64,000 bases of DNA from Paralichthys olivaceus (taxonomy: Eukaryota; Chordata; Actinopteri; Pleuronectiformes; Paralichthyidae). Shown here piece by piece: positions 1 to 64,000 of the stretch. Below the pieces are notes generated by a model. The model was not told where the DNA came from and did not search any database. It worked only from the letters and a program-made list of their open reading frames with translations. The stretch lies in assembly GCF_024713975.1 (NCBI RefSeq), contig NC_091113.1, positions 7,886,501 to 7,950,500 of the forward strand, read 5' to 3'. Position 1 is the stretch's first letter, and the number at the start of each line of letters is the position of its first letter. The position numbers and the translations under genes were made by a program.

Positions 1-248
1 AACTCCCTGTAGTGTTGTGCTTCAGTTTCTTAGCTGTGCATCAGCAGTCCTGTACTGTAGGGCAGAGGAAGATGGATGAGTGGTTGTGAAAGTGTTGCAT
101 CATTTGTAGACTTGTTGTTTGGGCCTCCTCTGTCAGTGCTTTTCACATCCATCTCTCATGCTTGCATGCTTCGGGCAATTGCTACGCTAACATTTGGAGT
201 CAGTCCCCTGGACTCGATTTAAACTCTTTTATTTGTGCTCTTTTACAG

Positions 249-791
249 ACTCCTCTCAAGGGGCCTATGGCGGCCTTTTTAATGAAAAGTAGGGACAATC
301 CTATGAAAGCTCTAGGCATGGTCACTGTTATCATTAGCGTGTTGGTAGGGGTGACAGTCTTGATCTCTACGGCTATGTACATGCGCAACTCAAAGTCCAA
401 CAGGATCGTGCCGGCTCGTCGCATTATTAAGAGGCGACCCAGGAATCAACAGCCCTGGACCTTCCAGATGCCCGTCATCAAATTCAATAACCCTGCAGAG
501 AAGTTCCTCATCCGTGACCCAGAGAGAAGTCCACCGCGGGACAACAGCAGCCCCCGGACAAAGCCTCCACCCCCCAGTGCTCCTTGTCTGCCCCCTCCAC
601 CTCCATCTTACATACGGCCAAGTGAGAGGCCCCGGGCTGTCCCAACGATATCCGGTGCTCTGGCCTCTAAAGGCTTGAAGAAAGTTAAATCGAATCGTCG
701 AAAAGAGGGAAACATCAGCTCTGCTTTAGTGTCGGAGCTTAAAATGAAGCTGGAGCAGAAGATTATTGAGAACAACCAGGGTTATTATTAA
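249..791 (+). CDS. cdhr1: Cadherin-related family member 1 (photoreceptor cadherin), last coding exon, 5' part outside window
   Basis: Photoreceptor-specific cadherin (protocadherin-21), a membrane protein of outer-segment discs. Only the last exon is present. A pyrimidine-rich acceptor ending in TTTTACAG at 248 opens a phase-0 exon of 180 codons plus stop. The protein runs as a short juxtamembrane piece, one transmembrane helix (about residues 27-49 of the exon, ALGMVTVIISVLVGVTVLIS), then a basic stretch (ARRIIKRRPR). A proline-rich cytoplasmic tail follows (PPPPSAPCLPPPPPS), and the C-terminus is charged with coiled-coil character. All cadherin repeats would lie left of the window. The identification rests on tail character plus exact synteny (CDHR1-LRIT2-LRIT1-RGR in human). 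The open frame continues upstream to 162, but that part is intronic. Confidence 0.88.
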   Translation, partial: TPLKGPMAAFLMKSRDNPMKALGMVTVIISVLVGVTVLISTAMYMRNSKSNRIVPARRIIKRRPRNQQPWTFQMPVIKFNNPAEKFLIRDPERSPPRDNSSPRTKPPPPSAPCLPPPPPSYIRPSERPRAVPTISGALASKGLKKVKSNRRKEGNISSALVSELKMKLEQKIIENNQGYY

Positions 792-1925
792 CACACACAT
801 CATGTTTAAGGCTTCTCACTCCGTTCTTTGACGACTCCACTGCCCTGAGCTCATCTACTGACCAAGAGTACTCACCTGAACCTCGTGTTATGATCTGGTA
901 GAGTGGGCCTCTACCTTTAGATTGTGACAGTATAAGGCTGTAACTGGAGGGTGTTCAGATATTTATGTCTCAATATGAGATATTAAACAATGGGATCTAC
1001 TGCATCCTCGGCTTAGGTAAGGAGAGCAGGGGGCTCAAGTCTGCAGGTGGCACGTTCGTAAATAATTCACAACACTGCCATCTTGAGGAGGATTACATCA
1101 TCTTAAGAGTGAGAAGCACAACTGTAATTGACCCAGGGAGAGGATTTACTGAGTACACGTCAGTTACATAACTCCCTGAAAAGTGTAACACGAGAAGGAT
1201 TTCACCCGATAAATCCTAGAAATCAGAAATCTTCTTGCTTGACAGCGCATGCAGCTGAATGACACAGTCATGAAAAACTTGTTTATATAAAGTGCTAAAG
1301 GACCTGTGTGTTTATATTTTTACTGTGTTACATCAGCCGTTTGAAAGCTGAGAAGTTGCTCTTTTGTATGATTACAATGTGCCACTGTAGGTTTTCACGA
1401 GCTGAGCTGCTTTTATTGATTTGACTATGTGATTGTAGAAAAAACTGCTTTTGTATAAATGTACATGGGTCCAATTTAAAGGTACAGCACTGTATTATTT
1501 TCATTATTTTGAATGTACATACATATGACAAGATATGAACATTACAAAAACATTAAGTACAAATTAAACAAATGTAAAAAGTAGATATAGCTCAGATTTC
1601 TATGTATATAACTTGCTTGGACATTTTCTTTATAGATAATTTAAAAATAGAATCTGTGTCAAATATTTAGGCTCCACACACTTATTTTCCATTTTATTCT
1701 CCAATGCCTTCAATTGTAGGCAAATGCAGTTAAATTGCTATAATAAATATTTATAAATATGAATATCTATCAGTCTATATCGTAACTTATATCTATCTTA
1801 AATAAGTTGAGATATAACTATATATCTAACTATATATTACATTTGCCTGGTCTTATAAAGTAAAACATATTTGTACCGTCTTTGTACCGTCTTGATTTTG
1901 AATAAATATTTGAAAATAAAGTGGT
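792..1925 (+). other. cdhr1: cdhr1 3' untranslated region with tandem poly(A) signals
   Basis: AT-rich sequence after the cdhr1 stop codon with no supported gene. Two AATAAA hexamers lie at 1901-1906 and 1915-1920, the most likely 3' end. An 11-bp unit TTTGTACCGTC is directly repeated just before them (about 1870-1891). Open frames here are short and uncharacteristic. The exact cleavage site is inferred. Confidence 0.5.
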
Positions 1926-2129
1926 CTGTGCTACTTTGTCCAGAGGCTACATTAGTAAAACTTTAAACACCTTATTTGTGTTTATTTCAGTTAAGTTTTT
2001 TAATTTATTTGATGAGGTTTAATTGAATTTAAAATATTAGTAAAGAAAAGGAGTATTTAATGTGACAAAGGTGTGCAATGTTTTCAGAGGATGAAAACAG
2101 CATGGCAGATAAAAAGCAATAAATGATAA

Positions 2130-2395
2130 TAAATCAAATATGTTGGGATGATCCCCCCCTGCAGGGCATGTGTGTGTGGCAGGGGGTGTGGCTGGTTTCT
2201 CCTGCAGCAGACAAGACACACCTGCTCCCACTCAACTCATCAGCCCCCCTATAAAAGCCTGGTCTTCACGCCACTGCTCGGCCAGACAGTTCTGGCTCGT
2301 TCGGTAGTTGTTCTGTGTGTTTCTTGTGAATCTTCAATGCTCTTGTTTTTTGGATGTTCCTCACCAGTGGTTCTCTTCTTGCTCTGATCCCTATG
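2130..2395 (+). repeat. Possible solitary LTR or repeat fragment with a TATA box
   Basis: A GC-richer island in AT-rich DNA between cdhr1 and lrit2. It carries a G/T-rich head, a CACACCTGCTCCCACTC stretch, and a good TATA box (CTATAAAAG, about 2250-2257). It is followed by a transcribed-looking pyrimidine-rich segment. This layout resembles fish LTR promoters. No second copy, target-site duplication or coding part was seen, so the class is a guess. A small non-coding promoter is an alternative. Confidence 0.35.
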
Positions 2396-3527
2396 TTTGG
2401 AAAAACCTGATATCAAATGTCAGATTTGATATTAGTTCAAGGGGCTTACTTATAAGGAATGTGTATTTTTTATTTTTGATTCTTTAAAGTACATTTAGCT
2501 GGTTATACCATCATATATTTACTAAGGTGGGATTGTAAATGCAGGACTTACAATGCAAATTTTACTTAAACTTAATATCAATAATAGAAAATAAATTTTC
2601 ATTATATATATGTACATATATTTTACATTGTCACAATTATCAATAATAGACACTTGTTAATTAAGCTGTTAGAATATTGATATTCTATCAGATGTGAGCT
2701 AATAATGCAGTGTGGATATAATGAATACAACTTATGAAATGTTACACATCCTCTCTGATTGTATGCACAACTGATGCTGTCATTAAATGGAAATATCATG
2801 TACCGCTGACTGGGATTCAGATAGAAAATCACTTTAATCTGCTTACGAGTGAACGTATAAATGCACGGGAAAACACCGGTTACATAACAAATCCTCTGAG
2901 TGATCGTGCTAAAAAAAGAGTATGTCTCAGCATTCATCTTTGGTTTCTTTTTAATCCACGTCAAACATCATTTCATTCCATTAGAAGACAAAAAAAATCA
3001 TTTTTCCCCCAACATAAATCCTCTGAAGCATAAACTCACACTCTATTAGAATTTGGTGAAGTTAACAGTGAAAAGCGGACAGTCTTATTTACATTTTTTT
3101 TAAATTTAGAAGTGCAGTATCAAAACATTCAGAAACAAAAGTGACACAAAGAAAATATCAAATACATTTTACAACACTTTTTTGTATAAGTAGATCAACA
3201 CAGATCTAGTAACAAAGTGTCCTTAGAAAAAGGAAGAAAGGCCTCTCCAGTTTGATGGTTAAAATTTTTAAAAATCTGAAATTTAAATTATTATATACAG
3301 GATGTCTTTCTACTCATTATTGCCACCTGTCATGTCTACCATTACATTTAAGTCAATGTGCTACAGCAAACATCAGTTTCTCTGGAAAATGAATACCTCA
3401 GGGTTAGGGTTTGGCTAATGGTTTTTCAGAAAATTGGATGTAGCTATGAGCTTTAATGTAATAGTAAAACATGAGAGCCACAAACTGGGCTAACACTCCA
3501 AGGTCCACATTATATTGGACTTTGATT
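2396..3527. other. Intergenic sequence and lrit2 3' untranslated region
   Basis: AT-rich DNA with no credible coding region. The part nearest 3528 should be the 3' UTR of the minus-strand lrit2. An ATTAAA variant poly(A) signal (reverse strand) lies at about 3450-3455, only about 75 bp past the stop. Longer 3' ends cannot be excluded. Confidence 0.4.
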
Positions 3528-5605
3528 CTAGTACAGATGAGCTGCACTTCCTCCTTTGGGCCTTTCCTCACCCTTCCCCCTTTTTTTTGGCTTTTCCTCC
3601 GATTCCTTGCACAGGCCTTCCTCACTGGTCGCCTGCAGGCTGTCGAAGGTGCCCTGCCTCTCCATTCCCTGCAGGTTCTCTCCGTGCCTCCTGCACTTCC
3701 TCCACAGATCCACACAGTGCTCCAAGCAATTGAACCTGGCCTCTGTGGTGCAGGCGTACATGCCGGCCGGCACGGCCAGCACCATAGCGCACACGATGAC
3801 TATGATGTGAATGAGCCTCTCTCTCTGCTCCAGCTCGCTGATGTCACTTCCCGTCACAAACACGATGCACTGGCCTTCCCGGGGTGGATGGTTCTTCAGG
3901 GTCACACACACCTCGTACTTGGTGACGGGAAGCAGGTCGCTGACCGAGTAGCTGTTAATGCCGGGGCCGATGTAGATCGTCTCCTTTTTAGGTGTATCAT
4001 ATTTGCCGAAGTGGATGGTGAACCAGGTCTCAGCTGGGTTGTCTGTCGCCGCATACCACTCAAGGGTGATGCCGTACACTGTCTGCTTGGCGATGCGGAT
4101 GTCAATGAAGGCGTTGTCATCAGACGACAACATGGGGACAGATGGAGGAAGAGGAGCAGAGGAGTTGGAGGAGGGGATGTCGACCATGATGCTCACAGAG
4201 GAGTTGCCGATGAAGTTGTTGGCCGTGCAGGTGTAAAGGCCGCGGTCGGCCAGGTGAAGAGTTGGGATGACCAGCTGGGATGTGACGGTCTCTGCGTCTA
4301 TGTTATTCTCAATTACTGCAAAGAGAAAACAGAGCATCAGAGTCTACAGCATTTAATTCAGAGGCTTCTCTACACCTGATAAAGACATGGTAGGGTAATT
4401 AAAAAAAAAAAAAATAAAGCAGATTCAGCCTGAAGGTTCAAGATATCCCGCACTAAGTGCTCCAACAGCAGGTTCACAACTGTTTAATGGATGATAGTAA
4501 TAAAAAAGAATCTTACCAGAAAATCCTCTTTTAATCTTTAGACTGTACATCCACTGAATGGTCGGGCCTGGTCTGGCCTTGACTAAGCATGTAAGTGTTG
4601 CATTTGCTCCGAGAGGTAAAGTGATGTTAGTCTCTGGGGCAGAGGCCACGGGCTTCATGCAGGTTTTCAACTGGATCCCGTGGAAAAACTTGTCAGCCTC
4701 GGAGGCGGGGCCTGAGCACTGCAAATAAGAGTTCATTAGAATAAGGGGAGTGCTGATCGTCCTGATGAATTCAACAAAGCCTTTGAGGCGACAGTCGCAC
4801 AGCCAGGGGTTGTCATGCAACGCCAAAACCACATTCGAGACCAGCCCTTCTTTCCCCCATGCTTTCTCTGCTGCTTGGTAGAGAGGCCAGTTAATGAAGA
4901 CATCTTTTGATATGACGCTCAGCTGATTGAAGGATAAATCTAAATAGGTCAAGACAGGTAAGTTCCTCAGAGCGTGTTCAGGTAGGACGTCCAGTCGATT
5001 GTGCTTCAGGTCCAAAATCTTGAGTTTCGGAGTGTCCTGAAATGCTGTCCAGGGCACTGAAGTCAGCTTGTTCCCTTGTAGCCTCAGCTCCGTCAGGTTG
5101 GCGAGCCCCTCCAGGCTTTTAATGTTCATCAGGGTGATCTCATTGAAATTGAGCCAGAGGAACTCCAAGGCACTAACTTTAGAGAAAGATCCCTGTGGTA
5201 ACTCAGTCAGGTGGCAGTTTTCAATTCGGACTTTACTTAAATCGTGTGGGATATCCTCTGGGATGTGACCCATGGAGGTTTCCATACATAGTAAAGACCT
5301 AGGATGGTAAGACGGTATTTGTTAAGACGAGACATGCAAACAGAGAGAGTATTTTATCTCATGTTCACACATTAGCCCATATTTATGGATAGCATTTGTA
5401 GATGTTAGAACAATTTGGCTAGCATGTTACATTTAACACCCATGTCTAAACAAACACAACCTATAAGAGTTTGTATAGTTTCAGCAGTAACTCACCTTCC
5501 CAAGTTATCATCTGTGCAGGAGCAGCCAGTCAGACAACTGGATGATCCCGGGGCAATGAAATAAAATACCAAAGCGATGTGTAACGTGACATGAAATGCA
5601 TCCAT
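3528..5605 (-). CDS. lrit2: LRIT2: leucine-rich repeat, Ig-like and transmembrane domain protein 2
   Basis: Single-pass retinal membrane protein of the LRIT family. Minus-strand exons are 5496-5605, 4517-5298 and 3528-4315. Phases close to give 559 aa, close to the human protein, which also has three coding exons. Order: signal peptide (about 1-22), LRRNT cysteines ([12 protein letters not shown]-type), five or so LRRs (about 60-190), LRRCT (HDNPWLCDC from about 198 to 250). Next come a C2-type Ig domain (about 260-350, TLTCLV to GLYTCTANN, split by an intron), an FN3 domain (about 367-452), a transmembrane helix (about 466-485) and a basic, Lys/Glu-rich tail. The ATG at 5603-5605 directly heads the hydrophobic signal. 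LRIT2 rather than LRIT1 is chosen by position next to cdhr1 and by exon number. Confidence 0.9.
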
Positions 5606-5683
5606 ATTCCCGGAGGAGCATGTGAAATAGGCCTGTGTGGGCAGGACATGCTCATAGCCTGTGTGGGAGAAAGCCTATTACCT

Positions 5684-5689
5684 TAATCC
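5684..5689 (+). promoter_or_regulatory. CRX/OTX-type site upstream of lrit2
   Basis: TAATCC, the core bound by the photoreceptor homeodomain factors CRX and OTX2, about 80 bp upstream of the lrit2 start codon. The hexamer is short and could occur by chance. Its position in the proximal promoter of a retina gene is the only support. Confidence 0.3.
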
Positions 5690-6449
5690 TGCTTGACGTA
5701 ACACTTAAGACACCAAATGACATTTGAGACACAGGGGAAGGTGTATTAATAGCGATGAGTCCACTTTGTCTATAAAAACAATTGTCTGATCTGTTTGGAA
5801 GCATAACAGTCTCCACAAATGTTTTTGTTTTTCATTCCAAACTCGGTCAGTTATGTTTGATTGAACTGTTCCACTTTCAGGATTGACCCCAAAATGCTTT
5901 GCTTTCGGCCTAATTTAATTTATTTGTCCCCCAACCGAAGAACAGCCGTGAGCATGGCAGGAGGCTTCTCTGCGCTCAGTGAGCCAGAGCCTGTCAGGCT
6001 TAGCAGCACAGAGAGGGGGGGGGCGACAGAGAGACAGATGTCTGGAGAGGTCCGTAACCTGACCTCAATAATCTGGTTGTATCTCAGGTTGTTAAAGGCT
6101 GAATCTTTTTTCTTTATTGTCCAAGCTTTTATAAGGTTTCATGGACAAAAACATCCATTAGTTGCTCTGCAATATATACAACCTCCCACTTATGATAAGA
6201 TTTAGATATGGATTTTTTTTTAACTGTTTGCCTCATGTATCAATTTCAGACATATTGCAAAAAGTTTTTTTAGATGTTTTTTAAGGTTTTAAGATTTAGT
6301 TTTTTTGTATAATCTACTATCTGCTATGTTAAAGGATCTGTGCCCTGAAGTTTATTTAGGTTTGTTATTGACAGATATACAGATACTTTTTTGAAGAGTT
6401 TAAGCAAATCGTAAAACTTGATTAATGAAAGGTGATGTTATTGATCCTT

Positions 6450-6545
6450 TAACATTAGCATGAAAACATGCTAACATTATGCTAATGTACTAAGGTAGAA
6501 CCAAGTTCACTATTATAGTTTAGTGTCTTAACATGCTAACCTTTG
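6450..6545. repeat. Short inverted-repeat patch rich in CATGCTAA units
   Basis: Contains TTAGCATG-aaaa-CATGCTAA (a perfect 8-bp-arm hairpin), followed by further GCTAAC/TGCTAA units at about 6480 and 6530. Such clustered GCTAACATTAGCATG-like motifs are familiar from fish intergenic repeats. No terminal repeats were delimited. Confidence 0.4.
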
Positions 6546-6804
6546 CAAAGTCGCACTAAAGTAACGCACTTTTTTAGACGAATGGAAATTTGGACCTGAT
6601 GACAAAAAACATAGGGATTCACTTAAATTCGTCCTGAAGGGCTGACTTGATTTTTGAATAAAATTTTTAGGCCAATCCATTGTAGAGCTCAATTATCAAC
6701 ATTTCAGTGATTGGGAAATCTGTTTGATTTGTATGTTTACCTTCATCATATCTTTTTATCTGCATAATTTCTGCTTCAATAAACATTCATCAATATAAAA
6801 AATA

Positions 6805-6810
6805 TTTATT
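6805..6810 (-). terminator. Candidate poly(A) signal of lrit1
   Basis: AATAAA on the reverse strand about 590 bp downstream of the lrit1 stop. It is the first canonical hexamer seen on that strand in a suitable AT-rich context. Confidence 0.35.
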
Positions 6811-7396
6811 TTTATACAGTACATTCATACATACACATATATTTCAGATCAAAAATAAGTACATGTTACAAAATGCAGTGTGTTTGAGGGTTTGACCCAA
6901 CAGTAAACCTTGCACATAAACAAAATAGATACAAAAAATACTACATAACAGCTGATTCATTATGTCTCTAAATATCGGTTTTAATAAAGACTCAAACACA
7001 ATGCAGAGGTTATATCTTGGAAATATATTTGGATTTCAGACAGTATAGGGCATTTCAACATTTCAAGACAATTCCCTCTGCAAAACATCACTGTTGAAAG
7101 TGCATGATGAGTTTAAAAAACAAGTTATATATATATGTAAATTTACACCACATGTAAATATTGGAACCATTATCGTGAACATTTTCCCTTTTTTGCTGCC
7201 CACCAAATAACTGGTGGATTTTATTCCCACAAGGCTGTAAAACAAGTTCTGACAGAGCTACCAGTGTCCTCTGAGGACCCTTAAAAGGAGGATCATTTGA
7301 GTCTTTGAGTCACTGAGCACTGCAGATTAACGAGTCACATCACAGGCTGTTATAAAACAAAGTGCATCCTCTGGAGGTTGAGGCATATGTTTGGTT

Positions 7397-10064
7397 TTAG
7401 CAGAAGTACTCGTTAGGTGGCCCCTCAGTCCTGGCTGTGGCCTCTGAGTCAACACTGGACCTTGCCGAGAGCAGCCTGTTGGATTCATCAGGGTTTAGCC
7501 TTGTCAGATATTCGCCCTCCATCCCTTTAGTTTTGGTCCCAGGGCCAAGGGTCTCGAACGTGACGTACGAATCCTGTACCTCCTTGGACTGCCGACCCAG
7601 CAGCTTTTGGCAGCGCTTCTTTAGCGCCCCACAACACACGATCAGTGTCAGGGGGACAGCAATCACACAGGCCACCGTTATCACCACTACATTAATAAGC
7701 TTCTGAGTGCCACTCGCACTTGCTGCCTCATCTGTTGAGAAGATTACACACTGCTCTTTTTTCGGGATCAGGCCTTTGACGCAAACACAAGCAATGTACT
7801 TTGTTTTGGGCACAAGGCCATCGATGGTGATCCGGTTCTTTCCAGCACCAACATTGATCCGACGCATGTCTCTCTCACCGAATACAGCATACAAGACACT
7901 GAACTCTGTGGTATTTGTGGCTGTGGGGGCTCGCCAGTTCAAGGAAACAGTATGGTCGGTGTCACCAATCACCTTCACCGAACGCACTATCCTTTTCTCA
8001 GGAGCTTGTTGTAAGGACGAGGCGTTGGCTGCTAAGTTACTCAAAGCATCCAGCTCCACTGTCTTCTGGTCCGAATTCTTGCCTTGTCCCTGAGAAGCTC
8101 CATCAGAGACACTGTAGCTCTCGATCTCGTACTTCCCGGTCACGCCTTTGCCATTGAGAGGTTTGATGATGGGCTTTCTGGCTGTAGAAGTTGGTGGAGG
8201 AACGTATCTGGCGACAAGTTTCTCCTGGTATGCTGCTCTTCCAATGCCACCAGGTTTCTTCCCCCTGTTCCTCTTGGAAACACCACCAGCTGTCTCCTCT
8301 GAGCGAAAAGAATCTGTGATCACCAAGGAGATGACTGCATCTGCAGTGCCCACAAAATTGGTTGCTTTGCAGATATATTTCCCAGAGTCATGGTAGGAGA
8401 CAGCAGGCACGCTCAGAATCGACCAAATGATGCCCTCCTTTGAAATCTCTTCCTGAACTGTAAAGTAAGAAAGCAGAAATGTATTTAGTGATGCACAAAC
8501 AGAATAACTTTAATCTCATTGAGACTTTGACCTGGACAGAAATACTTCTCTTATCTAAGTACATCCAAAATTAGTTCCTGCAGAACTCACCAGTGCCGTT
8601 CATTTTCTTGCCATCAGCGCGGCTCCAGGACAGCTCAGGGATGGGGACTCCGATTGTGCCACAGCGGAGCAGGACATTGTTGCCCAGTGAGCTCCGAACA
8701 CGAGCCACGGCTGTGTGTACCCGGGGGCCCTGGCACCGCTGCAGCTCCGCCTCGGTGAAAAGAACCCCCGATAGGCTCTCTGGATCGGCACACCTCAGCC
8801 TGGGGTCAATAAGAGCCACTGACGATGATGGGGACTTCTGAAACTGGACCAGATCGTACAGGCGGCAGTCACACGTCCAAGGGTTGTCATGAAGCCCTGT
8901 AAAGAAAACATAGTGTGAACTTCTCCATCTATCCTGAAGATTTCCTTCACACAACATCACCAAGTCATTTTAACACTAAGACTTTGTGGGTGTAAGTTGT
9001 GATTAATAGAATAAGTCCGACAACTTGACAGTGCACACAATAACTATTATTAGACTAATCCCTAAAAGGGTTCATGGTGTCAAAGAAGTGCTCATCGTGC
9101 AAGGCAGCTTAAAAAGAATACTTTACAGTATCTTAATTTGTCAAAGCTTGTTCCTCACCGAGAATTAGTTTAGAGGAATCTGTGTCCTGGGGCGGCTTCA
9201 CGCTGAGCCACATTGTGAGGACATCAGCGGGGACAGTCAACAGGCTGTTGCTGGATAAGTCCAGATAGGTGATATTCTTGATGTACATGGTGGCTTCAGC
9301 AGGGATGCTGGAAATCTTGTTGTTGTGTAAGTCAAGCAGCCTCAGGCTCGGTGTGTCGGTCAGAGACTCCCAGGGGAAGGAGGTGAGGGCGTTTCCATCC
9401 AGCCTGAGCTCGTCCAGGTTGTAAAGACCTCGGAAACTGTCAACATTCAGCGAATTCAGTGAATTGAACGACATCCAGAGAAATTCCAGGTTGTTGAGGT
9501 AGTGGAAGTTGTTGCTAGAAATCCTCGTAATCGCAGTTTTCTCGATGCGCAGCTTGGATGTGTCGGTGGGGAAATTTGGAGGGACCACAGTGATTTCTGG
9601 ATCATTGCAAAGCACGCTCCTGCAAGAAAAAATAATACAATTATTATTATTTATTTGAAACCCAGTGCTTTCTACTCTCACATTGCATGAGTCTGAATGA
9701 GTGAGAAACAAGCATAAAATATGTTCTAACATAGTTCAGCCTCTAATTTAAAAGAACGTAGTGGCCTATTGTTCAGTAACAAGCAAAGGAGATTAAAGAG
9801 CAGTTCCAAGTTAATCCTCCACTACACTGAGTGAGTGAATGGAAGAAAACTGCAGTAAAAAATCTATTCTGCACACAAGAAAACAATAAAAGCATGTTCT
9901 GGGAATAAAATCCAAAAAATACATATGAATAATTGCAATTACCTTGCTTTTGATCCGTCACTTAATTTGTGGAAGAAGCAGCTGCACTGTGCAGGACATG
10001 AACTACCCAACACAGGAAGAAAAACAAAAGCCAAACAAAAAGCAACAGTAAAATGTCGACTCAT
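7397..10064 (-). CDS. lrit1: LRIT1: leucine-rich repeat, Ig-like and transmembrane domain protein 1
   Basis: Photoreceptor membrane protein acting at the photoreceptor-bipolar synapse. Minus-strand exons are 9943-10064, 9159-9619, 8591-8896 and 7397-8457. All phases close, giving 649 aa (human is slightly above 620, also four exons). Order: signal peptide (about 1-22), LRRNT (CPAQCSC to SVLC), LRRs (about 60-185), LRRCT (LHDNPWTCDC at the start of exon 3), a C2 Ig domain (about 255-345, cysteines in NNVLLRCG and GKYICKATN). A long basic linker (about 345-450) follows, then FN3 (about 452-540), a transmembrane helix (about 551-573) and a tail ending NEYFC. The linker is much longer than in lrit2. 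Tandem, same-strand placement beside lrit2 fits an ancient duplication. Confidence 0.92.
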
Positions 10065-10227
10065 GTTTCTGCAGCAAGTTACTAAAGGCTATGCAACTAA
10101 ACTACAGATTGAATAGGAGCTGCAAACTCGATCTAACAGGACATCAGAGGCATCGCTGTTGTTCTGCAGGCTCACAGCTCCATACTGCTGCCACTGGTCT
10201 GAATCCTCAGATAAAAAGGATAGGCAG

Positions 10228-10234
10228 GGATTAG
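10228..10234 (-). promoter_or_regulatory. CRX/OTX site upstream of lrit1
   Basis: CTAATCC on the gene's own strand (GGATTAG on +), a full CRX consensus, about 165 bp upstream of the lrit1 ATG. The + strand octamer GATTAGCG here (10229-10236) recurs at 13819-13826 in the rgr promoter. Confidence 0.4.
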
Positions 10235-10742
10235 CGAAGGACTTGGGTTATTTTCATTCACACGATTAGACTATTGCTTCCTGGAAGCTGATAGGCTGCA
10301 TAATTTTCACTTTTATTCAGGAGGCATTTCTTTGCAATAGTTGATTGGATGTTTTATTATGGAGGCAACTCACATGCAGAGATAAAGGTAATAGAAATAT
10401 CAGGCATATTTAAAATTTGACTTTAGAAAAAGAAAATGTGATACCTCTTCAACAATTTCAAACATCTTTTTTTGCCTTTTTTGACAAATCATCACATCAT
10501 TTTTTGCTCATCACTCGTCATATATAGTGTATATTAGAGTCAACATTCTAAAAGTGATAAACCTCCAACCTCAAAATATGAAAGCACATGGCTGTCATAC
10601 AGCTGCACATGGGTTTTACAAAGTTTTCTCCTCATTACAGATCAAACTTGGTTTATTTTCTTATGTGGTCCACGAAAATGTTTAATATGTTGACAGGCAT
10701 GTTGTAGTTTGCATGATAGCTACAGATTCTTCCAACTAATGA

Positions 10743-10757
10743 CCACCAGATGGCAGC
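10743..10757 (+). promoter_or_regulatory. CTCF-type motif between lrit1 and rgr
   Basis: CCACCAGATGGCAGC fits the CTCF core CCASYAGRKGGCRS at every position. It lies about 0.7 kb upstream of the minus-strand lrit1 and 3.2 kb upstream of the plus-strand rgr, so it sits between two divergent genes with different retinal expression. Binding is inferred from the motif only. Confidence 0.5.
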
Positions 10758-12837
10758 GAGTCACTCACATTCATGTTATTGGACTCAAACCTCAAACCAA
10801 ATGAAGTACTGCAACATGTCAGCCCATCCAGGTGATCACTGGATTTAAATTCAGATTTATTTTCACTATTTCTCCTTTTATTTGTATCATTTTTTATTCA
10901 AACATAAATTCACATTTCTCAGAGGAAATAAAAAACTGGGACAATCAGATCTAAAGATGTGACATGATGTCATAATAACTTACAGCAGTATCCTGTGTAT
11001 ACATGTTTACATTTTGACCAATAGACGATGATCTCATCTTAGATTTTTCCTGTGAATGTGTGATTGTAGTGCGACACACTTTGCAGCTGACAGACATGCT
11101 GTCACCGTGTCTCAGGGTTTTTCTAAAGGTGCAGAGGTTTAAAGACGTGGCTGTCCAGCAGGATTTCAAATCCTTTAATCCAGTCATGTCTCTGTCTCTT
11201 ATTAATACATGGCGCTCAGTGCAGGACCAGAGGGAAAAAAAACTCCCAACATGCACTTCTTCCTGCCTCCCTCTTACCCATTTGATCTCAAGAGAGACAC
11301 GTCTTTGGATCAGGGATTGGGAAGGAACTGATCTTTTGCCTCAAGGTACAACATGTAAAAAAAAAAAAGATATTTTTAATACAACTAAAGTATTAGTAAA
11401 AGTATTTGCAAGATTTTATGTTCTCCTATTGAAGAATGGCCTTAACTATTATTATCAAAAACAATTTGAAATGTATCTTTAATTTATTTATTTATCTTGT
11501 CTCCAAATATGTTGCCCAAAACTGTAGTGGAGTAGAAGTACTCGATTACTTCTCATCCACTCGCGCTCATCACTTGATCCTTTAACAAGAACAAAGACGT
11601 TAGTGTCAGTTCATCTTCTTCCTGTTCCTCAGTCTGTTTGTGCGAGTACAGTTTCAACAGTGAAACCTTTGTTCTGTTGCAAGAGCAGCAGATTATAATG
11701 ATGTAATTAACTATTTGACAGAAAAACCAACGTGAAACCACTACAAAGGTTTGAGGCTTTGATTAAAAACATATTACAGATAAAGATTTGGGTCCAATAA
11801 ACAAAAACTCTCATTCCCAGACGACACCAGTCAATCCAGATTTCTTACAATGAGTTGAGGTTGTGTTGTCCCTGTTTTTGCAAAGGACAAATAGTATGTC
11901 TTCCTATAAGAGGCATTAGACCAGACAGAGGGAAAGAATATGCCTCACTGTGATTTTCAACAGGCAAACGTTGACAACTTGTGACGTGAGCATGGTGGAG
12001 GTTATAGAAACACAACAAAGGGTATAGATCACAGTTTCTCCCAGTTGGTCAATCCACTGGGCTCATGTTCTCGCTCCTGTCGGTTCAGCTCGGCTCTTAT
12101 TTCGTCACAATCAGCTGCAGTAGATTAACACACAGTTTTTATTGAATCATTTGCATTGTGAAACTATGGCACTCTGCTCTTTTGTGTCGCTGCTTGACCT
12201 CACACATGCTCCCTCAGCCTCTGACCAACAGGCCTCTTGTTGGGATTTAGAGCAGCGGACAAACACGACGCTGATGTACGAAATCACACGCTGCAAACTG
12301 TCCATTTATCTGCGATGTCTCTGCTGTCACATGAGTCCAGTGTGTCTGAGCAGCAGATGCAGTGATGAGCGTTGACGTTGCCGCTCTTTTTTTCCTGATG
12401 TGAGGAAGCATGTAAGTGGATGGGACGCTGAGCTTTTAGTCAGGACAATATGGGCAGTTTGAGAAAAGGGTATTATAAGTCCATTGGGACACATCATTAC
12501 TCCATAGTTAATGAGTTTGTGGTAATCTGTGCACAGATTAGTGGAGCAATCAGACTCTGCCCAAATGCTGCATTTTAAAAGCTTCGGGCTGCAGCGAGAG
12601 CCAAAGGTCATATTTCCAGTGTCCTCATTTCTAAGGGCGGTTGTGATCGAGAGTTTAAGACAAGGAAATGAGACAATTAATACAAATTATTTTACGCTTT
12701 CATCATGAAATAGAAATTTAAAAGTTAGAAGAAGATTAAATGTAAAACATATATAGGGTTTAAAGAAAAGATGTAGAACCAATTGGAGTAATTGTAATTG
12801 CATGATATTGGAAGTGGACGGTCATTTTACACAAAAA
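10758..12837. other. Intergenic sequence between lrit1 and rgr
   Basis: No gene supported. The open frame 11060-11482 lacks domain content. The rest is unremarkable AT-rich DNA. Confidence 0.5.
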
Positions 12838-13110
12838 CAATCAAATGGATTTCCTCGAAACGTGGTGGAAGGATGGGACATGGGTCAGGGAATAGGGGAA
12901 TTTGCAATATTTTAAATTTCCTAGAGAATTATTAATGGATCTAGATTTTTTTTAAATCAGGCATGTATAGGGAATTGATATTTTCGAAACATGTACAGTT
13001 TAAAATCAAATAAAAATCTGAATTATTGAATTTACATGTGGTTTCAGTTGGGGCCTTGGTGGAGGCAGGTGCTCTACTGAGTGATATTCGGCTTAAAGAT
13101 CCAAAAATGA
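12838..13110 (+). repeat. Fish interspersed repeat, degenerate copy
   Basis: Begins near AAACGTGGTGGAAGGATGGG and ends near GGAGGCAGGTGCTCTACTGA. It shares the GTGGTTTCA...GGGGCCTTGG module with the copy at 18201-18584 and the GTGCTCTACTGAGTG end with the copy at about 49795-49880. I recognise this as a non-autonomous, very abundant teleost repeat. It makes the overlapping short open frames meaningless. Confidence 0.6.
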
Positions 13111-13646
13111 TCCAAGAAAGTTTTGGTTTGGTTTTGATTGTTCTGTGATGTAACTTTTGCAAACAGCTTGAAATATTAAATGTTCTTCTTAACTTTAAAA
13201 GTCTTGAGTTTCTTGAGCAAGAACAGATACTGTTGTGTTGTGTTGTGTTGTGTTTCAGTTCATGACTTTAGCTCTCTCACATCCATGGTGTCCACAGACA
13301 CACAAAGTCCAGGTTGCATAAAGACAAAATGTCGGCTGCAGATTTTTATGATCAAACCAGGACTGATATGCTTCAGTGAAACATTTCCTTTCATAACACT
13401 GAAGCAGATGTGTTTTTATTCAATCGTATCTTATTATTCAATCTCTAGACATTCAAGCAAATACAGTTTCTTTGGTAAAATAAGTGAATCAATGCACAGC
13501 GGTCTTGAGTGTGTGATGTCTTGGTGGATGTTTCTGGCCCTTTCACTGCTGAGCCTAAAGAACAACATTTCCCATGTTCCCACTCTGCTCTCTTATCAAA
13601 CACAGCAGCTGAATGAGGAGAAAGAGTTGCAGGAAACTTCGCGTCT

Positions 13647-13687
13647 TGTTTTCAAACGTCAGATTGTTCATCTGACGTTTGAAAACA
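13647..13687. repeat. Near-perfect palindrome, 18-bp arms, 5-nt loop, upstream of rgr
   Basis: TGTTTTCAAACGTCAGAT, then TGTTC, then the exact reverse complement ATCTGACGTTTGAAAACA. Each arm contains a TGACGT half cAMP-response element, placed head to head. It lies about 260 bp upstream of the rgr ATG and about 170 bp upstream of its TATA box. The arms are too short for a microRNA precursor. It could be a cruciform-prone site, a dimeric factor site or the relic of a fold-back element. Confidence 0.85.
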
Positions 13688-13817
13688 CTCGACAAACTTT
13701 CAGATCAAACCTCTGCGCAGCAAACTTGCTTCGCTCGGGAACTTAGTTGCTGAAGTGTGCAGGAGGTCTGTGCTCGTTAGGAAATTCTTCTGGGGATTGT
13801 TGAAGGGGCTTTTACCG

Positions 13818-13824
13818 AGATTAG
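13818..13824 (-). promoter_or_regulatory. OTX-like site in the rgr promoter
   Basis: AGATTAG (CTAATCT on the reverse strand), a one-base variant of the OTX2/CRX consensus, 20 bp upstream of the CACGTG box and about 125 bp upstream of the rgr ATG. OTX2 is a known driver of retinal pigment epithelium genes. Confidence 0.35.
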
Positions 13825-13837
13825 CGTCTTTGTGTTG

Positions 13838-13849
13838 TTTCACGTGAAA
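13838..13849. promoter_or_regulatory. Palindromic E-box (TTTCACGTGAAA) in the rgr promoter
   Basis: A perfect 12-bp palindrome centred on TCACGTGA, the form preferred by MITF/TFE factors and also used by USF and CLOCK/BMAL. It sits 6 bp before the TATA box. RGR is expressed in retinal pigment epithelium, where MITF acts, so MITF-family control is a reasonable inference. Binding is not shown. Confidence 0.5.
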
Positions 13850-13854
13850 GAGCC

Positions 13855-13864
13855 TTTATAAAGG
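13855..13864 (+). promoter_or_regulatory. TATA box of rgr
   Basis: TTTATAAAGG about 85-90 bp upstream of the rgr start codon. It predicts a transcription start at about 13885 and a 5' leader of about 60 nt. Confidence 0.65.
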
Positions 13865-13945
13865 CGACGCTCTGCTGGAGACGCGTCTGCGCCAAAAACT
13901 TGAAGGACTTTTGTGCAAAGTTTGGATGAACTTGTGCGTCTCGTC

Positions 13946-16900
13946 ATGGCTGCGTTTACGTTACCGGAGGGTTTCACGGAGTTTGACATGTTTACATTCG
14001 GCTCAGCGCTTCTGGTCGGAGGTGAGTGGAGCCTGCAAACAGGAAGACATGTCTGCACACGTTAAAGAGACAGAACACCCGGAATACAAGTGTTCCTATA
14101 GTGAAAATATCTTCCATCTGAACCATGCATCGTTAACTCTTAATGCCAAGAGTTTAACTTCATAAGTTCTATTGTCATGTGTTTTAATCACTGCTGCACC
14201 CTGAGGTGATGAGGTCCAAAATTATACATCAATAAAGAAGTTAATAGTAATAAACTGTATTTATATAACATCTTTTAAAACACAGTTACAATGTGCTTTA
14301 CGGGATAAAATGAAAAAAGGTAAATAATAGGAAACAGAGACAGGCACATTTAATAAAAGCATCTAAAAGTATGATCATCTAAACCATGCATGCATTTATT
14401 TTTCATTAACTCTAAATGTAAAGACTATAACTTCTTCAGTACTATTTATTTATTTGTAATCACTGCTGAACCCTGAGTTAGTGCTGGACGATGTGGTCAG
14501 TAATGATGAATGAATCAAGAAGTCGATATCAATAATCATCACGATAAATCACACTAATAATAAACTTCACTAATAGAGCACCTTTCAAAACACAGTTACA
14601 GTGTGCTTTTCAGAAATACAGAAATACAAATGTTTTGTCAAACTTGTCTTTATGAGCAGATTAGTGTTACACCTCCTCACTGTGCTTACACAATGTAGAA
14701 GGAATACATTGAAGTATATTAAACCTTTGTTATATGGCTGTTGAAGAACATTATCCTACTGCAATAATTATTGATATTGTTTTATTGTCCTGCCTTTAGC
14801 TGTTTATAGGAAAGTTGTTTTATACGATACTTGATGTGGTGTACAGTTTCATAAATGGAGTTAAACTTGATAAAAGATTAAATCTCTTTTTTCTTCTTTC
14901 AGGGATGCTCGGCTTCTTCCTGAACGCCATCAGCATCGTGTCTTTCCTCACTGTGAAGGAGATGAGGAATCCCAGTAACTTCTTTGTCTTTAATCTTGCC
15001 GTGGCCGACCTGTGTCTGAATATCAACGGACTCACGGCTGCGTACTCCAGCTACCTCAGGTATCAGATTTCCTTCAGTTTTCCCTCAACAGGCACTTTTT
15101 ACTTTCATGTTACTTAGTTTTCCCGAAGTAACCCCCCCCCCCCCCCACCAAAAAAAAGGCTCAGTGTTTGATATCAGCCACTGAGTATCACAAGCTGAAT
15201 AAGCTCCTCAGTTTCATAATCCAAACCACAATCCACTTTATTCAGTGTGGAAAGTTCACATTTTGCAGGAATGATAGTTACCTAACAGGGTGTTGTTACT
15301 ATGTGGAACAGAAATTAAAGCCACATTTAAGTTTTTGATTTTTAATTTATATTAAATATTTTCTTTACGTGGTTTTCTCACGTGGTTCCCAAATGGGCAT
15401 CAGCATTTTCAGCCTGTCGTGTTCATAGAATAAAACTGGAGTATGACAAATGTTTTGTTGTCTTCTCTAGATACTGGCCATTTGGTCAAGATGGATGTGG
15501 CTATCACGGTTTCCAGGGGATGATATCGGTCCTGGCCTCCATCAGTTTCATGGCTGCCATCGCTTGGGACAGATATCACCAGTACTGCACCAGTGAGTAC
15601 AAAACCTCAGCAGTACTACCAGTGGTACACATACAGGGTCAAAATGTGAAAATACATCAAAACATGTCATGTTTGAAATCAGTTATACTCCGTGAAGAAA
15701 GAAAAAGTAGCATAGAAAGTGGTACTACTATAGTGGTAAGACCTGCACATAGAGTCCTGACTTCTAAGATGTATATCTTAAGTTTGAAAATTAAATATTC
15801 ACCATCAAAACACCAGTAAACCCAAATCAATGATTATGCACATTAATCATTGTGCATCATTTTGCTAACTAACAACACAACCTCCTTGACAGAGGTGATT
15901 ATAATCAACAACCATCATGTGTGTTTTCTTTCTGTAGGACAGAAGCTGTTCTGGAGCACGACTCTGACCATGAGTGGAATTATCTGGATTCTCTCCATCT
16001 TCTGGGCCGCTGTTCCTCTGATGGGATGGGGGGTCTATGACTTTGAGCCAATGAGAACTTGCTGCACGTTGGACTACACCAGAGGAGACAGGTGGAGTTA
16101 CAGGAAATAAAGAAAGTCTAGTGTCTTTCTGGTCTAGAAATGCTCTGAGAAACGTTTTGTTTTGACAATCATTCACAATCTTCCATTAAATGTCCTATTT
16201 TTATCTTTTCCACAGAGACTATGTGACCTACATGTTAACCCTGGTGCTGCTCTACCTGATGTTCCCAGCTTTCACCATGTGGTCATGTTACGATGCCACC
16301 CACAAACACTTCAAGAAGATCCATCACCACAGGGTAAATCCATCCATCCATCATCTATAGCGCTTATGCTTTGAGGGTCGTGGGGGGGGCCCATCTAAGC
16401 TGAAACTGGGCGAGACGATGAGAACACCCTGGTCACGAGTGAACTTTATGATGCAACATCTTCACACACCAAACTTTTTGTTTTTCTAGTTCAACACCAG
16501 TTTGCCATTGAGGGTCATGCTGATGTGCTGGGGCCCCTACGTCCTCATGTGTATCTACGCCTGCTTCGAGAACGTGAAGGTCGTGTCTCCGAAGCTGCGA
16601 ATGGTGAGCGATTGTTTTTGTTTTGATGAAAGATACGATCAACGTATGTAGTTTTAAAATGAACTAGTTTAGAGTTTTTTAAAAGGCTGAACTGTTTGTG
16701 TGTTTACAGCCTGTCTGATCATTTGACCCTTTGTGTGTCTTGCTCTGTGTGGACTTTGTTTCAGCATCGTCGTAAAAAATAAGCCCCAGATTGTAATAAA
16801 CCTAGACTCTTATTTAATTCATTTAATGATGGACGTACTTGTTTCCTCTCTCAGATTCTTCCAGTTGTTGCGAAGACAAATCCGATCTTCAACGCTCTCC

Positions 16901-16995
16901 TCTACTCGTTTGGAAACGAGTTCTACCGAGGCGGCGTGTGGAACTTCCTCACCGGACAGAAGATCGTTGATCCAGTTATTAAGAAGTCAAAATAA
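13946..16995 (+). CDS. rgr: RGR opsin (retinal G-protein-coupled receptor, retinal photoisomerase)
   Basis: Seven-helix opsin of RPE and Mueller glia that binds all-trans-retinal and photoisomerises it to 11-cis for the visual cycle. Exons: 13946-14021, 14903-15059, 15471-15592, 15938-16091, 16216-16333, 16490-16603, 16855-16995. Phases close to 293 aa, near the human length. Visible landmarks: start MAAFTLPEGFTEFD, helix 2 NFFVFNLAVADL, helix 3 end AIAWDRYHQY (a DRY-like motif shifted to the RGR form), helix 6 MLMCWGPYVLMC. Lys254 in VVAKTNPIFN of helix 7 is the retinal Schiff-base lysine (human Lys255). NPxxY is replaced by NALLY, as expected for the RGR group, which couples poorly to G proteins. 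The gene has its own TATA box at 13855. Fish have more than one rgr paralogue, and I cannot say which this is. Confidence 0.95.
14126..14640. repeat. Degenerate direct duplication in rgr intron 1
   Basis: Two related segments, about 14126-14330 and 14388-14640. Both carry AATCACTGCTG(C/A)ACCCTGAG, then AATAAAC...TATA, then AAAACACAGTTACA(A/G)TGTGCTTT. The second module resembles the widespread fish repeat tail with TATAGCACCTTTCAAAACA. Either an old tandem duplication or two insertions of one repeat. Confidence 0.6.
16336..16440 (+). repeat. Fish repeat (CCATCCATCCATC...CGCTTAT type) in rgr intron 5
   Basis: Starts AATCCATCCATCCATCATC, then CTATAGCGCTTATG and TTTGAGGGTCGTGGGGGG, then a degraded stretch with GGGCGAGACGATGAGAACAC. 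This order matches a very common teleost interspersed repeat that I take to be derived from a LINE 3' end. It fills most of the 156-nt intron and abuts the donor, so the intron owes much of its length to it. Confidence 0.65.
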
Positions 16996-17209
16996 AAAGG
17001 AAACTTCTGGCAGAAAGTCGAGACCAAATTGTTGTTTGCTCTTATGCTCAGTTCCTCATACTGTTTAGTTGGGTAAGGTAAATGTCACTGTTGCCTGTAC
17101 AGTTGTAATATTTTCACATGTGGGCCGTAGATGAAACTCTGGACGATCCTCCAGGAAATGTACCAATTTTCCAACTGTTGCATTCTCGCTGCACTGCTCC
17201 TCCGTCCAT

Positions 17210-17215
17210 AATAAA
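17210..17215 (+). terminator. Candidate poly(A) signal of rgr
   Basis: AATAAA 215 bp after the rgr stop, the first canonical hexamer on this strand beyond the stop region. Confidence 0.5.
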
Positions 17216-18200
17216 TCCACTGTGTTGCTGCTCTTCTACTTGTTGCTCCATCTATCCAGTTTTCAACCAGAAAATATTTGAGCTGCTTTAAGTAAGACGC
17301 ATCATTTCAGCATGATGCCCTTTAATGGCCCTTGACTAAGAAAAGTAATGTTGTGATGATGTAATGTGTGATTTTGTTGGAAAGACTGTATGAGGTGATG
17401 TAACGTCTATATATAGTGAGGAAATCATTTACTGTGTTAAGGTGATTATGATGTAGTCGACTTCTAAGGTAACGTGAACGTAATCACCTTTAGCTGATTA
17501 TTGAAATCTCTGATAGTAACCTCGGCTGATATTTAGTTTAAACATTTAACCTTTAGCTAAATTTGTTGGAGGATTCCTGTTCACATTCCCCTGATGGAAC
17601 TTTGTTTTTTTTAAACTTTTTCATTGAGCTGAGTTCATAAACAAAATAGATAATCAGGTCAGAGAAAGTTCAGACTCTCTGTGCAGAAACCTGCAAGATC
17701 TAAATAAAGATGTGTTTGTTGGCAGGGAGGTGACAGATTGAATGAATGAGAGGTTGTGCAGGGAGAAATTTAAGGAATTAAATTCATGTTTACGGTGTCA
17801 CATGCAGCCACATGAATAATACCAGCATTAAAATATACATTTGTTCACATTTCCTTTTGTCTTTCCTCAATATGGCATTTTGCTTGTCTGCTATGTCCGG
17901 TGTTAAAGTGTTGACGAGGCCTCAGAGTGACACAGACTCCTCCAGCTCCCTGATCGCTGAGCTGCTAAATACGTGCACTCCAGAAATAAGTCAGAGTGAG
18001 ACCAAGTTTGTCACACTAACCTCCGAGGTGACTGACGTTCTTGCCAAGCAGTCATCAGCAGGTGAAATCCTCTCACCGTCAGTGGTTGCTCGTCAGTGCT
18101 GATGAAATTTGGTCCCTGAAATAGTCCCGCAGGACTTTAGTTAGAAGAGTAACGTCTGTAAGTCTCGAGGTCAGCAGCTTGTAGAGAACAGTCCTGTGCC
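17216..18200. other. Intergenic sequence downstream of rgr
   Basis: No supported gene. The open frame at 17812-18102 is serine/threonine-rich with no recognised domain, no splice partners and no conserved start context. I treat it as chance. Confidence 0.4.
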
Positions 18201-18584
18201 AAGGCCCAACAGTGTCCTTGAATCCAATAAACTGCTCCAAATCTGTAACTATCAGTTAAATAATATTTTATTCTCTGGGAAGTTGGCAAAAATGTCAAAA
18301 GATTCTCTTTCTTTTATTTTATAATGAACCATACTGCATCCGTTCTACCAAGTTCTCTGGTAATGAGACAATGAGACGTGACCCAACAAAGAACCCATTA
18401 AAGTTTGGAGTGGATCCAGATCAGGGAGTTTCCTTCAACACTGAAAGATTTTCCAACATTTTTGGGTCTTGATCAAAGAAACCAGGCATGGGACTGATAA
18501 TTGTGAGCGTGTGTGATTTGGTGCAGATCCAGATTAAAATCTGTTGAATTTAAATGTGGTTTCATAAGGGGACTGTTGGGCCTT
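18201..18584. mobile_element. MITE-like element with inverted ends (fish repeat family)
   Basis: Left end AAGGCCCAACAGTGTCC (18201) and right end GGGGACTGTTGGGCCTT (ending 18584) are inverted copies with two mismatches, enclosing about 350 bp. The interior includes GTGGATCCAGATCAGGGAG and GATTTGGTGCAGATCCAG, features of a high-copy teleost repeat. Related pieces lie at 12838-13110 (+), about 32360-32512 (-) and about 49795-49880 (+). There is no coding capacity. The known family may extend beyond the right end seen here, so this copy may be truncated. Confidence 0.6.
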
Positions 18585-21232
18585 TCCATTCAGATAACTT
18601 CTGTACATCCTCACGACAACAAGACTTGTATTCTTGTTACACTACAAAGAAAACCCACATTCAGGTTCTCTCTTTATATGTTGTGTGTATCAGTCTTTGT
18701 TGAAAAATGCTTGAAGTTGCTATAGATTATAAACAATCAGAAAGTGACCTCAGGTTAAGCAGCCGACTCTTCCGTGTTATTAGCAGGCTGAACATAATCA
18801 TGTACTTCCTCATACACTCCACACTTTGGGCTGATCTGGGTTTTTCTCAGGAACGTCTGGAAATCCAACAGATTAGCATCAGTTTCTTGGAAGCAGTCGT
18901 CTCTTTGACTGACGGACGATTAGAAGACAGTGTGGTGGCCAGTGATCTAATTCAGTCCGAGCAGCAGATAGAAGCAGCAGTAATAGCATCAGGCTCACAG
19001 GAATGAAGCAGGACGACTTGTCACTGACGGTTTTAGCCTTGTTGAGCTTCCTTTCAAACCATTGTACAAATAACTAGATCTGACGGTTTTCATTTGGCGG
19101 AGTCAGGATTTGGATCAGCATCCAGCCACAGGGGGAGGTGAAGGTGTCCCCGGCTGTGGAGTGAATGTGATGCTACGGTCACAGACAGATGGTGTAAACA
19201 AAATAAAATGAAAAAAAGAAGAGACAGAGGAAAACATCTGTCCTGACGCAGCAAAAACAGCAGCAACACACATGAGTGCAGACATGTGACATGTTCAGAG
19301 AGATTCAGTTAATCAGAGTCAGATTTTGACCTTAAGAAGTCAACGACACCGGGGACGTAGCCAGAAATGTTGAATTACTGAGGTTGTTAGTTTCCCCAAC
19401 ACACCAAGAAATGTTTGATAGACAACAAATATCTAAAATCTGTTTAAAAGAACATGTTGTTTTAATAGAATTAAACTACAAAGTGCAGTATTTTATGTAG
19501 ATTATATCTCCCCAGTCTTCTACGCACTGGCAGAATTGTAGCATTTAAATTATCTTTTGCAATAAAGATAATAAATCCTGTCATTTAATTTAATTTATGT
19601 CCAAATCAATCAAATTTCAAGCTATTGAAAGATGCGTGAGCCTTAACAAATATTCTATTTACAATTTGTTTCTGCCTTTAAAATCTAAAATTAAAAATCA
19701 TAGGTTATGACAAATATACTGACATCTACAGCTCTGAAGAACATCCTTTAGTTTTAATTTCCAAAACAATGCAAAATAATAATTGAAAGAAAATTCTAAT
19801 TTATTTTACATTTTCAATCATCTTAAAATCTAAAATAAATGATATTGATACTGATATTGTTTATTATATTATTTATTATATTGTTTATTATATATAGATT
19901 TTGATACAAGAATTCAAATACATTGGGACGTTATTAAAAAAAATGAGGATTATGGTTGAAAAGCACTTTATGTTCCAGCGGCTGATGATCTGTTTAAGTG
20001 CACATGACAGCTGCTGAGCTACAGTGCGGGAAAGAAAACTAAATAAACTGACTTTACTGAAGTTGAATCACAAAGGTCACGTAGGGAAAACACTGGTTGC
20101 GTAAACTCAACATGATGCAAAATACAGGTCAGGTCAGAGGTGAGTGTGAGAGCTTTTTAAACATGACACGTTGGAGTCCATAGGTCAGATTAGATGACAG
20201 GAAGGAGACGGGTCACATGATCAAAACAAAGATCTTACATAATACTAACGTGTCTGTTCAGGAACCAGAATCCTGTCTTCACAACACCAGCTGGGTCAAA
20301 GCCGTGACGTACAGATTGATCCTGAAATCATCTTTAAAAGATTACTGCTGAGGCCAAGTTACTAGAATGACTTTGTATAGAGATCATCCTCGTGTTCACA
20401 TCTCTGCACCGTCACCAGTGTGAAATCTGTGTTATTAAAGAGACAAGAAGCTGTAGCAGGGTGTGTGGTGTAGAGCTGTGATATGAACAGTCTTTATCTA
20501 ACAGCTGCTGCTGTGCTGAGCTGCTCTCATTAGTGAAATTGGGCAGTTATTTCCAGTGTGGTGTTAATCCCCCTGTCTTTTCTGCATCAAATCATCCACT
20601 GAACAAACTGGAAACCCCTCGTCTGCTTCATCCAATCTACTGCTTTACATAATCATCATCATCATCATGGACGAGATATATCAAGATATATTGTCACATA
20701 TAGTTTGGAAATTAGATGTAGTTATTATAAAATCAGTAGGTATTTTAATTATTTAATTTTTATTTAATCAGGAAGATCCCGTTGAGATTGAGAATATCTT
20801 TTGCAAGTGATATATATTTAATAGGTCCTGTTCAATAAGAGGCTAAACGTCCAAACTTTACTTTTTTTTTTTAATACAGGTATTGTAAATAATATTTGAG
20901 TATATATTTATCCTGGAAAGTCATGTTTTCAAAACGATGATGTCAAAGAATGATGATGTGTCTCTTTCTGGTGTTTGACCAGTGTGCTCACTTTTTTCAG
21001 TTCAGTGTGTAGTGTAATATGTTCTTGTATAGGCCACTGTAACTCACTCTAATGCTTTTATTTTGGGATAGTTTTAAATGTGTGTGTATGTGTGAGCTTA
21101 TTTGTGGAATCAATTGTTCCTTGAGTGTTGAAATAACATATTTACTTGGTTGCTGCCTCAATCGTAGTGATGCAACACTTGATTTTGGATTTAGATCATA
21201 AATTACACATTTGTTATTATATGCAGGTCTTC
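18585..21232. other. Intergenic sequence at the rgr-slc18a3 synteny junction
   Basis: AT-rich with no credible gene. The open frame 18707-19006 has no recognisable domain. A short (CAT)n run lies at about 20650-20667. Confidence 0.5.
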
Positions 21233-21247
21233 ATTGCCCTCTAGTGG
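21233..21247 (-). promoter_or_regulatory. CTCF-type motif, reverse orientation
   Basis: Reverse strand CCACTAGAGGGCAAT fits the CTCF core CCASYAGRKGGCR closely. It lies 1.8 kb upstream of slc18a3, in the interval that separates the retinal cluster from the cholinergic locus. Confidence 0.5.
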
Positions 21248-21718
21248 CAAAGATAGAACAGTAGAACAGTCTAACATAAATAAAAAGGCCTTTTACAATT
21301 GAACATGTAACAACTTCTTATTTAGCATTTACAGGCAGTATAGCAACATTTAATACATTTCTATTTCCCTAGTATGTATTCTTACGTGACAAATAATAAT
21401 TTTGAGTGCTACTGTTGATTATTTGTCAAAGAAATAATGAATCCTGATATGGACCCAATTTTTATTTTTTATTTTGTGTGTGGTTTCACCGTATCTTCAT
21501 TGATTTTCATACATTTATGTATATTTATGTTGCTCAAAATAAAGTCTTGCCAGAGAAGAGAACTAAAATTGAAAAAAGAAAAATGAAAAGTGTGTTAACT
21601 GTTAAAGCTGCGAAAACCTTAATTGACACTTATTCTAATGGTGAGTAAGAGGGAGCTATTACTGCGTTAAACTACTTGATGATTTTCATGGGTGTTTGTC
21701 TGTACTTCTTAATATTCA

Positions 21719-21732
21719 CCACAAGATGGTGC
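21719..21732 (+). promoter_or_regulatory. Weaker CTCF-like motif, forward orientation
   Basis: CCACAAGATGGTGC, two mismatches to the core. With the site at 21233 it forms a divergent pair about 0.5 kb apart. Confidence 0.3.
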
Positions 21733-21920
21733 TAGAGTCTCATGCTAAATTTAAAAGACTCTGGACCTGATTCCATCTCAGCACATTGGATCGTCATATT
21801 TTAGTCTCGTTACATTAAGATGTTGTTTTTTATAAATGTTCATATAAACATGTTGTTTCCATGGTGACACGTGATCAAACTGAAGGTGGGGAAAGTGTGA
21901 GAGAAGCTGCGCGTGCGACA

Positions 21921-21949
21921 GGAGCTGTCCACAGCCTCGTGGTGCTGAA
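21921..21949 (-). promoter_or_regulatory. Split RE1/NRSE (REST) site upstream of slc18a3
   Basis: On the reverse strand a perfect left half-site TTCAGCACC is followed after 10 nt by GGACAGCTCC, a right half-site with one mismatch. Canonical RE1 has 2 nt between the halves. Here the spacing is expanded by 8 nt, within the range reported for non-canonical expanded RE1 sites bound by REST. It lies 1.1 kb upstream of the slc18a3 ATG, where mammalian cholinergic loci also carry an RE1 upstream of the shared R exon. Confidence 0.55.
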
Positions 21950-22097
21950 AGCTGATCAGCTCCTGCAGCGGAGTAGTTAATGTAGTTAAGGGTGATAAAG
22001 TCTCTTTAAAAACCTTGAACTCGAAACTTTCAATCGATCAATCAATATTTTATGTCTTAACATCGCTAATATGTGTCTTCTTTAAAATAATCGTTCA

Positions 22098-22098
<1 letters not shown>

Positions 22099-22137
<39 letters not shown>

Positions 22138-22150
22138 TGTGTGTGTGCGC
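22099..22150 (+). repeat. (GT)n microsatellite upstream of slc18a3
   Basis: About 25 GT units with one TTTG interruption near the 3' end. Confidence 0.95.
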
Positions 22151-23021
22151 TTCGTATCTTCAGGTTGATATCAGACTGATTTTCTGTACTGCTCGTTTAT
22201 CATTGCAGATATTTTAACTTCATGTGTTTGCGTATAAGCCAATAAGTGAATGTGACATACATTTTTTTCCACGACTCCAAAGTTAACAGTCACACACTGG
22301 ACATTACAAATAATAGAAGAAAAAAAACTTTTCCTCCCCTGCTCTTGTGGAGGAGCCGTGATGCACTCACTGGCTCTTATTGGTTGAAGTGATTGCTGCC
22401 ACCGTTGGAAATTAACATAAAGGAGGCAAGTGACGAAGGGATCCACTTGGGGGCAAGCTGCTGATGCGTCATAGCGCTTGGTGAAAAGGGGGGAGACAAA
22501 AAAAAGCGACTAAAATAGCTGCGAACCAGAGGGTTAATGTGCACCAATGGCCACGGAGTCACTCGTGGTCTCAGAGCTGAGCGCAAAAGTGCCACAGGTG
22601 ATAGGAGACATGAGCACGGAGATGAGAGTCTTGGAGCGTCGTCGGGCTGGAAAATAAGTAACCAAATCGCTCCAAACAAACGTTGCCATGTAAAATTAGC
22701 GACCGAAAACTCTGCACGGTGCAGAAAACCTGCGACTTCAACACGTCACTGCTCGAGAGATCATGAAACAAAGTCGGATGGGGCTGAGGCGAGGACAAGT
22801 TGAGGCAGCTGAAGAAAGCCATCTTCGCCGATGAAGCAGCCAAGTTCCTGTGCGCCTCTCCCTTTACGCACAGGCGAGGTCAGGACGGACAGCATCACTT
22901 TAATGTAGAGAAAACACCCATGAGTCATCCGAGGTGCTGAGAGATCGGCAGCAGACGGGGAGAAGCACAAGGACAATTTTGAACCAAAAAACTCATCTTT
23001 ACAACAAAAAAAAAGCACACC
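22151..23021 (+). promoter_or_regulatory. slc18a3: slc18a3 upstream region and 5' leader
   Basis: Increasingly GC-rich approach to slc18a3. It contains an inverted CCAAT box (ATTGG at about 22379) and a TGCGTCA AP-1/CRE-like heptamer (about 22464). By analogy with other animals the shared chat R exon should lie here, spliced over slc18a3 to chat, but I could not fix its donor site. Confidence 0.4.
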
Positions 23022-24590
23022 ATGGATGGAGAGGGGAGATCCTCCGGGCTGGCGAAATCTGCCGCCATAAAACTGTCCGAGATGGGCGAGAGAACCAAGC
23101 GGTTAGGCACAGCGATGAAGGATCCTCACCAGCAGAGACGGATCATATTAGTGATTGTTTGCGTGGCTCTCCTGCTGGACAATATGCTCTACATGGTAAT
23201 CGTGCCAATTATCCCAGACTATCTCGCTGATCTGGAGAGTGAGCAGTCCGAGCACGTCCACTTAGTGATGCACCCCAACACTTCAGGCAACAGCACAAGC
23301 CAAGACAAAATCAACAAGGACAACTTAGACGTCCAGATAGGAGTGCTCTTTGCATCCAAAGCCATCCTGCAGCTCTTAGTCAACCCGCTGTCCGGGACTT
23401 TCATAGACCGGGTTGGATATGACATCCCACTTTTAATTGGCCTCAGTGTCATGTTCGTGTCCACCTGCATATTTGCGATTGGGGAGAACTACGCGACACT
23501 CTTCGTGGCCAGAAGTTTGCAGGGCCTGGGCTCTGCCTTCGCGGACACATCTGGGATCGCGATGATCGCAGACAAATACACGGAGGAGGCGGAGAGGAGC
23601 CGGGCGCTCGGCATCGCCCTGGCCTTCATCTCTTTCGGGAGCCTGGTGGCGCCTCCCTTCGGGGGCATCCTGTACGAGTTCGCGGGCAAGAAAGTGCCCT
23701 TCATCGTGCTCGCCTGCATTTGCCTGGCGGACGGCTTCCTGCTGCTCACCGTGATCAAGCCGTTCTCCAACAGGACTAGAGAGAACATGCCAGTCGGCAC
23801 CCCCATATACAAACTCATGATTGACCCGTACATAGCTGTGGTGGCCGGGGCGCTCACAGTGTGCAACATCCCCCTGGCCTTTCTGGAGCCCACCATATCC
23901 AACTGGATGGAGACCACCATGCACTCCTCTCAGTGGGAGATGGGAATCACCTGGCTCCCAGCCTTCTTCCCTCACGTCCTCGGTGTGTACATTACAGTTA
24001 AATTGGCCGCGAAGCATCCAAATCTGCAGTGGTTCTACGGAGCGTTGGGTATGGTTATCATAGGAGCCAGCTCCTGCACAGTCCCCGCATGCAAAACTTT
24101 TGGACAGCTCATCGCCCCGTTGTGCGGTATTTGTTTTGGCATCGCGCTCGTCGACACCGCGCTGCTGCCCACACTTGCGTTCCTGGTCGACGTGCGTCAT
24201 GTTTCGGTGTATGGTAGTGTTTACGCCATAGCAGATATTTCCTATTCTGTTGCTTATGCTATGGGTCCTATAGTGGCCGGGCAGATAGTGCACAATCTCG
24301 GGTTTGTACAGCTCAATCTGGGCATGGGTCTCGTCAATGTGCTTTACGCACCAGCCTTGCTGCTGCTGCGCAACGTGTGCCAAATGAAACCGTCCTACTC
24401 AGAGCGAGATAACCTGTTAGAGGAGGCTCCGCAGGGGCTTTACGATACTATCAGGATGGAGGAGAGGAGGGCTAAGAAGAAGGGCTACAGTTCGGGAGGG
24501 AACTGCCTGCCAGTAGATGAAAATGGGTTTGATCCATTCGGAGCACAGCGGTCCTTGTCAGAAGAGTCGTCCGGTCCGGAGTACACTTAG
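23022..24590 (+). CDS. slc18a3: Vesicular acetylcholine transporter (VAChT)
   Basis: Proton/acetylcholine antiporter of synaptic vesicles (SLC18 family, major facilitator fold). One uninterrupted exon of 522 codons, as in all vertebrates, lying in the same orientation just upstream of chat. Twelve membrane segments can be followed. Key features: Asp53 in helix 1 (LLDNMLYM) and Asp405 in helix 10 ([16 protein letters not shown]), matching human D46 and D398 with a constant offset of seven. Also N-glycosylation sequons in the first luminal loop (NTSGNSTS, about 86-92), the MFS motif [14 protein letters not shown] after helix 2, and a cytoplasmic tail with the dileucine sorting motif SERDNLLEE (about 460-468). 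The start ATG has a good context (CACCATGG). Teleosts often keep two copies (a and b). Linkage to chat favours the chata-linked one. Confidence 0.97.
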
Positions 24591-25229
24591 TCCGGCCACA
24601 CTCTGACCGCCCCCCTGACACATTCCCTAGAAAAGATTTGAAGGCAGACAGGCTATAATCTAGTGATCTTAACTTTTATGTAAGTACAGACGTGCAATAT
24701 AAACACCCAATCACCAAAATCATGATTGTGTGACCCGTTCTCCAAAGTTTACTTCTTTTTTTCTTTCTCACTGTGATTTCATTGTGTCGAACAAGTCTAT
24801 GTATCGTTTGTCATGGACGTATAACTGGAGTTTTGTGAGAGATCTATCAGCTACCGTTGAATTTCTGTGTATTGTAAAAAAAAAAAAGATATAAATATAG
24901 ATTAATGTGCGTTCGAGATTATATGGGACCAACTATAAACAGCACATTTCCCCCTTACACAAAAACAGCCTATATTTTTAGTCTCTGAGGAAACTTTTTT
25001 TACTCGCACATCAAAGGCCTCATTTTCTTAGTTTTTCTCTTAAACAATTCGTAAAAAAGTAAATTTTAATTTTTAACAAATGGGCCTGTTTGCTATTATT
25101 TTTTATCTCTCATGTTTTTTGTTGTTGTTTGAAATTAAATGTACTGTAATAAATGGATTTTGTACATATGTGGATATACATGCACAATGTAAATTGTAAG
25201 AAAAAAAATACGTGGACCTCTACAAAGTG

Positions 25230-25273
25230 ACTGTGTGTGTTTGTGTGTGCGCGCGCGCGTGTGTGTGTGTGTG
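25230..25273. repeat. Alternating purine-pyrimidine tract (TG)n(CG)n(TG)n
   Basis: TG repeats run into GCGCGCGCG and back into TG repeats, a sequence type prone to left-handed Z-DNA. It lies between slc18a3 and chat, probably in the slc18a3 3' UTR. Confidence 0.85.
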
Positions 25274-25334
25274 GGAAGTCAGTCTCCTGAAGATGGACAA
25301 ACATGTAGGCTACTCATTTACCGACTGTGGTTTT

Positions 25335-25340
25335 AATAAA
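25335..25340 (+). terminator. Candidate poly(A) signal of slc18a3
   Basis: AATAAA about 745 bp after the stop. An earlier AATAAA at about 25149 is an alternative. Confidence 0.4.
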
Positions 25341-26039
25341 TCTCTGTTTGGATCCGTGACAGTGGGGATTTCTTTTCATTCTCATTTCTTCAACTTCACA
25401 TGAATCGAAAACAGCAAAACTGGACGGTTGTTTTTCTTCGTTAGAAATATGAAGAATGTTGGTTTTAAAAATGGCAATAATTGTTATTCTGTTCCTTGTA
25501 GACGCATTAAAATATAAAGGTTGGGGAATGATCTCAGTGGGATTTAGTTTTGTGTAAAGAATGAAAAAGGCACAAACGTTTCTCTTGTGAATGAATAAAA
25601 ACTATAAAAAGTGTAACAAGCATTTGAGTTCCACAAGTTCTGCTTCTGATGGTGCACAAACTCACACACACTAAAGAAAGAGAGCACACATAGAAAATAT
25701 ATTAAACAAATGGATAAAGATCCAAGTGCAAACAGTTTAATAAATGATGCTCCAGCTAATAGTCGCATCCCATATGGCTGAAAAACTCTGCAGACATTAA
25801 TCTGACCAGAAGAAGCTCCACACAGTGACTGTCATCTCCTGAAACTCACGGTTTCTCATGTATTAACAGTATTATGGGATCTGGGTGGGGGTTGAGGGTT
25901 GTTGGGTGGTGGTGGTGGGTTGAAGCTGTCAGATAATATGTTCTTCGAATAGATGAGGATGGGAGGAGTTTCGTGCCTCGAGGGGGAAGGTAGACGCAAA
26001 CACCTTCAGCATCTCCCTCTTTTTCTTTTTTTTTTTTAA

Positions 26040-26205
26040 TGCTTTTCCACTTTTAACGTGGAGCCGCAGCCTTATGGCGAAGCGCGCAGGGGAGCGAGGA
26101 GCAGCAGTCCAGCACAGGAGCGGAGCTTTACTCTAATATGGGATTTCAAGGCGTGTGTGGACGTGGCAGGCACATGCACACTTCTTTGGGCTCTACACCG
26201 ATCAG
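26040..26205 (+). other. chat: Candidate non-coding 5' exon of chat with two upstream reading frames
   Basis: GC-rich segment ending in a strong donor (ATCAG|GTAAGA, 26205/26206). It would splice to the acceptor GTGCAG at 26778, joining the exon that carries the chat ATG. It contains an ATG at 26074 opening a 20-codon frame that stops at 26136. A second ATG at 26138 would run across the splice and stop after RE-G-C in the next exon. The 5' end is unknown. Confidence 0.45.
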
Positions 26206-26853
26206 GTAAGACTCCTACTTTACTTCTTTCTCTCCTTTAAATGATAACAATGGAGATTTATTTGTTAAAACTTATCCACTGTGCGCAAAAGTCCACTTTT
26301 CCTCTCACATCGAATTTCTAAAGTGGTTTAATCGTTAATCACTTTGTTTGTTTTCAGCTGCTTTCAGTGACACCAACTTATATTCAGTTATACAGAATTA
26401 CACTTTTACATATATTCCTTTAAGTCATATTCTGACTGACAGAGTCTTTAGAAAATTCAACTTCAAGGAGAATAAGTAAAAACCTTTTCCTTTTATTTTA
26501 TTTCTTTTAATGAAAACACAATTTTGGACACTGAAATATTTATTAATGTTTAAGAGATACTGTGTCTGTGGTTGTGAGCGACGAGACGCAGCCGGAATTC
26601 AAGGACACAAGCAGCCAATTGCATTAGGCTGCCAAATGATAAAGAATGGATGCGTGCGTGGCTCAACATCAGACAGCACCGCTTATAGCTCCATGTTTCC
26701 AGGCCTGATTTCATCCACCATGTTTTCTTTTTTTTTACTGTTTTCTAATAATCGAATGTCTTCACGTGCTTCGTGCAGGGAAGGCTGCTGAACTCGAACC
26801 ACCTACTGAGGGTTTCCACTTTATTTCCCCCCTGAGCGGAGTAGAATGCAAAG

Positions 26854-29800
26854 ATGCCAATCCTGCAGAAAGAGACGGCCAGAGACCGAGAGGACCAAGT
26901 ATGAAAACATGTCACTGACTATATCCTGGATCAGTTTTTTCTGCTGCTCATCATCCTCCACATTAAGATGCCCTGCTGAGAGCTGTCGCTGTCCGCGGTG
27001 CTGAAGTTCACAAACAAGCGCTGCTGGGTTTCAGCACCAGGGACAGCGCCACCTTCAATTACATAATTGGCCGCTAGGGGCGAAAATTGCACAGCAGGCT
27101 CTTCATCCACCAGAGTTTGGAAACCTTCGTCCCTTTATTTATTTTATGGTGCAGTTATTTGATAAACTCGGAGGCAGTTGAGATTTATATTACACTGTTG
27201 TTGCATTATCAGTATTCTGGTTTAACTGTGTCTGAAAACAATTTGTGGGGTTTTGTTTCTTCCAGGTTACATTTTATGTATCATTGCAGATATTTCAAGT
27301 GATTACTACACGGTCCTCATTTCCAGGAATCCACAGCTACATATTGTACTTATTGTACACTTCCAATGTTCTGATCAATATTAACATCTTAGTTTTACAA
27401 CTGTATCCAGCACACAAATGATCAAACACCACACACATATTAAAATGAATTAGCATTCTTCCCATGAGGCTGTGGAATCTATTCTCAAACAGGCCTTAGA
27501 GGTTTTAGGATTAATTATTAACTCTGCTTCTAATAATAAAAGCGTAAAAGAAAAGATGTGAGGGATTTCTTACTTTAACGAGGGGCATATTTAATGCTAA
27601 ACTGCTGCTGTCCTTTCATTACTCCGTATGTGTATTTATGCCACTCGACATCAGGGGCTGCCAAAGGTCCCAGTGCCCCCGCTGAAACAAACCCTGGACA
27701 CGTACCTGAGGTGCGTCCAGCACCTGGTGAAGGAGGAGCAGTTCAAGAGAACGAAGGCCATGGTGGAGAAGTTCGGGGCCCCTGGGGGAGTCGGAGACCA
27801 GCTCCAGAAGAAGCTTTTAGAGAGGAGGGACAAAACGACCAACTGGGTAAATTGTCACATCTACACCACAGAAGAGACGCTGCTGCTGTTTGCCTTTGCA
27901 GAAAAAAACACAAATGTATGCCTAAATCAATTAAGATATTTGAAGTGGTAATATATGTTGCTGTGAAAGACTCAAACAATGCAATATATTGAATTTGATA
28001 TTTTACTATATCAGCTTTTGTTATTCTGCCAAAACAAAGTATCGGATTCCTCTGTTCTACTGAAAATAAAAACAAGCTCAGATTTAGTCTCCTATATAAG
28101 ATTCCTATACATCATCCATTCATTTATAAGAGAGTGGAAAACAGTGAACAACCTGGGGACAAAGATTTATCAGAGCCTCTGCTCGTCCTCTGTCGCTTCA
28201 ATCTCTGCTCGTGCGTCTGGGTGATCGGTGAGTGCACATCTCATCCAGCTCAGTGAAATCTATCACACTCCCACACTCACAATGACGATCTCTATCACTC
28301 TCTCTCTCATCTGGCATTGATACACTCTAATGGTTTTTTGTTTTTGTTTGTTTGTTTGTTTCTTACTCTGTTGCCCACAGGGCTCCACTTTAGTGGTAAT
28401 AACTTGAGTCCAAAACGTTAAAAGAAGAAACATCTCTTAAATTGCGTCCCTGTGCTTTTGTTATCCAGGTCTATGACTACTGGCTGGAGGACATGTACCT
28501 GAACAACAGGTTGGCTCTGCCGGTCAACTCCAGCCCTGTCATGGTGTTTCCCAAGCAGACGTTCAGAGATCAGAAAGATGCCCTCAGGTACGTGCTGCAC
28601 TTCAGACAATCAAATATTTGCATGTAGCGAGTTATTTATTCACCCTCCTTTGTCAGACACTGAAGGTCTCTGAGATTCAGACTCTGTAGGTCAATGAAAG
28701 AATCGATCAAACTGTTTCCAAACATCACTGTAAGACAACATGTTCCATGTTATCGAGTTTGACAGAAAATCATCATCATCAAATAGGGAGAGTCCTTCAT
28801 GTGGGGCAATAGGCCAGAACACAAAAGTTATTTTTTTCACTGACAATTAATCTTACAATTAATTAATAATTAATTGATTGATTGGCAAAAAAAAAAAAAA
28901 ACAACACTGAAATTCCAATCATTAAGTTGATCGACTAATCTCTTCATCGCCGCTGGACACATCTCATTCTCTAATATATCTGTTGCTCTGTGAGAAACAG
29001 CATTTAAAACCACTTCTTTGAATTAGGACATTTCAGTGAGGTACATAAATGGAGCATGTGGCACCGAAACAGTGACTGAAATCAGACTATGTGATGGTCA
29101 CTTTGACAAATGTAAAATCAGGTTCACAGGACTGAACGTTACACATCATCACTAATGATAGAAAATCTACATGTTGTTCAGATCTGTAGCTGCTGACACG
29201 GTCTATGTTCTTCTCAGACACAGACTCAGATTAAGATCTGAATTACAGACATGGAAAGAATCACCGGCATCATCTCTCTGCCAAATCTCTGCCCGTTATT
29301 AAATGAGTGGTCAACCAGACATTACACCAGTCCATCCAGCCCTATAACTCAACATTAGCTTTTGTCAGCTTGTGCCGCACTAACTGAATATTTCCAGAGC
29401 CCCCCGAGCGGCTGGTAATCTACTGACACGGCCACTTATTAGATTGGGAGTGATGAGGCCAAGCTCTCCGCAGTGACTGCTAGTCAGGCCTCGTTTTGGG
29501 GTGTGGTGCGCTGCGGCCGCCTCTTTGTATTGATCTAGCTTTGAACGTAATAACAACAAGACGAATGACATACAGCACAAGATCTGACAGGGCTCTGTGT
29601 TTCCCTATTTGCCCGCACCTCCCACTCACACAGAGAGACTGCCTCTCTTTCGCCAACACAGGAAACACACACACAGCCAATCACTGTATCCAAGTAATTT
29701 GCCTTAATGTGATTACTGTTGAGATGAGAGAGCGTCTATTTGTAATCACCAGCCTGTCTGCTGTATGTTCAGTGATACAGCAAACTTCTTTTAAGTTTGT

Positions 29801-32800
29801 CTTTTTCAATCTTCTAAGATTCGCTGCTCAACTCATCAGAGGCGCGTTGGACTATAAGGGACTCATTGATGAGTAAGTACCTTTGGAGTGAGGTCAGTCA
29901 GTTGCACATGAAAGTAAAGTGAAGTATAATAATGATGAGTCATGACTCTCAGATCTGACATTGTGTGATTACGTCTGTCAGGCGAGCGCTGCCGGTGGAG
30001 TCCGCTCGCGGGCAGTTAGCTGGAACCCCTCTGTGTATGGAGCAGTACTACCGCCTCTTCACCTCCTACCGCTACCCGGGGCTAAAGACAGACACGCTGA
30101 AGGTGCAGACGAACGCAGCCTCCTCTTCGGCGCCAGAGCACATCATTGTGGCGTGCAAGAACCAGGTCAGGACGCCAGAGTCTGGGGAGACTTTTTATGA
30201 TCAGTCACACTTCTAACCTGGAGACAGGGAGAATATATGTAAATATAAATGTAAAAACGTATCATCCATCAATTGAAAAAGTTAAAATCTTTAAAAACGC
30301 TTGTGTCATGTGTAGTCTGCAAAGAAGAGACAATATTTTTGACTACGGGCCCGTCATGTGTGTTTGCAAATTAGCATTTTATACATTTATCTCATCGTGC
30401 CTATAAATGACCACAGAACGACACTCTTACTAATCATGTTCTGGGAATTATCAATCTGCGGCACACAGGGACAGTCCCCATGGAGATACAGGCAGTTAAC
30501 AGAATTACTGTTGATTGAATCCACCACTTCACTGAGAGCTCCCTTGAACAGCATCTTTAAGGAGTCACGTTTTTTTTGAAGCACCATTTTTAGTTCCTGC
30601 CATAGTATCCTGGCTTATCTTAGCTACACCAGACTAATAACAGCATGTGGAAGTGGCATGGTTGTGGATATTTCAGGTGCATACTGTCTATATTTAGTGT
30701 TCCTGCTTTTCTTTGTAGTTTTTTGTGTTGGATGTCGTGGCGAATGGCAAGCAGCTCAACGAGATGGAGATTTTATCCCAACTGGAGAAGATCATGAAAA
30801 TGGCAGAAAACGCTGAAGAGAGACTTCCTCCTTTTGGTATCCTGACGTCTGATGGGAGAACAGAATGGGCACAAGCCAGAGATGCACTGACAAAAGGTCT
30901 CGGCTCCAACATTTTTGATTTCTAATCCCAGCTACGATCACTTTCAGGAGTTCATCAATCATAAAACCTTTTCTAGAAGGAAAATACAAAATGTGCCATA
31001 TTTTTTCTGCTTCCTTCTGCCATCCAGAACAAACCAACAGGGACTCTCTGGCTCTGATCGAGAGCTGTCTGTGTGTGGTGTGTCTGGATGAACCCAGCGG
31101 CCTGGTGCCCAGTGACACCAACAGGGCCTTGCTGATGTTGCACGGTGGCGGCCGCGAGAAGAACGGGGCAAACCGCTGGTACGACAAGTCAATGCAGGTA
31201 GGACCACGTTCAGAGTTATTCAATAACGAATAAAGATTTTGCTCCTTTCGTTAATCAAGAGTCTCTCAGTTTGTTGTAGGAATGGACGGGACTTGCGGGG
31301 TCGTGTGCGACCATTCTCCATTCGAGGGGATAGTTCTGGTGCAGTGCTCTGAATACCTGATGAAATATATGTAAGTCAGGCCAGTGCAGTGACATGTAAC
31401 CATACTTTTACCTCAAGAAATGCTGCTGAAGACATGTTTGAGACGTAAATGTAGATTTTTTTCAAACAGAACTGGGAGTCCCTCCAAGACGGCGAGGGCT
31501 TTCAGCATCAGAGAACTCCCCCCTCCAAGGAAACTCCTCTGGAAATGCAGCCCCCACGTCCAGGGTCTACTAACGGCATCTGGAGACAGACTCCAGAGGC
31601 AAGAACAGCACAAACAAACACATCCACTGATAAATAGACGTCTTTCAAGAGACATCAGGTCTAACATCTCTTGTGCTTTCTCCTTCAGGCTGGTGAATAA
31701 TCTTGACATGGATGTTTTCAAGTTCACAGCTTATGGAAAAGAATTCATCAAAAGGCAGAATATGAGTCCAGATGCGTTTATACAAGTTGCATTACAACTT
31801 GCATTTTACAAGTAAAGAAAAAAAATTATTTTATCCATGTTTCAATTTTATAAAAGATCCCTTGGTCACATCCTGGTCATATCCCCATGATCCTGTCCGT
31901 CATGTGCTCAGATGCAGAGGAAGGCTCGTGTCCACATATGAGAGCGCGTCCATCAGGCGTTTCCAGGAAGGTCGGGTAGACAACATTCGCTCTGCCACCC
32001 AAGAGGCCCTGGCCTTCGTGAAGTCCATGACAGACGAGAGGGTCAATTTCTCCGTGAGTCATTTTTCTCACTTTGACCCCAATTACTGAGTAACTCCCAT
32101 ATTACTGCCCATCACGCCGGCTTTAATGAAACAGGTGCGATCGGCCCCCTCGGCATGCCAAACCCGGAGTCTCCATTCAAACAGATGATCTCCCTGCAGA
32201 TTTACCGGAGCTATGAAACATGTATTTACTGGATGTACTGTTCTCTTCAACAGGACTCAGAAAAAATGAAGCGATTGAGGGATGCAATTAAGTCCCAGAC
32301 AAATTATACAATTGCAGTAAGTATTTTAAAACACTTCTTATGTAGAATGGCACTTATATCTCCACAAAGGCCCGACAGTCTCATTGAATTCAATCAATCA
32401 GCACCAAATTACACACACATAGAAATCAGCTATATTATATATATTCCAGTGTTAAAGAAAGTACAAAGAAATCCTGGATCTGCTCCCTGTTCTGGATCCA
32501 CACCAAAGGGAAAAACTTAAGCCCAGAATTGGGTGATAAAGTTTGTGGTCCAACTGCAACTGAGGTGGTTCACTGAACATCCACAGTTCAGTACTACTTG
32601 AACAGTACGGTGGAAAAAGTACTTTATACAAAACTAGGGCTGGGCCTTAATCTAAAAGACGTCGTTAGCACTGAGTAAAAATATAAAACTGTCTTTCAGG
32701 CGATTACAGGAATGGCTATAGACAATCATTTCCTCGGGCTCCTGAGAATCTCAAGGGAGATGAACATGGAAAAGCCAGAGATCTTCTGTGATGAGACGTA

Positions 32801-33355
32801 TGTGGCCAGTAACCACTTCATCCTCTCCACCAGTCAGGTAACATGGCATCCTTCGACATTTTAACATGTGACCTTGTTTTGCTTACAGTTATTGCTTTAA
32901 AGTTCAGTCTCTGCTTGCACTTTGACGTCAACATACAGAGTGGATGAAGATGAAAAATAAAAACTGATGCTGATAGTATTTAACTGCTTTACATGTTATT
33001 AATTCAATGTCTTCCCTTTCCTCCTAATTTCTGTCAGTTTCTAGTCTTTCTCTTGAGGTTGACCCTGACTGTGTCCTCCCTTCTCCAGGTTCCGACCACA
33101 GTGGAGATGTTCTGTTGCTACGGCCCTGTGGTGCCCAACGGCTATGGCGCCTGCTACAACCCGCAGTCAGACCACATCATCTTCTGCGTGTCTAGTTTCT
33201 GGGAGAACACAGAGACGAGCTCAGCCGTGTTCGTCAAAGCCCTGAACGAGGGCCTGCTGGAAATCAGGGACCTGTGCAATAGAGGAAGCGCTGCAGCGGC
33301 CAAACTGGTAGAAAGCAGCCAAGGAGCCGCTCTGCCTCATAAATCAGGGAAGTAA
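26854..33355 (+). CDS. chat: Choline O-acetyltransferase
   Basis: Makes acetylcholine from acetyl-CoA and choline in cholinergic neurons, working with the neighbouring VAChT. Coding exons: 26854-26898, 27655-27846, 28469-28587, 29819-29872, 29982-30165, 30719-30896, 31028-31197, 31270-31370, 31470-31598, 31689-31811, 31912-32053, 32254-32316, 32700-32837, 33089-33355. The phases close to 634 aa (human M form is 630). The start [15 protein letters not shown] resembles mammalian MPILEK. Landmarks: [13 protein letters not shown] at the N-terminus of the carnitine/choline acyltransferase fold, catalytic His329 in [32 protein letters not shown] (choline/CoA region), and LSTSQVPT then [14 protein letters not shown] near the C-terminus. 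Intron 9 uses a GC donor. slc18a3 lies 2.3 kb upstream, the conserved cholinergic locus layout. Confidence 0.97.
26985..27005 (-). promoter_or_regulatory. RE1/NRSE (REST) site 1 in chat intron 1
   Basis: On the reverse strand: TTCAGCACC, GC, GGACAGCGAC. Only two bases differ from the classic 21-bp RE1 (one in the loose central spacer, one next to last). It is 86 bp past the exon 1 donor. Confidence 0.8.
27030..27050 (+). promoter_or_regulatory. RE1/NRSE (REST) site 2 in chat intron 1
   Basis: On the forward strand: TTCAGCACC, AG, GGACAGCGCC. One base differs from the classic RE1, in the spacer. It forms an inverted pair with site 1, with 24 bp between the two motifs. Confidence 0.85.
31599..31688 (+). 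other. chat: In-frame 90-nt GC-AG intron of chat
   Basis: Donor CAGAG|GCAAGA and acceptor CTCCTTCAG|GC. The conserved protein join is LQR-LVNNLD, and no GT donor fits the phase. The intron is 30 codons long with no stop in the chat frame, so an unspliced transcript would still encode a full-length enzyme with 30 extra, Arg/Gln/His-rich residues. Confidence 0.75.
32360..32512 (-). repeat. Fish interspersed repeat fragment in chat intron 12
   Basis: Reads AAAGGCCCGACAGTCTC, TGAATTCAATCAA, CAGCACCAAATTACACAC and ATCCTGGATCTGCTCC. This is the reverse-strand order of modules seen at 18201-18584. Confidence 0.55.
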
Positions 33356-36255
33356 GCCATACTGAGACTTGTACTCTTAGACTTAGATTTTAGCTTTAGA
33401 CTCAGTAGTTGAGATGCCTTCATCTGTCTTTGTTGTCTGTGCAATAGTGTTCCCTTCACAACAAATGCAAAGCCTTAAAAGTTCACATACAGTATAGTAT
33501 GAACATCTTTAAAAAATGAAGAAACATAGTTTTCTTTTGGGTCTGTGTGGACATCAGAATACGTTCTGCTCCAACACTGACTCTGCTTATCTCAGTAGAC
33601 TTGAGATTAACTGGTCTGCTGCCTTTAGGAAACTGAAGCCATGTCTGCTTTGTAGCACTGATGTGAGGGGAAGGTCCTCTGTCAGAGAGTTATTAAACCA
33701 AGTGATCGCAGTATATACAGACGGGCGACAAATTAAAGGAAAAGCCCGGAAACAGGACGACATCCACATGAACGGGAACTGAATCCTGTGCTTTGAAATC
33801 AACGGTCACCAGATTTCAACCCCACATCACCCAGGGAGGGAATATGCTTTGGCAGAATGTTGTTCAAGCGTCCAGCAGAGCTCCAGAGATTCAATACCAA
33901 GGCTCCGTGAAGCCGCTCTGGTGCCGCTTGGCCTTGAGTTTCTCCCCCGTCTGTATTTCACACATGTAACCGTAGAGTAGTAATGCAATAGACATGACAG
34001 GATTATGTTTAAAAAAATAATAACAAAGTGTATTTTCTTGACTCACAACCAACATGACATCCTGTAAATGTGACCTGTTTCACTGTGTGTGCCACCGTGT
34101 TCTCAACAAACTGGATCAATGGTTCTATTTTCTTCTTAATGTGTTTAAACATGTGAAGTGATCCTACTGACGCCATTAAGTTGCCAAAGAGGTCGTGCAT
34201 ATGTGACGTCATGTGATTATCAGGCACTTTAAGATATTTTAATGTGAAGATGTGAATGAATACGTGTAAAACATAGAGGACTGGTTAATAAGTATTGTGT
34301 GTGTGTAGAGAGAAAACGTGATATGGTTTCAGTGACACATCTGAAGCCGTCTCATTTGTTCTGCGTGTTTGAGCTCGATATCATAGCAATAGTTAACGTG
34401 TAAAGTGACCAGAGCTAGTTTATAAGTAAGATACAGTCCAGTGGTGACTAGGCGAGGCAAACCACTGTGTTCCAATGTACATGAGTGCTTTCTATTTGCA
34501 CGTAGAGGTAGAATGAGGGTAGTGATGTATTGTATTGTAGGTACTTTGTGCAATAACTTAAGTGCAGTGTGGGTGTATGTGCAATTTACCACATCAATTC
34601 ATTAGATGCATGGAGCTGATATGTAATATACGGTTGCTATTTTTGATATTTGATATTTCAGAAACAACAGAGTGATGTTATAAGAATTATTGCAATCTGC
34701 ATGCATGCTGGTTTGGTCAAAGTGTACCGTGACTTCAATTGTGGGTCTTCTTTCAGTCTGTGGTTCGTGTTGCAGCAAATCGAACCCTCGTGGTGAAAGT
34801 GTGATACTTGGCGTCCCGTGTCCAGACGATGACATTTACTGTGTGTTTGTTACGTATTCGTATGCATCATCAGCCAAAGTGAATGTGAACCACGTCGATG
34901 GTTTCAAAATCCACACATGCATGTTTATTCTTACATACTAAATGTATTTTTATATGTCCACATAAAGAGTTTTAATAATCATATAGAAAATATGGTTTAT
35001 GCGTATAACAATGATGCCTTAAATGACAGTGTTGCAAACTGTTACAGATGTAAGATTCTATAAATGTTTAATGTTGATTTGATCGACTTGGTGTTTGCTG
35101 TCTAATCAGAGTGATACATGTAAATGAATGTAATATTTGTCGGGTGTAACTCAGTGGAATTTCCCCATTTCTCTCGTTCATATTCTATCTATAGTATTAA
35201 TGTGCACTGATAATAAAGTTACACTTATCTTGACATCCACATCACTACACCTAATGTGTAACACATCATTAAATCATTAAATATTTCATGAATGTTTGGT
35301 AGAAACTTTAATGTATTTTTTAGGTTATGAATATATTTTGCTGATAAATCAACTCTGTTCAGTTCAGTGTAGAAAATGACTTTTACCCTTTGACTTCCAA
35401 ATAAAAAGGGGAATAAATACTGAGAAACATATGATATGTGGTATAATCATGTGGACCTTTACATTTCTTTTTCCTTTTGGTCGGTGGTGTAATGTCCTGG
35501 AACGTATCTGTTCTATGTTCATGTGCAACTAAAATAAAGTATTCAATTCAATATTTAGCTGATAGAAGACAATGCCATTTTAAGCTGTAATAGAACTGTT
35601 GTGAACCTCAAATTGATAATTACAACCAGAAATAAAATAAACTTTAAACTATCATGTCTCTTATGTCAGTATTTTTTCTTTTTTAATTTGAAACCCTTTT
35701 TAGCTATGATTCCCAAATCTGTTTTTTGGCGTAGTTCAGTATGTTGACTGTCAGACATTACAGAAAAAATCAGGTGCCGTGTTGTTGTCTTAGGTTGTTG
35801 TTATATGATGGATTCAGAGCTACGGTTAAAACAGAACATCCTTTAAGTGCTTTTCTAAATCTACATTCTGATGTTAATGGAGAACAACCTGATACCTTCC
35901 AGCCTGCTTCATTTTGTTGGCCTGTCATCTGTGATCCATGTTGTCCATGCAGTAATCAGTGTATCTAATGTAATAATAATATATATATATATAAATATAT
36001 AAATATTCTTAACTTAGACATGAGTAGATCCAAAATGTAATGTTAACTTTAAATGTGAAATGGTAAATATTAACTGCAGAGCTGATATTTCACTCTGTTT
36101 AATTTCTTGGCATTTACTTAAAAGTGACTCATCTGAATGAGTTGAGTAAAACATTGCACAACAACAGAGTTCCTGATGTTTTCTGATGCTGGGAACGTTT
36201 GTTCACATCAGAAATGGTTGTTAATGGCAAAATAAACAGAAATCCTGTCACATCC
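33356..36255 (+). other. chat 3' untranslated region and downstream sequence
   Basis: No gene supported. AATAAA hexamers lie at 35212-35217 and 35533-35538, with another cluster at about 35632. The first would give a 3' UTR of about 1.9 kb. Confidence 0.45.
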
Positions 36256-36537
36256 TGTTACAGCTGTATGTGTTTCCTGTACTGTGCCCCTCTCCTCCAG
36301 CTCCACCCTGATTAAACCAATCAGTCATCAATGAGGGGCACCTGGTCTGTGGCTTGAGGTTCTTTAAAAACTCCTGTGTCAGGATCAGAAGGGAGGCTTC
36401 CAGTGTGGGGACTGCTGGGCCTCAGCTTAGCGTTTTAACATTGTGTGTATTGTATTGTTTGATGATAAATCTCATGGTTCTGCTGTTTTAAAAGCTTCTG
36501 ATCTTGATTCGTATCAGTGGTGGTCAGTGATTTTACA
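36256..36537 (+). repeat. Left long terminal repeat (about 282 bp)
   Basis: TGTTACAGCTGTATG...GATTTTACA, paired with the copy at 37576. It contains TTCTTTAAAAACTCC (TATA-like) followed about 115 bp later by GATAAATC, a promoter-to-poly(A) layout typical of an LTR. Confidence 0.7.
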
Positions 36538-37575
36538 TCGCCTCGTAGGGCCACATAATCGTGGGGCATAACAATTGCGTGCTCGTCCAGCATAGAACAT
36601 CCATGAGGTGAAGTAAATGTTTGTGTACATTGTCTGTAATCGACTTTGTTTAAGTGAATGGATCGTCTTTAGATCACTTGTGGTTGTTGCTATGTGCAAA
36701 TGGTTTTCACTGGGTGCTGTGTTCCTTGCTGGGTGTTTGAGACCATCCTAATTATTTAGACTCTGGACAGACTTGAGTCTGCTGTTCACTGACTGAGTTA
36801 AACGTTTAAAGAAGCCTCCTGGGGAGCCACTGAAGACGAGCTAGGCTAGTTAACCATCTTGTTAGGCAGATAGGGGTCGGGATGCCTCAGCACTTTGTGA
36901 TCTCTTGTGCAATTACTCTATTTTGTTTGGTCCCTGTCTGTGATTGATGCTTTTGATTCCAGTAACGTGTGTGTGAGACCTTTTTGTGTTGTGGTAACTG
37001 CTCTCTGCATTTGTTGAATCACTTCTTGGTTGCATAGTTTGTTCACTTATGTGCTACTGTTGTGTTGAATTGCAGCTATGCAGAATTGTTGCGACCTGTT
37101 GGTGTGGGATGTAGTCAAGGAAGATAGCGTAACATTTGTTCTGTGATTTGTCCACCTCATGGTGGTGGCCATTTTGTGTAAGGTGAGAGTGGCATCCACT
37201 TGTATGGCTACTTGTGTGCCTGCTGCTCACTTTTAATCCAGCAACAGTAATTAGTTGGCCCTCCTAATTGTTTGTGCAACCAGCAGCAGTCCCTCATTTG
37301 CATTTTGCTGCATTAAATGCAAATTTACATCAGGGTTAGGTTTGAAGTCTTGTGTGCTGAGATACATAAACATATATAAATGCAGTCAGCATCGGCCCAC
37401 ATGCTAAGAAAAAATGGTGTTCAGAGTTTTGCAGATGGTTTCTGATGTACATCAATCTGACTTGCTAACATACAGCCTCAGTAATTGTAAAATGCATTAC
37501 AATGAATAAATAGAATGCAGTTCTTAATTAGTGAATTTGGATTTAACTATTGATTTACTGTTTTAAGGGTGGGGG

Positions 37576-37866
37576 GGTTACAGCTGTATGTGTTTCCTGT
37601 ACTGTGTCCCTGTTTTTCTCTTGTCTCTCCTCTAGCTCCACCCTGATTAAATCAGTCATCAATGAGGGGCACCTGGTCTGTGGCTTGAGGTTCTTTAAAA
37701 ACTCCTGTCAGGATCAGAAGGGGGCTTCCAGTGTGGGGACTGCTGTGCCTCAGCTTAGCATTTTAACATTGTGTGTATTGTATTGTTTGATAATAAATCC
37801 AATGGTTCTGCTGTTTTAAAAGCTTTCTGATCTTGATTCTTATCAGTGGTGGTCAGTTATTTTACA
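37576..37866 (+). repeat. Right long terminal repeat (about 291 bp)
   Basis: Same sequence as 36256-36537 with scattered substitutions, a small insertion (TTTTTCTCTTGTC region) and short deletions. It ends TTATTTTACA. Confidence 0.7.
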
Positions 37867-40800
37867 TGTTCTCCTCATGGGGTGTAAGACATCCTGACTC
37901 ATTAAGCAAACAAGAACAAATCAACTCCAACATATTAACATGTCCAAACACAGTGCTAAACTAACACTGTTGTAAAGTAAACCCTTCCCATGATGATCAG
38001 GCTTGAACTGGAACAACCGGGCTCATTTTTGCGATGCCTTGTCTGTTTTGCAGCACGGCCACCTCTCCAGCACACTCCCAACAGATGGCATTGTTCCGCT
38101 GGCATCTGATAAGGTCTTCAGGGAGAGACCCAAATTTAATTCTCCATCGGTTAAACCACTGAACCAAGTTGACGAAGTGCCCAAAAAACATTAAACATTT
38201 AGTCAAGCTTCAGTGAACTGGGCCAATGAAAATAAATCCTGTTAGACTCAGACAGATTAAAAGAAATGGTTCAGTGTGTTAGTGGTAACAAACTGTCAAG
38301 TTCTACTGGCTTGTTATCATCTCTGAAATCAATGGCTTCGGGCTTAGTTACAATATCACTGCTGATCTAAGAGGCTGGTTGAACTAGATTTACATAGATA
38401 TGATTTTTACCTAAGCAATTTGACAATTCAGCACATCAATTTGGACAAATAAGAGCCACTTAACCCAGCTTCTTTCAACAACCTTCTGGATATCAATGCT
38501 CAGACATTTAGTGTTGCCCTCAGATCGTCACATGAACGAATCAAGAGTCCAAAAAAGCTAGAGAGAAAAGTTCAGAACCTGCCTCCATCCTCACATCTGT
38601 GCCATCATGGTCTAAATGTCAGATCATGTCTCACAAATAGCTGCTAATTTGCCAGTTACATGGGGAAAGCAGGGTTTTCAGAAGCTATCTGACTGGGTGA
38701 CAAATATTTCTGAGTGATTATACTGGGCCTTTAAGTCACTGTGTAAAGTTTAAGAGAAGGTTGAACAGATTAACTGTTGTCACCATAACAACAGAAGCAT
38801 CTATAGAGAAGTGTGGTGATCTCACTCGCCATCTTGTCCTTTTCTTGTTAAAAAGACTCCAAGATACTTGAAGCTCCTCATTGGGGTAGAACTTAACTCA
38901 AAGGCCATCCTCTAATGAACCCAACATAACTGAATCAGTGGCAAACAGAACACTCAACTTCTCTGCTTTGTCAGTGACTCTGTGAATTTTAGAAACAAAA
39001 GCTGAGACAAGACATAACAAAAGTTGATCCCAACGCCCACAGTGAAACTTGCTTTACTGATGTTAGGAACAAAGCTGGATGGCTTGAAACAACAAATTAT
39101 TTATTTTGTCATGATCGTGAAGTAAATACTGTGTGGGATGTGTCCTTACATGTAACTGGCCAATACAGAGCCTCATCAGATTAGTATTACAGTATTACGA
39201 GTCCATGATAACTAACTGATAGAGAATATACTATTTTAAATTCGATATATACTGATTTAATATACTATAATATAATGATTTCTCACTGACATATATGAAT
39301 ATAATTATAGGAAACCTAAATCCTAAACCTCATGAACACAAATGTTTCCTTTTATTTGTCCAGACTGAACTAATATGTTAAAGACCACTGTGAGGAAAAC
39401 ACACCTCACAGGTCTAATGCTGCCTGTCCAGCCCCGAGTCTATTGATAGAACATGATGCTTGGAACATCTAAAGCCAATGCCGGAGGCGACCGGTGCTTT
39501 CACTGCGTGAGAAGAAGCTAGTGACGGGGTTTGGCGTTGAGATCAATGGCGGAAGCCCACCTGGAGATGGATGATGGCTGAATATTACCGCTACTAAGTG
39601 TCAGCCACGCTGCAGATGGAGACCGGGCTTCACCTGCTGGCTGCTATCGACTGGATAGGGGAGCAGGGGGGAGCAGAGCTGTCCATCCACGTTCTCTCCT
39701 CGCTGCCCACGGGCCTGAGACTGTGAGGAAAGAGAGGCCGCTAAGGCTGAGGATGGAAAGAGCAAAGCAGGGCCAGTGGCTACGCTTTTGCACATAGACG
39801 CTCTCCCTTCATAGGTATTGTGCCTCAGTAGGATGCGTTCTGATGAGATCCACCGTCACACAACTAGAAACTTCTGATAATCTCAGCAGAAATTGGTACA
39901 AAATGATCGTAGGCTTCAGGAACATGATTTGAGTTTGTAAAATAGTGAAACACAGAACAGCAAATAGACTTTAAAAGTATGAACAGCTCTTTATAAAAAG
40001 CACAGGAGCGATCCAATAAAAAGTTAGATTTCTGTCTCCACAGCTGACCAGTCTCCAAAACCCACGAGCCTATCAGGTCTCACAAATCATGTGCTGTAAT
40101 CACTAATCACTGTGTCGTCCTAATGAGCCTCTGTAATTGAACATGTGCACATGAATCAAAACTAACAGCTACTAGATTACAGCCCGACTCCATCCCGCAG
40201 CCAATTAGTTACACTGAACCTGTCATCCAAATGGGTTCCCCCGCACTATTAGCTAATTCAGAAGCAACAAGCAATGATGCGGCCATATTTGAAAATGAAA
40301 CCAGGGTTGACATTTTCCCTCCAAAATGGAACAGAAAACCAAAAGAAATGTCCCAGTGTCCTGAGCTTGAGTTTTGGCATTTAAGTGGAAATTCAAAGAC
40401 ACTTCCACTGCCATTCTTAAAATCTTTCAATTAAGACTGAGTCTATATTTTAGCTGTCTGTTTTCACTCACAAAGGAATTCTGATAATGGGCATTCTGGC
40501 ATTTATGAGGGAGCTGCTCCCAGGTCAGAGGCTTCACTTACACACCATCTTGGAGCCTAATTGGGCAAGAAGAGAAGCCCTATTAAATAATACTCCACTG
40601 TGTAGTATATGACAAGAGCTGAAAGAAAGTACCTCCATGGAACCTGTCCCATTTAAGTTAGATGTAGATAAAAGCAATGATTCTGCTGTGACAGGACCAT
40701 GTGTATTTTAGCTTCATATAGTAACTGAGTGCTTTCCATCATTACCTTCTGACAAGGGGGGAAAAATTCAGAAATAAGAAGTTATTTCCATTATATAAAA

Positions 40801-43800
40801 GAAGAATTTCTAAAATACACCATGGGCTGTTCATATGAGAATTGTGGTGTAATAATATCAGAGGCATAGCAATTAATCCTGGAACAAAATATTAAAATGA
40901 CTGCGGTCATAATCACACATTGTTGCATATCACCGCTGTAGAATAGACAACTTCAAGCTCTTTACTTCAGCACCTGTCAACAGTCTCTTCAGTTGTTTTG
41001 ATATGTTATAATGAGGCTCTGCTGGATGACGTGTCGCCCATTTATCTCAAGCTAGACTGCATCAAATTTCTTTTCCTATTTACTCCCCCATTCAGCAGCA
41101 GGTACTTGTTTTCTCACGGTTTTCTAAACAATGATCCATCCCCGGGCTGCATATCAGCCACAACACAAGCCATGCTACTGTAAACGGCCGTACCTAAACA
41201 TTGTTGGCAACGTATGATTCATTTTGTGATTGGAAGATCAATAACCAATTTGAAGATGACCTGGTAGAGAGGATCCAGATTGCGGGGGCCGTGCTTCGAA
41301 GTGCAACGTAAATCTCGGGGTGGTGGATGTGCGTCTCGGCCCTGCCACCGCTCCTGCTCCAGGGAATGATTTATGCCTCGGTCCGGCGACATGTCCTGTA
41401 GTGGTTGGACTCTCATCGAACGGCCGGGGGCTAATTTGTGTGGCCTCTGTGAAAGAGGTTGGTGAGTGAATGGTGGGGATGGTAAGTGAAAGGGTCGGGG
41501 TGTTACAGTTAAAGAAAGTGCAGAAAGTCGTGATTGGAGAGGAGGAAAACAACCTCAGCCATCATCAATCATTAGCTTTATCGCCAAAATCATTATCATA
41601 AGCACACAGCGCGGCTCACGAGGACATAAAGGACGTCTCTCGGGCACAAACATGCAAGAAATGAACAGAAATAAACAAAGAGAGAAGGAAAGTCCAAGAC
41701 TGGATGTGAGTTAAGGCTCTGGAAGGTAAATGGTTGTGCCAGGCCATCATCTTAAGACCAGAGTCAATCATCCAGAGAAGAACCGCAAAGAGACAATTGC
41801 TTAAATGCCCTCCTTGCATCGGAGTAACAACCGCTCGTCCGCTTACATGGCCTCCTCAGTTCAGCATGAGAGCCACTTGCATAAGTGCCAAATGTGAATG
41901 GATTCAAGGCGACAGGAGGGAGAAAAGTTAGATGGAGGGAACTCATTAGGAGCGCTGCACTCTCCTCACTAAGCCAGTCTCGGTAACGTGGAGGAATTTG
42001 TGAACTGGCCATGAGTTGTGAAGGATATCTCTCAATGCTTGACAAGTGAAAAGTGCCACCAGGAAGCTAATAGCTATACTGTCATGAGTGCAAATAAAAA
42101 GGCATGAGTTTGCATGCGTGTAGCCTTTGTGGCTCTGGTCATGTGAGACACACTCTTTGCAAATGGCAATTCCCTCACCCCCCGAGTTCCCCCCCGACAG
42201 ATCTGCTCTGCTGCTGGGCCAGATGTGAGATGGAGGGATTGTCGGTGTTATAGGAAGAGGGGTTGACTGAGGAGAAAAGGAGCACAAAAAAAAAAGGTGT
42301 GCTTCGCTAAGTGCTCAGCTCCCAGGTGGCTATTTGTCCCAGTAATATTGTCCCTGTGGAGCAGAGCTGTGTGAGGTGGAGAGGAGATGAACAGCGGCAC
42401 GCACTGAGCAGCAGCAGCTTCCTGGAGCCCACAGCTGCCGGCAGCTCCATCACTCTCACGACTCCAGTAACTAAACCACACTCCATGGAGCGACGCCCGC
42501 TTCCTGACTCCGCAAATTGCAGTGACCCGTCATGAGGAACGGCTTCAACAGATGGGTGAATGGAGGTGTGTTCATTTGAGTGTTTGGTGGAAAAACAAAC
42601 AGACAAAGCCTATTTTGATGCTCAAGTGCTTCTTGTCTCTGGTTTAAAGGGACACAGAGACTTTTTAAAGCTTCTATAATAAATCTGTCTCACTTTTATG
42701 TGACATATATATATATATATTATTTTTTTTATTTTTTTTTACCAAAGTGTGGTTTAAGGATGCAGTAAAAGTCTTATGACATAATTAGGTACTTATGTGT
42801 CAGTACGACTGACTCTTTGCATTTACATTCGACCTCATTGGAAAAACATAGTTATGCACTATACATTTAAGTGTTCTATTAGTTGTGCATTAAACTTTGT
42901 CAACTTACTCTCACTTACAATTATTCCATTAAAAGTTGCTGCTCATATTGAAACTAAACATGCAGGAGAACTACATAATCCTCTGTCACCCACAGAGCCC
43001 TTCCTGCAATCTAAACTAAGAGAGATGAATGATTTTGGTGACTTGAAGAAAACAACACAGCTGAAGTATACATAAAGGACCATAGGGGAACACACACCAT
43101 ACGATCAGCAAACACATTACGCTGCATAGTTCACAGGGGAGTTCCCTCTGAAATTAACTTAATCCTTCCACAAAGGGATAATATGAGAAATAAGATTAGA
43201 GGCATTAGGAATTTAACGGGCCGCACAGCTGTGAAGTCATACTGTCTGGCCACCTTTCACTCTCAGGCGTAACTCGTGTGCTTTCTGTATGCTGTTGAGC
43301 TCATTTGTGTTTATTTACTTCCAGGGGGCTGTGAAGGTAGACGAGGGAACAGCAGAAGAGAAGTGAGCCGGAGCTGTGAAGTAATGGCTCAGTTTTTAAT
43401 GAGCGGCTGGGGACCGCAATATCTGGTGACAGAGAGGGGCCCCTCTACCGAGGCTCTGTCACAGTGGAAAGGCTCATCCTAAATCTTGCTCTCATTGCTG
43501 GGACCAGCGCGACAATATGTCACTGCGGAGACGGAACTTCAGGTTTTTATGGGCGCTTGGGTAATTGAACAGCGAGAGGTAAAAAAAAAGATCTAATCCA
43601 CTTACCCGTAAAGGTAGCGTATCAAAACTGAAACTAAATGACTGGTGAGTTGATATTAGTATTCTCTAAACCCAGCCTCCCTCTCTGTTGCCTTTCACTC
43701 GCAGTTTGTCAGAGATGAGTTTGTGTGTTAGCTGCTGGAGTGATGATATGATCTGGGCTACATGTGTCCTGGTGTAAATAAGCCTGTCAGTTTAGCCACT

Positions 43801-45351
43801 AGTTCATATGTAACAGAGGACAGGACTGAGGGATGGTGGCGGTGCCGCTTTATGGCCCCTCACACCAGACTTGTCAGGGAAAGTGGCCCTCGAGACAGCT
43901 CGCATGGGCACGACAAATAGGTTTTGTCTCTGTGGTTTACAATTACCCAATACCGGAGACGGGCTATATAGCATTTTCAGTCTCCGACCTGACTTAGAGA
44001 AATATCATCTGACACAGGCTCACTGTTGCTTTAAAGCAAACACTAAGTCAGAGTTTTCCTTCCGTTCTCAAACGAGGTATTGACATGTGGTGAAAAGATC
44101 TGAAAGTGGTTGAAATGTGAAAGACCATTGTGACCGTCGAGGTGTTTGCGTCACATGATGATACTACTGGACATCTTTGGAGATTTTGCCCACAGAGCAG
44201 AATAGGATCCATTTTTCATCTGAACACAGGAAAAAAAATTGCTCCGCAGAGGACGTGCGCAAACAAATTAGCTATACCTGTAAATGCAAATATTTTCTCA
44301 CAGGCCCAAATCACTTACTCTTTTTTCCCCCCCTGCTTTACATGTGCTTTAATATATTGTGCTGATCATGAATTGAGTATTTGATCATTAATAAGATGTT
44401 AAGCAGAGTGCAGAGATGAAATAATCTATCTGTGTAGTTTTTCGTCTTAATTAGGGGTCATAAATCCCCCGGAGTTATGATACGTGCAATCACTTTTGCA
44501 TGTCTCATTTATGTTTTGATTAAAAAGGATGTCTCTGCGAGGACTGGAGGGCTCTCACAGATGAAATCCAATTAACATTCAGTAAAAAGGCCCAGCAGGG
44601 ATTCACTCTCTAACCAGGAAATCCTCAACCCCCTGTGCGGCCATGCCAGCGAATAACTGTACTCTCAAAAAACTGTAATTGGAACTTTGTCACAGAAAAA
44701 CCGGCAAATGCAAACAGTTTGGTTCTCTATGAATAACAGAACAGGCACCTTTCTTTTACGCTCCAGAAAAGGAAACAGTTTGGCGTTACGTGCTGTAAGT
44801 CGACACGGTGACAGCTCCACAACAAGCGCAGTGCGTGGCAGAGCCTGGAGGGCCGCTCTGCCAACGCCACTCTGAAGACCACTACAGGCACATGCAGACA
44901 GCTCCCTCCTCTCCACGGACGGACACACACTGAGTCAACCTGTGACATGTGACAGGCCCTCGCCTCCAGTCGCTCTGCTCCGCTATTCCCCACAGTCCAC
45001 TGTCACAGACACTGCACATACATGCAGCAAACAACATATCAAGCACTTTGATATGCGTCAGGAAGAGTTCTGGTTGAGGTTCCTGTTCTCTAATATGAAA
45101 AATCAAAGGGCTGCAGTCAGTTAATGATCACCAGCATTATTCATTAATCTTTTTTTTTTTTAAGGGATAAATTGTGTTTCAAGTTCTGTCCACATCATGA
45201 AAACAATCCTCAGAGCCCAAGATAATCTGTACGGTGCCCTGAGGGCTCAATGCAGCTTAAGAAAAAAGCATGCAAATAAAAATACATGCAAGTGGAGAAA
45301 ACATTTTGCAAGCAATTTGACAACACATTCCGAGCACAAAGAAAACATGTC

Positions 45352-45482
45352 GCAAATACTGACAACATAAGCAAATACTCACAACTCACAATACAACCAA
45401 AGACTCACAACACAAGCAAATAATACTCGCAACATATCCAAATACTCTCAACAGAACTAAATACTCTACACAACCAAATATT
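45352..45482. repeat. Degenerate tandem repeat, about 19-bp unit
   Basis: Around seven imperfect units of the type CCAAATACTCACAACACAA, with some units longer or shorter. Confidence 0.75.
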
Positions 45483-47354
45483 CATCCACGTTCATCACTT
45501 TTTACTGTGCCTTGGAAATACTTGATTATTTGCTTGTTTTTATTTATTGAAGAAGCTTTTCCCCATTTGCATGTGCTGTATCTATTTGCATATGCGTGGG
45601 GCTCTCGGAGCCACCGTGGTATCTTCACATTGTTGGTTTGTCCAACCAACACTGCTTCACCACAAAGATACTCAATTCGCAGTTACATTAAACACAGGAA
45701 GCATCGAAGCATCACACATATTGGATTTCAGGGTATTAAGTGATTTAAGTGATTACTCTCTATGGATGTTGACTAAATACATCTTCTGACTAATTAATGC
45801 ATTGATCAATCATTTCAGTGCAACATCTATGAAATAAAAATAAATATTTACCACATTTTTCTCGCAGATTGCTGCCATGTGTTGGAATCTAATCAAATCC
45901 TGAAAATGATCAAGGCCAAAAGTCAGTTTCCTTTGAAATGTGTGGGAAGCATCTGTCTCTGGCGCATGTGGAATCCGGAGAGAGAGAAAACCGTCTGCTG
46001 CGGCAACATGGCCCAAAGTACCCTAATACCAATATACATCAATCTATATGTCTCATTTTAGCACACCTCCCTTCTGCAAAACATGTTATAGTTTAAAATA
46101 TTTTTCAAGCACAAATAAATATGTGTCCCTCCTGCCCTAATAAGCTTCTAGTGGCACTTTGAAATCTTTGCCAGGAAACGGAATATATTTTTCTCTTTCT
46201 GAAATGATGATGTCTTGTGTGGACAGGGAGCAGATGGTGTTATCTACCTCGTGTGTGGAAGGAGCAACAAGTGTGCAATTAAAGGCCTGAAGAGATGCCT
46301 ACAGTTCAAAACAGATTTAAAAAACAATTCAGCCACATATAGCAAAAATTAAGAGTTCATTTGGAGACTTACATTTGATGCATGGGTTCCTAATATACAG
46401 AACAATGAAATGCTCATGCAGTTTAATGCAGTCAGCAATATGTGGAGTGTGTTTAAATTAACAGCATTTGCATTCACACGTAACAGTAATCATCCTTCCA
46501 CAACTGCCCTTCCAGCATTTTTCACTTCACATGCTGCGGTTACACATCTTACAGAAACAGAGTAAGAATTCGAGACACCGGCTTTCAGATAAGTTCCAAT
46601 GAGAAATGGCGCAACACAAGCAGTTAGCTCGCACATTTTTCTCCCATATATCCTTCAAGGGCTTCTTCTCCACGACGTGCCGTGGCGATCGGGCCACTCC
46701 TTTCTCTTACATGCGAGCAGCGGTGGCCTTGCTCCATCGTTCATTCAAGCTGAGTCAGCATCAATCACGACACTTGAATGATAGATAGGCAATCTAATAA
46801 CACTATAGGAGCAAAAATAACTTCACTCGCTCAATCCTTGACCTTACGGAGGGAGCAGTCAGTTTGGTTAAAAGCCACGGCTATCACATAAAAATTGATT
46901 TTTGTCTTTTGGATCAATTGCAGTGGAAATATTTGAACTAAAATGGCCACAGAAAGCTGTCACTAATAAATAATTGCTATTGTTATGGATTTATACACCG
47001 CCTCTGCCTGCTCTACAGCGGGCCATATTTAAGAGGGTTTGTTTTTTTACTTTCCTGCAGGCTACGGAATAAAAGACAATGCAAGCAGGTTTTCGGAACA
47101 TTAAAGGAACTGCCTTTGGACGAGGAACCACCTCAGCATGTGTAGAGCCAGAGGAGACACACAATTACCATGAAACAATGGCGACTAGGGCACTGCTGAG
47201 GCACCACACAGGACACAGAGGAAGTGCTGAAACATTTAGGTCATGCCGGGTTCAAACACGTTTGCAGATACAGCAGTGTGAGACGAGGACACTTACAGAA
47301 CACACAATTCTATTTAAATTTCAAGGCAAACATCCTGCCTCCAAAAGAACAGTA

Positions 47355-47445
47355 AATGGACTATACTTACACAACTCTTTTCTCTCAAGACGCTTTACAG
47401 TACATGCCACATTCACCTATTCACACAGCGCAACTACGTGCTGCA
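47355..47445 (+). repeat. Fish interspersed repeat fragment
   Basis: ACACAACTCTTTTCTCTCAA, then GACGCTTTACAGTACATGCC, then ACATTCACCTATTCACACAG. This module order is very common in teleost intergenic DNA. It lies inside the open frame 47079-47522, which is therefore not taken as a gene. Confidence 0.5.
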
Positions 47446-48887
47446 CTCTTTCAGCAATGGACAAACCTCTTCTGAGCCACAGACGAATATATGCTTCACT
47501 AATGGTTTATTTAACTTGCTGACGGTCACGAGAAAATATTGATGGTGTAGCTGTAATTTGTACCAAGATAATAGCAGTTTGGAACCTGCATCCCCCCCCC
47601 GTTGGACATAAACAGTAAATGTCCGCACAAGTGGGTCCAGACTTTCTTTGCAGCACATCAACACTACAATAGGCTCGTATCACCACAAGCTCTCTTGATA
47701 TCTTGATCTGTGTATTCCACTGTGCAGCGCTTTATCACTGCAACGTATTTGAACTCTTTATGTTTTATTTCCGGTTAGAATCTGTTAGAAATGTAATTAA
47801 TATTCCCACTCGATAATCTGCAGTCGTTTTCTCACACACTCGCTCATTTGGTAATTATTAACAGTTGTGTTTTCACATACATCCCCTTCGGAGGATGTCA
47901 GGAGATTTACCCAGAGTTCAGTGCATGTCTGAAAGCAGCGAGTACTTTCAAAGACAATAATGAACTAATATTCCAAGATTACACTCAATTGCAAATTAGC
48001 GGCATCCCACAATTCTGCATGATGCCTCAGGTGCACATACAGCCTCCATATTCTTTTCATAGAATAATAATTTTATCATGTTAAGGACATAGCGTGAATA
48101 ATTAGCAAGAGAGATGCACATGACAACGAATCCTATTTATGTCTTATGTCCTCAGTCCAAACAAATGTAAACCGCAGCTCCCAGGGTTTGATCAAACATA
48201 TCAATATTCAGCTGATAAAGCCTTTAATCTGTGGCCAGGAGAATCGCACATAACTCATCCACAACAGGGAGTTTCCACTAATGATCAAAAATGACAAGGA
48301 AATATGAAGTAAATAGCTGATCAAGAATTTAAATAGGCCTCTGCATTCATAATACAGCACCCTACATAATAAGAGCTGACCTTGTTTGGTGGAGAAGTGG
48401 GAACAATTCAAAAGGAATGGAACAATGAACTGTTAGATGCATTTCTCTGATGTTCATTGTTAATTCAAGAGAATAAAGAAACCTTGGGGTTACTGTACTA
48501 ATTTTATGATCACTCAGTTCAACTGTACGAGCACAAATTCAACTCAACTCAGAATTAGGTGATCACTCCGGCTGGAAGCAGCTGACTGCTTCATTTCATG
48601 TGCCATGAGTCAACACACTATTCCTGGGTGAACTTGCGACTAAGTTGGATTGTTAATGTGCAGTTATTGTTTTTTTTAATGGTATTGGAGTTATATCACT
48701 TAAGTTTCACTCTTCACTGGGGCACTATATGATTCCCTGCTCCCCCATCTGCCATTTCTACATTAAAACCTGAGCTGTGAAATAACTGAATAAATGGATA
48801 AGACACTGTGAGGACAACAAAACAAAGAGTTTATGAAGGTGTGCTGCACAAAGTACAATAAGAAATCAGGTCAAGTCTGTGGATTTC

Positions 48888-49080
48888 TAAAAGTCAGTAG
48901 GATTCTGGGAACCATGAATGTTGGATCGTGTGTCATATCTATTGAGGAGAGGTTGAGATACTTACTGATTAAGTGAAAACCTGCTGATGGCCCTAAAGGA
49001 AACATCAGGGGCTCAAAAAAGTCACTGGATGGATTTCATGGTAATCCATCCAATTACCATCCTGCTACCATGACTACAAA
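48888..49080 (+). repeat. Fish interspersed repeat fragment (AGTCAGTAGGATTC type)
   Basis: Modules in order: AAAGTCAGTAGGATTCTGGG, AACCATGAATGTTGGATC, GGTTGAGATACTTACTGA, AACATCAGGGGCTCAAAAAA, TTTCATGGTAATCCATCCAA. I recognise these as a high-copy teleost repeat, here rearranged or degraded. Confidence 0.6.
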
Positions 49081-49794
49081 CAAGTTGCTCTTTGAAAGGT
49101 AACGGGAACGTCAATCATGCATAGATGAATTAATAGTACGTGTAATTGGCAGAAGTAAACTGATATTCTGCGAGGAAACAATACTAACTGGAGATCATCC
49201 AAGAAAAAAAAAAGTCAGTTTCGTGATTTTTTTTCATCACTTCTTTAATTAAAGATTCCATTACCAAACTGCGATAAACAGGGTTTGTGTTCATGACTTT
49301 ATGACAGATGGAAGCCAAAAGGTCAAAGACACACATGAGGTTCACTGCCGAGGGATCAATCCAGAAGGAAACCCCTGTGTGTCTCTGGTCGATCCCCTCG
49401 AGAGAGACGCCACCAAAGGTTTCTTTTGAACTCGGCAAGCTACAAAGAGAGACCCCCTACTTACAGGTACTGATTCCATGAAGGCAGACAGCGCCAAGCT
49501 CGGAGACGCCCACACCTCATTCATTCACTTACAGACTCCCAGGAGTCCATTCACCAACAGGCACTGTGGGGACAAAACTAATTTAACATTCGACTAAATA
49601 TATTTAGTCAATAAACGCCTGCTGACTCGGTAACTGTGCAGTGACAGAGAACCGCTCGTTAAGCACGTAACTAAATAATCACACAGAGGAAAAGACAAAA
49701 CAGGCAACGGTGAAATACTAAGTAAAGTGTCGATAATCAAATGAAAAAGTAGACTTAGAAACACTTAAACCACCTGTTAGGCACATTAAGGGAG

Positions 49795-49880
49795 CTGCCA
49801 TTTATGACGCTGTGTAATTTGGTGCAGAATTTAAGCAGTTGCCTTGGCTGAGGTATGTGCTCTACTGAGTGCCATTCGTG
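49795..49880 (+). repeat. Fish interspersed repeat, short 3' end fragment
   Basis: GTGTAATTTGGTGCAGAATT then GCCTTGGCTGAGGTATGTGC and TCTACTGAGTGCCATTCGTG, the same family as at 12838 and 18201. Confidence 0.6.
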
Positions 49881-50399
49881 TTAACATATAAACATCATCT
49901 TTTTTAATATCGTGAATCCAATGTCATATAAAATTGTGCCCCAAGAACATTTCATATGCCAACAAATACCACATGTATGTTGCTTAAAAAAACCTACAAA
50001 TTTATCTCCTGTGTACAAACCTCTGAGACGTCTGTCGAGCAGCTTCTTCTTCTTCCTGATGCAAATGAAGCTGTGTGTTGTCCGACAGTGAAAGCACACA
50101 GGAGCCCCACTGCCTGACTCGTGCCTCTGACTGGATGTTCTATGATCTACTCTTTACTTAATGAGGTGCCATGTACAGTTTATATAAAAGGTATGACCTT
50201 ATTAAACTGTGAGTGAAAGGGTGAGGTGATAGCCGGAGGAAGATAAATGGCGAGGCTGTAGGAAACCCATTTAGCCTGTTACATCCGTGGGACAAGACGC
50301 CGTCTCTTGATTGTTCAAAGATGTATCACTGACATCTGGGGCTCCATTCAAATGGTGCTATAGAATATAATAGATTTTTTATATTTAAACTGATTCATT

Positions 50400-50405
50400 T
50401 TTATT
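50400..50405 (-). terminator. Candidate poly(A) signal of parg
   Basis: AATAAA on the reverse strand, about 690 bp past the parg stop. Confidence 0.3.
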
Positions 50406-51090
50406 AAAGTGGTTTGAAACAACACAAAAATTCTTCATATCCATTCAGGAGTAGATATTTCACAATTATTAGAAACAGATTTTACACTGAAATCATATGC
50501 AACAAACAAACCAAATGATGATTTCTACTGCAACTGATTCTTTTGAATCATACAAACCAAAAAAACAATTTATTCATGGATCCACGATCACATCTAGAAT
50601 GTTGCTATAAATGTAGAAGGTAAGAGATTACTTCACCGAGAGCCAGGCTGCTTTTTAAATCAGCTTTCCAGAGTCCGCTCCAAGCTTTCTGATCCCCGCT
50701 CTTGTTATTCTTTTCCTTTAACTCGATTTCTGACAGCCAATTCAATTAGGCTGGATATGTGTGGGTGTAAAAAAAGGCAACATGACAAAGTCTGAAGATG
50801 GATGGCAACCTTTGCTTCACCATTAAAATCACAATTGCGTCGTATTGAAGCTCAATACATTGGCGTATTACCAGCAGCGGCAAAATGAACACAGCTTGGA
50901 CTCCAGCGACAACAGGGTCATAACTAATCAACTCCTGCATTTCAGTTGTTGTTCTTTCAAAAGGATCTGCACGCCAGATTTTCAAATTATGGTAAAAATC
51001 TAAAATAAAGCTTAAATAAGAGTGAGAATATTTCAGTTCCGTGTTTCACTTTCTGAAGATAAGGCGCGGTGACTCATCAGCCACCTGACC

Positions 51091-63805
<12,715 letters not shown>

Positions 63806-64000
63806 CTTGGAGAGAGCGAGAGATCTGTTTGTTGTTTTGCCATAAAACTCAGCTGTGACATTATTAGCTGTTTGGACTAAGAAGTTGGATATGGACGGAT
63901 ACAATTTACAGCTGTGGTCCCCTTTAAAAATGTTTGAATAGTATCTAACATTATACAGAATAAGAAGTATTAAGGAAATATAAGCAATGCATAATATTAG

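Follow-up and report, generated by a model that had tools for sequence, protein, structure and literature searches.

A pair of near-consensus RE1 (NRSE) sites in what is predicted to be the first coding intron of chat probably forms a double RE1 silencer of a fish cholinergic locus, to which a split RE1 upstream of slc18a3 would contribute; this reading is drawn from the sequence. The pair lies in what we here call the window, a stretch of 64,000 nucleotides (C21:7886501-7950500) in a genome of 588,085,608 bases and 25 contigs. Site A occupies 26985..27005 on the minus strand and reads TTCAGCACCGCGGACAGCGAC, with 1 mismatch to the consensus TTCAGCACCNNGGACAGCGCC. Site B, at 27030..27050 on the plus strand, reads TTCAGCACCAGGGACAGCGCC and has 0 mismatches to TTCAGCACCNNGGACAGCGCC at all 19 specified positions. 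Both belong to the canonical RE1/NRSE, i.e., the 21-bp motif with half-sites 2 bp apart. The gap between the two 21-mers is 24 bp and the whole pair fits into 66 bp; the 16-base core TCAGCACCNNGGACAG is free of mismatches in either site, and the cores lie 26 bp apart. By either distance the sites form a paired RE1, for which two full sites should be no more than about 30 bp apart.

Sites A and B are the sole matches to TTCAGCACCNNGGACAGCGCC at up to 3 mismatches in the 64-kb window, and the next best matches to the core TCAGCACCNNGGACAG, two in number, have 2 mismatches each. In a matrix scan of the window the pair scored 30.9 and 30.6 of a maximum of 34.4, followed by 22.3 for the third-best and 16.8 for the fourth score; the matrix is a small one, made from 15 published RE1 sites, and not that of JASPAR. 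The initial annotation had placed two RE1 motifs on opposite strands, 24 bp apart, and both 21-mers were indeed found there; the matrix scan agrees with it. Its count of two and one mismatches becomes 1 and 0 here, a number that depends on the consensus adopted at the two free spacer bases. Two lesser RE1-like sites may be mentioned in passing: TTCAGGACCTTGGAGAGAGCG at 63798-63818 (+), with 4 mismatches the third best in the window, and a site with 5 mismatches at 5041-5061 (-), which lies within a leucine-rich-repeat frame and is probably due to chance.

The pair matches the motif far beyond chance, and the early claim that such a coincidence is very unlikely is borne out. Two or more sites at up to 3 mismatches occurred in 0 of 100 dinucleotide shuffles of the window (mean 0.01). 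Simulated second-order Markov sequence of 64 Mb contained no site at up to 2 mismatches and 3 sites at up to 3, which corresponds to 0.003 per 64 kb. The analytic rate for one site with at most 1 mismatch is 9e-6 per 64 kb, if the halves are treated as independent. A prokaryotic genome collection, described as holding 257 billion bases, was used only as a source of a chance rate; REST is not known from prokaryotes. It contained exact RE1 matches in 44 stretches, one in each, or about 1e-5 per 64 kb. In 20 control 10-kb stretches of the fish genome, a small sample, there was neither a canonical RE1 at up to 4 mismatches nor a split one (gaps 3-20, up to 2 mismatches).

The left halves of sites A and B face each other, and the pair, read from its strands, is therefore divergent; the initial annotation had called it convergent, which has to be corrected. 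An inverted duplication was considered as its origin and rejected: outside the 21-mers the flanks of the two sites are identical at only 14/30 and 11/30 positions and thus bear no trace of a recent duplication. A repeat search of 26200-27660 returned the RE1 arms and otherwise only short pairs. The pair may have originated from a mobile element.

An inverted repeat could, of course, also act as RNA. A hairpin of the two RE1s in the intron would then affect splicing or yield a small dsRNA, which we consider very improbable. The fold predicted for the sense strand has -38.9 kcal/mol (z -3.1, with 1 of 200 shuffles as good), that of the antisense strand -41.4 (z -2.95, 2 of 200), and a small dsRNA that matches RE1 is described for neural stem cells in a review (PMC12839409). 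Any opposite-strand couple of RE1s would, however, fold likewise, and the hairpin is therefore no independent evidence. Moreover, the arms hardly exceed the motifs (25 nt, 84% complementary), and no Rfam match at gathering score was found between 21 and 29 kb. More far-fetched still is an extension of this idea, in which the RE1 hairpin of the chat pre-mRNA would be cut to small dsRNA in neurons that start to use chat and would relieve REST elsewhere, a positive feedback. If true, the inverted pair would be a place in the genome from which the small RE1 RNA reported for neural stem cells could derive.

The surrounding genes can be outlined as follows. A single-exon coding sequence at 23022..24590 (+), 522 aa long with an MFS_1 match, is presumably slc18a3 (VAChT), a name that we base on its position before chat and on similarity; a search of viral contigs revealed no relatives. 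A possible 5' non-coding exon of chat at 26060..26205 (+), proposed from the letters with a guessed start, is followed by a clear donor (CAG/GTAAGA at 26205/26206). The predicted first coding exon, 26854..26898 (+), encodes 15 residues; GTATGA follows directly upon its end at 26898, with the donor GT at 26899. The likewise predicted first coding intron, 26899..27654 (+), contains the RE1 pair, site A starting 86 bp past the predicted end of the exon. CAG precedes the second coding exon at 27655..27846 (+), and the two coding exons join in phase. The second exon (query 27655-27849) matches residues 12-76 of the choline O-acetyltransferase chain 2fy2, a human protein, with an E value of 4.7e-27, and Carn_acyltransf matches were obtained in frames at 27.6, 31.4-31.8 and 33.0-33.4 kb. 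In the PDB search, the alignments shown begin at query residue 9 or 12. The ATG exon is a prediction based on its frame, on the splice sites and on the similarity to a start exon of a paralogue, translated by eye. As for the location in chat intron 1, as initially annotated, the exon that follows has the ChAT match, but the coding exon before the intron is a predicted one. Seen from the other landmarks, the pair lies 2.4 kb downstream of the end of slc18a3 and 0.8 kb past the putative 5' exon of chat. The stretch between slc18a3 and chat exon 2 contains no simple EBF or CTCF pattern. Downstream of chat and on the opposite strand, a frame at 51366-51785 (-) with a below-cut-off PARG_cat_C match (21.6 vs 26.3 bits) may belong to parg.

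The position within chat invites another explanation, namely that the pair is part of a cholinergic Isl1-Lhx enhancer and serves chiefly to gate it. We regard this as unlikely. The Isl1-Lhx3 peak described for mouse Chat is situated in the intron that follows VAChT (PMC3998908), and the homeodomain-like cores TAATTG at 27056 (-) and TAATTGG at 27064 (+) adjoin site B (27056-27070). Yet the exact mouse core TAATTGGATTA is absent from the window, its matches at up to 2 mismatches number 32, where chance alone predicts 29.7, and the nearest one upstream, at 26616, has 2 mismatches. AANCNNATTA, our own reading of two published oligos, is absent between slc18a3 and chat exon 2. An Isl1-Lhx3 hexamer response element near the pair was therefore discarded as a candidate: there is no full element, and the near matches do not exceed chance.

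The initial annotation had put the strongest sites after the chat start codon. This is correct for the strongest canonical ones, but a split RE1 is also present upstream of slc18a3. It occupies 21921..21949 on the minus strand, 1072 bp upstream of the slc18a3 ATG, and reads TTCAGCACC-ACGAGGCTGT-GGACAGCTCC. With both halves in normal order and orientation and a gap of 10 bases instead of 2, it is an altered-gap RE1. A half-site scan of the window, with a total of at most 2 mismatches and the halves no more than 60 bp apart, yielded this as the one further pair in normal order beyond sites A and B. By chance, half-site pairs with gaps of 3-10 and up to 1 mismatch are expected at 7e-5 per 64 kb analytically and at 0.001 by simulation, the latter value derived from 1 event in 64 Mb. 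PMC4055426 counts halves parted by an insertion of 1-10 bases as non-canonical RE1, and sites with an 11-bp gap gave EMSA shifts in PMC8096226. In the human reporter screen of PMC9903721, silencing by gapped RE1 motifs is reported with 8- or 9-bp spacers only, which counts against the 10-base split RE1.

The same genome contains a second slc18a3/chat locus (L055, G000:C14:14360001-14370000), which we infer to be the partner from the teleost duplication. Its slc18a3 is 76.7% identical to that of the window over 519 aa, its chat 66% over 65 aa, and a start exon similar to the predicted chat exon 1 can be read in it by eye. The split RE1 recurs there on the same strand, 964 bp upstream of the predicted slc18a3 ATG and again with a spacer of 10, outside the 8 or 9 of the human screen (PMC9903721). 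The half-sites of the two copies are identical at 19/19 bases, including a T that departs from the consensus in both, while the spacer agrees at 4/10. Between the two 2-kb upstream regions the split RE1 is the best ungapped 29-base match on the same strand (23/29), and the only other 29-base matches of at least 22 are one-base shifts of it.

Canonical sites, in contrast, are not shared. None was found at up to 4 mismatches in the 10 kb of L055, nor at up to 5 in its chat intron; the only 5-mismatch match in these 10 kb lies inside the slc18a3 coding sequence, and 20 kb of flanks contained one more. A chat copy can therefore do without the pair. The element common to both copies is the upstream split RE1, which for this reason is probably the older one, and the intron pair has either arisen in the window copy or disappeared from the L055 copy. 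Ten other loci matched the start of the Carn_acyltransf model; 4 with a match from position 1 were examined and 6 were left out, and a further slc18a3/chat copy may be among these 6. Of the 4, L053, L054 and L056 lack an slc18a3 match and were put aside as probable carnitine acyltransferases. They contain no canonical RE1 at up to 4 mismatches; L056 has one with 5.

The absence from the paralogous intron could be taken to mean that the pair is a fossil or a chance match to which REST does not bind in vivo. This we rate as quite improbable. The chance expectation for one such site does not exceed about 1e-5 per 64 kb, and two sites that stayed intact amid diverged flanks (14/30, 11/30), at a locus known as a REST target, speak for maintenance. 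Among human data, furthermore, 347 of 350 REST-bound canonical motifs are reported to have recurred in 19 of 23 experiments (PMC11025195).

The double silencer, our preferred reading, would probably work as follows. In cells that make REST, such as non-neuronal cells and progenitors, each 21-bp site would be occupied by one REST molecule in its own orientation; this is expected because neighbouring NRSEs were bound by two REST molecules in EMSA (PMC8096226). The two molecules would bring co-repressors to the promoter region of chat and probably to slc18a3, with the split RE1 upstream of slc18a3 contributing from the other side. When REST drops in differentiating neurons, both genes would be opened to cholinergic activators.

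Published work lends support to several of these steps. Human CHAT is among the 15 literature REST targets listed in PMC4055426, all of them bound in at least 14 of 16 human cell types, and silencing of its counterpart outside neurons is therefore expected. The early proposal of REST control remains the likeliest one, near-consensus sites being found in the counterpart of a known target; what lacks support is a control exerted only after the chat start. PMC4055426 also reports that more REST peaks go along with lower expression in 16 of 16 human cell types, significantly so in 15, and that genes bound in their body were expressed below promoter-bound ones in 11 of the 16. A synthetic element tested in zebrafish, with two RE1 cores at a distance of 27 bp upstream of a basal promoter, gave neuron-only expression in 26.4% of embryos, the top value among the constructs described (PMC3531662). 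Knock-down of rest shifted expression in 3 of 10 lines, consistent with de-repression, and the authors cite greatest occupancy for genes in which two sites are no more than 30 bp apart (PMC3531662). A counter-example comes from the same paper: the pair failed to suppress a UAS-E1b promoter, be it upstream or in a downstream intron (data not shown there). This speaks against a pair placed in an intron, although a promoter driven by Gal4 makes for an unusual test.

A variant compatible with the preferred explanation is a division of labour, in which the intron pair controls chat alone and slc18a3 is controlled by its own split RE1. It is a possibility to be taken seriously, if not the one that we would favour. 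Either element is close to the gene that it would control, with the pair 0.8 kb past the putative 5' exon of chat and the split RE1 1.07 kb ahead of the slc18a3 ATG; also, the split RE1 accompanies slc18a3 in both copies, which the pair does not do with both chats. REST silencing can, however, extend over kilobases. The nested layout, moreover, is taken in PMC3998908 as suggesting co-regulation of both genes.

Paired RE1s, intragenic RE1s and REST control of CHAT have all been published before. A search limited to one library of open-access papers found none that joins chat, slc18a3, REST, zebrafish and RE1. What the double silencer with its upstream split RE1 offers is a testable layout of how REST may silence, outside neurons, the two nested fish genes that serve to make and store acetylcholine. 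The two duplicate loci are a kind of natural experiment: they share the RE1 with the 10-base gap, only one has the strong intron pair, and REST dependence is therefore directly comparable between them.

The closest known system is the cholinergic locus of mammals, CHAT/SLC18A3, for which an RE1/NRSE was reportedly described by Lonnerberg in 1996 and by Shimojo and Hersh in 2004. Nested genes, repressor motif and expected outcome are alike. The known mammalian RE1 is situated upstream of the R exon, whereas in the fish the strongest sites are the two divergent ones of the first coding intron, and the site upstream is split by a 10-base spacer. Closely spaced RE1s are also seen in the zebrafish REx2, with 27 bp between cores (PMC3531662) as against 26 bp between the 16-base cores here, and in the neighbouring NRSEs of CELSR3/PCDH (PMC8096226). 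Both of these are tandem, while ours diverge. KCC2 has, like the present locus, two RE1s for one neuronal gene (PMC7730145); there the transcription start site lies between the two, whereas here a single intron holds both within 66 bp. The split site resembles the altered-gap non-canonical RE1 (PMC9903721, PMC11025195, PMC4055426) in that its halves keep normal order and orientation, with 8 bases added to the canonical 2. Its gap of 10 differs from the 8 and 9 that alone silenced in the human screen (PMC9903721), and its presence in both copies bears on the question of which RE1 gap lengths work in vivo. The place in a first intron, finally, is shared with the RE1 of EPHA10, a validated short-range regulator of that gene about 500 bp downstream of a promoter (PMC9903721); that is one validated human site, whereas the fish locus has two predicted ones.
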